This document shows, piece after piece, positions 1 through 64,000 of a stretch of 64,000 nucleotides of DNA. A program made the translations under genes and the position numbers. Source of the DNA: Rhizomucor pusillus (Eukaryota > Mucoromycota > Mucoromycetes > Mucorales > Lichtheimiaceae); assembly GCA_900175165.2 (NCBI GenBank), contig FWWN02000613.1, forward strand, positions 62,001-126,000, written 5' to 3'. Every line of letters begins with the position of its first letter. Position 1 is the first letter of the stretch. Under the pieces are notes generated by a model. It did not search any database, was not told the origin of the DNA, and was given only the letters and a program-made list of their open reading frames with translations.

Positions 1-548
1 GCATTCTCAAATGATAACTATAGTCACCGCATCAAATTGTACATTGTAAACCCCATCATTATAATATCTACATTAGCATCACGATCTATCTCCAGGAAGC
101 AAATAGTCTTTTAGTCCCTTCATATATGCCATTTGATTCAACATCCCATATGGTTCAGATTGACCTGTTACTCCACAAATAACAATCATTATCATATCTA
201 TTTCTGTAATAATCAACCGGGCTGACATTGGCCAGTCTTCAGGTTCCACTGCGTCTGTTGTTTTCAAGCTGGGGGCACATTGGCGGGTACTCTTCAAAGG
301 GAAGTATTCTGAGAAATCACCGCTATTTCCATAAGAAAGGATGTTTTGCTACGTGATTTAAACACAAAAAAGAAACATAATTTGATAGCTCAAATTGCAG
401 AAAATTTGTTTTGATTTCGCTGGGCTGACTCAAATTACAGTGGAGAGATCTGATGTAAAAACCAAATAACAATGTCAACATTGGCTATAAAAAAGCAAGG
501 CGTAATTGCTACAGTGCATGCGCAATGTAAGTAAATGTCTAACGGATA
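1..548. other. Intergenic, possible minus-strand coding remnant
   Basis: No gene that I can name. The minus strand at 79-297 is open for 72 codons and ends at a stop at 79. Its peptide contains stretches such as SARLIITEIDMIMIVICGV that look protein-like, so it may be the C-terminal exon of a gene, but no family is recognisable. The rest is AT-rich and lies beyond the AP-3 mu stop codon. Confidence 0.25.
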
Positions 549-2521
549 CTATGTACGAATATAAAATTTTCCAGCCTTTGTCAGACTGCGAACACCCTTG
601 ATATGCGCACACAGTTAGCGACTATCCAACCGAATTACTTCTCTGGTCGTTACCTTGTATGGTTTGTAGCCTTCGTGATACAATCGTAAGCTGTCGACCT
701 TAAGACCAGATATTGCATACATGCTGATTTGGAACTCTGCACTCAAAGTCAAGCCGATCTCCGGATCCGTCTCGCTGAAAGAAATGAAGTAGAATAAGTG
801 CCACGGATACTTTTTTGACAAATATTTGTATATACCTGCTTCGAAAAGTACCAGAGAGCATGGGGACTCGATCTCTCTGTTGAATCTTACCGATGTCCCA
901 TTTTATACACTAAATATTGCATCAGCTTCAGCGACAGATACGCTCGGATTTACTTTACATACCTTTGTCACAGGATCATACATGTACTGCCCGACATTGC
1001 AGGTGGCATTGATGCTGACAGTTGTTTTGAGCATCGGAATAGTGAGTCTAACACGCTCAATCGGCTTTCCATCTGTCGAACGCGGAGTGACGCTGATATC
1101 AAATTTACCGCCATTTTTGGATGGCAATATTTGAGGTTTAACGTGTAACGGCATTGCTTGATACTGCGACAAAGGCACACTGAGGTGTATATGCAATGAG
1201 TCAACTGCAAGCCCTATACAGATCTATTCAAATACTTGCCGATAAGACATGAGCTTAAATTGACCATCAGGAGGAACGAAGGAGAGAACCTTATCGTTTT
1301 CCCATTTACGATATCTATCAGGTCACTGTCACCTACAACCCGAATTCGTAGCTATATATCTTAGATGTACACCGACCTCACACACGGATGAAAACTGACA
1401 TCGTCTATGAGACGTGGATTGACAAAGCTTAAAGTCAAATCTGGCATGCCTGTATAAAATCAAATTCGTGAATATATATGCTAATAGGTCTACTACTACG
1501 TAATATTACCCGAGAGCCTGCAGTTTGCAACAATGTTTCCATGCGCTTCGCACGATATGATCGTTCCATTTCTGTTTAAACATCTCGTATTAGAATCCAT
1601 AGTAACTAATTCCTCCCTCGCCGATACTTGCTGTGCTATCGTAGCGTCGATTTCTTCAATAATATCGAAATAAATCTCGTTCTGGGTGTACTTGACGCCT
1701 GCTTTGCGCCAGGGTATACTTGAAAGATTCTGCGGGAGTTTAGGCGCTACTCTAACAATCCAAGTATACGTCTAAGTTTCTATTTTCAAAGAAAAAATCT
1801 ATCTAAACAACGTACCCTGCTGCTGCTCCCACTGTTGTCATAACTTTGTTCATAATAGTCGGTGGCGGTATGATATCTTTAAGTGTATTTGGTTCGGTTG
1901 TCAGTGGGTAACCATAATCCATCATTTCCTCCAGAAGCTAAAGAGTGATTGTCAGCAGTCGTTTTCAATTGGATCACAATGGAGTATGCTCTACCTGATA
2001 AACCGTTACAAAATTCTCTCTGATCGATGCTTCTGAGACGTCGCCCAAGTAATCCGTGCATATATCGATAATTCTGTGTATGAATTCAAATACAAGCATG
2101 GGATCCACTGCAGGTATAGTTGCTACTATCAGATTGCTATACAAAAAAATCGAAAATTTGAGCGTACTAACCTTCGCGATCTACAGGACAAAGCCATATC
2201 AAGTCGTTTCGTAAAACATGCAAGAGCCAATATTTCGGTGTTTCGAGCACTGGAGGCACATCCTCTCGAGTGTAATATGCTTCTTTGAGCTCGCTTCGGG
2301 ATCCAGTTTTATCTTGCAAGTTATCCGGTAACGAATTCATAAACTTGGTACTTTCGTCATTGAACACGTCCACGATCTGTCGCGAGATGATCCCTCGCCA
2401 ATGTTTCTCGATAATGATCTTTCTAAACTTATGCGTCAGCACCGCTACGCGGCAGTCGGATTCAGCAGGACATTAACGAAACTGACCCTTGAAGATTAAT
2501 GACAAACAAAGAGTTTATCAT
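549..2521 (-). CDS. APM3: AP-3 adaptor complex subunit mu
   Basis: Medium subunit of the AP-3 clathrin-associated adaptor, which sorts cargo from the trans-Golgi/endosome to the vacuole. The N-terminal longin-type half begins MINSLFVINLQGS at 2521, splices at GTTTCG into FRKIIIEKHWRGIIS, and continues with DVPPVLETPKYWLLHVLRN and an EFIHRIIDICTDYLGD exon. The C-terminal mu-homology domain shows PWRKAGVKYTQNEIYFD, then GGKFDISVTPRSTDGKPIE and QYMYDPVTK, and the end SGLKVDSLRLYHEGYKPYK. The last exon (549-596) encodes GVRSLTKAGKFYIRT and a stop, which is the canonical AP-3 mu C-terminus. At least seven exons with short introns are visible and I see no disruption. The start was chosen because it restores the conserved first dozen residues of AP-3 mu; an initiation inside exon 2 would lack them. 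Other mu subunits (AP-1, AP-2) are less likely given the GKFQVRT-like tail. Confidence 0.92.
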
Positions 2522-3122
2522 TTTATACAGGTGTAAAGGTGTCCGTCGCCAAACTGGTCGTACTTGGCATTTAAGGTACCGCCCGAACCTTTGATGTCTG
2601 AAACATAGGAAATCCCTCTCCAATACACGTAAAATACCATGAGACCTATGTACAGTCCCTTAAACGGAAGATGTTTTCTATCTAGCTCTAAAATTACGCT
2701 GCTGCATTGAAGATACGATTTACAAATGTATAGGCAACCTTTAGTGCGGCGCCTGTTTAAAGGTATTTTGTGCTAATGCACTGAACGGTATCCGTGGCAA
2801 CAAATCACTTCATTGGCTACTATGATCCAGAATCGCATCGTGAAGAGTGAATGCTATCGGTAAACTGCAGAATATAGTAGGATCCGGACCGAACCGCGTC
2901 TCGGCAGACAACCTCGGAACATTCCTTTTCCTGCAATCGTCCCTGCTGAGTTGCTTGAAAGACAGCATCCAATTGTTTGCTAAGCTCGACTAAGCAAGTT
3001 TCACGACCCCTCTCGACCCCTCTCGACCCCTCGCACATTAAATTTGCCTATAAAAATGCCATGAGCGATCTCTCGGCTTCTTCCCGCATCAGTTTCTTTC
3101 TATTTATCCAGAAAAGGCAAAA
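2522..3122. promoter_or_regulatory. Divergent intergenic region between APM3 and methyltransferase
   Basis: It separates two divergently transcribed genes and should carry both promoters. It includes three tandem copies of a 10-bp unit (TCTCGACCCC-like) at about 3003-3034. A minus-strand open stretch at 2820-3038 (72 codons) and further open minus-strand sequence at about 2530-2700 could be exons of an unrecognised gene, but no family motif supports this. Confidence 0.35.
3003..3034. repeat. Three 10-bp tandem units
   Basis: Three adjacent copies of a CTCGACCCCT-like decamer about 90 bp upstream of the methyltransferase ATG. Could be a regulatory repeat; no factor can be named. Confidence 0.6.
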
Positions 3123-4040
3123 ATGTCCTCAGAAAAGATTCCTCACGCTGTAGCTGCAAAAGGCTTCACTTTAGGTGCGGACAACTATGGTAAGTTGTAA
3201 CAATGCTAAGCATTATTCAACCCTTTAACACTGACATCAAACTCCTTTAAAGCGAAAGCACGTCCATCCTATCCGGCAGCAGCCGTTGAGTACATCCAAA
3301 CTATTGTTACTCCAGGCGCGAAAGTTCTCGATTTGGCCGCTGGTACCGGTATCATGACCAAACTCCTGGTCCAGGCTGGTTATTCTGTGACAGCCGTCGA
3401 GCCTGTGGCAAACATGCGAGCCAAGTTGAAGTTTGACCTACCAGACATACCAGCTCTGGAAGGCACCTCATGGAATATCCCTGTTGAGTCAGAATCTCAG
3501 GATGCAGTGATAGTTGCACAAGCATTCCATTGGTTTGACGACATTCAAAGTCTCAGGGAGATCCACCGTGTACTGAAGCCGGGAGGCAAGCTCTTACTCA
3601 TTTGGAACATGGAAAGTAGGCGCAGTGCCTGGGTAGGCAAACTTCGAGAGTAAGATCTACAAAATATCAGGACATTTAGAGTACACCAAATTCATTGTTC
3701 TTTTGATCTCAGTGTTTATGAAGGATACGATGAAGCAGCTCCTCAATATCGCAAGGGAAGATGGCGCCAAGTCTTTGAGACTGACGATGCAAAGGCTCTG
3801 TACAAACTGCCCTTGGAACAAGTACAGTTCACCAATGATTATCTAGCTTCAAGGGACGATGTAATCCGCCGCGTCTTTTCAAAGAGCTACATTGCAGTCA
3901 TATCCGACGATGAAAAAACTAAGCTCCGGGAGAAGTTTATCAACGAATGTTTGATCCCAGAGCATGGTTTCGAACCAAATGGAGATGGATATGTACTTTA
4001 TCCTCACGATACCGATCTTGTATGGGCACCAAAAATCTAG
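3123..4040 (+). CDS. Class I SAM-dependent methyltransferase
   Basis: Three exons (3123-3189, 3253-3649, 3713-4040) give 263 residues. The protein begins MSSEKIPHAVAAKGFTLGADNY and has the Rossmann-fold SAM-binding motif I VLDLAAGTGIMTKLL (about residues 65-80), acidic motif II VTAVEPVANM, and the later AQAFHWFD and EIHRVLKPGGKLLLIWNM strands. This matches the Methyltransf_11/25 type of small-molecule methyltransferase found widely in fungi and related to the yeast trans-aconitate methyltransferase group. Substrate cannot be told. Intron 1 starts GTAAGTTG and intron 2 GTAAGATC; both splices keep the frame. The gene is transcribed away from APM3, and the SWI3-type gene follows on the same strand about 220 bp later. 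Confidence 0.85.
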
Positions 4041-4260
4041 AGCATACCTTTATTAGTCATACAAAACATACAACAGAATAAATTATAATATATACGGCGA
4101 AATATTTGCGAGCTTTAACAAGTATTTCGAAAGGCGATCTATCTTTCTGGGAGCAATGTCTCATCGTTGGGAGTCAGTGGCACAGAGAATCCTTCGGAAT
4201 TTCAAAAGTACCTCCTTCGTGAATTTGAGTCCACACACTTCTTCACGCGAAGATCAAACG

Positions 4261-6047
4261 ATGGAACAACAACAGCCAACCAACGCTCCTCAGGAGCAGC
4301 AAGTAGACACGCCAATGAAAGATACTACCAAAGAAGAAACTCCAGCTGAAGAATCACAAAGTGCATCGCAGACATCAGCCGCCCCGGCAGGCGAACAATC
4401 GACAACCACCACAACTCCCTTGACAGCTGAGCAACAGCGATCTCTTCTCGAAAAGCAAGCACGCCAATATTTCCAAGAACAGACCAAGCCTGTGAAAATA
4501 CCAGAATATGCATCGTGGTTTAGCATGGATAAGATCCACGATATTGAACGCGTATCCTTACCCGAATTTTTCAACGGTCGCAACAAGTCAAAGACACCGA
4601 ATATTTATCAGGACTATCGCGACTTTATGATCAACACTTATCGACTTAACCCTAAAGAATACTTGGCTGTGACAGCATGTCGAAGAAATTTGGCCGGAGA
4701 TGTATGCGCGATCATGCGAGTACATGCTTTTCTTGAGCAGTGGGGCCTGATCAACAGCGAGGTACGGATTAAAACAAACAGTGCTAAGCTTGCAGAGCCA
4801 TTGATTCCTTTTTTCAGTGCGATCCATCTACGCTGCCTTCTGCTGTAGGACCACCTTTTACCGGCCACTTCCGAATCACCGCTGACACTCCACGTGGCCT
4901 GCAACCCTTCCGTCCAAGTATCAAGGCACAGCCAGTCGATAAAAAATCTGAAAAGAACGAGCTTGGCATGAACTTGCAGCTACGTCAACAGCTGTTCGAA
5001 AGCGCTCAGCAGCGGCTCGATGCGGCTAGCCGACCATATTACTGTACGACCTGCGGCGTCGACTGCACGCGGCAACGGTATCACAGCTTAAAGACTAGAA
5101 GCATGGATCTTTGTGCCTTGTGCTACAAGGAAGGTCGATTCCCGACAACAATGGTCAGCAGTGACTTTATCAAAATCGAACCGGGCAACTTTAAACAAAA
5201 GCCAGAAGAATGGACAGACGAAGAGACACTATTGCTGCTCGAAGCAATTGAAATGTTTGATGACGACTGGAACGCCATCGCTGAGCATGTTGGCACACGC
5301 ACAAGGGAACAGTGCATTATGCATTTCCTCCAGTTACCAATTGAAGAACCATATAAGCAATCACAGGCCAGCTCACGCACTCTGGAGCACAAACGCACTC
5401 CATTCTCAAAAGCCGACAACCCCGTCATGTCCATTTTGGCATACTTGGCATCATCGGTAGATCCCAAAACGATAGCAAAGGCAGCCGAGTCAGCTATAGA
5501 ATATCAAGAGCATGGCAAGCGAAAACAGCCAGAAGATATGGATGTGGACGACGAAGCAGGCGACAAGAGCAAGAAACCACGCACGAGCATCGACAAGGCT
5601 GCATCCATAGCACTGGGATCAGCCGCAGCAAAAGCAAAATCGCTAGCCACCATTGAAGAGCGAGAAATCCGGCGATTGGTTTACTCAGTTATCGATTTCC
5701 AAAGCAAAAAGCTAGATCTCAAGATGAAGCACTTTGAAGACCTGGAAGCAGTGCTGGAAAATAGCCTAGAACAGTTAGAACAGCTACGGCAGGTAGTCTT
5801 CGTGCAACGATACGCTGTAAAGAAAGCAGACAAGTTGCTGCAAGAGGCGATAGATGAAAAGGGAAGCAGTATACCCGCTGCGGTTGAGAATGGATTGAAT
5901 CCTACCCAGCTGCAACAAATTCTGAACGAGCATTTGGTTACAGAAAACTATCGATTCGTTGACCCAGCTTCCCAGACAGAGGATAAGCTGAAATTACCAT
6001 TGCCCTCTCTGGAAGGCGAAAATCAACCTGCTATCCTGACCTTGTAA
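4261..6047 (+). CDS. RSC8: SWIRM-ZZ-SANT subunit of SWI/SNF or RSC (SWI3/RSC8/SMARCC type)
   Basis: Scaffold subunit of SWI/SNF-class chromatin remodellers. Two exons (4261-4761, 4818-6047) give about 576 residues. After a low-complexity Q/T/E-rich N-terminus comes a SWIRM domain (about 78-170: [19 protein letters not shown] through [13 protein letters not shown]). Next is a ZZ-type zinc motif with paired cysteines (CTTCGVDC, then [12 protein letters not shown]), a SANT/Myb domain ([33 protein letters not shown]), and a basic/helical SWIRM-associated C-terminus. The intron splice joins LINSE to [13 protein letters not shown] in frame. An in-frame ATG at 4156 could add 35 residues ([10 protein letters not shown]...). 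I prefer 4261 because the extension is not family-like, but this is not settled. The size fits the short Rsc8/Ssr2 forms better than the longer Swi3. The symbol denotes that family rather than strict orthology. Confidence 0.92.
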
Positions 6048-6342
6048 ACAACATTTTCAGTCAATAATAATAAAAAAGGTTAAAGTAGTTATGGAAAAAT
6101 GTTATTACTGTGGTTTATTCTGATCGGCGACGTTATATACAGCATTGCAATCTTGTTATAAGCAGAAGGAGGCGGTAGTTTGAAATATACAAGAACAAGT
6201 AGGAAAAAAGAAAAGAAAAAAGTCTATAAATAATACAAGAGGGAAGGAAAAATACAAAAAGGTCTATGATGTTGCAAGATGAACGTTGAAAATGATGAAT
6301 AAAAAAGCAGTGTCAGATATGAAGGCTTGGTAAGCAATGCTG
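6048..6342. other. Intergenic between convergent genes
   Basis: It holds the 3' ends of the plus-strand SWI3-type gene and the minus-strand WWE-like gene. AT-rich, with AATAATAAAAAAGG-like polyadenylation-type sequence just after the stop at 6047. No other gene seen. Confidence 0.5.
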
Positions 6343-6549
6343 TCACGATCCAGTTCTTGCAATTACAATACGCGTCGAATACTGCTGAGCATACAAAGCT
6401 GGGCCGTTTACATAGACCATTCCGCGAAGGGATGCGACGTAGACGTTGGCCGCTGAACCAGTTCGCCACAAGTTTTCGATGCATGCGTTGGCTTGGGGAT
6501 CAAAAGGGACCCACATGGTACCTGCTTGATAGACCCACTGGACTGGCAT
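6343..6549 (-). CDS. Small WWE-domain-like protein (68 aa)
   Basis: Single-exon ORF from ATG at 6549 to TGA at 6343. Almost the whole product looks like one WWE fold. It has an aromatic opening (MPVQWVYQAGTMWVPF), the internal acidic/aromatic position ACIENLW, alternating hydrophobic strands (VYVASLRGMVYVNG), and the characteristic end with a glutamine followed by ..TRIVIAR. WWE domains bind ADP-ribose or its polymers and usually sit in PARP or ubiquitin-ligase proteins. A stand-alone domain would be an adaptor or reader, which is inference. A TATA box lies about 100 bp upstream. Spurious translation is possible at this length, but the motif spacing and the promoter support a real gene. Confidence 0.6.
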   Translation of the reverse strand: MPVQWVYQAGTMWVPFDPQANACIENLWRTGSAANVYVASLRGMVYVNGPALYAQQYSTRIVIARTGS

Positions 6550-6650
6550 GATAGTGATAGTGCTGGTGCTGATTGATTTAAGTATTCACAAAGTTGTAGA
6601 GAATGTAGGAGGAGGAAGATGTATGAGCAAACAAGACTCATTCGCGACTC

Positions 6651-6657
6651 CTTTTAT
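6651..6657 (-). promoter_or_regulatory. TATA box of the WWE-like gene
   Basis: On the minus strand the sequence reads TATTATAAAAGG, with a consensus TATAAAA about 105 bp upstream of the ATG at 6549. A pyrimidine-rich stretch (CTTCCTCCTCCTACATTCTC) lies between them, as expected of a short fungal 5' UTR. Confidence 0.5.
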
Positions 6658-6659
6658 AA

Positions 6660-7755
6660 TATCAGCCTTGCTAAGCGAGTGCCTTTAATTTTTTTACGCA
6701 GCAGTGTTAGGAAAAAAAAGCTTGCTGGCACGCCAGCTGTGTGCCACGCACAGATCAAAATCTGCACGCGAGAAATCGTCATGTGCTCACTAACTTGCTA
6801 GGAATCTGCGGGGTACCTAGCAGGTAATTGCTATATTTAAACGTTATGATCTCTTGCCAATAGATTTGAAGGATAACAGAAAGAAGATAGATAAAGAGCA
6901 GATGAGGTCATGCCATGCTGCGCGTGGAAGACAGCTGTGCAACCAAGATTCAAGTTGGCACAAATTATCGTCATCCATCGCCATGGAAACCGGACAGAAA
7001 ATTCCAGCAACTGCAAGGGCTGAGTAGCCCGCCGCCGACAGCGAAAGCGCGTAAAAAAGTTTAAGATTGTGGAGATTAGGGGAAGTATGCACATTTGCCC
7101 TACAAATAGCTCCAACAAATACACATTATCAATAGACACATATACGTGCAAGTGATCCATTTGTCCAGAACTCGAGCTATCACTTTTACTGCTTCAAAGC
7201 AGCCTCCTACCGCAGCACTTGTCAGTCCAAAGTGTAGGAACGATATCTATTGGCCATTCAAAAAAAANNNNNNNNNNNNNNNNNNNNNNNNNNNNNNNNN
7301 NNNNNNNNNNNNNNNNNAAACTTTGTGCTTGAAGCATTACATTCCATCACTTTTTCGCAATGCCAGTTCGTCGGGCCTTGAGGAGTGGCGCGCCACAATG
7401 GCTTTGCAGGTCATGCGCGCCACGATCGACCTATTCCGATACGGTCGGTCAAGATATCGTTCATCACGGATAAAGAATAACAATTGTTACCACAACTCAA
7501 GGTAGGCACCCTCTTGCTTAACGTTTGAACCTACGATTTTTCGCTGAGTAGGTTTCGCTGAGATATTGACCTCGGAAGTCGTATCAGCTACATCTTGAAG
7601 AATTAAAGTTTACTTTAGTGCAGCAGATAGTCGTGAACAATATCCATTAATAAAACACGCTACTGCGGCGCCGCTCCTGGAAGCTTCCAGATTCTGTTCT
7701 CGACAAAGAATGCCTAAATTCGGTTCTCTTTCATAGCTGCTCATAGTTTATGGAT
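6660..7755. other. Gene-poor intergenic region with assembly gap
   Basis: No gene recognised on either strand. Open stretches at 6837-7160 (minus) and 7321-7505 (plus) lack family-like sequence. The stretch contains the 50-N gap at 7268-7317. Confidence 0.5.
7268..7317. other. Assembly gap (50 N)
   Basis: A run of exactly 50 N follows an A-rich stretch. The round number suggests a placeholder rather than a measured length. Confidence 0.99.
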
Positions 7756-7941
7756 TTAACTACCAAGACCAGTAAATCGGCTAACCTCGGTCCAAAAATG
7801 GCAATTTGCCGGATGCACATGGTTCATCACAAAGTGATCCAAAGATACCACAAACAATTGACCTCCTGGTTTCTGGAATGATGGCTCTTGGATATTACCG
7901 AAAATATCTGTGTTTTTGATGGATCTAATATCCTTCTCCAT
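7756..7941 (-). pseudogene. Possible coding fragment, unidentified
   Basis: A 61-codon minus-strand ORF includes SFQKPGGQLFVVSLDHFVMN and PANCHFWTEVSRFTGLGS. The amino-acid composition looks like real protein. Upstream on the same strand, in another frame (about 7970-8060), is a second protein-like piece (LFFIVSPDFYAENSRKKARN) ending in a stop. They may be parts of one decayed gene. I do not recognise the family. Confidence 0.25.
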
Positions 7942-8059
7942 TTTCTTCTCTAGCAGTCGAATGCACGATACATTGTTTCATTCCTTGCCTTCTTACGGCT
8001 GTTCTCTGCGTAGAAATCTGGCGATACAATAAAGAAAAGTTGTGCGGCCATTGCTGGTA

Positions 8060-9613
8060 TTGGTCCATATCTTTGTGTGTTTTAATCGCATTTCGCTAAA
8101 ATGCAATTGGTACATTGCAATTGGTACATTGCCGTCACAAGACACAGATGTTCAGTCGCGTAGTCGTAAACAGCGCTTCCTTTGCTGCTTTGCTTAACTC
8201 TTTCAGTTTATCGTTATGACTTACTACAGTAGTGCGCGCCACAGTCATGAGTCGAAAAAATTGTATAGCCAACATGCCGAATATGCTGTTCATTGAAAGC
8301 CTCGTAAGGATATGATGCGGTTTAATGAGATAATGCGTGTAAACTCTATTGGTATACACAGCAGATGCATAAAGGAAAATAGTCTTCTGTAAATAGTGGG
8401 ATAAAAATCTCTCTCCTTCCTCTTTACACCGAAAACATGCCAGTGCTCGGATTCACCGGAAATATTCCCAGATACTTGGAACATATGCATGTCGATTGAG
8501 CATTTAGAGTCACAGATACTTGGATATTATTGCACGAACCGCACAAATATACCTCTAGCTATTATACGGAATATATTCCACAAATCTTTTACTGGAAACA
8601 ATTCTCCTTTAACAAATATCTTCAAGTTGTAGTATATCTTTGGAGCGACGCTACTTATCGTTACTGTTTTCTTCCAGCTGTTGTTATTGCTGTTTCATGG
8701 AGAGAGGATAGGTGCCAAACTCCATCTAACAATAAGTGTTAACAAGTCAAGAGCTGTATTCGACAAGGATAACTTGTTGTTGCAGGAGAGTTGTATTGAT
8801 TCTCAGATCTACCTCGCTTAAGCAACGGGCGAAGGGAGTGGCAACTGCTGTATGTCTTACTTTCATTGCAGACTGTATATTTTTGTTTGCTCAGGCCACC
8901 TAACCCCAAGTTCGATATCAAACTTTTCTGAATCTGCCTATACTTATCGGTCTTAACTGAGCATATGTGCATTTAGTACATGCGGTATACATACATTGTT
9001 ATCTTATTGCTACAAATATAACCAAAATGCTTATTTCTCTTTTACATTAATTTTGATTACTATCGTTTATACACAACCTTCATACACCATCGTTTTCATG
9101 CATCAAAATCCAACAAGAGCAGATTATCGACTACGTCAACTATATTAGTCTTGCATAGATAATTGCTAGAGATAACGTTACAGTCTCGCATTACTCAGAG
9201 ATGTTGACTGTCTGAAATGGTGAACATTGATGACGGGATGGTTAGACAGTGAATAATGACTTGCGGTTGCAATATTGTAGATAAAAGGGTTTTGCAGTTT
9301 TGTCAATGCATCCAACGTAGTTCCTTCCAATGCTATTGTACATATCCATATGTTTGCCATAAATCGAAAAGTTCCATGTATGCATTTCTTGCCAAAATTC
9401 AATTTTCAGGGTTGTTTGCGCTTAAGCTTGAATTCTCAACATTGGGCCAGTACCTGGTTTGCAAACTGGATGTATACTGGCGTATACGAAAGATTGTCAT
9501 CCGTTAAATTTTTTCTTTCTTCAACCAAGCGCTGCGTGAACGTCGACATAAATTTTTCTGTTTTGTTTCATACGTAAGCAGTTTCTTTTTCACTCCCTAC
9601 TCTTTCTAGATCT
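8060..9613. other. Gene-poor AT-rich region
   Basis: No gene recognised. A short direct duplication of a 14-bp unit (TGCAATTGGTACAT) occurs at about 8103-8131. Open stretches here are short and carry no family signal. The region leads into the Fanzor-like gene and may include its promoter or the end of its transposon. Confidence 0.5.
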
Positions 9614-12600
9614 ATGAAGAAGAAGAGGCATCAAACAGCGCAAGCACCCAGTACGAACGTTATCCCTCTTCCGAAACTACGCGATTCCGCAGAGACCCTA
9701 CGTAACAAAAGAGAGGTCGAAAAGCCAATCGAAATAAGCAAAGAAGAAATCATCAATAATCTCGAAGAGGTGCTCTACAAGATAATACGTGGCTCTATTC
9801 GAAAGATCAAATCTGAAAAGGAGGAGCCCGAAGACAAAAAGAAAAAACGCAAAGCTATAAGCAAGATCGCGAAGAAGGTGATTGAAAAGAGGAACAAGTT
9901 TCTTGTGTTGAAGCAAGTCCCTGCAGGCACTTGGGAGGAAACCGACAAACTCAGTGGCACACCTTATGGCACATCAAGGAATAAGCTGGCTAACGAATCA
10001 CCCGGCCCGCTTCAACAGCGGAGAACCTATGTAGCTTCGAACTTTGACAGTATCAGCGAGCAAGTGCAAATTTCCTGGGAAAGCATCGACAATGTAGAAA
10101 ATGATGATAATGTCGGCGATTTGCGTGATAGCGAAGATAATGTCATTGACTATCGCACTGCAAATGTGCTTTTGAAGGAAATACTACGACCTGACTTACC
10201 AGAGGACCACGTTGAGATGTTCAAAGAAACACTAAAGTCAATTCAAGAGTTGATATCGGATGACATTGCAAACCTTGCAACAAAAGGCGGCAGTCAATTC
10301 GATATGACGGAAATCCTCCCGCGAAACGCTATTCGAAACACGTCAATGCTTTTTCGGAATAAGTTCGTCACTTTAAATACGCAAATCGTTACTGACGCAG
10401 ATACGGCCCTATTTGAGCAGCAGCATATCGAAAAATTACACAGTATATACCTTGGAAATATGGCCACAACTGTGCAGCAAAGAGCTCTTGGCAGTATTAA
10501 CGCCGATTTTTTTGTCGAAAGCTTTTACTATTTACTACCTGCACCGGCTGGAATGTCTCAAACAATTAACCAGGCCATTCAACAGTACTGCAAAAATTGG
10601 AAAACATGTGGGCGGACAACAAGTTGCTTTCAAGGTCGGCCGAATACGTGGTTCGCATCCTATTGAGGTTACACTTGGCTCCAAAAAGAGAAGCGCATTA
10701 CAAAGACTTGGTTTCCAGAAAAGCGAAAGAGAAAAAAGAGTCCAAAGACTCTGTCAAAACTTCAGCCATTCGTAATTTGCAGCGGAACAAGCTTTACGAA
10801 GAGAGCAAGTACCTGCGCAAAACAGAAAGCCGTATCATGCAAGCCGGAGATGAACACCAAGAGGCTAAGCGGCGTTATAAATGTCAGCAGCGAATACATG
10901 CTATAAACGAAGCCTGGCAAAAGAGATTGGATAGAAAGCCTCAGGACACCGTAAGCTGAGGAGTGTGGTTATTTGCAAAATGATGTATTAACGGATTCGT
11001 TCGATACTTTTGTTCAGATCGTGCAGTTTGCAGCCGGGGACTCTGCCAGTACTGTACCAAACGAATATACTGTCGATGAGGTGAGCGCTCACTCTGATAT
11101 TAAACCTTTATAGGAATGCTAAGTAGATTATGGATAGGATGAACTAGTATCAGAACTATTGAAAAATGGTCTAGAAGAGGAAGAAATCATTGAAATTTTG
11201 GAGCAGCATGAAGAAGATTCGAATGAAGAAGAGCACACGGAAGAAGTCATTTCTGACCAATCGGGAACCGAGTAGAAAGCGATTGAACCGCTTGAAGGGC
11301 ATTTGCAAAACCCTCCTTTTTTCAACCACTTTGGCCAACGAAATAACAGAGCAAGATGTGACCAGCGCTTGCTACGACGATCTGGAGCTTTCATCCAAAG
11401 AAACTCAAATAATAGCGTTCATCGCCAAACTGCTCAGACCCTTCCTTCAAGCTTCAAACGGGAAGAAAAACCGGTCGATTGCAGATACTCTACCATTTGT
11501 CGTGTTTGCAAATACACTGTTAATAACCTGTGGATACCCGGAATTTACGGCACAAATTTCGCGAACGATATCACCGGCAAAAATCCAATCTTTAACGCTC
11601 GACGCTGCAGCTATGTACGAGATGTTCGCTTCCAACAATGGATGCTTCGATATCTATACCTCCAAGGATGAGAAAATAACGAACATCAGAAAAGCGCGTG
11701 AAAACAAGGAGGTGATGATCGGATCTTTCTTGGATATTGACAAAATCAAGCAAATCTATGAAGAATCAGATCTCCAGTTCCAGAATCGTGCGATTCTGAC
11801 ATCCTTTGGCGTCGTACGACTCTTAGGTAGAAAGAAACATGCAAATCAGATTCCGACCTCGGTTGATAGAACAGCAGGGCAGCAAGAAACTAAGGATGAT
11901 ATATTCAGCATCGACCTGGAAGTCCTAAATGAAGAGATTTTATCAAAAGAAGCCGTATACAAAATGCAGCAAAAGGAACGCAAAGAAGCCATAGCAGTAT
12001 GCGAACATGCAACGGTGGACATGCAGCAAAACGATATTCGAAAATTCCAGGAACTAAAGGAACTACGATTAAAACGTGCCTGGGCAATCACAGCCGCAGA
12101 AGAGACGGCGCTGGAATTAAAAGACATGCGCACGATCCGGTATCTGATCCAAAAGCAAAAAAGGAGACAAGACCACAACAAAAAGCTGGTGATCAGACCA
12201 AGAAAAAGATGGTGCTTACTTTGCGAAACTTCGCTTGTGAGAGTTTCCCAGCCAATATAACAATATCTACTCTGGAAAAAGAAGCTTACGAGGCAGGAAA
12301 GCCTATAGCGTATAGCGGCACGGACTATGGCTTGCAAACGATGTCTACGACAGTCCCTATGACAGCTGATAGAATGAATTATCATTTGTCACTCTACAAC
12401 ACATTTGACATGCTTAGCATTGCGGACGATGAAATCCCCATCGATACGCGTACTGACGATACTGGCACGTACGTGGAAATACCAAAATCCATCTGTATTA
12501 CAGCACCGCAACTGAACGAGAAGTCACTGAGCAACCAACATTCACGTTTACGTAATAGAAGAAAAGCAAGAAACACGGCTGTCCAAAATGCAGAAAAACA

Positions 12601-13339
12601 ATCAAGTGAATACTCGATGAAAACCGCATCAGCAGCTGAAGACGTGTCTGTAGCTCATAGGGTGAGCAAATGATCAGCTTGACTTGACATTGTACCTATT
12701 CTAAATTTATCTTTAGGTTGCGTGCGAATCAAGACCGATTCTGAGGTCTTTTTATCAGTCACCTCGGGCGAAAAAGAAAAACGAAATCAAGAGTTAGCGA
12801 CAAAGATTGCTTATAGTCAGGTAGCTGCTGAAGAGCGGAGAGCGATTAAAAATGATGCATGCGACGACAAAGCCATTCCTGTCATGTCCATTGGAAACCA
12901 AGGAACCGGTATTGGGAGCCGTCTAAAGGGGCATACTCGCCGAGGCGGCAAGAAATTATTGAAAGAACATTGTCGCTATGCAGTGATTGCAACTACGGAT
13001 GAATTCCGCAGTTCCAAAACTTGTCCGTTTTGTTTCGGCCCAATCATCCGTCAAAAAAGAAGGCTCAGAATTAAGGACCAATACAAGATGGTCACGGTCA
13101 ATGGATCATCCATTTGTATGAATCCAGACTGTATAAGTTACCAGAAGCACAAGAATACCTAAAACAGAGACGAGCTAGCAGCTGTATGTATCGCCATAGC
13201 TGGATACACAAATATGCAAGGATATTTCCTTCACTGTTTTCATCGATATGCAGCCTCTGCAATGCTGCTCCAAAAACAACGAACACACCTCCACCCATCA
13301 GGTAATAAAATGAGACACGTATTAGTACTTTGCTATTAA
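9614..13339 (+). pseudogene. Fanzor-like RNA-guided nuclease, large form, disrupted
   Basis: Eukaryotic relative of the transposon nuclease TnpB. A long lysine/glutamate-rich N-terminal region (ORF from ATG 9614) is followed by helical, basic exons up to 12260 with intron-like breaks (GTAAGCTG..TTCAG near 10956-11018; GTGAGC..TATAG near 11080-11115). The C-terminal core is diagnostic. It has a RuvC-I type GTDYGLQTM (about 12317), a GNQGTGIGSRLKGHTRRGGK block (about 12892-12950), a RuvC-III/zinc ribbon TTDEFRSSKTCPFC (about 12990-13030), a second cysteine pair GSSICMNPDC (about 13105-13131), then NRDELAAVCIAIAG carrying the terminal catalytic Asp. Defects: reading-frame shifts near 10590, 11272 and 12200, and an in-frame TAA at about 13159-13161 immediately before NRDELAAV. 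These could be decay or assembly indels. The extreme N-terminal part may be a separate gene. A MULE relic lies about 500 bp downstream. Confidence 0.72.
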
Positions 13340-13900
13340 CGCTGTAGTTTCATAGGCGATGCGGGGAAGGCTTCTGTTGAAGAACAGATAGACTAGATTA
13401 GCTAGTCTCCGAAGTAAATGATAAGCATTAGAGAATGGAATGCATCTACTATGCACTTTCTTCATTGTTTGATATTGGGAGACAGGATTTGCATAAATGG
13501 AGAGTATCCACTGCTTTCCTTAGTGTACTGTTATTGTAATGGGATGCCCAAAAATTTGTGCAGAGTCCCTTTTATACCTAAAGAGAAAGTCTTCTACACT
13601 TTAGATACTGAGAGAGGAAGATACCGTCAAAGTTAAGGATTCATTTTATAAATGTAGGATGAAAAAATGAAGATCCAAGACTTGAGTCTTGCTGCAAAGT
13701 TAAAACTATTGCCACAGAAAACTAGCTCTTATTTTTTACGAAGCTTTGCAATGGCGATAATAAAAATGCCCAACTACAAAGAAATGGAATTTACGATGTG
13801 TCATGAGTTGGTCTAGCTATTGTTATACAAGTAGTAACCGCACAAATGTTCGGGTATCCAACTGCACAAAAATTCAGGGCTCCCCCTCCCTGTTCCTGTC
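13340..13900. other. Downstream flank of Fanzor-like gene
   Basis: No protein-coding gene recognised. In known Fanzor/TnpB loci the guide RNA scaffold is made from the sequence overlapping or just past the 3' end of the ORF, so this stretch is where such an RNA would be expected. No structure is claimed by eye. Confidence 0.3.
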
Positions 13901-13905
13901 GTTTC

Positions 13906-14860
13906 TTCTTTCTCAAGCCGACCTCATTGCTCGAACGCGATTACCGCAGTGATCTTGAAGAGTTTGAGGACTGTATACCTCAGGTGTCAGCAGCGCATGG
14001 CGTCACATATTCGGAGCGAAACAGCGTGAAACGACGATCTACAGAGAATGGCAACGTACGCGTTACGTATCAGTGTGCTTAATGTGGGCAGTACCGAAAC
14101 AACCGGGGAAAAACGGCAGACAACATGGAAATACAGAATTCGTTAGTTGCTAAATACGGTACGGCTTACATCCGTGTCGCCACGTTGACGCATAACCTTA
14201 AGGAGCACCATTATATTCACGAAGTTTAACGATATTCACAATCGTCCACCAATGTACGGCAGTGAACATTGTCAAGATGGAAAAAATGGACTATTGCAAC
14301 GCTATTCCTTACGAACGTCTCGGTACCCGCGCAAACATCAGAGTGCGTTAAACGAAGTAAACAACGCAGGTACGATCCAGCAAACCTAAAGACTTTTGCG
14401 TGAGAGAGATTATTTTGCCATTTTTTCGCTGTTCCAACCTCAGCAAAATGCTTGAGCATCGTATCTGCAATGCCATGAAGAATGCTCACTACATGTTGGA
14501 TCAGGCAAGCCTTGATGATTGGTGCGAACTACAACACCAACGTCTCGAAATTTCCATGCTCAGCACTGCTGGTATTAGCAATTTCATCCTTCCAGATTGC
14601 TATGGTTTGGATGGAGGATGAAATTTATGACTCCTACCGCTGGTTTCTTCTACCCTCCGAAGCAAAATATATGAACTCAATGGCATCACTCCGGACGTTT
14701 CCATGTTGATCGCTGCGTTGCGTTGATGAAAGCTTCCGAGAATGTCTTCCCATCTGCCAAGAAATGCACTGTAACTGGCGTATCAGAGAATAAAATCTAA
14801 AACCAAAAGTTTCTCTGTCAAGCCTTTTACAAACGCAGAGTTGCAGATGACATGCAAGCA
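13906..14860 (+). mobile_element. MULE (Mutator-like) transposase relic with FAR1-type domain
   Basis: Degenerate plus-strand coding remains. At about 13935-14220 a FAR1/WRKY-GCM1-type DNA-binding pattern can be followed: LEEFEDCIPQVSAAHGVTY, SERNSVKRRS, RVTYQCA, a TAA stop, then CGQYRNNRGKTADN and KYGTAYIRVATLTHN. At about 14640-14790, across two frames, is the MULE transposase pattern ITPDVSMLIA / RCVALMKASENVFPSAKK followed by a CNWRIREN-like CxWH relic. Stops and frame changes in every segment mean no intact protein is made. I cannot see terminal inverted repeats. Assignment rests on motif order rather than on a full-length match. Confidence 0.5.
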
Positions 14861-15458
14861 TTGTTACCAATAATTCACCAAGTCGATCCTCGATCATCAA
14901 TTGCTATGAAATCTCACACATATTTCCTGAGCTTATTCTTACTTCACCTCATAACAATTACCATGCTTTTCAATAGCAAAACATCCCAAAGACCTCTGAA
15001 CATGTCACTCCGTCGTCATGACAGATGCACGTATCTGCAAGTGGGAGTACCGTGATTTCCCTTATTCCGCATTCTCGTTATGAATGCCATATTGTGCATG
15101 TCTAACCCTTTAGGTCCAAGTTCAAAAAGCTTATTTTGTATTCAGTTTTTTTTCAGTAATTGGACAGCTATTGGGAATGAATAATAGCTCTTCGTCGAGA
15201 ATTTTGTACAATCGCGAATTACCATGTCGACGGGATAGCATAGGCGACAGGGTAAATAATTTACCCGATATGAATGGTTTATCCGAAAACCTTTATTGCG
15301 TTATTTCGGTGTAACCGACCTTTTTATATTGTTACAATGCTTTAAAAATACTTATACATACTAGAAATATAAGTAGAAACTGCAAAAACGTAGGAAAAAA
15401 GCAAAGAAATATACGTATTTACTTTAAATATAAATTAAACAAACAACGCCCAGAGAGG
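14861..15458. other. Intergenic, AT-rich
   Basis: No gene recognised. It ends at the tRNA-Asn gene. Nothing structured was seen apart from A/T-rich runs at 15340-15440. Confidence 0.5.
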
Positions 15459-15532
15459 GCTCTTGTGGCGCAATTGGCTAGCGCGTCTGACTGTTAATCA
15501 GGAGGTTGGTGGTTCGAGCCCACCCAGGAGCG
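15459..15532 (+). tRNA. tRNA-Asn (anticodon GTT)
   Basis: A 74-nt cloverleaf. The acceptor stem GCTCTTG pairs with CAGGAGC (one G-T pair), with discriminator G. The D arm contains GGCGCAATTGGCTAGCGC. The anticodon stem TCTGA/TCAGG encloses loop CTGTTAA with anticodon GTT. The T arm is GGTGGTTCGAGCCCACC. The internal A box (TGGCGCAATTGG) and B box (GGTTCGAGCCC) are intact and there is no intron. Confidence 0.95.
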
Positions 15533-15557
15533 TTTATTTTTCCTTTTTTCGGGCTTA
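15533..15557 (+). terminator. RNA polymerase III T-tract terminator
   Basis: T-runs (TTTATTTTTCCTTTTTTC) begin directly after the tRNA 3' end, as expected for Pol III termination. Confidence 0.7.
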
Positions 15558-17568
15558 CCTCCCAGGGTCCTTCTGGTGGCATACTATTTCACAGTATATT
15601 TTTTTTTGCTGCCCTCAAACTGCTAAGCCAGCAAAAGTTGCTTTTATTTGGTTGAGTTAACAAATTTATTAATGAAAAATAGGCCATTCTTTGGAGCGTT
15701 ACGTTCCGGTTATGCCGTAAATGATCTTCTCTCCGCCACTTCTTGCAGTAAGATTACTACCAGTAGTAGTGGTATCTACGTACAGGATAGTTCCCTAAAC
15801 CATCCTGGTCACCGCATCCCAGTATAGAGCGCTTTCAGTTTATGGTAATACTTCCTAGACCTAGACCAAGATCCCCATATTATTTGTAAATATGGAGCAT
15901 CTTGCAAATAATCGTAAACGATAAATAATGAAAAAGTCTCGATGCACCTTTGCTGGATAGTATCCCTGTGCGCCTAGCAGTCTTGCATAAGAACATTAAC
16001 AGTATATGCTTCCCTGTATCTCCTAGAGATTTCAGTTAATACACAAATAATATTGAAAAACACTTGGTAAGCTCATTGCCTGTAGATCCAATAACATGTG
16101 CTGAAGAGGATGAGTGGGAAAGGAGGAAGAGACAGAATAAATGACTAACGCTGAAATTTTTCCCGCTAGTAGCTAATAACTTGTATCAGAAGAAGAGGAT
16201 GAAAGACAGGACAAGAAGAGATACACATACAAGGATAATGTTAACCCCAATCTCGACGATGGGTCACTCTCCAAATACTGGACTAATATTTGTTCCTGTG
16301 TCCGCACTCAATGAAACCGAGAACATACATTTCACTGTAGTGCACGCATTGATGATTTTTCACCTAGAAGTTATCCGCTTATTACGTGGTAAATGAACTG
16401 AAGCTCAAGTTACCAGCCGAGGCACTTTCTTCTTGAAAGTATAGGTACAACGTTGCAAAAGGGAAAAAGAAAAGAAAAGAGCGATACAAGTACTTGCACA
16501 GACGGGCAACTATACTTATGACGCAGGCATTATAGAATGATTAAGGAGGAAAAGGAAAGGACTAGAAAATGAGAAAAGGCCTCAGTTATCAGGTCGGTAA
16601 GGAGCACAATAACACGTCAGATTTGCTAAGTGGAGGCAGATGTGTAAGTGATCACAGCGGCAAGTTGACAGACAGTGACATATCTTCAAGTTAAGAATAT
16701 TCTTGATCGAATTCCGTGCTTTAACTTACCTCTGGCATACAGAAGCAGGACGCTCAACATTGAGAAAAATCAAGGCTTGCTCAATGAAAGACCTGTGACA
16801 TTCCGTGATACATGCTAAGCACTCTAAAGGTATCTCTAAGTGATCACAGGCTACTCTGGGTTGGTCTTTGCAATTGTATGATCACCGAGGTTTCAGGCAA
16901 TAAAAACTCGATGCTGTTGTTTGCTATTCTATCAATACTTGCAGTCTTCTACAAGCTGCTACTATCCAATAACATTAGAGTAGGCCAATTTCATTCCAAG
17001 AAGATAGGATTCGCAATACTCCAAGATGACTTCTCGTAGCAAGTGTATTTTATATCCTTATCGAGACCAATGTGGGCGACCATATTCAGTAATAATTGTA
17101 GCTTGTTTCATATTTGTCACCGCCGCTGCCATCTGGCAGTATGCTGGAGATCCTAACGTACATGGGAGTGGTATGTACGACTTTCATCAATGGAACTGTT
17201 TCAGACCTATACGATATGTAAAACAAATGGATGGATTCAAGGACCCAAAATCTCACCTGGTCCTGCATAGTTGTATCCTGCAAACTAGCTATTCCCGGAA
17301 ACAAGAGTCGTCAAACTGCAAGCAGCAATCCACACCTGCTCCCATTAGGCGAAACACTAGAGTTGCATCCTAATTGTAGATGATTAAAATATTTCTATCT
17401 GAGAATTTCCGTATTTTCTGTTATCAACAATGTTGAACAAGAAGAAAAAGATTGTGTTTCGAAAAAGGACAGGTAAGAAACAACAAGACAAGACAAAAGA
17501 GAAAGGAGGGAGAACATCTACATACAAATTGTCAAATACCAACCAAGCAAAGGTATACAAAGTATTTT
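15558..17568. other. Long intergenic region without a recognised gene
   Basis: Two kilobases with no family-like coding sequence. The longest open frame (17026-17373, plus) has a hydrophobic stretch (SVIIVACFIFVTAAAIW) that could be a membrane segment, but nothing else supports a gene. The end overlaps the 3' UTR of the minus-strand KES1-type gene. Confidence 0.45.
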
Positions 17569-19146
17569 TTACGACGATGACGACAAGGAAGCAGCCAAAG
17601 TCGAGACATCCTTGAAGAGCCAGCCGGATTCAGCGCCCATAGTATCTACAAACTTGCTGTCGCACTTGGCGAGCATGCGTTCGCGGAGGTTACCGTAAAT
17701 CTCCTCTCCAGACTTGGCGACAAAGTGCTCTGGTGTCCAGGTTTCGTTCTTTTCTGCACGTTCCTTGCGCAAAGCTCGCTGCTCATTTTCAATGGCGGAT
17801 TTCTCGTTTGAAGCAGTCATATAGTCGCCAGCTCGCAATGCTTCAGCGACCTTGTGCCAGACACGACGGGATTCAAGAGAACCCTGTTCTTCAATGGGCG
17901 CGACGTGAGGTACAGGCTTTTCAAGACTGGTAAGATCCAAAAATGGTTCCTGTGAACCCTTGTGCTTGGTGATCGTTGACTTTCCGGTCCACTGTCCCTC
18001 GATAATGGTAGGTCCTGCAAGTGCATCGCTGGTTACTGATGCCTTGAAATGGTGGAATTCACCAGAGATCCATCCCTTGGTGGAATATTCAATGGCAGCA
18101 AAGTATCCGCTGGATGATTGGACATACGATGTGCCATAAAGTTCAACGTAGGGTGCTTAAAGACACTCTAGTTAATGACCATTGAAATTCCGAGATATTT
18201 TAACAACATGTATTCATACCTGCGTACCAGATGCCGTTGACAGAAAGGGACGGAAGAGTGAAGAGATATGTTTCGTCATGCTTAGTCAATCGGAGGGTGC
18301 AGTAGCCGACTTGGTCGACCAACATTTGTGTTCCAGAAAAGCGTGTCTTTTGTCCATCGTGACCATTTACAATAACACCGGCTTCCTTGTTTTCAATGTA
18401 AAATCCAGACACTGGAGGGTGATGAGACACTTGCTCGCACACAATACGAGTTCCATTGTCCCAGGAGCAGAAGAACTTCTCGCCAAGGATTGGATTAAAC
18501 GGCTTCTTTTCCCATTCACCCTTCGGAACACGGCTGGAAAATGAACCATTCAAGGCAGAAATGAACCATTTGACTGCGGCGTAGAAGCGCTCTTCTGAAG
18601 ATTCTGGTTTGCTGATACCAGTGAGCTAAACCAGAGGATATATGAGTATCAGACATCAGCCCGTTGCTCTCTCTCTTTTTCCTTACCAGCTCTGGTTGAT
18701 CAGCCCAGAAGGACCTACATAGGAGAAAAAAATAATTACAATGAGTACAGTCTTATCACACACCAGTGGCACGGTCCACGTGGGCGGCGTGATCCGCCCT
18801 GAGGGGAGTGTAACGATCCAACATATCGTGGTTCCGTACAGTCCCGTCATGCGACAGTCAAAGGGCGCTCCAGGGCAAAAGCAACAACGAAATAGCTTGC
18901 CCAGAAACTACCCTCGCAACCAGACACGTCGCAAATTTATACAACAGACGGCTCTCCACCTGCCACATATTTGGCCCTGAGCACTTACGAATACTCCAAC
19001 AATGAAATGGGAGCCAGCAAGAATGAGGGGCATGTCAAGCTGGATAGGTCTCCGGTGAAAGATGCCAAAGTTTTCAGGAAAGACGAGAAGCTTCCTTGCT
19101 GATCAGCAGGGATGCTTTCCAGGGCATTAGCTTCAGCAGTTGTCAT
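17569..19146 (-). CDS. KES1: Oxysterol-binding protein, KES1/OSH4 type
   Basis: Short-form OSBP-related lipid transfer protein that exchanges sterol and PI4P between membranes. Exon 1 starts at ATG 19146 (MTTAEANALESIPADQQGSF) and contains SSFLKTLASFTGDLSSL, the lid region of Osh4. After an intron of about 265 nt come SFWADQPEL and, past another intron, LTGISKPESSEERFYAAVKW. The next exon holds the family signature EQVSHHPPVSGFYIENKE and NPILGEKFFCSWD; later exons give GYFAAIEYSTKGWISGEFHH and the helical C-terminus ending LAASLSSSS with TAA at 17569. There is no PH, ankyrin or FFAT segment, so this is the minimal ORD-only form. First-exon and VSHHPP spacing match Kes1/Osh4. Introns appear intact. 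Confidence 0.93.
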
Positions 19147-19297
19147 TTGTACTATAAGAGAACGAAAAAAAAAGAAAGGGGAAGGCGACCGGTAACCAAA
19201 ACGTGGAATTTGAATAGCAGGCGGAGAGGAGGGAAAGTGCGGAACACGTCCCCGGGCTATTGTGATTAAAAAAATGATGGGTCCTTTTATTGCCATT

Positions 19298-20311
19298 TTA
19301 CATTTGTTGCGTTCGCCATCCGAATTCATCGTAATCATCGTCTTCTTCTTCTTCCTCATCTTGGTCCATGTCTTCGAAAACACTGGATACATTTTTGCCT
19401 GCCTCTTTCTTTAACAATTCTCGCACTCCAGACTTTAGCTTTGCTCGGATGCGGCTCTCGGTAGGATCGTATTCTACGCGTATTCTTGTCTCATTTGTGG
19501 TATCCATTGCATCAGATGGACGGACACCTTGCTTCCTGAGTTGTTTCAGTTTTTCTACACGAGAATCGAATTCTGCTTGCTGTCGCAAAAGCTCTTCATC
19601 TCGCTCAGACCAGATATTATCATCCGCTTCTGCTGCTTCATCATCCTCCTGCTGTGCATTCGTTGAAGGCTGCTGCTCGCCTGTATCCGCCATTAACTCC
19701 TGGAACTGTGCCATGTCCTCCTGTAGCTCTTTTTCAAACTGCTCTCTGGATGCTTCTTTCCTTGCGAGCGCCTCTTCTTCCGGATTATCAAAGAAGCCAT
19801 GTGGGATGACATTCTGGGTATCTTGAGACGCTTCTTCTTCTTCTTCCTCCCCTTCCACTGCCACGCCGTGCTCAGGCGGTACTTCTATTGATGTCTCGTT
19901 AGACTCTTCTTCTGCTGTAACTTCTGTGGACTCTGCTGCTGCTGCTTCTGCTGTTGCTCCTTCGTCAAAGAAATCGCTTGGTAAACGATTCGATGCTGCT
20001 TCCTGCATATCGTCATCCTCCTCTCCTTCCAGCTTCGTTCGTTTCGAGACCGGCTCGTCTGCTTCTCTATCCACTTGACGTTTCTTCTTCTGCTGCTGAG
20101 CTGCTTTCAAACGTGCAACATTCTCCTTGTGTGCATTTGACATTAAATGGACGGGCCACAACGCTGTTGTCTTGATGACGAGGTTGCACAGTGCACAAAG
20201 TAAGCGTCCTTGGCTGTCATATTTTGCAAGTGGATGCTCGACACGTTTCTCTTTCTGACGTTCTTGCTTTTGCTGTTTAAAGAGTTGCCTTAATTCTGAC
20301 TTGGGTGGCAT
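19298..20311 (-). CDS. ZNF830/CCDC16-type zinc-finger protein
   Basis: 337 residues from ATG 20311 (MPPKSELRQLFKQQKQERQ), no intron seen. One matrin-type C2H2 finger lies at about 41-68 (LCALCNLVIKTTALWPVHLM then SNAHKENV). Long acidic and E/Q-rich coiled regions follow, and the conserved tail begins EYDPTESRIRAKLKSGVREL and ends DEFGWRTQQM. In animals ZNF830 is a nuclear spliceosome-associated factor needed for early development; the fungal role is inferred to be RNA processing. An in-frame ATG at 20440 would add 43 residues, but homologues begin near MPPKSELR, so the later start is preferred. It is head-to-head with the Nop13-type gene, only about 160 bp between starts. Confidence 0.85.
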   Translation of the reverse strand: MPPKSELRQLFKQQKQERQKEKRVEHPLAKYDSQGRLLCALCNLVIKTTALWPVHLMSNAHKENVARLKAAQQQKKKRQVDREADEPVSKRTKLEGEEDDDMQEAASNRLPSDFFDEGATAEAAAAESTEVTAEEESNETSIEVPPEHGVAVEGEEEEEEASQDTQNVIPHGFFDNPEEEALARKEASREQFEKELQEDMAQFQELMADTGEQQPSTNAQQEDDEAAEADDNIWSERDEELLRQQAEFDSRVEKLKQLRKQGVRPSDAMDTTNETRIRVEYDPTESRIRAKLKSGVRELLKKEAGKNVSSVFEDMDQDEEEEEDDDYDEFGWRTQQM

Positions 20312-20471
20312 GATTATGCGTTCGTCGTCGTTGCGTCTCTCTCTCTTGCCTTGCCCCGCCGGCCGGCCACATTTCCTTACAGAATGCGCCTGTGGCTTGC
20401 CCCCCTCCGCACTGTTCATCAATGCAGGAACAATTTCCATTTTTCTTTTTTCTTTTTTTTGTGGTTAAACC
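20312..20471. promoter_or_regulatory. Compact bidirectional promoter
   Basis: Only 160 bp separate the start codons of the divergent ZNF830-type and NOP13-type genes. It includes a T-rich tract (TTTTTCTTTTTTCTTTTTTT-like) just before the plus-strand ATG. Confidence 0.5.
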
Positions 20472-21879
20472 ATGGCCGATTCAGACAAGTTTGATCTGAC
20501 AGAAGTCTTGGGCAATGTTCCTCTCTCAGAGGAAACCCAAGAAAAAGATGCGAGAATGAAGAAGCGTGCCGAAAAGCGAGCAGCCCAAGATCGCGAAGAA
20601 CAGGTAAAGCACGATCAGTGTATATGAATCAGGTGCACATAGTGACACGATCGATTACAGCGCAGGTTGAACCGTGAAAAACGTCAAAAGAAGAAAGAAG
20701 CCAGGGAAAAGAACAAGAAGCGCAAGGTAAGTCTTATTTTCATATGTGGAGGGCATGGAACATCGAATTAATCGTGTTTTGTTTAGAGAGGCGAGCAAGT
20801 CAGTGACGATGACGAGGCAGAGGAAGCTAAGAACGGTGACGGAGCAGCAAAGAAAGCAAGAAAGACAAGCACAGAAACCAAGCAATCTAAAGAAGAATAT
20901 GGCGTGTGGATTGGAAACTTGTCTTTCAAGACCACAAAGGATGCTATCCGTGATTTTTTCAAGGATTGCGGTGAGATCACTCGCATGAAATGTCGCCCTG
21001 GTCCGAACGGAGCAAAGAACAAAGGGTGAGTTGCTTATTCACACTGTTTACTTGATGAAAGTCAACTCACTAGGTACAAATCTCGTTATAGATTTGCATA
21101 TCTTTTCTTTTCGGAACCTGAAGCAGTTGCAAAGGCGATCGAGTTGTCAGAACAAAAATTGGATGGAAGACCGTTGCTGGTGAAGGACGCAAACAATTTT
21201 GAACGAAAAGATGGCGTTACCCGCGAAGAAATCGTAAAACAAAAGAACAAACCGTGTGGCACCCTATTTCTTGGAAACTTGCCGTTCGATGCTGACAAGA
21301 AATCATTGCGGGAACACTTTGGTGATTGCGAAGGCTTGCTGAACATTCGTGTGGGAACCTTTGAAGATAGCGGTAAATGTAAAGGGTAAATATTCAATAT
21401 CAGGATAATTACAAGGAAGCAAATATTAATTCTCGTTGCTTGATTTTATCAGGTTCGGATACCTAGATTTTGATACCATCGAGAACGCAACCAAGGTTAT
21501 TCGAGCCACTAACAAGCACACCTTCAACGGCAAAAAGATCCGCGTTGAATTCGGCAGCGAGGAAGCGCACAGACGTGGTCACCCGTGGGAGTATAACCCA
21601 GAGCGACCCAAGAAGGGACAAAAGAAAGGAGATAGCTGTAATAACAACAACGATAATAACCAGCAACCTGCTGAGCAGGTGCAGCAAGAAAACGTTCCAA
21701 GCAGCACCGAAAATGCACCTAGCAAGGAAAAGTCTGCGCCGAAAAAGTTAAAGGGCGACAAATCGAAAAGCGAGAAACCAAAGCGAGTCAGTTCTGCAGC
21801 AGCTTTGGCAGCAGCACCGAGACAAAAAGCATCTGTGCAAGACTTTAAAGGAACCAAGATTGTATTTGGAGATGATTAA
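20472..21879 (+). CDS. NOP13: Nop13-type nucleolar protein with two RRMs
   Basis: Five exons (20472-20603, 20661-20726, 20787-21025, 21092-21385, 21453-21879) give 385 residues. A charged N-terminus (MADSDKFDLTEVLGNVPLS, then a K/R/E-rich helix) precedes RRM1 with RNP2 VWIGNLSF and RNP1 KGFAYLFF, and RRM2 with RNP2 LFLGNLPF and RNP1 KGFGYLDF. Both RNP1 motifs are created by splicing at KG|F. The tail is N/Q-rich, then lysine-rich, and ends FKGTKIVFGDD, like the short conserved C-terminus of Nop13. Members are nucleolar RNA-binding proteins linked to pre-ribosomes. Nop12 is the alternative family; the spacing of the RRMs and the tail favour Nop13. Confidence 0.85.
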
Positions 21880-21903
21880 AAGCGTCCTGTACATTAAGTA
21901 TTT

Positions 21904-23856
21904 TTACATTTCTCTAGCCCATTTGTTTACAATGCTATCTTGTCGATCAAGACTCTGTGTGCTTGTTGTTCGTTTGCGCTTTGAGAGGAGTATAGTGTCG
22001 TAATCTGAGGGCAACGTAAGTGCGGCGTTAGGTTCTGCAAAGCTATCTGCTGGTAACATCTTCTTCATCAAGCAACGGAATGCCTTTTGAATAGCGATAA
22101 TCTTTGTCGGATTTCGTGTAAATACGCGGACAGCTACTTCCTGGAATGTGGTAGGAATCATGTATGATACTTGCTGCTTGGGGATAGTGAACGACTCTGT
22201 TGTGCATTCCGTAAGTAAGAAAATTTTCGCCTGATTGTTAATATCTACAAATACCTGTATCATTGAATTTGGAGTAAAATCGAATAGAATCGACAGGATT
22301 GCGATCTTTCATGGCATAATTGATTTTGAGCCAATTGACGATAACATCATCTTCTTCAATGACCGTGTTGCCCGATTGGTGGGACACGATTTCGCTTGCA
22401 GTGACAGTGTTCTGTAGATATGCGGCTTAATTACTTGTAATCCAGAGATCATCATCTCCATTTTTACCTTGTTGATGTGAGCTGCCAACTCGGTCGGGAC
22501 GAGATATTCATCCACAAACTTGTACAAATCTCTAGTTCGCAGACGTTTCATGATTTCCCGCGACTTTGCCAACTCTGGTGCCTTTGAGCGTTCAATGACT
22601 CGTAAAATATCATCTGTCAAGTAAAGGTAATCTTCTGGATTCTCCACTGCTGATGAAATTCCCAGATGTTGGTCGGCGTGGACGAGCGCATCCGTAATCA
22701 TGAGTTCTATCGCTTTGCCTGTACGCGTAGCGTCGATTTTAGCAATTATTGGAAAAAACAGCAGTTCTCTCTCTTTGACTAACCGACGCGGTGAGTGTAG
22801 ATACGCTTGAAAAGACTGTATCTCGTGTGGAACATCTCGTACAAGTTGTATACTTCTTTGTGGTGGTAGCAGATTTCGTTGTCCACTACTCTGCTGTATA
22901 CCAGCAAACGTTTAGCATCGTAGGAGCTGCGCAAGCCGAGATTCTGCGCATCTCGCTCAATGTAATCAAATTTGTCCACATCGACGCTATTCTTTTTGTT
23001 TGCAACAATGTCAAATAGGAATCGACGATCCTCGTATTTGCTGGCAATTTTTTATATATAAATGATCAATTGAATTATTTTTCATGTTGTGATATATATT
23101 TACCTTGAGTTTCGTGCCTCGCCTGCAATCAAGTCTTTGATCAGGTTAACGTGTTCGCGCTCAATGTCGATATTGTTATCGTCAATGAGATACTCGAGCA
23201 TCATCTCGGACGCTTGCTCGTGCGACCATTGGAAATTTGGTCTTGCAACTGGCATTACTTCATTGTCAAAAATGTGGCTGAATGGTCCGTGCCCTAGGAT
23301 CGGCAAAAAGGGAGAGAGAGAGAGAGTATAAGACTCATCACGTAGTTGTAAAAATAAATGATATTCCATTTTTACCAAGATCGTGGCAAAGACCAGCGAG
23401 TTTGACACACTTTACTTCGTCGTCAGTGATGGCCAATTCAGGCTGGTCTTTCTGGAAACGTTCAATCACGGTGCCGGCTAGATGCGAGACGCCAATAGAA
23501 TGTTCGAAACGGTTGTGGCTCGCGCCTGGAAAGACAAAATATGCCGAGCCGAGCTGGATGATCCACGTCTCAGTGAAAAGCGTGGGGATAACAAAGAGAC
23601 CACTCACCTGTTTCAAGTCTCGAAGCCGTTGGAACTGTACAGTATCGATAAAGTTGACCGTGTAACTGTCGAGTTTAATGTGACCCTACATTGCGAGATA
23701 TTAGCGCTACAGTTATTCATTCATTCCCTCATTTTGACAGTGATTTACATGAATAGGATCATTGATGACTTTGTGACCTGTGTAAAATGGATTCGATGCC
23801 GTGACGGACGGTTGACTGCAAGGTTCATAAGTTTCCACAATACTGTCAACTGCCAT
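21904..23856 (-). CDS. SAMHD1-type HD-domain dNTP triphosphohydrolase
   Basis: Homologue of the dNTPase that hydrolyses dNTPs to nucleosides and triphosphate. It starts at ATG 23856 (MAVDSIVETYEPC) and splices through NDPIH, then FIDTVQFQRLRDLKQLGSAY. The HD-domain motifs follow: SHNRFEHSIGV, the LCHDLGHGPFSH metal site, and DVDKFDYIERDA with the distal Asp. Later exons carry NLYEMFHTRYSLFKRIYTHR, MITDALVHADQHL and NPVDSIRFYSKF, ending NKWAREM with TAA at 21904. D..Q..R residues that in human SAMHD1 bind the allosteric guanine nucleotide are kept in FIDTVQFQRLR, so dGTP/GTP-activated tetramerisation is plausible. The N-terminal SAM domain of the animal protein is absent. All exons appear open. 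Confidence 0.92.
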
Positions 23857-24034
23857 TCTCTCTTCTTTTGGGGTAAAGCGTTTTTGCTAATAACGAAAAA
23901 AAAAAGGTTCAGGAACCTTTCCGACCTGCTGTTTTCCAGAAAGCGACAAGTCCGTGCGCTCGTGCAGACGGAAAAGGTAAGGCAGTCGGAAAGAAGAAAG
24001 CGGGTTGCTGCTGCTGGTGAAACTATAACATTTT

Positions 24035-27000
24035 TTATTTTTTTCCGTCCCTGGATATAGACCTTACGCGAGCTGTGATGGCTTCATCGATGATATCCAT
24101 GCTCCGTACACTGCGCCAATCCGCTAAAGTGGAAACCATCGATATACGGTTCTTCCGCTTGTCCATGTTGTGTTTATCACTATCTACAACTTCTACTTCA
24201 TTGTCATACCAGAATTCAGGGAGTCCCATAATGGATTCACGCTTGATATGCGGATCCTGATAGTTGCTGGCGTGCCGCACGAGAATAACGGCTGCTAACT
24301 CCTTGCAAAACTCTTGCAGTACAATGTACGAGTTCACAAAATGGGATAGCTTTGCAAAAGGGTTCGTCATCGTGACAGGGGTGGCATTTGCACGTTGTTG
24401 GAAGAAGGAAGCGGAGGAGGAGGTAGTGTTGTCACCACCTGTGGAAGATGGTTCACGCGGTGCATCGCGGCTGCTACGCATTGGCAAAATACTCGTGGAT
24501 TTGGTGCCAGAGGGAGATATGGGGCTTACAGGGGAGCTGGGACCGCTGCCGGGCGATGTTCCTGAAAAGACAAGTTGGCTAAGGCTCGGGTGCCGTGAGA
24601 GACCCTTGCTCTTCTCACGAGGGGTCGAGACTGACGGAGTGAGAGAGAACGTCGAGTTTGATCGCTTCAACTGTTGATGGTTGCTAGGCGTTCCTCCTGC
24701 CAAGACACCACGTTTCTTTGCAATGGAAATACGGGTCTCAAAATTAGGGACGAGTTGAGCCCTTTTCAAGGCTTCGAACGTGATCTATAGCACTTATTGT
24801 GAGGAGGATAATATGAAAAAATTACGAATATGCCATACCTGCTCCAAGAGAGAATACAGACTGCGTCGATTACCCTTGGCGCCAGGAAGAGTCCAGACAC
24901 CACCGTACAGTGCACCGTCACCACCAACACGGATAGTACGCCAGTCGCAGATAACACCATCGACGCGCCTATCCACAACGCCGACGATCTTTTGCAGGAT
25001 GCTAGTGACAAGCAAATTCTGCTCCATGGTAGATTCCAGCAACTTGAAGAATTTATCAAAGATACGGCTCATAAATAGACCTTCGTAGCTGCCGCAGAGC
25101 TTATGCACAGGTGTGCTATTCTGTTCAATATCGCGATGCAGGGCCATATCCTTTGAGGATACAATCATGCTCATGGGTCGTCGCTGCGGGCGTCCTCGTC
25201 GGTGTTCTGCTTCACGTGCATAATCCCGTTTACTCCTGGGAGGTGGATATGGGAATCGCCAAAAGTTTCGGGCAACCAGGCCGTATTGGAAACGTTCACG
25301 AGCCTCGTGGAAATAATCGTCGTAGCTGTTGCCAGGTACAACAGAGTTGCCCCGATTATCGCTCGTGCTGTCCTTGCGGCTACTGCTGCCTGCATCGTCT
25401 CCGTTTGTACCCCGCAGTGAACGCCGTGGGCCGTCAGGGGAAGTAATGACGGATGACAATGGAGGCGATTTCATGCGTTCCAACTCGTCTTCAAGAGGCA
25501 AAAGTGACAGTATCCGTTCGACCAGCCATCGTACTTTCTCCGGTTTATTATCTTTTTTGGTATCTTGTTGATCGCCCTTGTCTCCTACAGCAAGCTCATC
25601 CAATTTTTCTTCCTTTGCATTGCCAGTGTTGCCGTCACCGTTATTGCTGCTGACTCCTTCTTCGATCTGCTTTGATCCCATGGAGGACGTTTCAGTGGTA
25701 TCATCGATTTTCTCCGCATCTTCAATGTATTCTCCATCAGGATTGATATCGAGATAATTGCGGAGGACCAGGTTGTAAATTGCAAATTGGTTGTACGTCT
25801 CGAGTACTGTATCGAATAGTCGCAAAGTTGCTAGCGATAAATCGTGATATTCAGCATCTATGCGGTTGATCAGCAGAGCGCGCATAGTGATTTCTTCCTC
25901 GTTCTCCATTTCATCCGGCTTCTCTCCAAGGCTCTCATCGTCTTCTTCCGTTTTCAACGAATCATCGTCCTTGTCATCCTCGATTAAATCGTGCTTGGAT
26001 TGATTGCTACGGACCTCGGGTTCCAGATCTTTGCCGACGCCACCTTCTTCACTGATCAGGACCACGAGAAATGCGTGCAAAAGTTTTTGATCTGTGAGTG
26101 AGCGTATCATTTCGGTGGTGTAGGCTGTCGCTGCAGTGGCTAATTCGGCAGATGGCGAAGAAAGTGCTGTGCAGACAACCGGATGCCAGAAGATAGCCGT
26201 CAATTGGGCCATAAGTGCCGTCATTAATCTTTTATCTGCAACTCTAGCAACATCGTTGAGATATTCCCAAAAGCTGTAGAATTCGTCGGCAATGCGTTCT
26301 CCATCCTTTGTAGCTTCCAACGTCCGTGCAAAGTGCGCGTCAAATGGGCTTCGCTTTCTTCGCTTCTTTTTGTAACTGTGGTGAGCGTTCACTGTAATCA
26401 TCAAAGTATTGTTGGTCACCATGGCAGGTGCCGAGAAATGAACCCGTTTGCGTGGTGGTTTGGCGAGCACAACGCGACCATTGTCCGTAATTGTAAAGGC
26501 ACCGGCATTTTTCGGCAGTCGAGCGAAATACAAGGCGAGCCGTTCTGCCTAGATGAGAGAAAGACTCTAGTTATTCGACAAATCTTTGCGTATCATCCAC
26601 ATGATCTATACTTGCCATGATTTCACACAGGCCCGAGTATTCGACGACGTAGCAGACATATTCCGGGTCGCCATCCAGCAATCGCAACGCAAACAACACA
26701 GCCTCTCGTGCGATTTCACCGGTTTCTCCCGGGATATTCATATAGTCGATGAGATAAGTAAACATGTCGAACCGTGGCTATACATTGCGATGATGGTTAA
26801 CGATTTTTCGCAAACAAGCATTATTTGAAGGCGACTTTACACGCACCGTCAGAAACATATTCCAGGCGATCTTATCATCGACACTTTCGCGCCGCTTGTG
26901 AAACGTTCTACCATCTTTGCTGCTTCTCCAGACATTTTCACCGAGTCCACGACACCATCCTCGCTCGAAGAAAAGGTCCATGAGAGCTGCATTGGTGCCC

Positions 27001-27736
27001 TTAAAATGGGCAAATACACCATGCATCAACTTGACGAGTTCCAAAGAGATCTCTGCAATCGCGGCGTATCTTTCTTCGGGGCAGTCTGCGTCGGTAGCTA
27101 GCTGTTCATAGTGGTGGGATACCAGACGATGGCATGATGTGATGAGTTTCTGCAGCGGGACATGAACGGCACGCTCTGGTAATAGCTGTGCGTGTACATT
27201 GCTGACGAGACTGCAGAAAAAGCGCATACAATGAATGCGCATTCCAAAAGGCGTCTGCAATAATAATAAAGCAACAATAAATTAGGAAATGAATTCAAAT
27301 GACTCTCTCCGTCTGCCGCCGCCCGCCCAATATGCCGGAAGGTCAGCAGGACACCAGCACTTACGTCGACTTTGGCGAACTCGACCAGCTCTTCCAGGAC
27401 GCGTTTATGCAGCAGATACTCGAGACAGGGACCGGTCTCAAGGCTGTCGCTCGCACGTTGGTACTCGAGTTCTTCCGCTTGGATCAATTTGACGATATTC
27501 TGCAGACATGCCGGAATGGGCGTCAAATCGACAGCATCCTTGAGGGGATCTTATGGCAGATTGAGCTTTCCTGCTGTGTATGTATGTGGGATACGTAAGG
27601 AGGGGGGGGGGCTTATCTGCTGACCTGGAGAAGTCTCATAGTACTTTTGAATACTGGTCCATGCGTCGGTCAACAGCTCAAGTTTCGACTTTGCATTGTG
27701 CCTCCCAGTCAGGAACTTGGAGAGGAACATGGACAT
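24035..27736 (-). CDS. FHIP/FAM160-type protein (FTS-Hook-interacting)
   Basis: Large multi-exon gene starting at ATG 27736 (MSMFLSKFLTGRHNAKSKLE) with LLTDAWTSIQKYYETSP. Next exons give TPIPACLQNIVKLIQAEELE and YLLHKRVLEELVEFAKVD, TPFGMRIHCMRFFCSLVSN, LFTYLIDYMNIPGETGEIAR, and a 580-codon exon with MTALMAQLTAIFWHPVVC, LLINRIDAEYHDLSLATLRL and QFAIYNLVLRNYLDI. The last exon (24035-24769) is Ser/Pro-rich then SHFVNSYIVLQEFCKELAAV. The order matches the RAI16/FAM160 (UPF0518) family, whose members join Hook and FTS in a complex that links early endosomes to dynein in hyphae and animal cells. The acidic insert in the large exon is low-complexity. Splice sites were not all resolved. Confidence 0.85.
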
Positions 27737-28425
27737 TGTGAAAGATTGTCCAAGCACAAAGGTTGAACGAAGGAGGGCGAGGTTCACTTTATTTGTGTCT
27801 CCGCGGGGAGCGGAAACTGCTGGCCCTGAAGGCTCTTTGTGTAGCATCAAAATTGGCTGTTGCCATGGCCGCCCACTGCGCTCGTTAAAGATGAAAAGGC
27901 AGGAGAGTGCTTGAGATATACCATGTAACAAACAAAAATGTGCGCTACATGCCAGACAGGGTACAGTGATCACGGCAACAGCAGCGCTGCCAGCGGTGAT
28001 GTTGGTGGTGGTGCTTTTCGAGCTTAGTATGCTTGGGCGGGTGCTGCTCCGTCGCTGTTTCCGAGCATGGATAGACGTTGAGATGATGGCAGTACAAAAA
28101 TGTGATCGGAGTGAGATGGATTTCAGGGAGGACGCACGTTGACGAACTCAGGGATTGATATATGGAGCAGGAAGTGATAATTAAGGATTCTTCGGTATGC
28201 TGCCTTGCGACGTCGGCGGCAATAAGCTATTTTTGAGGGGATCATTGGCCTTTTTAAGGAGCCCTGTTCCCTTTTTTTCCTTTTTCTTTCTCAATTGCTA
28301 TAGCAACGGACACCTGTCGCAAATGGAACCAAGCATTATTTTTACTTCTTCTTTTGCAAATATGGAGGCAAGTCCAGAATTTTACTACTCTTTTGTCACT
28401 ATCAAAGAATCTTCTTTCTAATTCC
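27737..28425. promoter_or_regulatory. Divergent intergenic region
   Basis: It lies between the minus-strand FHIP-type gene and the plus-strand coiled-coil gene and should hold both promoters. No further gene seen. Confidence 0.4.
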
Positions 28426-29783
28426 ATGATGCTACAGCATCAAGACAGCAATAGATCATCACCAAACAGCAACGTATCGTCATCCTCGTCATCGTCACCG
28501 TCGCCTTCCAGCGCTGCAAGGTACGGAATGGGACCTGATGGTGCAGAGTTACGTTGATACGCAGAGCAATGACGAGACTGATTGTGATGGTTTCTTCTAC
28601 TTTCTCGTTATCATTCCAGTGACAGGCTACTCCGTAGACCCATTCTGATGCAAAAATCGTACTCTTCGGGAGGAAGCCCCGACTACTCGTTTACCGACAC
28701 TCGTGTGAGCAAGTCTCATGGCGGTACCTACACCCCACCGTCGCCGTGTCTCGAGCACCATCCGGATGACACTATTAAAGTAAGCTGAATATTTTCCCAT
28801 TTGGGCAACGATTTTGTTTGCTAATGCAACAGCAAACAATGTTTCAGGACGATATCTTGACTTTATGTCTAGATAAATTTTGGTCAAAGTTCGCGGAAAG
28901 GCTGGATGGTGAACTCGAAAAGCGTATACAGTCAGTCATGGAGCAGCAGCAGCAGCGACAAGAAGAGCAACGACGAATTACGACGAGAAGTACGACGACA
29001 GCGACCGTGGTACCCCCATCACCTCCAGAGCAATCACGTCTGCTTGAACCGGAGGCCCAGCATAACGTCATGGCGAGACTGCATGAGCTGGAAATAGCAA
29101 CAAGTCGACTGGATTATCGTCTTGCCATGCTAGAGAAAATGATCCCCAAGCCTTCTCCCAAGGTTTCGGAAGATCTACGCAAAGAGAATTTTGAGCTTCG
29201 AGCGAAACTTGCAGATCGCGAACAGAAAGCCAGACAGCTGGAGCAAGAGCACATTGAATTCTTTAAACGGCAGACGCAAAACATGATACAAATGGACCAA
29301 ATGCGGCAAAAAATTGCGGCACTCGAAGCAGAGCTGCAGAAGCAACAGAAGCACAAGGTGCCCCGGCCTCAGCATCAGCAGCATCAACAGCAGCAGCACC
29401 ATCCGTGGCGAAAAAAATCCTCCATCCCACCACCTCCTCCTGCAAACCGGTTACCCACCCCTCGGTCCTCGCCTTCTCACAGCCTTCAGGATGACGAGGA
29501 GGAAGATCTGTCTGTCAGAGAAATCGATGGTTACCTTGTATTCAATACCCACATAGACGGCGAACTTATCCATTGCCGCGTAAAGATACCCAACACTACA
29601 GCATCTAGCACACCCATCACAACCAGCACTATTTCCATGCAGCAACGTCAACAACAATACCACCAGCAGCAGCAGCAACAACAGCCCAATCGCCGTGCGA
29701 TGGTGCCGCCACTCAACAACCACAACATGAGAAAGAAGGGGTTGAACCCACATGCACCCGAATGGAAACTCTCTGGAAAGTAG
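28426..29783 (+). CDS. Coiled-coil protein with C-terminal PAM2-like motif
   Basis: Three exons (28426-28520, 28620-28779, about 28833-29783) give 401 residues. The N-terminus is Ser/Pro/Asn-rich. The middle holds DDILTLCLDKFWSKFAERLD, an Arg/Gln-rich helix, and a predicted coiled coil at roughly 180-260 (RLHELEIATSRLDYRLAMLE, then heptads to AALEAELQKQQK). His/Gln-rich and Pro-rich segments and a short folded patch (EIDGYLVFNTHIDGELIHCR) follow. The last 15 residues include GLNPHAPEW, close to the PAM2 consensus LNPxAxEF/W that binds the MLLE domain of poly(A)-binding protein. No known family was recognised. A role in mRNP transport or translation is inference from that motif. The last acceptor could also be at 28847, still in frame. 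Confidence 0.75.
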
Positions 29784-29845
29784 CAGCAATACTGTAGCAA
29801 CAATAATAAATTTTTGGTTTTGTTCTTTTTGACGCGTTATCATCA

Positions 29846-31546
29846 TCACTGTTGTTGGAACTTGTCCTCGAGATCAGCCCAAGCCTTCCAGTAGTCCTCT
29901 TGGACTTTTCCGCAAGTCTTGAGGGCCCAGGGGGTGACGGAAAGTAAAAGACTTGTCTCAAACATGAACGATTGGGTGTTGTCACCGACTCGTACCGGTT
30001 CCAGTTTAGCGTTAGATGCAGCCTCGAACACCTTGGCGTCGGGACCATGAGGCGTCATGGGGCTATGCAGAGATGCACCGCCAGGCGCGAATCCTCCCGA
30101 TTTTCCTTCATAGTCACCTAGGATAAGGCCCATGAATTCGGACATGCAGTTTCGATGGAAATAAGGCGGGCGGAACTTTATGTCTCTGTTAGCAGCCATG
30201 AAAAATATAACACAGATTGACGGACGGACACTCACCGTGTTTTCAGCAACTGCCCATCGTGGAGGGAAAATGACAAAATCGGCTATGGCAACACCGGGAG
30301 TGTTGGACTTTGCAGTCAGCACGGTAAAGATCGACGGATCCTGACATAGCAATATATTTAAACAGGAGCACAATTTTCATCGGAATTATCGGAATACAAA
30401 CTTACAATGTGATCAAAAGTGACAGAGTTGACAGCGCAGAACTTTGCAAGGTCGTACTTGTACGGGGCATAGTTGCCGTGCCACGCGACAACATCAAAGG
30501 GTGTGTGGTTTTGCTTGGCAACGAATAGCTTGCCGTTGAATTTAGTAATGATTTCCCATTCTTTGCCGGTCTCTCGCTCGAATGCTGCCACCGGCGTCAC
30601 GAAATCTCTCGGGTTAGCCAGGCCGTTTGCACCTAGAAACGTTATTGGCAACCAAAATTCGTAGACAAAATCATATTCTACTTACCAATAGGTCCCAGAT
30701 CGGGTAATTCAAAGTGATGCTGACCGTATATTTCCAAGATGTATCCACGGCTGGGAAAGAACGGGATCAATATCTGATGCTTTGATGCCGCCCCCTCCTT
30801 TTTTTTTAATTTACCTGGGCCCATCAGGGAAGCTGACCGAGTAACGCACACCACGTTGGATGACGCAGATCTCATTGGGCGCAACCATCATCTTGCCAAA
30901 CTCTGTGCAAATATCCAGGCGGCCTTGTTGAGGAACGATCAAAAAGTCGCCGTCAGAGTTGTAAAATGCTCTGTGATCCATGGACTGGTTGGCTGTGAAG
31001 ATATGTACGGCCAAGCCGGTGCCTGCACCCGGCTCACCCGAGACAGCCACTGTCTTGAGACCCTGCACAAAATCGATCTTGTTGCCTTCGGACGGGAGAT
31101 CAAATGGGCTCCAGCGCAGCTGGGTTGGCGTCACCTGTGCATCAGATGTACTCGACACGATAAACTGGTTAAAGTCGTTGTTCAAGGGCTCAAATGGAGT
31201 GTGGACCACGGAAGGTCGGATGCGATAAAGCCAGCTGATATATAAAAGTGGATGAGTGAGTGAGTGAGTGACTGTAACAAGTGAGATAATAATCTCTCAC
31301 TCTCACCTCCTCTGATTGTGAGTGCGGGGCACAGTGAATGCAGTTCCAGAAAGCTGCTCCGCATAGAGACCATGCGGACACTTTTGCGGCGTGTTTTGTC
31401 CTGCATGTTCGGGATTGAAGGGTTATTGATGCGTGCGACGAGAGCTTATTATCGAGTCTACCTTTTGGAAGAGAACCGGGGATTGCCTCAGACACAAAGT
31501 GGTTCCCAAATCCTTCATAGTATTTGTAGGGATCGCTGGTGGCCAT
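29846..31546 (-). CDS. HGD: Homogentisate 1,2-dioxygenase
   Basis: Fe(II) enzyme that opens homogentisate to maleylacetoacetate in tyrosine/phenylalanine breakdown. It starts at ATG 31546 ([17 protein letters not shown]). Exons give [94 protein letters not shown] and [17 protein letters not shown]. The iron-binding part is [20 protein letters not shown] followed by [12 protein letters not shown], supplying the two His and one Glu ligands. The end is [16 protein letters not shown] with TGA at 29846. About seven short introns, no disruptions. Divergent from the alpha-arrestin gene. No other tyrosine-catabolic gene (HPPD, MAAI, FAH) is in the window, so it is not clustered here. Confidence 0.96.
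31255..31272. repeat. GAGT tetranucleotide repeat
   Basis: Short GTGA/GAGT tandem repeat inside an intron near the 5' end of the homogentisate dioxygenase gene. Confidence 0.7.
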
Positions 31547-32104
31547 ATTTGCAGCAATAGTACGTTTGTAGGAATACGAGTGAGCAGAGGAATAAGCGAG
31601 CAAACACGTCTCCTGGGTTTTTGAATCTTCTCTGCACCGTCGTGGGAAAAACCGCCAATCGGGCACAAATCCCCAGTTTGTATGCTTCCACATTGTTAAA
31701 ACTTTCAGCATACACCCAAATTGACACAAGGAAGCCTGGAACAATTAAAACTGTCAGACATTACTTTAGGCTTGGACGTTCGTGGATTCTTGGTTGACCA
31801 GTTCGTTACAGGATTCGACAAGCCTACATAGTCCAATATTTAAGTGGGTGATGCTGCAGATCTCTGCAAAGAGCTGACAGCGACGCCCCTAGCGTGATAG
31901 CAGCAACAATGATCTATGTGCTGCTTATGACAAATGCTCGGAAGACTGTGGGGGATGGGGGGTGTGGCAACTTGAAGCCACAATGATGGTGTATCCTTTT
32001 GTCTTTGACCGAAGCAACAAAATTCTTTTTTCTCCATTCACCCAACCCCGCACAATTTTATTTTTTCGCTCTCCCTCCCTCCCCGTTCTGCGCACAACGA
32101 GGAG
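31547..32104. promoter_or_regulatory. Divergent intergenic region between HGD and arrestin
   Basis: About 560 bp between divergent start codons. A CT-rich tract (CGCTCTCCCTCCCTCCCCG) lies just upstream of the arrestin ATG. No gene seen. Confidence 0.4.
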
Positions 32105-33386
32105 ATGCGAAGGTTCACTGGTTCAGCACATAGCTCCTCCTCCAGCAGCAGCAGCAGTGGCAACAAACACACTCCAGTCGACTTGTTCATTGACGATGCA
32201 CCTGTCTACTTTATTGGTCCCGCCAACCGGGACAATCCAATGTCTCAGGTGCGCACTCGACTCATGGGCAAAGTCGTCTTCAACGATCCGAAAATCAAGT
32301 GGAATCGTATTACGCTACAGTTTACAGGCAAAGCGGGACTCGATATCAATGCGCCGCTCTCACAGCTTCCCCGAGAACTTGCAGGAAATGCTGATTTACA
32401 GGAGGGTGGTACAATGAAACTGCAGTCAACGATGCCTTTATGCGACGTCGAGAAGGAACTCATATTCACTGGCGAGAAAGAAATCGAGTTTGGACTGCAT
32501 CTTCCAACACATCTTCCTCCAAGCATACGCACCGAGAATGCATTTGTCGAGTATACACTCGTTGCCAATTTTTCCGCTGGTACCTTTTTCAAAAAATACC
32601 GAATACAGAAAGCCGTCAAGGTCAATCGACATTACTTGCCCAGCCCGAGCGCTGTGATACCCTGTGTTGAATATAACGATGCGCGCGGATGGTTCGAGTG
32701 GTCAGCGGATGTGCCCAAGGCTGTCGCAACGGAGGCAGGCGAAATTGTAGTGGCGCTCCGATGGAGTATTGAAAAAGAGCTCGTGGAAATAGACAGAATA
32801 GAGCTCAGTTTAGAAGAAGTGCAAACTTACAGGCAAGACAAATCAGACTGTACGTATAAAGATATTAATCTAATGTGTCATTCTTTTGCTGTGTAGATTC
32901 TCAACAAAGTCTGGCGTACATAATTTGCCACCGACCATCTTACGATTCCCCCCTACTATTTATCAGCCATCTAGCTCCTTTGATAGTTCAGAAACCCATT
33001 TTATTCGCACGCCAATACCTCTCAACACGCCTGTCCACAAGGTTAATCGTCCTGTACGCACTCATCACTTTGATCCCTTCCTAGATATCTCCCACCGCCT
33101 TCGGATGGTCATCCACTTTACAGCAGCCGAGTCCACCAACATCCGAGCTGATCCTATAATCCTGCATTTTCCCATCATTGTCACCGATTTCCCTCCAGAA
33201 GAACAAGCTGTGCCTGCCTCTGTGGTTTTGGGAGGCGGGGACGAAGGGACTGCAATTGATCTCGACCTTCCTGAATATACACCTCGCTACGAGCTGCAAC
33301 CTTCATCCTCTTCTCCTTCTTCTCCGCCGCCACCTGCATCGTCTCCCGCTTATGAACCTAATGGTGCTACTACTACTACTCGGTGA
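32105..33386 (+). CDS. Alpha-arrestin (arrestin-related trafficking adaptor)
   Basis: Two exons (32105-32853, 32897-33386) give 412 residues. A Ser-rich N-terminus is followed by arrestin_N strands (VDLFIDDAPVYFIGPANRDN, LMGKVVFNDPKIKWNRITLQ, FGLHLPTHLPPSIRTENAFV then EYTLVANF) and arrestin_C strands (EIVVALRWSIEKELVEIDRI, LRMVIHFTAAESTNIRADPI). Near the end DLPEYTPRYE resembles the LPxY/PPxY motif by which fungal ARTs recruit the Rsp5/Nedd4 ubiquitin ligase. The role would be nutrient-transporter endocytosis, by family. The splice at GTATAAAG joins SDC to TFSTKSGVHNLPP in frame. Confidence 0.85.
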
Positions 33387-33935
33387 CTCCAATAAATATA
33401 GCAGTAACAATAATGTAATTCAATGACAAAATAAAAACAAGACAATCCGGCCTCCACGCGCTTCTTTTCTTTTAAAAAAAGACAAGAAGAGAAAATATTC
33501 TACAACAAATTCTTGTTATTGGACATCAGGTAAATCACACCATGTTCGACGACATCGTTTCTTTCGTGATAGTTGACGAATATACACCAGCTGTCGCCTT
33601 GGATTGTTTATTTGCGACGCGGACGCTGGTTGCTGCCGAAACAGTCGCGTCAAGTATCCACCAAAGGTATCGTGCGGAGGAGGAAGAACGGACATGGCGA
33701 TCCTTGGATGGAGTACAAGATAGAGGAAAAATGAAAGTAAGAGAGGTATAGAGAAAGTGGTGGTTGGGAAAGAAGAAAGGAAAAAGGACAGGGCAACTCA
33801 ATTCACTTGACCTTGATTTTCAAGTCATCTAGACACGCATTCAGCGCACACGCCACATCACGTTGCATACATCCGTGCATACATGTGACGTAAAATATCC
33901 TTATTGTCTCTGGCTTCTTCTTTCCATCACTGACA
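33387..33935. other. Intergenic, one small unassigned ORF
   Basis: It contains a 69-codon plus-strand ORF at 33542-33751 (MFDDIVSFVIVDEYTPAVAL...) of unknown status. A longer minus-strand frame overlaps it (33535-33801). Neither has a recognisable domain. Confidence 0.35.
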
Positions 33936-33939
33936 CTAT

Positions 33940-35080
33940 TCATTGTAATACGTAAAGATTAATCGCTGTAAATATTCTATCAGGTCTGTTGCGTCCTAGT
34001 TCTGGTCGATCCTCGCAAAAGTATTGTGCTGTTCTGCAGTCGCAGCAGGTCACAAGACGACTCGATTCGGTCCCCAGGCTAGAGTCCATTTCGATCTTGA
34101 AAACCTTGTGGGACCTTAGGACTTGTTCAACAATCCCAACTTTGCACACCGAGTCATCCAATATACGAATTCGCAAATTTGCGATATCGTGAGCATCGCT
34201 CTTGTTCTGCAGCTCTTGCTCTAGCGTTTGACCGAAGAGTACAAATCATCATATTGCAAAGATTCGGTTCTGTTGTTGCACATATCGATTTTAAATGCGC
34301 CTCTCTTCAATTCTCCTGTTTCGACAGCCTGGATTCCGCCGAAGTGATGTTTTCCGTTTCATCGCTACAAAGCACATGCTTTAGAGAGTTATCAGAGAAA
34401 CAAGATCCTTACTTATCCGCTGAGATCCAGCGTGGAATCCTCAAAAACAGGCTTGTAAAATAACAGGAAGATGTCATTCTCAGAGAGTTCCCTCCAGGTG
34501 ATTCAGCGACGGTTGCTAGAATGCAAAGATGAACAAGCTATCAAAGAACAATTAACTGAGATAAGAAATCGCGGCAATAGATTTTACCTATAAGTGCGAC
34601 TATATTTAAAAAATCCGGAACTCCTCGTTGTTTTAGGCGATTCCATATAAGCTGCTGTAACAGTCGCGGTAAATGACTAGGGTACTGCTCGTCTAAAAAC
34701 AGTAAAAAAAAATCAACGTCATAATACTCATCAAAGCAATTATTATTCAAAGTATACCTTGAGATCAAGATGTCTTTCGATCGCAGTTGCGCAAGCTTCG
34801 TTCAAGATGCTCACCAAGGTAAGCTCTCCAAAAGCGTAGTCCTCTTGAAACTTCTTCCATCTTTCTTCATTCAACTTCGCTAAATCGGTGTACTTCCAGG
34901 ATAGGTAATAATGGAATTCAAAGAAAGACTAGATACGCTAGGTTACAAAGAAATGCTTAGCAAGATTACATTTTTCAAGGCTTATATAGAAAATCTTTCT
35001 CTGGATATGGAAGCGAGAGTGCAATTTGGTAGATAATTCTTTGTAACGCTTCAGCTCTTGTAAAGACTTGTTACATTAAT
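33940..35080 (-). pseudogene. Unidentified split gene, possibly decayed
   Basis: Consecutive minus-strand protein-like exons can be followed. About 34930-35080 gives QELKRYKELSTKLHSRFHI; 34755-34926 gives FFEFHYYLSWKYTDLAKLNE and ILNEACATAIERHLDLK. After a GTATAC..TTTTAG intron comes DEQYPSHLPRLLQQLIWNRL with GVPDFLNIVALI, then a short exon (VAESPGGNSLRMTSSCYF), and finally 33940-34176 with NLRIRILDDSVCKVGIVEQV and VTCCDCRTAQYFCEDRPEL. No start codon is evident upstream and several inter-exon junctions are not clean, so it may be truncated. I cannot name a family. The CxxC in the last exon is the only motif of note. Confidence 0.4.
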
Positions 35081-35248
35081 CAAAAACAAACACCAAGTAG
35101 AAAGGGAGAAAAATCGTATGGTATATATATACCAATGCAGTTACTGTAGCAGCAACTTTTATGTAAACAAGTATCAATGCAGGAGGAAGAAATAATAATA
35201 TACAAATATGTAATGAAACAAAGAACATGCAGCGAGAATCTCTATTGT

Positions 35249-36897
35249 CTAGTGAATTGTCGTCGCTCCAAATTCTAATTCTTGTTTCTTCTCGCTATCT
35301 TGTTCGAAACCTGCTGCCTTGCGCAGTCTTGATCCAAAGATCTTGAGTAGGAGGAGGAAAACCATGGATAGGTATGTCAAGCCTGTCAAAAGCACAGTTG
35401 TCCAACCGGGACCCAAAGAGTTTACCATGGGGTTGGCAACAAGCGTGAGTACACATGAAAGAATCATGCGAACCAGCGTAGCTGCCGCAGTCACTGTGGC
35501 GCCTTGACCAGGAGCAGCATCGACAATGTACGCGCTGATAGACGTCATGATTTGACACATGCCAAAGTTCTGGATACCAAAGCCGACTATAGCCGTCCAA
35601 TAGCTAAGATTGTAAGTGATGCCCCATCCAAAGAGTAAGAGTCCGAAAGGTATAAAGATGAGTCCAGCCGGCCACAAGTTGAGTGCAAGTCGATCTTCTG
35701 CCTTGTGTCTTCCTCCGCGAGCCCGTCTTGATCGTAGCAAAAGTCGATCCGAAATAAAACCGCTCAAAATTGTTGCGAGCATATTGCCAACACCTGCACC
35801 GAGATAGCTGAGACCTGTGACAGAATGAGTCTTTGTATACATGAAGAAAATAAGAGCTTTTTTGGGGGCTCACCAGTTTGCCAGGCATTGAATCCGTAAT
35901 GTTGTTCCATAAGATCCGGGATAATCGTTTCGACTGCAAACATGCAACCAAATGCAATACCAAGGATAAACGAAGCAACGGCGATAAATGGATGTCGAAG
36001 AAGGAAAACGGTTCGATCGGGTTTATCTTTGGATGCGTAGCCGTCGTAGTAGGAACATTCTTGATCGTTTCTGCGTCCCCAACATCAGCAGCATCGAATT
36101 TAGCGTTGTCGCGGTAAGTTTCCGGATACAAGAAGAAGAGATACAGGAAAACAGCCATGCCGAACGCAAAGCAGAACCAAAACGTTGCTTTCCAAGTCAG
36201 TTCGCTCATGATAAGGAAGCCGCCAATGATAGGACCTAAGATATAAATCATGTTAGTAAATGTAAACAGCAAGCGCAGCAGCAGCAGCAGATCAAAACTC
36301 ACCGATAAGCGGGCCGACAAAGACACCCAAAAAGAATTTGTCAAACGCTGCACCTCGTTCTCAACTGGATAGCAATCAGCAACGACGCCAGCGCCTACAG
36401 ACTGGGCAGCCGAGGAACTGACAGACTGGATACATCGCAGAACAACGAGGCCGCCAATGTTGTTGACCAGAGCGCAGCCAAGTGAAGAAAACGCAAAGAT
36501 GACCATGGAGAGTATCAGGAAAAACCGGCGTATGCGATAATAGTCGGAGAACGAGGCCCAGAATACAGGAGCAATGCCCATGAATAGAATGAACAGCGCA
36601 GCTGTCAACGTAGTGATGATGGAGGATGCATGCAAATCTACAGTGACCTGTGGAATTCCTATTACATTGAAATTGTTATTACATATAGCTTAACATGTTT
36701 ACACAGTGCAAATATAGTATATGTACGTACCTGGAAAATAAATCGTGCTTGAAAATCCAGCGCTGCCTGCACATAGTCCGAGTGTAATGTATGCTTAAAA
36801 GTCGAGGGTCTTCATCGACGGGAGGCCGGATCAGCAACCGAGACTCAACGATGCACCTTAGCCGAGACTTTTCTTGCTGTTTCTGAGGATCAGACAT
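35249..36897 (-). pseudogene. MFS multidrug/drug:H+ antiporter-type transporter with apparent indels
   Basis: Twelve-helix major facilitator of the DHA1 type. Recognisable pieces, in order, are AYITLGLCAGSAGFSSTIYF, VTVDLHASSIITTLTAALFI, APVFWASFSDYYRIRRFFLI (the motif A loop), FFLGVFVGPLIG|PIIGGFL, FWFCFAFGMAVFLYLFFLYP, HPFIAVASFILGIAFGCMFA, LSYLGAGVGNMLATILSGFI and the C-terminal helices to 35249. The reading frame is broken by single-base shifts at about 36350 (between YPVE and RGAAFDKFF), about 36000 (PFSF to RHPFIAV) and near 36790 in the first exon. Introns at 35823-35873, 36236-36300 and 36640-36730 look normal. Either the gene is decaying or the assembly dropped bases. The start at 36897 is tentative. 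Confidence 0.7.
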
Positions 36898-37476
36898 GAA
36901 GACGTTTGGGATAAACTTTGAATGTTAGATCCTCATTTTTTTTATACGTTTCTTTTTTTCTTTCGGTAATATCGGGGCGGTTATTCCGTTCGGTCGTTCG
37001 GCGTCCCCCCAAACATAAGTAACCAGGATTTTGATTACAATCCTGGAATGAAAAAGATAAAAAATATAATAAAATGTATCTGGATGTTTCGATGTATGGT
37101 TGCACTGTATATTCTCCCATAGTTACCATTCAATTGATGAGTTTTCCAAGAGTATCCATGCGCATCGGTCTTAACCCTGGTAGATCCCCGACCCCGAAAC
37201 TGGTATCTCCCCGCCTTAACAACAAAAATGCGTCTGATAACAAAAGGTTGATAGATCACAACATAAAAGGCCGGTTTCTATGCGCGGCTTCTCGCTCTTG
37301 TCTCAATTGCCGGTATACCTGAGGATCATCGTTCAGAAACCTTGAAATGGCCATCAGTGAGTCACCCCGTAGGCCGATTATTATTTTTGTCAACTGCCAC
37401 ATTGACTCTGCATAATCATTGGTGAAGCACTACTTTATATGGTAATCGATTCTCTTTAGGGACTATGCGCAAGTGT
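36898..37476. other. Intergenic, no gene seen
   Basis: It lies between the MFS gene start and the Bub2-type stop. It contains T- and A-rich tracts near 36940-36965. Nothing else recognised. Confidence 0.45.
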
Positions 37477-38807
37477 CTAAGCTTTCCGTCTTCCTAAACT
37501 ATTCATGTAGCTGCGAGCTCCTTTTATAAAGGGCGGAACGTCGTTTTTGGTTGTTAAGGTAGTGCTATCATGTTGCGGTATCCCTGCTGTGCCAACGTGC
37601 ACACCGAGTTCCTCCGCTATAGATTCGTCGTAGAGATGTCTCACGAGTTTTTCATACAAGTCTGGGGGTAATCGTTTGCAAGACGAGACAGCGAGAGGAA
37701 CGATAGCGTCAGCCTTGAGCGGCGGCAGTTTACGCAGGACCTTGGCCGGGCTTATTATTATTATTATTGTCAAGGTAAAGTTAACAAACACGACGTCAAC
37801 GCAAAATGAACGCTGCTGTCCTCTCATACCTTAAACTTTCCATAAGCTCTTCGCGGATAAGTGCCAGTTGAGCAATAATGTACAGTATATTCAAATGGAA
37901 TCCAAATGCAAACATGATATCCCACAACCGTAGTAGCTCGGACAACGGTGGCGTGCATGCGGAGAACGTCAACACAGCTAACGAACGTCAGCAGATGTAA
38001 ACTGTGTTTTTGTGGGTGATAGCACTTACAGGGAAACGCATACATGTTTGCAGTCAGACCTTTGCCAAGTAGAAAGCCATATAGCTCTGGGTCCAAGACA
38101 CGTAAGCAGATATCGACCAACTTGATACCGCAGTGGACTCCTTTCAGCGTTGGCAGGACATACAGCGGACACCATTTCCAGATAAATGTTGAGAACGCAA
38201 AGAATGCTTCCATTTCTGGCAGGACCATCAAGAATGGTGCCGCCAGAACGTTCATGCCTTGGACATATGTCAACTCTAGGTTGGACCTCTGCAGTTTCGA
38301 GCGCAGCTGCATTTCCTCAGAAGTATCGTTGGCCTTGTCATCTATTATTATTTTTTTCCTACAACTGTCAGAACTGAAAAGAAAACAGCAAAATTCTACT
38401 GACCAACGGACCTTTCTTGCTCACCCACACAAAAGCATTGAGAACACGGATAAGCATGTCATCTGATACGTGTTCGCGGAAATACGCATCGGTCGCCATC
38501 GTCCTGAATGTGTCGTCGCGGATTTTGCTATCCATTGGACTTGGTCCGCGGTGTATAAGGTTAATGTAGCAAGATGCCGATACGTCCAAAAGACGGAGCA
38601 TCACTTTCCACGCCAGCGCTCGATACTGTCATATTTTTGTAAGTTGATGATCGTAGCTTGCTTTAACAAGGAGTGTGCTATACTTGCCTCCTCGGGTATA
38701 GGGGTGGTTAGAACCATCCACCGCAAATCTACTAGGCTTTCCTCTGCATCTTTTACGCTGGCGTGATGCTTCGTCAAGATTTTTACAATGTCTTTTTTGA
38801 TAGACAT
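37477..38807 (-). CDS. BUB2: Bub2/Cdc16-type TBC-domain GTPase-activating protein
   Basis: Catalytic-type subunit of the two-component GAP that restrains the Tem1/Spg1 GTPase at the spindle pole (mitotic exit/septation control). It starts at ATG 38807 (MSIKKDIVKILTKHHASVKD) with EESLVDLRWMVLTTPIPEEA. The TBC domain follows: RLLDVSASCYINLIHRGPSP then KIRDDTFRTMATDAYFREHV with the catalytic Arg region IRDDxxR, MLIRVLNAFVW, YVQGMNVLAAPFLMVLPEME with the YxQG Gln finger, and LWDIMFAFGFHLNILYIIAQ. The tail KVLRKLPPLKADAIVPLAVS ends GRRKA with TAG at 37477. RGPS after the TBC start and DDTFRT are typical of Bub2/Cdc16 rather than Gyp-type TBC proteins. Short introns, one with a TTATTA repeat; no disruption seen. 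Confidence 0.88.
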
Positions 38808-38944
38808 GAAAAGAGACAAGGAAAAAAGAAACTTGAGGCGTGGAAAACACAACAAATGCAAGAATATACATATATATATTTACATAACTGTTTGAACAAT
38901 GAAGCGAGTAGAAAAGAAAAATAGAATCATTGAAGGAATCATGG

Positions 38945-39734
38945 TTATCTTTGTTGTTGTTGCTGTTCCATATTTGGACGAAATCGTTTGTGTCTCGCCC
39001 CATCTTGCTCAAATGGTCGCTTTGGACGGTTTCCATGGTTGAATCCTCTTGGTTTGGGACTACCTCCACGTCCACGTCCTCGAAAGTTTGGATTTGCAGC
39101 TAAACCTATCTGGTTGTGGTGATGGTGTGTTTCGTTGATTTGAGCTTGCACCGATGGTGGTGGCACAGTCGGTGGTGGTCGCATCGCAGGTGCAGGAACG
39201 TTTTCCGCGATGGGCTCTGGTTGTGTGTGTACGTAGGTCTCAGAGTAATTCGGCTTTTCCGCAAAGATCATGGTATCTTGACCTATTCGTTTTACACGTG
39301 CCGCGCGCCAAACTGTAATTTGAAGATGTCCTTTACGAAACTGGCATCGTCTTGACGAATTTTTCGTTAATAATCGAAGAGTTCAATGGGTCGCGTGCGC
39401 CAACTTACCCTCCCGATACACGCAATATATCCCCACTACGTATCGCCTGTGCCCTTGCTCCCCAAATATACATGAATATAGATCCTGTCTTGTCAGCCAC
39501 AAGCAGCTTGTGAATCTCGTCCTGATTGTTACGGACGACAACGGGCTCCAGATCTGCGGATGGAACGAACGGGCGATCAGTGACTTGTCTTTGTGTGTAT
39601 GCTTCCATTTCTTTTTTTTTTTTTTTTNNNNNNNNNNNNNNTTTTGCGCTACCTCTTTGCAAAACAATGACCTCACAGTCAAAATCCTTTGCCTCTGGAG
39701 ACAAGTCCTTGAGCAATAAAAAGTTACTTGTCAT
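38945..39734 (-). CDS. SOSS-B/NABP-type single-stranded-DNA-binding OB-fold protein
   Basis: It starts at ATG 39734 (MTSNFLLLKDLSPEAKDFDC then EVIVLQR). After an intron containing the 14-N gap come DLEPVVVRNNQDEIHKLLVA, DKTGSIFMYIWGARAQAI and SGDILRVSGG, the single OB fold of human SSB1/NABP2. A further exon holds the LFGARHV strand, and the last exon begins GQDTMIFAEKPNYSETY, matching FxMVFSExPNFSEP of SOSS-B. The tail is Pro-rich, then RGRGRGGSPKPRGF (an RGG-like patch), then Gln-rich (MEQQQQQR). In animals this protein works in the SOSS complex at double-strand breaks. No other SOSS subunit is in the window. Confidence 0.85.
39628..39641. other. Assembly gap (14 N) inside an intron
   Basis: Short N run after a T-tract of about 17 bases, in the first intron of the SOSS-B-type gene. 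Probably a homopolymer that could not be resolved. Confidence 0.95.
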
Positions 39735-39895
39735 TCCGTGAAATCTGTCGATTGGTCGTTTGCAGCATCGATCAGTTTTGGCAGGAAAACCAAAAGGAGG
39801 TCGTTGTGTCCGTGCTCCGCCGAAATAGAATGTTGGTGCATAATCTATCTGTTCACGAACATGACAAACAGTTTTGCGTTGTAGCAGAGATTATC

Positions 39896-39937
39896 ATTGA
39901 CATTATTATTAATATTATTATAATTATTATTAATATT
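39896..39937. repeat. ATT/AAT microsatellite
   Basis: Imperfect TTA/ATT trinucleotide repeat that covers the stop codon region of the GH125 gene; the TAA stop at 39936-39938 (minus) falls at its edge. Confidence 0.8.
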
Positions 39938-42112
39938 ACTCTTTAAAAATTAAGTACGGTCTTTCCTTTGCAATCTTTAAAATGGCCTGTCCAAACAGAC
40001 CATTTACCCATGCAAACCATGGACGGGTATACTTTTCCTTGTCTAGTAGTATGGCAGATTTTTTACCGTTAGCATACGGTCAGAATTAGCATTTATCCAG
40101 AAGAAGAAATAATCAGTTTACCATCATCGTACACATTAACTGACTCGTGGATCAAGCCTGTTCCATCTGTAGAGTGCAATATAATATCCAGGGCTTCTTT
40201 GATTTCGGCATCATCTTGAGACGATAATATCTAAAAAGTCCACGCAACAAAGTAAGACACACTACCATCCAAAATATAGCCACTGGGTCTCCGGTTTGTT
40301 ACCCTAACGATCTGTGACATTGGCCATGCATAGTCAAGACCTATGTGCGGGCCACCGATGCCTCTTGCGCGCGGTCCTGAAAAATAGTACGGATTATCCC
40401 TTGAGAGCACAAGTTTCCGCGTGCTTTGATAAATGGGATCCATGGGATCAATGAAACCAATCATGCTAAGCGATAGCAAGGATGGCATGTTGGCATCATC
40501 CATGATTAAGGTTGAACCGTATCCATCCACTTCAACTAGTAGTTGAAGAATTTAAAAATCAAACTTCGCAGCACGGGTGTCACTACTCTTACATGCAAAA
40601 ACCTTGTCGTATCCTGGCACAGTTGTAATTCCGTACGTGAAGATAGCATCGCGGATTTCTTTAGAAAGCGCCTGGGTTTCGTTCGCCATGACCTGCATCC
40701 GCTGCTTCTGCTTGCTGCTACGCTCCGCTGTCTTCTCAAGTAGTTGTGACACATGACCAAGCTCCACAGAGATCATGGCGTTCCCGGGGATAAAGAATGG
40801 ATACACCGTAGCATCGTCTGACGGACGAAATAGACTCTTGACCATTCCCGTGCGCTTCACCGGATTGCCTCGACCATCCAAGAACTGTGTTTCTGTGGGT
40901 CGGTCAGTCTGTTGCGAGAATGTGTAAAATGTATCGAGTGGTTTGCCCGTGGCAGGGTCAAATGTCGGCTCCTGCTGCTCCTTGACGGTTTTGATGACTT
41001 GGTCCACTGCATCCAACCAAACCGTGCTATCTACAAATGAATCGTCACCTGTTGTCGACCAGTAATTGTACGATAAACTCAGGAACGATGCAAGCGAATC
41101 GACTTCCCATTTACGCTCGTAAACTTTTATGCAAGAAAAAAATGATTAAATTAGTTAGTGAGTCTATTCTGGCGCAAATCCTTAGGGAGAACAGCAAAGA
41201 ATAAATGGGCCTTACCTCCCTCTTTCATCGGAACCTCACGTCTCGAAAGGTTGCTGTAGCTATTTCTAGCCAAGGCATCCATTGACGCTGGCTCGTTGAA
41301 TGCATTGGCGTAAGGATCCAACTGAATAAATTGCGCCTGCATGTAGATAGCTCCGAGAAACAGTCGTTTAAGGTTCCAATCTTGGTTGACGTATTCAAGA
41401 TACGGCATGAGTTGGTTCGCAGAATCCCTTAGCCACATGGCGTTGATGTCTCCCGTGATAATGAATGCAAGAGGGTTGCAGTCCGTTGCTGTTTGGTTGT
41501 TCAAGCAGGCCACGCCTTGTATAGTGGTATCCAGGGTGTTTGGAAAGGCATTCGTAAATAACCTAGCAAGGTCAACGTTTGCCATCTGGTGACAATTAAT
41601 ATATCAAAGAGTTAACATTGAAGCATTTCTGTCAAGTACCTTGGATGAAATAGTGTCGATGACGGTGTTAATAACATCACTAGTAAATTTGCGACATGCT
41701 TCGATGGGTCTTTGAAACGAAAGGTTCAATGGACCACCGCTTCCAGGTTCATGAAAGCTTTTGGCATAGCTGTATACGTAGCCAGAAAGGAGGCGAAGCT
41801 GTTACTTTTTATTGCAGCTAAACACCATCATTTTCTCGAGGAGACTCACTCTGCATAGTTGCTCGGGCAGTCCTGTGGCATAGTGAAGACGGGTTCCTGA
41901 CGAGGATATGTGCACTCAAAGGTGATCCAGGAAGGTGCAGAAGGTGACGGTCGAAAGCAAAAGAGGACAGAAGCCCAAAATGATAGAATGATTACGGACG
42001 TTGCAGCAGCAGCGAGCAACTTTATATACTGGTCGCGGTTTCGAACGTCATGCCCCTGAGGAGCAGGTGAAGGAGAAATCATTTGAGTATACGACGGCAG
42101 CGGGCGGACCAT
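39936..42112 (-). CDS. GH125 exo-alpha-1,6-mannosidase-type protein (Mug157 family)
   Basis: It starts at ATG 42112. Cytosolic N-terminus, then a single signal-anchor (YIKLLAAAATSVIILSFWAS then VLFCF, about residues 28-52), so a type II membrane protein of the secretory path. The catalytic region shows AFIITGDINAMWLRDSANQL, LKRLFLGAIYMQAQFIQLDP, YANAFNEPA, FFIPGNAMISVELGHVSQLL, GYGSTLIMDDANMPSLLSLS, GIGGPHIGLDYAWPMSQIVR and TRPWFAWVNGLFGQAILKIA, ending ERPYLIFKE with TAA at 39936. These are the conserved blocks of GH125 (DUF1237), metal-independent mannosidases acting on alpha-1,6-linked mannose; fission-yeast Mug157 is a member. Six or so introns splice in frame, e.g. IVR|ILSSQDD and KVFA|FEVDG. 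Substrate in this fungus is unknown. Confidence 0.9.
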
Positions 42113-42243
42113 GAGGGCTGGGGGCGGCAGAGGAGAGAGGGAGTGGGCAACGAGACAAAAGTAATATTAAAAAACAAAAAAGCAAATAAAATAAATGAGC
42201 CCTGTGAGAGACAGAGTGGCGACGCTAATCCATGTTTGGTGGT

Positions 42244-43534
42244 CTACACAGTAATTTTCCAAAAGACTATGCGTCGGCTCAGATACCGCGTGATCTCTCG
42301 TAGCTGAGGGCCAACGAATCCGATTAATGCATAAGCGACAGGTGACCGACGTCTCCACAATATCAGGAACAGGAGCATAAGCAGTAGGCAGTTGATGATC
42401 GTGTGCTTGGCAACGGTCTTGAACAGGCGCTTCCATGACCACCGCAGGCGTTTCTTCCGCTGCTCACGCTCACCGATTGTCTTGTATAACATGTCAAGCT
42501 GTTCTGCAAGTACAGCGACCTCTGTCTGAAGACTCTCAAGTGCCTTGTTGTCGGTCATCGGAGCGGCAAAATAGGGATGCTGTGATGGCGAAGTTAAAGC
42601 CATGGATGCTGTAGCTGCAGCTACTTCGCGGTCGATAGTATCCGCATCGGAACTTGTGTCTGCAAGAAAATCCATGGGTCTGACAAAATTTCGGGCAGAT
42701 GGAGGAGAATATATCGTATGGGATCTTTTTCGTATATCTTTTTGGTTGCTGACATGGTTGTGATGATGTTGCTGACGGTAGTCTTGATGCGGTGAAGGTT
42801 CGGGTGTGATGGGGTAGTCCTGTCGGATGAACGGAGACTGTTCCGGAAAAACTGAAGAATGACTTTCTAGTTGGTGAGGACCTAGATGACCAAGGTAGTA
42901 TTCTTCCTTTTCGCCTTCCTTTGGATCCCACATATCTACAATTGATCCTGCATACGTTGCAAGTTAATACATATTCAAGATTCTGATGATGATACGATAG
43001 ATGCATTACTTTCTCCATCATCTGCTGCTCCAGTCTCACCCATCTCGATATATTGTAGTGATTCTGCAAGTGCAGGCGCTTGCTCGTGTTGTGGATATCG
43101 ATTTAGAAACTGGTAACCAAGGGACAAGATTGCATAATTAATTATACATCGTACAAGAAATGCTGCTTACAATATTACTTATGTACATACCTCCACCAAT
43201 AATTCTATTAGCGTATTCACATATAGTCTCTGGGCTTCTATAGGACTCAATCCTCGTCGACGCTCCCATGATTTCCTATGAACAAGGTAAGGAAACTGCC
43301 CGGCAAAACTAAGAGAGTGCGGATAGCATACCATTTTGCATATTGGACCATTTGACGAGTAGATGGTCTTGGAGTATTGCAGTCGCCTTCAGTGGCCTGC
43401 TTGTATAATCCATATAGATTAAGCTTCTCATTTGCTGTTGGTTGCAACGCGCCCCGATCTGGCAGTGCTCTGACGACTGCAAGCGCTCTACAAAAGCGCA
43501 GCTGAATGTTATAAGACATAGACGACAAAGACAT
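42244..43534 (-). CDS. Tail-anchored acyl-CoA-binding protein (ACBD5-like)
   Basis: N-terminal acyl-CoA-binding domain: YNIQLRFCRALAVVRALPD, then LQPTANEKLNLYGLYKQATE and GDCNTPRPSTRQMVQYAKW, split by an intron (KW|KSWERRRGLSPIEAQRLYV). This holds the YGLYKQAT and KW residues that contact acyl-CoA. A His/Gln- and Pro-rich linker and a coiled-coil stretch (ALESLQTEVAVLAEQLDMLY) follow. A hydrophobic helix near the C-terminus (IINCLLLMLLFLILW) is followed by a basic RRR, with about 35 residues after it. The layout matches ACBD5/Atg37-type proteins of the peroxisome or ER membrane. Peroxisomal location is inference. Start at 43534; an internal ATG five codons later (MSYNIQ) is equally possible. 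Confidence 0.82.
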
Positions 43535-44264
43535 GGGTTACGCGTGAGGAAATTTAGAGAATGACTAAAGGTAAAGCTGTAATAAGAAGAAGCATGACAG
43601 TCTTCAAATGGAAAAGCACGTGAGTTACAGTAAAGCTGGCTTTTTTTTTTTTTAATTCATGAAGGATGCTCCGGATAATATCTCTAGCTGTGTTTCGATA
43701 CAATTGTCTTACTCGCTATCGATATGATACAAAGCATTGCAAGGGCTTGCCTTTGGCATTAATTGAAGCTTCGAACTACCAGGTCTCGTGGCATTGACTA
43801 AAGCATGAACGCATCAGGCAGATTCCAATCCATGCAACTCCGGCGAGCTGTTTGGTGATGTCTGTCAAAAATCATGCGTTTAATTCCAAACAACTGTGCT
43901 CGTCGACAGTTTTGGTTGTCTTCTTTTAGATTATCGCTTGCTTTCTCAACAAACTGATATCATATAAGTTTGTAGGTTATGAAATGTTTGAACCATGAGG
44001 ATTTGCCTGACGACGATCTGATAGTCCCTGCCTGTTAATTCTAGCAATAATAATATATTGTTGATCTGCAGTTTTTGTTTTCTTCTTATCGTAATTCATT
44101 ACCTACTTGCAATGCATCTACTTGATCGCTATCCCTCTTTACAGTCTGCGTTATCTTTTAACTGACCTCAGGCGGTGTCTCGGACGCCACTCCGTCGTCT
44201 CGTTCCTGTTAAATAATTGTCGCAGTGGTGTGTGTGCCTTACTCTCAATGCTACAGAATTTACA
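43535..44264. promoter_or_regulatory. Divergent intergenic region
   Basis: About 730 bp between the divergent ACBP and RING-BRCT genes. AT-rich with a T-tract at about 43641-43653. No gene recognised. Confidence 0.4.
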
Positions 44265-45953
44265 ATGAGCAGCCAGTCCAGCGACGATCTGCCCAACTCG
44301 ATCGAAGGTCTCCTTTATAGAATTGCGTCTGAACTGACGTGCTCTATTTGGTAACACTTTTTTCACCTGAAAGATCATGTTACTCTATGGTAGATCTAAA
44401 CAACCACTGTGAGCACAGCCTTCAACTCTTTTCTGACGCGACGGGTACACCGTGCGGCCATACATTCTGCAACAACTGCATTAACGAGTCGCTAAAGTCG
44501 AGACAATCGTGCCCATTATGCAACCACAAAGTGAATCAGCGCAACCTCGTCAAAGCAACGTCTGCTGAACTGCTCGCGAGAGAGTTTGAGACGATGCGTC
44601 AGGCATACGAAGGCGAGAATGTCATTGGTATGTCTGCTGATATACAGGCAAGATGCATATATACTCTGACGACGGAATACGATAGATTTGTCACAGCAAG
44701 CTTTCCAGTTACTAAGGCATCGCGCAGATCCTATACCCGACTTATCTCAAAAGGTACCTACACCCGAAAAGCCATCGTCGAATTCCAGTAAGCCTGTACA
44801 GAATGTTGCAAACAACAAGCCATCGCTACCTCAGGCGAGCTCCGACGTACGTGGGAATATATCATGATGAATTTTCGAATCGCTGAAGACTATGTTGTTT
44901 ACAGACCAACAGCGTGCGAACGTGCGATTCAGAAGCCACGTTTGTAACATCGCTGGAAGTACGACAAGGTACAGCAGATATAGTATGTGATAGCTAGGGG
45001 ATTTTTGCGTGTTCATGATATCCGTTAATAGCTCAAGAACCGAGAGAAAGTCAAGAAGCACCTCGACCTTGTACTTCTAGCGATCCCCAAGCTCCTTCTA
45101 CTATCACTGAAGGAACGACCGACTCAAGCTCTGAGGCATCAGTCATCGTCTATTTAGGAGATGGTGTGAGCATTGGACAAGAAGATTTGGTAAGCATACC
45201 ATAGAACAAGTCGTCTACAGGACGATGGTACTTAGCAGAATTTAGGCCGAGTTTCAGACTGTTCCTGATGTACGGATCACAAACAATTTATTTGAAGCTA
45301 CACACTTTGTAGCCAAGGTTGTGAGTAAGTGCGAAATAAATTATTACTACTTGGCAACGCAAGAAGAAAATTGACAAGATAATTCAAGCCAGCCACAATC
45401 GACTTGTTGAGCGCAAAGTGGATTACTTGCAAGCCGTGATGCGGGGCATCACCATCCTTTCAGAAGCATGTGAGTTTATTGTCCTGAACCGTATGTGTAT
45501 TATATTTACTAATGTTGATAAAAACCCAAAGGGGTAGTCGATTGCGCAACGCGCGGTGAAGTTCTGCCTGACTACGAATATTACGTCAAAGGAGATAAGG
45601 AAACAGGAGCGCTTGGCGCGCAACTCATGATCCGGAAACGTCGAGACCGAGGTTACGGCCCAATATTCCACGATACGAAATTTTCATTGATAGGCGAGTT
45701 TGCAGACCCTACAGAGTCCGAGCTTGAAAGACTTATCAGTCTAGGCGGTGGCCGGATTGTACCTCCCGATGGAGCGCTGAACTTCTCCAGTTACATGATA
45801 GTCCCGCAAACAACGACTAGACACGAGGCAAAAATGCTTGGAAGACGGTTCGGAAAAAGGTCCATATCAGCACTGTGGATTTTGGATAGTATTAGCAATG
45901 GCAGGAAACTGGAGACAGCAAAGTACGTCGTTGGGCACACGCATGCAGCTTGA
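44265..45953 (+). CDS. RING finger plus tandem BRCT protein (BRCA1/BARD1-like)
   Basis: It starts at ATG 44265 (MSSQSSDDLPNSIEGLLYRI). The intron at 44351-44418 joins LTCSIC to LQLFSDATGTPCGHTFC, making a C3HC4 RING with NNCINESL and CPLC. A helical and disordered linker (FQLLRHRADPIPDLSQKVPT, KPSLPQASSD) and further exons follow. BRCT1 runs from VRITNNLFEATHFVAKVV through RLVERKVDYLQAVMRGITIL and SEAWVVDC. BRCT2 begins GPIFHDTKFSLIGEFADPTE and ends RSISALWILDSISNGRKLET. RING plus C-terminal BRCT pair is the architecture of BRCA1 and BARD1, ubiquitin ligases of recombination repair. No ankyrin repeats are seen, so it is closer to BRCA1 in layout. Middle exon boundaries (44630-45300) are approximate and the true C-terminus may extend. 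Confidence 0.78.
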
Positions 45954-47615
45954 ATACGGCTTGCGCTCATCGCTATGCCTTATGCTTTGAAGAGAAAAGC
46001 TAAAGGTCTCGTGGTTTTCTTGTTTTTTTTTGCCCATTACTACTTCTCCGGCAAGTCTGTCTACTTTTGCGACTCTTTTGGTGGATACCTGCCACGATCA
46101 TTCAGCGACAACTCAGCAAGCAGGCATACGACGGCGGCTGTGTCCACGTCCAACAAGCCGATGAGATATATCTATTTGGTTGAAAACAAACGAGATCGTC
46201 TGTTGTTATCAACATTTAATCCATTCCTCTCCATCAAAGTCTTTTTGCATAGCATCAATGCATATATACATGCTCAGACATATCTACAATCAAGCAAAAA
46301 AAGTGATCAAAACGACAGAAAGGTTGGAAAGCTACAATAAGAATAAATAATAAAGCTCGATCAACGGCGAATGGATGCTACAAGAATACGAAATGTTCAG
46401 GGGAAAATGTATAACGCTGAAAGCAAGAATATTCCAAACGCAAACAACAAATAGAAACTTCCAAAAGGAACATACCAACCGCTTTGATCCAACTTGAAGC
46501 ATATATGCCGAAACGTCAAAAGTAAAGTGAGTTACATACTTTGCTGCCAAAGTTTATATGCTTCAACATTGTAATACAGTGTCGGAAAGGAAAGATTGCG
46601 CTGGCATCTTCTTTGTTGTTACATGTGCCTCTACTTGTTTGCCCAAATATCTGTATGCTGCATACGCAGATGTTCATCTCATCTGTGAACAAATGGGGTA
46701 CAACTCATGCATTCTCTCTCTCTGCAATCCATTCTCAAATAGTAAAGTGCAATTCTGTTTAGGGTATAAAGCAACGCGGCATTGAATCAGTTGTCAACCC
46801 AGAATAAGCTTAAATCATTTTCATACGTGCTTGAAATAGTCTGGTGAACTGGGCTCTGACTTCATCTATCTGAGTTACGCAGCGCGGAACACCCACCAGC
46901 AATGGTGGTGTCAAATGAACGTGAACTTACAGGAGCAATAGTCCGACCGACCGACGGCGGCATGTCCTCGGACCGATGGGGAGTGCGCTTGGTGAAAAAG
47001 TCAAGTAGTATTTCTTCATTCGAAGGCGGCGCAGTTTCTCTGACGATGGTGACGCTCCTCAAGTGTGCACAAAGGGGCATCATCTGATGGGTTAAGCTAC
47101 CGTGTTTGGAAGCATACGTGTCATAAAGTGCACTAGAGTTTGCATATCAACTTTGACTGCTCAGTGGAAACAGTTGGGGAAGGAGATAAATGATAAACAA
47201 TAATGAAGCATGCGGATAGGCCTATTTTGGTCATCCGGATATGGAGACGCATTCATGAGGCTGGGCAGCAGAATGATGTAAACAAGTAAAACGTGTTGAG
47301 ATTGAGCATGCAGTGAACTTATTGGACAATTATTATTTTTCTTTTTAATCAAGGCCGATAAACTGGAAATAGGAAAAGGGGGTTGGGGCTGGTCGACTAG
47401 AGATACGTAGATAGAAGGAAGAATCCTTAATAGGTCAAACTCCCTCAAACCAATCCAATGCTGGTGATGCCCTGAATCATGCATAGCGATTGGCGTGAAA
47501 CCTGGCTACTGAGCTCTAGAATTTGGGATACCGCGCAAAAATTTTGGCACTATAAAAGCTGGATCTCCACCCATCCCAACTCTGTCTTCTATCTCTTTCT
47601 TTGTCCAGCTTTTTC
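45954..47615. other. Intergenic, no gene recognised
   Basis: About 1.7 kb. Plus-strand 45975-46340 is open and could include extra 3' sequence of the RING-BRCT gene; its protein is not family-like. Just before the NmrA-like start there is a TATA-like TATAAAAG at about 47551. Confidence 0.4.
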
Positions 47616-48723
47616 ATGACACCCACCAACAACCGTGGTAAAGGCCCCATCTTTGTCACAAACGCTGATGGCGACAAGGGCTATGCCATCGCACAGCAAA
47701 TGTTGCAATTCCCAACCAAATACCCTCATCTTCCGCGCTATCCCGTCTACGCTGGTCTGCCGGATGATTCCACCGAGAGAGCACAGTCGCTGGCATCCCA
47801 AGGTGCACAGCTACGTGCATTTGACATCTTCAATGACCCTGCAGCTGCCGTCAATGCCCTCCGGGATGTGGCCAAGCTGTGCCTGATCGTAGATCCTCTC
47901 AGCGAACGCATTAGCCGAGCCAATGCCTTCGAGTATGGCAAAGCGTAAGTGTGCAATCTTTACAAATTTTGTAAATACTTGTTTCTAATGTTGTCACTGT
48001 AGTTTCATCGATGCTGCCAAGGAGGCGCAAGTTGAACACATCATTTTCCTTACACCCTTCTCCCCTCTCGACCCCGTTTCTCCACCTTCGTCACCCGTCG
48101 CCGATCCAGCTGCTTGCGTCAGCTTGAATGATCCTACCACGTACCGCAGCCAATATATGCTTATCGAGACTTACTTGCGCTCCATATTCGATACAAAGCG
48201 CATTACTATCCTGAGATATCCCGGCATCCTTTATCAGCATCTCAAGGTGTTCCGCAAATACATTATGGAAAATAATGCCTTCCCACTATCCAATCAGCAC
48301 CTCGAGTTCACAGTTGAGTCATCCAGCATGCTCGACATTGCCCACGCTACAGCCTGCATCGCCCATTCCCCAACCTTACGCCACAGCAGCAACGTATACA
48401 AGCTCACTGGTCCGCAACTGCTGACTCTGGAAGAAGTCAGCGCCAGAGTGCTGACCGGTTTGCGACGAGACATTGCCGTTAACTTTATGGACATTGAAGC
48501 GCTCAAGAACATACTGACCGAAAGCGTTGGCAATGCCGAGCACGTTGCCTTCTTGCTCGAAGTATGGGGTCTTCAGCAGAAGCTTGGAGGCAGCCGCTTT
48601 GAAATCACTCGGGATTTGGAAGCATTGACGGGACAAAGCGGGAAAACATTGAACGAGTACTTTGAGGACGATAAAGTCCAGGAATTTTTCCAGTCATCCT
48701 TGCCCTCTCCCTTTGTTGCATAG
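47616..48723 (+). CDS. NmrA-like NAD(P)-binding Rossmann protein
   Basis: Two exons (47616-47944, 48003-48723) give 349 residues. It begins MTPTNNRGKGPIFVTNADGD with a variant dinucleotide loop (TNADGDKGYAIAQQML) in place of the usual GxxGxxG. It then follows the NmrA/HSCARG pattern: YPVYAGLPDDSTERAQSLAS, GAQLRAFDIFNDPAAAV, FIDAAKEAQVEHIIFLTPFS, ITILRYPGILYQHLKVFR and KLTGPQLLTLEEVSARV. These proteins are usually atypical short-chain dehydrogenases or redox sensors such as the nitrogen regulator NmrA. Loss of a canonical glycine in the loop suggests a sensor or regulator rather than an enzyme, which is inference. An upstream TATAAAAG at about 47551 fits a strong promoter. Confidence 0.8.
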
Positions 48724-50670
48724 TTAAATCTTTTTTTCTTCCACTTGTTATCCATATCAATGTACATAGCTCTTTTTTTCAATATACATAGGTCTTTTTC
48801 TTTTTCTTTTCCAGGCAATATCCTTTTGTCCCAGTTGATAAGATACTGCAAAGTGGGAATGGATACCGAAAATGGCAAAGCGCCGCGCTTTCGATAAGAA
48901 CATTTGATTGATCTCTAACCAATCAATGCATCCGTTGGCAGCGGTATTGATAAGGGTCTTGTCATTTGGCAGCATTGATTGGATGATTACGCTGGCCTGG
49001 GGCAACCACGCGACGGACAAGCTGCTTTATTTGGCAAGTGTTATCAGCTCCTTTATGGCCCTTCATCCATTTTCCAGAACAGTATATTTTAAGTATTCTA
49101 TATTCTCCCGAATTGATGCTCTTAATGGTAGGAACGTCATATTATACATCTATACCCGATCTAGAGATGGCATACACACATATACACATAGACAGCAGAT
49201 ATAATAAAATGCATTACAGGCAAACATGGTTTATGGTTTCAAGGCAAAAAAAAAAAAACCATCAGAAGACAAAATCGAATTCCTGCCAGTCGGGACAGAC
49301 GCCGATATGTTATTTCCCTCTTATGCGTGTAACACCAGAACAGATGTGGTTGGTGGCCAAAAAGTCAATAATAGAATTAGGAAAGTTCTCGCTAACGTAA
49401 AGTTTCCCATGAACAGATGCGCCAACGTGTGGATCAAGAAGCGGTCTACTTTGGAGCCCTATGGATATACCTAAACAACGAAAATTGATAGGTTTTCATT
49501 TTCTCTTTTAGTTTTCCGCCCTAAAGTCTTCATTTCACATAACTAGGTATGCTTCCATAAACCATTTCCTTTCAGTAAGATATGCATTATACATAAGAGT
49601 TAAAGATAAGCACAGAATTATAAGTAAATCATTCATTTAGATAAGAGAAGGGACAGAAATATATGTGCAATAATACTCAGACAGGTTGAAAGCAAAGTGC
49701 GATACTTGGGGAGCTCAGTCGTTGAATAAATCACCAACTTATGTAACGTTGCTCTTTTCATTCTGGTGTATTTTTCAGCGTGGCGTAAAATTCATGATAA
49801 CTGAACGAAGACTCATTAATGTCCGTTACCATATATTTGGTGTCTGTCAGCATTCTTTAGAGAGCGTTGATTGCCAATCATTCATGGTTTCCTAATTCCT
49901 GGGCGGTATTTCCATCGTGTAGACCGCGCTATCTGTTGCTGTTGACTGCTGTTTCCAAGCTCAAAATCTCTCTTGGGCCGATTCTCTACGTTTGAACAAA
50001 AAAGGAACAATCGATTGCGCTAATACTGAGAAGCTATCACCCTAATCCACCTCTGTTGTTATCTTTTTGCAGAGTCGTTCCCAACACAGCTGCTGTAGGA
50101 GCTGACATAAGCATGGTCGGCTGGCAACGGAGTTGACGAGGACAGTGGAGTTTCTTGGCAAACAGGTTCATCAGGGTCCTCCTCCATCCTCCATTCCCTG
50201 TTCGGAGTGTGCTCCGAGATTCCCAAACTTTAAAAGCTTTGCCCAAGGTTTGCCTCTGCAACTTGTCACCAGAGAGTAGTGTTGAAAGACTTGGAAAAGA
50301 AACATTTTGATTCATCTAGATAAGTCCAATGCGTCCGAGTCTGATATTGCACGCTTTTTGCGGGCAACAAATCTCTTTTCTGTTGCGCTGAACAGCAAGA
50401 GTAGAGATTGTATTTTCATAATCTCTTTATGCGATCTACATGGTGCACCTACTGCTCATGAAAAGGGAAGAAAACACGCGTATGACTGGAGACGTCTAAC
50501 GATTCCCTTTAGCTCTCCCGATCGCAGCTTAGTGAAAAGTTTTGCCAGGAATTCAGCCCAAACGCGCAAGTAAACAATCATAAGCCGATCTTCCTCACAG
50601 GAACAAACATTTTCACGAGAGCAGTTGTGCTCATCAAAAACTTTACGTTGACTAACACTGCGTGTATACG
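48724..50670. other. Long intergenic region without a recognised gene
   Basis: Nearly 2 kb in which no open frame on either strand shows a known domain. AT-rich; includes an A12 tract near 49247-49258. It may be old mobile-element debris bordering the degenerate family below. Confidence 0.45.
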
Positions 50671-50680
50671 TTCAAAACCA

Positions 50681-52290
50681 TGCCAGAGCACTCAAACAAC
50701 TATTACTATGCTGGCGAAAGTATAGGAAAGAAGCGAGCAAATGAGGATAATAATAGTGATGATGGTGATACAAGCAGCACGACAATGGACAGGTAAGTCG
50801 CAGAAAAATCTGTGAATTCGTATCTAGACTGATCTTGAAAATCTTTTTAGCGCAGAAAACGTAACATAATCCGATTCGGACCAGGAGTATCGCACCGGCC
50901 AAATATGCCGCCTGACACCTACCAGAAACATCTTTGATGAACACATTGCTCAAAATTATCCGCTTCCCGTTGAATGCTCGCAATACATTGATTCTGTAAT
51001 CGACAGCGTAAGCCATATACGAAAGAGATCGGAGACCATGACACTCATACGCTTGCACATAATGCTGTGCAGATGTTTATCCCAGCCTTTAAAAAAGCGA
51101 TCGAAGAAAGGCCATGAATTTGATGATCCTGCCTTTCAAAATGCGATCGAGTTCTTGGAGGATTTATTATTCACGGCATGCCTTAGTCTGTTTAGCGCAT
51201 TTTTGGTTATCAGTTTTAGCAAGCGAGTGTATCTGAGTGAACAGGATCTAATGACCGGCGGACCCGCTTTCAATTTTTGGCTTGTGCCACCCCTTTTTAC
51301 TTGCGTTCGCGAGGGCGAACAAGGCAACCAAGCACTCGAATGTGCTTTCCTTCCTGGAGAGGTGGTGGCCCTAGAGTCTATGACGAAGCAACTGGCTGTC
51401 GTGTTCAGGTCTAGCGACCAATATGGAGCCTTCCTCAAACTCCATCCCAAATCATATAGACCAGGGTCGCGTAGATGCTTATTTTCTACGTCTTCATCCT
51501 CAGTGAAGATTCTCCAGTGAAGTTCAGTCTCGACGAACTTACTTTCGTCTCGACTGCTATCTCTACGCTACCCACAAACACCACACTGGTCTCGGACGAT
51601 GCACACAAAGATGACCGTAACCACTATAATGCTGACGGCATCGTCCGGCTGGCTGGACTGAACGATCTGGAAGTCTCGTTGCTGGAGACGTCGGGAGAAC
51701 TACGCAACGAGGACAAGATCAAGATCAACTTTGACCACCACAAAGGTTCCTTTGGTGCTCTTGCAATGTTAAAAACATTAGCAGACACTTATAAGTACGG
51801 GACAGTGGAAGACTTCTCAAAAGTCAAAATTCTTTATATTCATGCTGCTGGTAAATCTAGTGCCTCCAAGTGCTAAGAAAACCACTGAACTAATATCTGT
51901 CAATATTAGGTCTTGAAATCCATTTGTGCAGCCTCTGCTTCAAACCGGAGAAGGTTTACGAGTTGTGTAGGGAGTCAAGCTTGACTTTAAAGGTCACCAC
52001 TTCTTGCCAGACATAATTGACTTCTACTGGATAATGAAGGTAATTCGATTTTTCCCTCTGAAGACAATCTGTACAATCCTTGTCACTGAAACTACGTAAT
52101 CTTGGCAGGAACTCGTCAAAAAGAGCATCGAGAACATTGTGCAGTTGCGGGACAGCCATATTCAGAAGAAGGGAGAATATTGCTACTCAAGACTTGTACC
52201 GAAGCTGTTGACGCAAGGGCGTGGGCGATTTGGCGTCGTTCTATACCTCTTTTCGCAAAGAAAACATTTCATTCCTGTCATGTACCTTGA
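50681..52290 (+). pseudogene. Degenerate member of an unidentified gene family (LETSG / DHHKG motifs)
   Basis: A first exon starts at ATG 50681 (MPEHSNNYYYAGESIGKKRA) and is Asp/Asn-rich. Next come EYRTGQICRLTPTRNIFDEH with FIPAFKKAIEER, then a TGA stop at about 51116-51118 and a changed frame with FDDPAFQNAIEFLEDLLFTA, GPAFNFWLVPPLFTCV and VVALESMTKQLAVVFRSSDQ. A third frame (51520-51860) carries DGIVRLAGLNDLEVSLLETS-G, the block DHHKGSFGALAMLKTLADTY and ILYIHAAG. A last piece is CFKPEKVYELCRESSLTLKV. The clear, conserved-looking blocks joined by stops and frame changes indicate a decayed copy. I associate this motif set with an uncharacterised family repeated in Mucoromycota genomes, from memory and unverified. 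No function is assigned. Confidence 0.5.
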
Positions 52291-52299
52291 GACGTTCCC

Positions 52300-53579
52300 A
52301 GATAATTGATATTGCAATACAATGATTCTGCTACCCTATCGTCATCAATGTCACGACTATTTCTTCGCATTTTCCACCGTAGCGATGGTCAGTGAACTGC
52401 CGTTCCGTTGAAATGTCTGTATTTCTTTAGTGAGTTTGAGTATAGCTATTGTTTGGATATTGCCACCAGCATCCCAGATGTCACACCATATGATAATATT
52501 TGTTTACAGTGCTTGCCAGGACTGTGGGTCCTAGAACTGGTATCAGAAAGTGACAAAATGAATATTGCAAATGACACTTACCTCTCCCAGACTTTGAATT
52601 GGATGAGATTTCAAGGAAGAAACTGTCACCGAGAACCACGCAGAAGAGTGTTTTCACGTCTCAGGATAGACGCTAGTTCAAGTGTAACAGTCCATGACCA
52701 ACGCTCTCCATACCTTCCAAGGTCCCTCGGTATGAGCACGCTGTGGTGCCTCCAGCAAGGTATCGTCCTTGCCAGGCAAGACCGGGGACGGTGATGAAGA
52801 GGAAAAAGAAACAGGCAGAACAGTTCAACGCTTTCTCGTCAAACTCTTCGGACCATTCTTGTTCAGTGTAAAGAGGTTTGCTACGGTTTAGCGGTGATTC
52901 AACTAGGAAACGAGAAATGGCGTTCAGCTCACATCAAGCTTTTTCATTTGTCGCCTTCCTGTTCCAAACCCGCTGAAGTTGGGTTTCCGCCCTGCACTCA
53001 AGTTACATCATCATCTTCAGACTATTTTCTTTTGCCGGCGCACTCTCTCTCTCTGTCCTACTCCAAACATAGTCTGCCTTTGCAAAATTTCTCCTGAAAG
53101 AGACAGTCTCTGAAAATAATGTGTAAAGGAATACAAAAATATAAAAGGTGGAAAGAAACCAAGGCGGTATGTGAGATGCAGCTGAGGTTTCATTTTCCCT
53201 TGCGCACCCTGAGGCGGCCGGGGTGTGTTTAGTCAGGGTCCCATGCCGTCAGGGACGGTTACATAATCGGAGCCGATCCAATAACGAGGAGTCGTGATGA
53301 CAAAACTCGTTTCCACAGAGAAAAGTTTCTCAGAAAGATAAGGGACTCCGGTTAGGTAAGCAGTCTCTCTAGTAGGGCAAGCCGCGTGATGTGTGTTACT
53401 GGATGAAAAACTTTTTCGGAGGAAGACACTGATTCGGTCACTCGTCCCACTGGATGACGATGATGATATAAGCGGGACCCTGATTCTCCATCCTCCGAGC
53501 GCTTTTCTTTCAAGTTTTTGTGTTTCATCTTCTCTTCCCCCATCTTCTTCTTTCCCCCGTCTCCTAAACAAACCGCAAC
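52300..53579. other. Intergenic upstream of the deaminase gene
   Basis: No gene recognised. A 128-codon open frame at 52408-52794 lacks any known motif. The end is a C/T-rich stretch (TTCTCTTCCCCCATCTTCTTC) directly before the deaminase ATG, as expected of a fungal 5' leader. Confidence 0.45.
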
Positions 53580-54882
53580 ATGAGACTGATCATCCGTGAA
53601 GACTACAACGAAGTATCCAGCTACATTGGTATGTCTCCTCTATACACAATATATTATACTACATCAGCGAACTTGCTCACATGTACTTTGAATAGCCAAC
53701 TACATCAAGGAGCGTATCAAGCAGTTCAAGCCAACAGCCGACCGTCCATTCGTTCTTGGTCTGCCCACTGGCTCCTCACCCATTGGAACCTACAAGAAAC
53801 TCGTCGACCTCTACAAGCAGGGTGAACTGAGCTTCGAGCATGTAGTGACCTTCAACATGGACGAATACGTGGGCCTTCCTCGTGACCACCCCGAGTCCTA
53901 TCACTCATTCATGTGGAACAACCTCTTCATGCATGTTGATATCAAGCCCGAGAATGTGCACATTCTGGATGGCAACGCTGCGGATTTGGACGAGGAATGC
54001 AAAAAGTTCGAGGCGGAGATCGCTCGCGTGGGCGGTATTGAACTCTTCTTGGGTGGTATTGGTCCCGACGGACACATTGCATTCAACGAGCCCGGTTCCT
54101 CCCTTACTTCCCGCACTCGTGTCAAGACCCTTGCTTATGAAACCATCATTGCCAACGCCCGCTTCTTTGACGGCGATGTTAGCAAGGTGCCCAAGCTTGC
54201 TTTGACCGTCGGTGTTGCGTAAGTACCAGACAACATTGTTTCTTCAAAGTAACAAATGTCTGACGTCTTTCTTTCCTTCTTCCTTTTTTAGTACTGTCAT
54301 GGATGCCCGTGAAGTGTGCATCATCATCACCGGTGCTCACAAGGTACGTAACTGACACACATTGGGGGAGGGTTATGGGTTCCATGACGCTGTGTGTATC
54401 TGACTTATAATTTTTGTGTTACAGTCGATTGCTCTTGCAAAGTGCATTGAAGAAGGCGTCAACCACATGTGGACTGTATCCGCTATTCAGATGCACCCTA
54501 AGGGTCTGATCGTCTGTGACGAGGACGCGACCCTTGAATTGCACGTAAAGGTAATACAGGTTTATTTCGGTCCCACGCTCGGTTGGGACCACAGTCCAAG
54601 AGATTTCCCACGAGAAGAATACGCTGATCTAATCAACTCTTCTTACTCTTTAGACTGTAAAGTACTTCAAGTCTATTGAACATGTACATCACTCTCTTAT
54701 TGGTGCCGAGAACCTGTCTTTGCAGGGTAAGCAGAGAGAAAAGAAAGAAAGAGAACATATCCAACCATGGGTTACTTACGAAAATGTGTATTGGCGTAGG
54801 TGGTGTGAAGCAACTGAAAAACCCGACTAGCCCGACCACCACTGAGCATCCCAAAACACCGATGAACGGCCCTTACGAGTAA
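53580..54882 (+). CDS. NAG1: Glucosamine-6-phosphate deaminase
   Basis: Converts glucosamine-6-phosphate to fructose-6-phosphate and ammonia, the last step of GlcNAc catabolism. Six exons (53580-53628, 53696-54218, 54292-54343, 54425-54550, 54654-54726, 54800-54882) splice in frame to 301 residues. It begins [16 protein letters not shown]. Motifs: the sugar-phosphate loop [16 protein letters not shown], catalytic [37 protein letters not shown] with the ring-opening His, [20 protein letters not shown], and [20 protein letters not shown]. Length and motifs match eukaryotic GNPDA. It ends in a short polar tail (TPMNGPYE). The next gene on the same strand is a hexokinase-like protein, a pairing reminiscent of GlcNAc gene clusters in other fungi. 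Confidence 0.96.
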
Positions 54883-55770
54883 AATATCTCAAAGGGACCA
54901 AACTTTACCTCTGTGTACATATAAAGAAAGGACCATGCACAATCATTCAAGCACAGAAGCCCGGACGAACAGAAAGAACCGGAAACAAGAATATCAAACA
55001 GAGCAATCCTTATAGCATTTTTCCTAATATCAATCATCTATGTATCTACATAAACTATACCCCTCCCTGGGGATTTGAAACATATTTTATTGATTGCATT
55101 GCTTGACCATCTTCAAAGGATGGACATCTATCGGAACTGTTGTGTTCATCCTCTCAATGCTTAAGGTACAGTATGTTTATCGCATCTGTTCGACTCTTAC
55201 TTCAACAGAAAGATCTTCCGTTTCTTCACAAGCAATTATCGTATACAAGGTCCCCGTTATCATCGTTGAACTATGCCGCACTGGGGTAGACCAGAATAAT
55301 GCAAGTATATCCGCCCGCAGCAGAAAAGGGTTGTATGAAAGGGCTCATTACATAAGCCTGTTATCACGTTTCTCTTACAAATGTTCCACCACCCTTTGGA
55401 GATTTCCATTTGATCACGCCAACACCAGATATAAATAGGATTGTTTCTTGATGGAATACAAAGATGATTAACAGTGTGAAAAAAGGGTTCGGTCCCCATT
55501 TTACGTTGGATAAGGGTCTCAGGGAATTTGGATGGGATTCGGTTTGTGCGACACCTAGAGTTACACACGAAACGTGCCACCTGATATACTCGGCGAAGCT
55601 ACCACGCCCCCTTTAAGTAATGCGAAGAGAATAAAAGAAAGCGCCTCCACACTCTTTTTTTTAGCTATATACTTTTTTCAAGCCTTTTTTCTTCTTATTC
55701 TCACACACTCTCTCTTTCCTTTTACCCACCTCGCTCTTTCTTTTTCTCTGTTGCTTGCTTTGCAGTAAAG
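54883..55770. promoter_or_regulatory. Intergenic between deaminase and hexokinase-like gene
   Basis: About 890 bp, same orientation on both sides. The last 180 bp are strongly pyrimidine-rich (CTCACACACTCTCTCTTTCC) and end in TTTGCAG shortly before the ATG. A stress-element-like CCCCT occurs at about 55609. No gene recognised. Confidence 0.4.
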
Positions 55771-57643
55771 ATGGATGGTAACAACCTGGCCTTGATCCGC
55801 CAGGAGTTCCTACTTTCACCGGACAAATTCAAAGCAATCGTCGAAGGGTTTAAAGCCGAATGCGAGCATGGACTTGCCACTGCTTCTGCATCGGGACTTG
55901 CGACCATGATCCCTTCTTACGTAACCCGCATGCCGACCGGAAACGAGATAGGCACGTACCTCGCGCTTGATTTGGGCGGCAGCACCCTGCGTGTATCGGC
56001 TGTGCAACTGCTGGGTAACGGACAGGTCAAGGTCACTGAGGTCCGGCGGCTCATCACGGGTACGCTTCGTTCCGGCACCACCGATGCATTCTTCGACTGG
56101 ATTGTTGATACCATCGCCGAGCTCATCGAAAATATACCACCACGTGATGACGAACAACATCAGAAACAGCCGCTGGCCATGGGTGTCTCCTGGAGCTTCC
56201 CGCTAGAGTAAGCCAACAGCGATGATCTGCGTTGCATCGGGATGACCCTACTAACTGCAGCATCCTGTATCTAGTCAGACAGGAATATGCAAGGGCACGG
56301 TGCTGCGCATGGGTAAGGGATTCACTCTGCAAGGAATCGACGGGCAGGATCTTGCCACCTTATTTTCTGATGCTTGCAAACGCAAGGTATGTCTACTGGA
56401 TACGTAACACTACTGTGGCGCATGCTAATATTTTATCACCTTTTCAGGGCGTAAATGTTGTCGTAACAGCGTTGCTAAATGATACAGTCGGTGCCCTCGT
56501 GGCACATGCATACACCAACCCGCAGGCACGAGTCGGGTTTATTTACGGCACAGGTGTGAATGCAGCTTACCCGGAAAAAGTGTCACGCATCACCAAGCTT
56601 GGTGGCCAGCAGAACTGGCAGGAATCCGACGAGATGCTTGTCAACACAGAGATCGATATCTTTGGCAGCGACGCGTACCTGCCGCGCACCCGGTTCGATA
56701 AAAAGCTTGATGCAAGCCATTCTCAGCCAGATTTTCAAGTCTATGAGAAAATGATGTCGGGTGCCTACCTCGGCGAACTCACGCGTCTGGCAGCTGCCGA
56801 GCTGGTATCAAACAAAGAGCTGTTTGCTGATCAGCAGGTGCTGCCTTCCTTGATCAAGACACCTTGGTCCTTTGTTACTGCGCACATGAGCGAGATAGAA
56901 CGGTACATTCACGAGATACGTACGCCATATACTCAGGAATAACATTCTTGTTTAGATGCAGCGGCGAATCCATGCAAGAACGACAGTCTAGATTGTGTAA
57001 ACTGTTTGAAATCGATGCGATATCACCAAAAGATGTCCAGGTACTCACCGATCTATGCGAGATTGTTGCCACCCGCGCTGCTGGCTTAGCGTCTGCAGCA
57101 ATTGCAGCCATCATTGAGCAGCAACCTGAGCTGCTGAGCAGCACATCGCCGTACAAAGATATCGTTGTTGGCATCAACGGAACGACATTCGATGCGTATC
57201 CAAACATGCCCGAGAGAATGGCACGGTTTCTTGCGGATTGGTTTGGCCAAGACACTGCAAAGCGTATCAAGTTACAGTCTGCGCGCGACGGCGGGTCCAT
57301 TGGCGGCGCACTTGTAGCCATGCTTTACCAAGATCCACCTCGGACACCCACGCTTAGCGACGACCAGCATCCGCCTCCTCCTCCTCCTTTGGCAGCTACA
57401 ACAAAGATAACACCATCTTCCACTTCCTCCTCGTCATCGTCACCGCGCTCGCGAACGGAACGCAACAACTCAACGTCGACTGCAGCTACTCCAGTTTCAA
57501 TTGTAAGATCTATTTATGGGTTCATTGTATCGTGCTTCAGACCATCACCACCAAGAAAATCCAACAACGTTGGTAAAGCATCTGTTGCAAGGACCAACAG
57601 TGTGCCAAATGAGACGATATCGGATGAAGAAAAGAAGTTGTAA
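55771..57643 (+). CDS. Divergent hexokinase-family sugar kinase
   Basis: Four exons (55771-56207, 56275-56386, 56448-56902, 56956-57643) give 563 residues, longer than usual hexokinases (about 480). It keeps the phosphate loop LALDLGGSTLRV (about 64-75), the sugar segment SWSFPLDQTGICKG, a lysine in MGKGF, catalytic Asp195 in LLNDTVGALVAH, the FIYGTGVNAAY loop, NTEIDIFG and SGAYLGEL. The C-terminal adenosine loop reads ARDGGSIGGALVA instead of the usual EDGSGxGAAL. After it there is a long Pro/Ser/Thr-rich tail with SIVRSIYGFIVSCFRP. So it is a non-canonical member. Because it follows glucosamine-6-phosphate deaminase, a GlcNAc kinase role is a fair guess, but a regulatory pseudo-kinase is also possible. 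Confidence 0.85.
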
Positions 57644-58053
57644 CATACTCTCTTAATTGTCTCAGTAATCTCAAAGTTTTGTTGTTGCTTTCTTCATCTC
57701 CTTTTATGTACACTCTTTCCATAGATTAAATTCGTCATCCAATGAAAATCGTAACGATTCAATTTTGAGCACTATTTCGCATTCTCCCTAGTGTGGATGT
57801 CGCATTTTTCCGGTACAAAGCTTAGCACCTCCAAGAGTATATAAAGCATGTAAATATGTATAGGCCAGCTTTCCTCCTTCCTGCCACATCGTGCGGTTGA
57901 AATTTCCGATTACAAGATGAGCATCCAGTTTTTTTTTATGACGATGAGCAAGGCAATGCTGTCGACGAAGAGCGGTATGCTCTTGAAACGCAGAGTTCAT
58001 ACACGCAGTAATTGCGTAATCGAACTCGCGAGAGCGATGGCCGATCAGACGCT
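57644..58053. other. Intergenic; left flank of transposase relic
   Basis: A minus-strand frame at 57788-58000 (70 codons) is protein-like but unrecognised. The left end of the transposon should lie here; no inverted repeat could be paired by eye. Confidence 0.35.
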
Positions 58054-58869
58054 ATGCAGACTGATGACGTAAAAAAGGGTGCGGAGGTTCGCATGAGAGA
58101 AGCGTCGAACAAGCGAGTGTACACGCTCTACACGGCTCAGGACAAAGTCAGATTCTTCAAACTGATGTTTGAGAAAGTTCTGAGTGCCTCAGCTGCCGCA
58201 AAACAGTTAGGTATCCATGTCCGTACAGCTCAAAGATGGGCCAAACAGGATGAGGTGAATCCGGATGGCATATTCGCGAAGCGTAAGAAGAATGGTCGTC
58301 CGCGTATCCTTGGTGAAGAGCATAAGAAGGTCATTCTAGAGTACGTCGATGAGAACCCTTCNGTTGTCTTGGANCAGTTGATGGAGCGACTGCTTCAGAG
58401 GTTTAAAGGGCTCAAAGTCTCTAAGAGTACCATTTATGACTTCGTGAGGACGCAGTGCAACCTGTCACTTAAGAAGGCTCGGTTCCAGCCTGTAGACAGG
58501 AACAGCGGGGCCAAGATTCAAGAGCGTCTTGACTGAGTTCGCAAATGGGAGGGAACCGATATGGACTTAGGACTAATTGTGTCTTCGTAGATGAGTCTGC
58601 CTTCCATGTCAACATGAGGCGCAATAGGGGCCTGGCCAAAGAAAGGTTCGCCTGCAATAGTCACGGTGCCCAAAACACGAGCGCAGACAACCACCATTTT
58701 GGCCGCGATCTCTGCCTCAGGTCTAATTAACTGCAGCCTGAGACTGCCACAGCCACCAGCCAAGAAGAGCACAGGGACAGTAACAGGTCGTTACCTAAGC
58801 TTCTTGAGGGCCACAATGGATGAGATGGACCGGTATCCGCACATGAAGGGCCGCTACCTCTCACGATAA
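58054..58869 (+). mobile_element. IS630/Tc1-mariner-type transposase relic
   Basis: From ATG 58054 (MQTDDVKKGAEVRMREASNK) a helix-turn-helix region is intact: VRFFKLMFEKVLSASAAAKQ, LGIHVRTAQRWAKQDEVNPD, KKNGRPRILGEEHKKVILEY and SKSTIYDFVRTQCNLSLKKA. A TGA at about 58534 interrupts it. The DDE part follows in another frame as NCVFVDESAFHVNMRRNRG (first catalytic Asp), then after a further shift ILAAISASGLINCSLRLPQP and GTVTGRYLSFLRATMDEMDR, ending YPHMKGRYLSR and TAA at 58867. The expected next block with the second catalytic Asp is missing, so the copy is dead and truncated. Two ambiguous n bases lie at about 58362 and 58374. No terminal repeats were identified. Confidence 0.85.
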
Positions 58870-59333
58870 ATCGATGACATACAATGGCGGATTGCGGTAT
58901 GAGATCACGGGTGACAGATAGATAGGATACACATTTAAACACACAATGAGAAAACGAGTAACAGGTATTCAGTAAGTGTCAATCTTTTCCTATAATATGT
59001 TCTTAATGCTCATCATCTGAACTATGCACCGCGGCTTGCATGCACTTGGCGGGAGGAGCTCGGCATGGCTTTGTCACATATCTAGACAGGTTTGCAAAAT
59101 GCGTCAATATCAAACTCCGGCAACGCGACAACTAATGATGCTTAGCTTCGCAAGTCCGCCAAATGCATCTGCAAAACGCGACTTAATTTTTCGGAAATAC
59201 AGTACTACACTACAGGCTCACGACTCCATCATCGATCCTGTATATAAATTATTCTTCAACAATTTGTCGCACAAAGTATATGCAATCGCTAGCCTCTTGT
59301 TGGTTTTATTATTATTATGCTCTGGTTTTTTGA
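58870..59333. other. Intergenic, right flank of transposase relic
   Basis: No gene recognised. It contains the 3' region of the minus-strand sulfotransferase-like gene, with AT-rich sequence at 59235-59335. Confidence 0.4.
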
Positions 59334-60138
59334 TTAGCTGCTAAAGATCGGGATATTTTCTGCCGGATGTTTGTCATAATGAAAAAAGTCACGGAACTCT
59401 TTGGCAGAATTCACGTGCGGGAATGGGACGTCCGGTACTTGCTTACCAAGAAATGCACACAGACGATCCCATCCTTCACCCATCTTCATAAGCAGGAGCC
59501 TATTAGCAGGTACGTTTTCCTTTATCCACTTGTTGTGCTTTTCATATATCGACCTGACTCTTTCCTTGTCCAAAAACGATTCTTTGTCGTTGAAAATCCC
59601 GTCGAGATACGCCTCGCTCTTGAAGAACTCCAGCAGCTCCTCATCGACCCCTTCTGGTTCAAGGCAGAAACCCCAATATACGGTTTCTCTCACGGAGCTG
59701 TACCATTTATCAAAGTCCCGTTCCACGAGGATGACCTTTGCATCCGGGTACTGTTCCATCAGAGTGCCAGCAAATAGCGCCGTAGGCACACTAGTGTATC
59801 GATTAGCTAGCAATTAGAGACAAACATTTGCTCGTAAATACTTACTCTACGGCAGCGTCAAATCCTTCGTAAAGCACATCCCAGTCCAAGGGCTGCTTGT
59901 CAGGATGATAAAAACAGTCGGAAAAGATGTTAATGCCGGGAACAGGATTCAAAGCGAAATCTATTCCGTGGTGGGTATTGTAGCTAAATCCATAAAGTCA
60001 AGGTTACAACTTCCGTCTCGTATCAATTTTTATAGTCTGTTGGTGTGCAAATGCTTACCCGAGTATGTTCAGTGCATCTCGGAGACTCATAGTGCCTGTA
60101 CGGCAAAGACCAGCGCCGATAACTTTCAGCGGTGCCAT
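59334..60138 (-). CDS. Sulfotransferase-like P-loop protein
   Basis: It starts at ATG 60138: MAPLKVIGAGLCRTGTMSLR, a P-loop/5'-PSB motif GAGxxRTGTxSL that binds PAPS in the family, then DALNILG. After an intron come YNTHHGIDFALNPVPGINIF and KQPLDWDVLYEGFDAAV, and after a second intron DVPTALFAGTLMEQYPDAKV, ILVERDFDKWYSSV (the 3'-PB-like segment) and a helical C-terminus ending HPAENIPIFSS with TAA at 59334. This is the Sulfotransfer_4 type, common in fungi and bacteria and mostly uncharacterised. About 220 residues. Acceptor and substrate are unknown. It sits between two mobile relics but looks intact itself. Confidence 0.8.
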
Positions 60139-60750
60139 ACAAGATCCCACAGTGTCTGAAGAAGTTCAAAAGCTAACTGGAAGAAAACCTCTGGGAAAAT
60201 ATCACGAAACATGGGGGTTTTCACCTTCCGCAGCAGTTCAACGAAGTTTGGCCACAAACAACAATATTGCAGCTTCTATCCTACAGCAGGCTCTGGTACA
60301 ATAATATCGTTTTCGGCGGCTCATTAGTCTTCTGTGCGGATCAAGACGTCGATCAACGTCAACCATTGCAAGAACGCTCCTCTAGACATGCAGTGAAAAA
60401 TGTATTTCGGCGAAGTATTTCTATTTGCATGAATGCCAAGAAGAATGTTGTCATCCATGTGCAAGACATCGAACCTTTCGTCGGACGAATACTCGACATG
60501 GATGGCAGCGAGTATATCTATTTGGTCTCAACTGCCATTGATTACACGCCTCAACAGTATTTACTTTGAATATGAAACTTCTTTTGCATGGTCGCATAAT
60601 TTCTGAATGTCGTTTTGCATGCCTGAATATCAATTTCCGATGGTGAAGGATTAGGAATGTTATCAAGCGAAAACAATTCCAAATCTTATTGTTATACAAG
60701 CGGACTTGCACAAATATAGTAGAGCGGCGATAACCACTCAGGAAAATCAT
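60139..60750. other. Intergenic; downstream flank of the second Fanzor
   Basis: No gene recognised. It lies 5' of the sulfotransferase-like gene and 3' of the minus-strand Fanzor copy, so the latter's guide-RNA scaffold, if any remains, would be sought at roughly 60450-60900. Confidence 0.35.
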
Positions 60751-63138
60751 CTATCTAGTAGCTTTCCTTCTAAATCTCGATGGTATGACTCCAGTCTGGC
60801 ATAGACTATTGAATATAATCCTGAAGTTTAGGACCGCGGCGAGATCCCTGTTCCATAACCTCCTAATGATTTCTTGCCATCTTGACGGCGTTCGTTCTTA
60901 CATCTATCGACTTCTCCCATAAGTAACAATATTTATACCGTAGGTATCGAGAGAATACAGACCGAAGCAAACCATGACATATCACTTGTGGCATCTTTGC
61001 TCGTCTATAAGGTCTAGGATTCTTTACCATTTTGAATGTCTCCAAGGGTTGCGCGCAATCAGGACAAGACTCGATGTTTTGAATTCATCGATTAAATAAA
61101 CTTGGAACCGTTTGTTGCGTAACATCCTCAATAGACCAATGCCCCGGGCATGTTCATGGTACTTGTTGATAGTCGAGCTCCGTGCTGACCAGTTTCCAAT
61201 GATTAAGACAGGATCTGCTCTAAATTGGTCCCTTATGGCTTTCGCTAGCTTGTCGTCTGCTTGTTTCCTGTATAAATAGGAACGAAAACGTAGCTTCCGG
61301 TATATCAAGGATTGATAGTGTCGTGACATTATGGCGCTGACCTCTCATCTAGTCTTCATGTAAAGCAAAAACTTTGGAATTTTGGAATATACACCGTTGC
61401 AGCAGGATGCTTCGACAATTTCGCTTCGCACGTTTGATACGTTGTCTTAACTTCTTGTACTGTGTAGCTTTTGTATCGATCGCTTTTGTGTTCTTTGTAT
61501 AGCGACACGTAAGCGGTGCATCATTGGTGCTGTCCTGATGCATACAATATAGCAGATCTATACGTCCGGGATCGATGAAGACTGTCTTTGGCTTTATATT
61601 TTCCAGAGTCGTCTTGTCCAAATCGTGAATGTATGTGAAATCACTCTTCGNNNNNNNNNNNNNNNNNNNNNNNNNNNNNNNNNNNNNNNNNNNNNNNNNN
61701 GGCTTGCGACCAAATCCGGAATCGCCGTCTGTGAAAATAGTTCCTTTGAAGGCCATAGACTTGACAGCGCCTTGGTTCTGGAGAGGCTTCGACTGGAAGT
61801 TGACAACTTGTTTCCACAGGTCTAAATCAAAGTCGATATTGTTTGGTTTTTTCAACATCTGAGTCGCCAGAATTTTGGTATCAATTTGCATATGCGCCGG
61901 GATCCAGGATGTTCGTAACGGCATACACTGGAAAGTCTTGATCTCATGGTCTTCGCAAAACTTGGCCATCATTACGTAAGCGAGCGCATGATTCCCGGGT
62001 GTTGACTTCGAGTCATAATATTAGGAATCCTCGTCAAACTCGTATGCAGCAGGGTAGGCAGAAAACAATGCATCATGAAATTCCAACAACAACTGGCTTT
62101 GCTTTTCTGATGACAGCAATTCTCGTGCGTTACCGGTAATAAAGCTTGCTTCACATCGTGCGCAGGCTTGGTGACTTGTTTGTATCTAGCTTCCTTGATC
62201 TCTTGGCTGGATTTGTCTTGTTCGGTCATCTCTTTAGTCGATTATCCTTGACTTTGAGCAGCGAATTGATTACGTAACGTAACCGGTTACCGAAGCAATC
62301 TTTGATGCTGTTCAAGTAGGCGGTGCAAATCCTTGAACCTTCATAACGCGCAATCTGCTGTGAATTCGTAAGCGCTTTTCGATCGAATCCAGAATGTTTC
62401 AGGTAATTTTTGATATGCCGATGGATCAGCCCACGATAACGTGTTGTACCATCCGTTCGCGAAGACTTCACTGTACGCAGTGTCAAAGAGAGCCAGACTT
62501 CAGCGAAGAAATCCGTTTCCAGCCAGTTCTCCATTGGAAATCGCTCTCCAGGTTCAGTAGCATGTATCTCCGATAGGAAGATGTAGCGAGCAAGCGCGTA
62601 TGCGTGTGTAGGGATTTCGTTTACAGTGATAACGAGCTTCTCCAACGGACTTCGATATCGTGCTTCCCACGAAACGCCATTGATAGATGACTTAATAGTC
62701 ATTATCCGTTTCTTGCGTTTTGTGGGTGTCACAGTGGTCTTTCGACGCTTGCTACTTAATTTGCCTGTGTTGTAATATGCAAGCCCATATCAGTGCAAAA
62801 TCTGGAAAGAAATCTGTATGGCTTACCCGCAATGACATCTTTGTCTTTGCTTCGCTTAATGGTTCAAGAATCACTCGCACCTGCTATAGCAATTATAAAT
62901 AAGTGATGGGAGAAGTTCCGGTATCATAAGTTTGAACTTCACCTGTTTGCCTTTCAGTTTCTTTGGAGCTCGTTTCCGGGGTACGATTGGGGTCTGGAAG
63001 TCATCTTCGCTGTCTTCAGCTAAAAAGCGTGATATATGACCAGGAAGGGCAGATACTGTCAGTGATATATATAAATCCAGTATGAGTCAGTGAAATAATC
63101 ATACCTGTTACTGCATCGCTTCCTTTCGTATTGGACAT
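60751..63138 (-). pseudogene. Fanzor1 RNA-guided nuclease, decayed copy
   Basis: It starts at ATG 63138 (MSNTKGSDAVT), followed by nuclear-localisation-like clusters PRKRAPKKLKGK, SKRRKTT and TKRKKR across short exons. The N-terminal domain has SINGVSWEARYRSPLEKLVI, VNEIPTHAYALARYIFL and ARYEGSRICTAYLNSI. The middle has YKQVTKPAHDVKQALL, then an in-frame TAA (about 62021-62023) before YYDSKSTPGNHALAYVMMAK, and MPLRTSWIPAHMQIDTKIL. RuvC-I is VFIDPGRIDLLYCMHQDS; RuvC-II region IIGNWSARSS; RuvC-III YLIDEFKTSS. The zinc knuckle SCPDCAQPLE and VICHGLLR|CKNER follow, then RLWNRDLAAVLNFRIIFNSL, ending FRRKATR with TAG at 60751. Frame shifts near 62226, 62100, 61340, 61060 and 60880 break it. A 50-N gap lies within. 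All catalytic landmarks remain readable, so decay is recent or partly assembly error. Confidence 0.85.
61651..61700. other. Assembly gap (50 N) in the Fanzor copy
   Basis: Fifty N placed upstream (in coding sense) of the RuvC-I block of the minus-strand Fanzor. Its round length suggests a placeholder; flanking frames are both open. Confidence 0.99.
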
Positions 63139-64000
63139 ATGGAAACAGGGAAAAGAAAGGGATCGCGTGGCGACTACAAAAGCCGTTTAAATTCACGCTT
63201 AGTTGCGACATTCAAATAGCAATGTTATTTTGAGGCATCCTTTTGCTTCCTTGGAGCCGATGTCTCTTATTATGAAAAGTTGTCAAGTGCTACAAATTAT
63301 TATCCAACGCATTCTAAATCTAATGTCATTCATTTAAACCTTTAAGAATGCTATATTTCTTTCCTTAAGAAGCTTTGCTGCTATATATCGTCCCTCATAT
63401 CTCTCAGAGGATCTACATCACAGAAAGATTTATTTACATCGATGTTTGACCTTGAATTCGATCATCATAACCGTAAATTGAACGGGGAAAAGTCAGTGCT
63501 ACCGTACAGGACATTAGTCCCCTTCGTCCCTTTCATTTACGCATACTGTCTAATCTACTTAAGCTCCAACTCGAAATACGTCCAGTCGCCTCTTGTAACA
63601 CAGCACCGTCGAGTTGCGGTTTATTCAGACCTGCGCTCCCATGAAGCATTGGTGAGAGATATAAAACGGATGTCTTCTTTCTTTCTTGGAAGGGAGCTCT
63701 GCCCCCTCCAGAACCCCCCCCCCCGCTCCTGCGGAGGGCTGCCCATTGAATTATTGATGTCTAATATATATTTTATTCGTATACTTCTCTGTATACGATA
63801 TTGCGAGTGGCAGGCTCTGCATTGGTTAATGTGTGAGGGGAAGAAAAACGGATAGAGATGACATGGAAGAGACGCAGGAAAGCGCAACGTATAGTTGGCC
63901 AACAGCATGTTGTTCTCCTCTTGATGAAATGTCAGCTGTGACACCTTCCAAATCTGCATTTCAGCGTCCCAAAAGGGTTAAAATTCTGGGATGTTTTTAT
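63139..64000. other. Intergenic to window end
   Basis: No gene recognised. Open stretches at 63442-63855 (plus) and 63621-63959 (minus) overlap each other and have no domain. A C11 homopolymer lies at 63714-63724. Confidence 0.45.

Follow-up and report, generated by a model that had tools for sequence, protein, structure and literature searches.

Fanzor1 proteins are mostly 600–700 aa in length (PMC11423790). PpFz1 of Parasitella parasitica is an enlarged example from the Mucorales, carrying within its RuvC domain an insertion of ~100 aa (FRI) that is reported to bind cyclophilin (PMC11423790). The Fanzor1 elements that Bao and Jurka described in 2013 include dispersed DNA elements of Mucorales; their paper (PMC3627910) gives a C-terminal motif, highly variable N-terminal regions and, for the Mucorales elements ROr-4, PBl-3 and MCi-4, MuDr-like terminal inverted repeats (TIRs). 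It also reports RNA-guided nucleases riding with Helitron-type transposition in Chlamydomonas (CRe-1 to 3).

We analyzed a 64,000-nt stretch of Rhizomucor pusillus DNA (hereafter, the window), in which positions 9614–13339 read as a ~1,180-residue protein in pieces with a C-terminal Fanzor-type RuvC/zinc-ribbon domain. As in PpFz1 and SpuFz1 (Spizellomyces punctatus), there is a RuvC with a DE[FY]+TS Glu, a C4 zinc ribbon and an NRD motif, and both the C-terminal motif and the dispersed occurrence in Mucorales are shared with the elements in the 2013 paper. However, the lineage differs from Fanzor1 proteins of the PpFz1/SpuFz1 type in its length (about 1,180–1,750 aa), in a conserved N-terminal module (N-module), in the replacement of DPG by D[YCR]G in most families, and in being PF07282-negative. 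Whereas the FRI lies inside RuvC, the present lineage has at least ~450 extra aa at its front; this N-terminal part is conserved across two phyla, in contrast to the variable N-termini described in 2013, and MuDr-like TIRs were not found. The usual Fanzor1 size is nearly doubled, by a conserved module that resembles no Pfam or PDB family among other parts. A compact Fanzor1 in the same window (60.4–63.1 kb) has the same IGN...DEFKTS...NRDLAAV order, with classic FIDPG and TDG motifs and no recognized N-module. No giant Fanzor lineage of this kind was found in the literature searched; the lineage is probably distinct and apparently undescribed.

Gene Layout and Decay of the Window Copy

The features of the locus, with intron limits predicted from the sequence, are as follows.

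8425..13407, + strand: dispersed mobile element of family A (left end near 8425), by DNA matches to copies C133 and C225 with unrelated flanks
8425..9613, + strand: 5' part ahead of the gene, presumed non-coding; present in C133, C225 and partly C141; longest plus-strand frames short
9614..10950, + strand: N-module exon(s), K/E-rich at first and then helical, with ...NMWAD...RILLRLHLAPKRE... at the end of the module; reading frame broken near 10.59 kb
10951..11017, + strand: probable intron GTAAGC...CAG, in agreement with families A and B
11018..11080, + strand: small exon IVQFAAGDSASTVPNEYTVDE, its first part also found in gene model P0001
11081..11126, + strand: probable intron, acceptor uncertain
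11127..12661, + strand: exon covering the middle region with its coiled-coil pair, and RuvC-I; reading frame broken near 11.27 and about 12.16–12.2 kb
12323..12325, + strand: RuvC-I catalytic Asp in GTDYG (within GTDYGLQTM), invariant in 5/5 sequences of alignment A9
12662..12716, + strand: predicted intron GTGAGC...TTTAG
12717..13159, + strand: RuvC-II/zinc-ribbon exon; frame break near 12.78 kb
13001..13003, + strand: catalytic Glu of the DE[FY]RSS motif in the rearranged Fanzor position beside the zinc ribbon (Ealt), aligned by HMMER to DEY/DEF-TS of SpuFz1 and PpFz1
13022..13132, + strand: C4 zinc ribbon CPFC...CMNPDC, with the CMNPDC Cys at 13115 and 13130
13160..13162, + strand: premature TAA, with NRD straight after
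13163..13339, + strand: NRDELAAVCIAIAG... and natural C-terminus; last catalytic Asp at 13169–13171, ending in TAA at 13337–13339
13373..13405, + strand: 3' end of the element (right end by homology): 6-bp hairpin, 13 nt, CTAG, then T; Helitron-like

Within the last exons, IGNQGTGIGSRLKGH begins with Ile at 12890, and TTDEFRSSKTCPFC holds the Glu together with Cys 13022 and Cys 13031. The original prediction had placed GTDYGLQTM, further RuvC and zinc-ribbon elements including a second Cys pair, and a terminal catalytic motif here in Fanzor order, and all were recovered. Its gene end coincides with the natural stop, but the element as a whole extends beyond the predicted 9614–13339 on both sides.

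A stop directly before the terminal catalytic motif had also been proposed. This is correct for the window copy but is no feature of the lineage: the TAA is private, being absent at that site in C133, C55, C100 and P0007. The breaks suspected near 10.59, 11.27 and 12.2 kb are real, and the one near 12.78 kb is additional; an in-frame TAG (11135–11137) comes on top if the exon follows the gene model annotated for C133. Because of the private stop and the four frame breaks, the window locus reads as a relic, a decayed copy. Recoding of the TAA was considered and ruled out, given these breaks and the lack of the stop in any relative examined.

Relation to Fanzor1

In a profile–profile comparison, the C-terminal profile matched the canonical Fanzor1 C-termini of the same genome with a score of 78.8. 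None of 200 column shuffles scored above 24.8, and reversed profiles gave 11.2 and 9.4. The window row alone scored 45.9 against the canonical profile, and the match was robust when rows were left out. In the PDB (177,635 sequences), the top two matches of the C-terminal profile were PpFz1 (9cf0, E 0.0013) and SpuFz1 (8gkh, E 0.0014); after addition of P0007, a protein of Linnemannia elongata, these became 0.0011 and 0.0005, followed by PRP3 (0.022) and Cas12f (0.41). The PDB E-values for Fanzor1 are modest (~0.001). Thus, the C-terminal similarity to Fanzor that had been proposed as a check was found. The full-length profile (A1) retrieved no Fanzor from the PDB (best E 0.39, an unrelated plant protein), and the middle region gave no match by sequence to Fanzor structures; our structure models are too poor to reveal a WED (TDG) and REC1/REC2 architecture. 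The upstream pieces of canonical Fanzor1 in this genome are too broken to align with the middle region.

Read through its stop, the window protein contains D-X(125,275)-[TS][TS]XX-[C4]-X(5,50)-RD, with Asp and Ser-Ser ~211 residues apart; in P0007 this distance is ~287 residues, slightly beyond the 125–275 range. PF07282 (Cas12f1-like_TNB), which is a detection model and not a defining Fanzor1 trait, had no match in the window pieces or in proteins P0001–P0011. The last exon of the window copy matches 27 loci of this genome (31 rows; 15 loci fetched), and PF07282 gives 28 other genome rows, 0 of which coincide with those 31. Surveys based on the Pfam zinc-ribbon model can therefore miss the whole lineage.

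Nuclease-dead relatives of TnpB exist, and on that model the giant lineage would have given up cleavage, acting instead in RNA-guided DNA binding or in a structural or regulatory role. The large added module would fit such a change, as would the C2 copy of family D, whose catalytic Glu is replaced by Lys, and the loss of the DPG proline in RuvC-I, which reads D[YCR]G in families A, B and C and in P0007. However, D, E and D are all retained in these families and in P0007 (alignment A9), family D has the Glu in C153, and both Cys pairs are kept throughout A9. We regard loss of nuclease function as quite unlikely. As for the RuvC-I proline, C2 of family D has DPG, and C305, a PF07282-positive copy of the same genome, reads DFG, so that the proline is not strict.

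A Dispersed Element With a Helitron-Like 3' End

The window matches C133 over 8475–13407 (87.5% identity) and C225 over 8425–8464 (90%) and 8463–11112 (84.6%). The element is probably non-autonomous, its sole recognizable gene being that for the giant Fanzor1-type nuclease. No TIRs joining both ends were found among the 25 longest of 77 inverted-repeat pairs, and visual inspection of positions 8425 and 13407 revealed no target site duplication; the TIRs and 9-bp duplication of MuDr-type elements were thus not recovered.

Its 3' end is suggestive of a Helitron. Non-autonomous Helitrons start with 5'-TC, close with a 3' hairpin and then CTRR, and insert at A|T with no target site duplication. 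The nuclease could ride with rolling-circle (HUH) transposition in a non-autonomous Helitron-like element, which we consider a real possibility, somewhat short of an even chance; this reading concerns only the movement of the element and is compatible with a giant Fanzor. The hairpin-CTAG-T arrangement occurs only 7 times in the 64-kb window on both strands, 13373..13405 included, the last nine bases of the element are identical in two family B ends, the left end in C225 is A|TC, and Helitron Rep matches occur elsewhere in the genome (6 rows). On the other hand, the pattern was noticed after the fact, the left end of the window copy reads TT, the family C ends differ, a look next to three fetched Helitron regions (two partly masked) did not recover the terminal word, and no Rep or helicase was recognized inside the element.

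The introns and the long-term protein constraint between families (see below) would also be expected of a host gene family, but the sequences flanking the copies are unrelated, and breaks, truncation or internal deletions affect many of them. We consider a non-mobile host family extremely improbable, and a domesticated host gene was rejected on the same dispersed and broken copies.

An N-Terminal Module Fused to the Nuclease

The N-module precedes the nuclease in the same order and orientation in four families of this genome (A, B, C, and D), and could be aligned in families A, C, and D with five Mortierellaceae proteins, and likewise in family B. Together with the Rhizopus models, this supports the proposal of a separate lineage with an added N-terminal module. 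The module is not present in every copy. At least 270 N-module codons lie ahead of RuvC in 7 of the 16 fetched loci with a RuvC match; four others have only 66–88 codons and five (C17, C145, C43, C332, and C5) have none; these module-poor loci are truncated, carry internal deletions or run into the edge of a fetched segment or contig.

It is conceivable that gene finders joined an ordinary Fanzor1 of ~600–700 aa to an upstream gene unrelated to it. The models from other species were generated automatically, and such merging does occur, as the transposase fragment (DDE_3) at the start of P0008 shows; moreover, P0009, P0011, P0005, and P0006 end ahead of the nuclease, and the five nuclease copies named above lack the module. 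However, the N-module–middle–RuvC order recurs in all four families, and module and middle part are found in this order in proteins from three genera of another phylum. C17 and C145 lack a ~2.1-kb block of C281, of the same family, as fits a deletion, and intron positions are the same in A and B. With synonymous sites saturated or nearly so, dN between A and B was 0.35 for the N-module, 0.26 for the middle, 0.35 for RuvC-I, and 0.24 for RuvC-II, pointing to protein constraint on the module on par with that on the nuclease. A relative in which the N-terminal part is an unrelated gene was looked for and not found. We therefore judge merging very unlikely.

Among the other relatives, the Rhizopus models carry the N-module and end ahead of RuvC (P0005 aligned over query 258–749, probability 99.5), P0010, with its N-module at residues 21–490, extends as far as RuvC-I, and P0008 reaches the stretch ahead of the zinc ribbon, its GTD motif not being clear. 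A single-sequence protein search returned only the C133 gene model. The lists of protein relatives are lower bounds, since each search scored only the ~8,000 candidates with the most shared words. No relatives were found in phages, plasmids, or viral contigs; the viral-contig scan used two short patterns, and 0 of 82 matched stretches were confirmed.

Potential Function of the Giant Fanzor Lineage

Overall, we think it probable that the locus is a decayed non-autonomous element with a giant Fanzor1-type nuclease, whose intact relatives would be RNA-guided and use the N-module for an extra contact. The protein consists of the conserved N-module of ~450 residues, then a middle part containing a long pair of coiled coils, and last the RuvC/zinc-ribbon nuclease. 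Intact relatives may bind a guide RNA from the right end of the element and use the D-E-D RuvC site to cleave DNA that matches it; repair of such breaks could let the element maintain or restore its copies, while a transposase from elsewhere would move it. Through the N-module, the protein probably makes a contact, with another protein or with nucleic acid, that compact Fanzors lack; this could serve import into the nucleus, recruitment of a helper, or a firmer hold on the target. Any such role is guesswork, because the module, noted earlier to include a K/E-rich region without a known domain, matched no Pfam family and no PDB entry, and four proteins carrying parts of the gene had no NCBIfam match.

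The 3' end gave no sign of a guide RNA: in five segments from four copies, the folding of the last 100–150 nt did not exceed that of shuffled sequences (z −1.19 to 0.12). The family A 3' end has 233/245 identical positions compared with 4184/4580 elsewhere (Fisher p 0.044), a difference too weak for use. Predicted folds were poor for the RuvC region of the window (P0012, stops read as residues; pLDDT 40.5) and for P0010 (pLDDT 56.9); with these models, Foldseek gave no match under E 0.001, and among the 50 matches listed by a VIA fold search, most were to the coiled coil at 772–888 and none was a Fanzor chain, a result that does not count against the assignment.

A broader and more doubtful idea is that giant Fanzors form a class of their own in early-diverging fungi, RNA-guided eukaryotic nucleases of Cas12 size in which the N-module couples nuclease and mobility. 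If so, the module would supply what compact Fanzors get elsewhere, for example recruitment of an HUH (Helitron) transposase or grip on target DNA.

The sole protein with the module and complete nuclease motifs unbroken, albeit as an automatic gene model, is the 1,752-aa P0007. Its predicted sequence runs from the N-module through the middle part to the full set of RuvC/zinc-ribbon motifs. The N-terminal part is far longer than that of the compact Fanzor1, as the original prediction had said. This apparently unbroken relative opens guide RNA, cleavage, and module role to direct tests, and could reveal how eukaryotic RNA-guided nucleases cooperate with transposases.

Structure and decay of the window gene

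The Fanzor-like motifs, the reading frame and the premature stop described in the original prediction are all present in the window (C41:62001-126000 of assembly G000; 24.45 Mb, 353 contigs), and the frame past that stop closes at a TAA at 13337-13339, matching the end position given there. Joined in order, the pieces of the gene encode approximately 1,180 residues:

9614-10950, + strand: exon, one frame break near 10.59 kb
11018-11080, + strand: small exon
11127-12661, + strand: exon, frame breaks near 11.27 and 12.16 kb
12662-12716, + strand: putative intron, from splice words and agreement of families A and B
12717-13339, + strand: last exon stretch, frame break near 12.78 kb, TAA at 13160

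All intron borders are predicted, placed by splice words and by the agreement of the window's own sequence family (A) with a second one (B); similar joins are present in the gene models P0001 and P0002. P0001 (VTP01DRAFT_9896, Rhizomucor pusillus) matches the copy on contig C133 almost letter for letter, which points to R. pusillus, or a very close relative, as the host. The C133 copy has neither the premature stop nor frame breaks near 10.59, 11.27 and 12.16 kb; near 12.78 kb its frame also shifts, but by a different shift. In the window, an in-frame TAG (11135-11137) lies inside a stretch modeled as exon in the C133 gene model. The window copy is a relic and its premature stop is ordinary decay.

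Relationship of the C-terminus to Fanzor1

A Pfam scan of the window gene pieces returned nothing significant. Genome-wide, the TnpB/Fanzor zinc-ribbon model PF07282 gave 28 rows and the window's last exon 31 rows (27 loci once neighboring rows were merged), with no PF07282 row at any of the 31. However, when a profile of the C-termini of four families (A3) was compared with one of five canonical Fanzor1 C-termini (five of seven copies fetched, chosen from the 28 PF07282 rows mainly by long frames), the probability was 97.4 and the score 78.8, in register at DE-TS, CxxC and RD. The maximum of 200 column shuffles, made for A3 only, was 24.8, reversed profiles gave 11.2 and 9.4, and the N-module (the conserved ~450 residues at the start of the protein) and the middle region scored 12.1 and 14.9. 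Partial row sets scored 45.9 (window row alone), 43.9 (A+B), 66.6 (A+B+C) and 38.1 (P0007, a Linnemannia elongata protein, alone); the five-row profile of A3 plus P0007 scored 73.3 to 84.9 when any single canonical row was dropped.

Among 177,635 PDB sequences, A3 ranked PpFz1 (9cf0; E 0.0013) first and SpuFz1 (8gkh; E 0.0014) second; with P0007 added, these values became 0.0011 and 0.0005, followed by PRP3 (E 0.022) and Cas12f (E 0.41). The full-length profile matched neither Fanzor1 structure. These E-values are modest, yet the alignment is in register at the zinc-binding and catalytic residues. For the first catalytic Asp, which falls outside the HMMER alignment region, the assignment relies on motif order and on the G-x-D-x-G present in all five rows of the five-row alignment.

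We conclude that the window gene is one dead member of a giant Fanzor1 lineage that is real, extends well beyond this locus and seems not to have been described: the observation behind the original prediction stands, and its interpretation as such a lineage largely holds. Searches of the open-access literature yielded no description of it; a member could be listed somewhere without comment.

Families and the N-module within the genome

The N part, the middle part and the last exon were each searched against this genome, and 15 of the 27 last-exon loci were retrieved; the fetched copies fall into four sequence families.

Copies by family (contig labels)
Family A: C41 (window), C133, C225, fragment C141
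Family B: C100, C34, C55 end, C43, C121
Family C: C17, C145, C332, C281, C55 start; apparently also C5, C26, C28 and C128
Family D: C2, C153

At 16 fetched loci with a RuvC match, counted with queries that include sequences of those same copies, the N-module extends over at least 270 codons upstream of RuvC in seven (window, C133, C55 end, C100, C281, C153, C2), covers only 66-88 codons in four (C55 start, C28, C128, C26) and is absent from five (C43, C17, C145, C332, C5), the fetched stretches being short or ending at contig edges for C5, C26, C28, C128, C332 and C55 start. A 2.1-kb block of C281 is missing from C17 and C145, which we read as an internal deletion. C281 lacks the last exon, and C34 and C225 have the N-module without RuvC, C34 continuing into masked sequence. 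Family C copies with internal deletions are common in this genome, which, at 24 Mb with 28 PF07282 and 31 last-exon rows, is Fanzor-rich.

Relatives in other fungi

Three protein searches, each scoring ~8,000 candidates, returned one match (P0001), six (P0001-P0006, with P0005 and P0006 from Rhizopus delemar) and five from Linnemannia, Entomortierella and Mortierella. Linnemannia belongs to the Mortierellaceae, as do the other two genera. In P0007 (1,752 aa, from an 11-sequence cluster) the N-module spans roughly 300-905 and the middle part starts at 940; the protein also has the nuclease motifs GTDRG, TNEMRTSKVCIFC, CVNNDC and RGRDD. P0010 has the N-module, the middle part and GTDYG, where the protein ends; P0008 has the N-module, the middle part and the stretch preceding the zinc ribbon, without a clear GTD motif; P0009, P0011 and both Rhizopus models stop short of RuvC. 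Across eight aligned N-modules (A, C, D and five Mortierellaceae), one Arg, one Trp and an LLR..LA..R core are invariant. An N-module profile found no match among PDB sequences, and a Pfam scan of 13 members found no family in common.

P0007 carries an extra N-terminal stretch (..FSTR..HIKSSYEGLGQFVAL..) ahead of the N-module, similar in P0011, and shares with P0008 a CxxC...C insert before the zinc ribbon. P0008 opens with the tail of a DDE_3 transposase (E 9.4e-6).

Selection on the N-module

In comparisons of family A with family B, third codon positions account for roughly half of the differences or more (N-module 127/244, middle 94/173, RuvC-I 72/138, RuvC-II 52/88), and dN is 0.24-0.35 in all four regions; synonymous sites are saturated in three, and dS is 2.76 in RuvC-I. 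Thus, between A and B and until the copies died, protein-level constraint on the N-module was about as strong as that on the nuclease. Third-position excess also occurs in the A-B tail, the B-C middle and A-C RuvC-II; it is weak in the A-C N-module (69/162, versus 60 at first positions; 28% amino-acid identity), and two B-B pairs are too similar or too short to be informative. For seven short pieces compared within family A (window versus C133 or C225), dN/dS of 0.20 to 1.32 is noisy and in line with decay.

Element boundaries

The window and C133 copies share 8475-13407 (87.5%), and the window and C225 copies share 8463-11112 and 8425-8464, with unrelated flanks in both comparisons. Among the longest 25 of 77 inverted-repeat pairs, none represents terminal inverted repeats of the window element. 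Both A copies and two B copies have TAGCTAGTC at the right end; in family A, the order at this end is a hairpin (6 bp, perfect, GAAG loop), 13 nt, CTAG and T. Family C ends differ. The family A right end is like Helitron 3' ends (PMC3627910). This hairpin/CTAG arrangement occurs only seven times in the 64-kb window (both strands, element end included), so its presence at an end that was defined independently is unusual. The likeness was spotted post hoc, and the left end fits it only in part. No terminus common to this element and the genome's Helitrons turned up beside the three Helitron regions fetched (two partly masked).

A near-palindrome of ~100 bp, bounded by TACACTTTTT (fetched stretches L037, about 3077-3178, and L040), splits the left end of the C225 copy and is found again near the C121 copy (86%); it is probably a miniature transposon nested in the element. 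A 340-bp sequence (82%) is shared by the regions upstream of one family B and one family A copy (L036 1518-1852, L037 2386-2722), and may be another repeat or a piece of a larger unit.

Proposed mechanism

Published Fanzor1 proteins are described as RNA-guided endonucleases (PMC10432273, PMC11423790, PMC10711439). One of these reports presents element retention through repair from an element copy as proposed for TnpB and, by analogy, for HUH-transposase-linked Fanzors (PMC10432273). With the D-E-D set and zinc ribbon retained, intact relatives would probably cut matching DNA by means of a guide RNA derived from the element's right end; the break would then be repaired with an element copy as template, and the element would stay where it is. 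We infer guide RNA use, cutting and the role of the N-module in the giant lineage. The lysine-rich start of the N-module resembles a nuclear import signal.

Neighboring features

13952-14100: repeat directly right of the element, common to C156, C343 and partly C41:51368 (72-78%); no Pfam match in three nearby frames
15459-15532, + strand: tRNA gene, roughly 2 kb beyond the element's right end
58012-58533, + strand: homeodomain-like helix-turn-helix, at a distance of roughly 2 kb from the compact Fanzor1
60400-63200, - strand: compact Fanzor1

The compact Fanzor1 is also a broken copy, its motifs FIDPG, TDG, IGNWS, DEFKTS and NRDLAAV being spread over several frames, and it contains a gap of 50 N. 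The helix-turn-helix, which we take to be of the kind found in Tc1/IS630-type transposases, matches PF13565 just below the cut-off (E 6.5e-8) and PF12728 and PF13384 above theirs.
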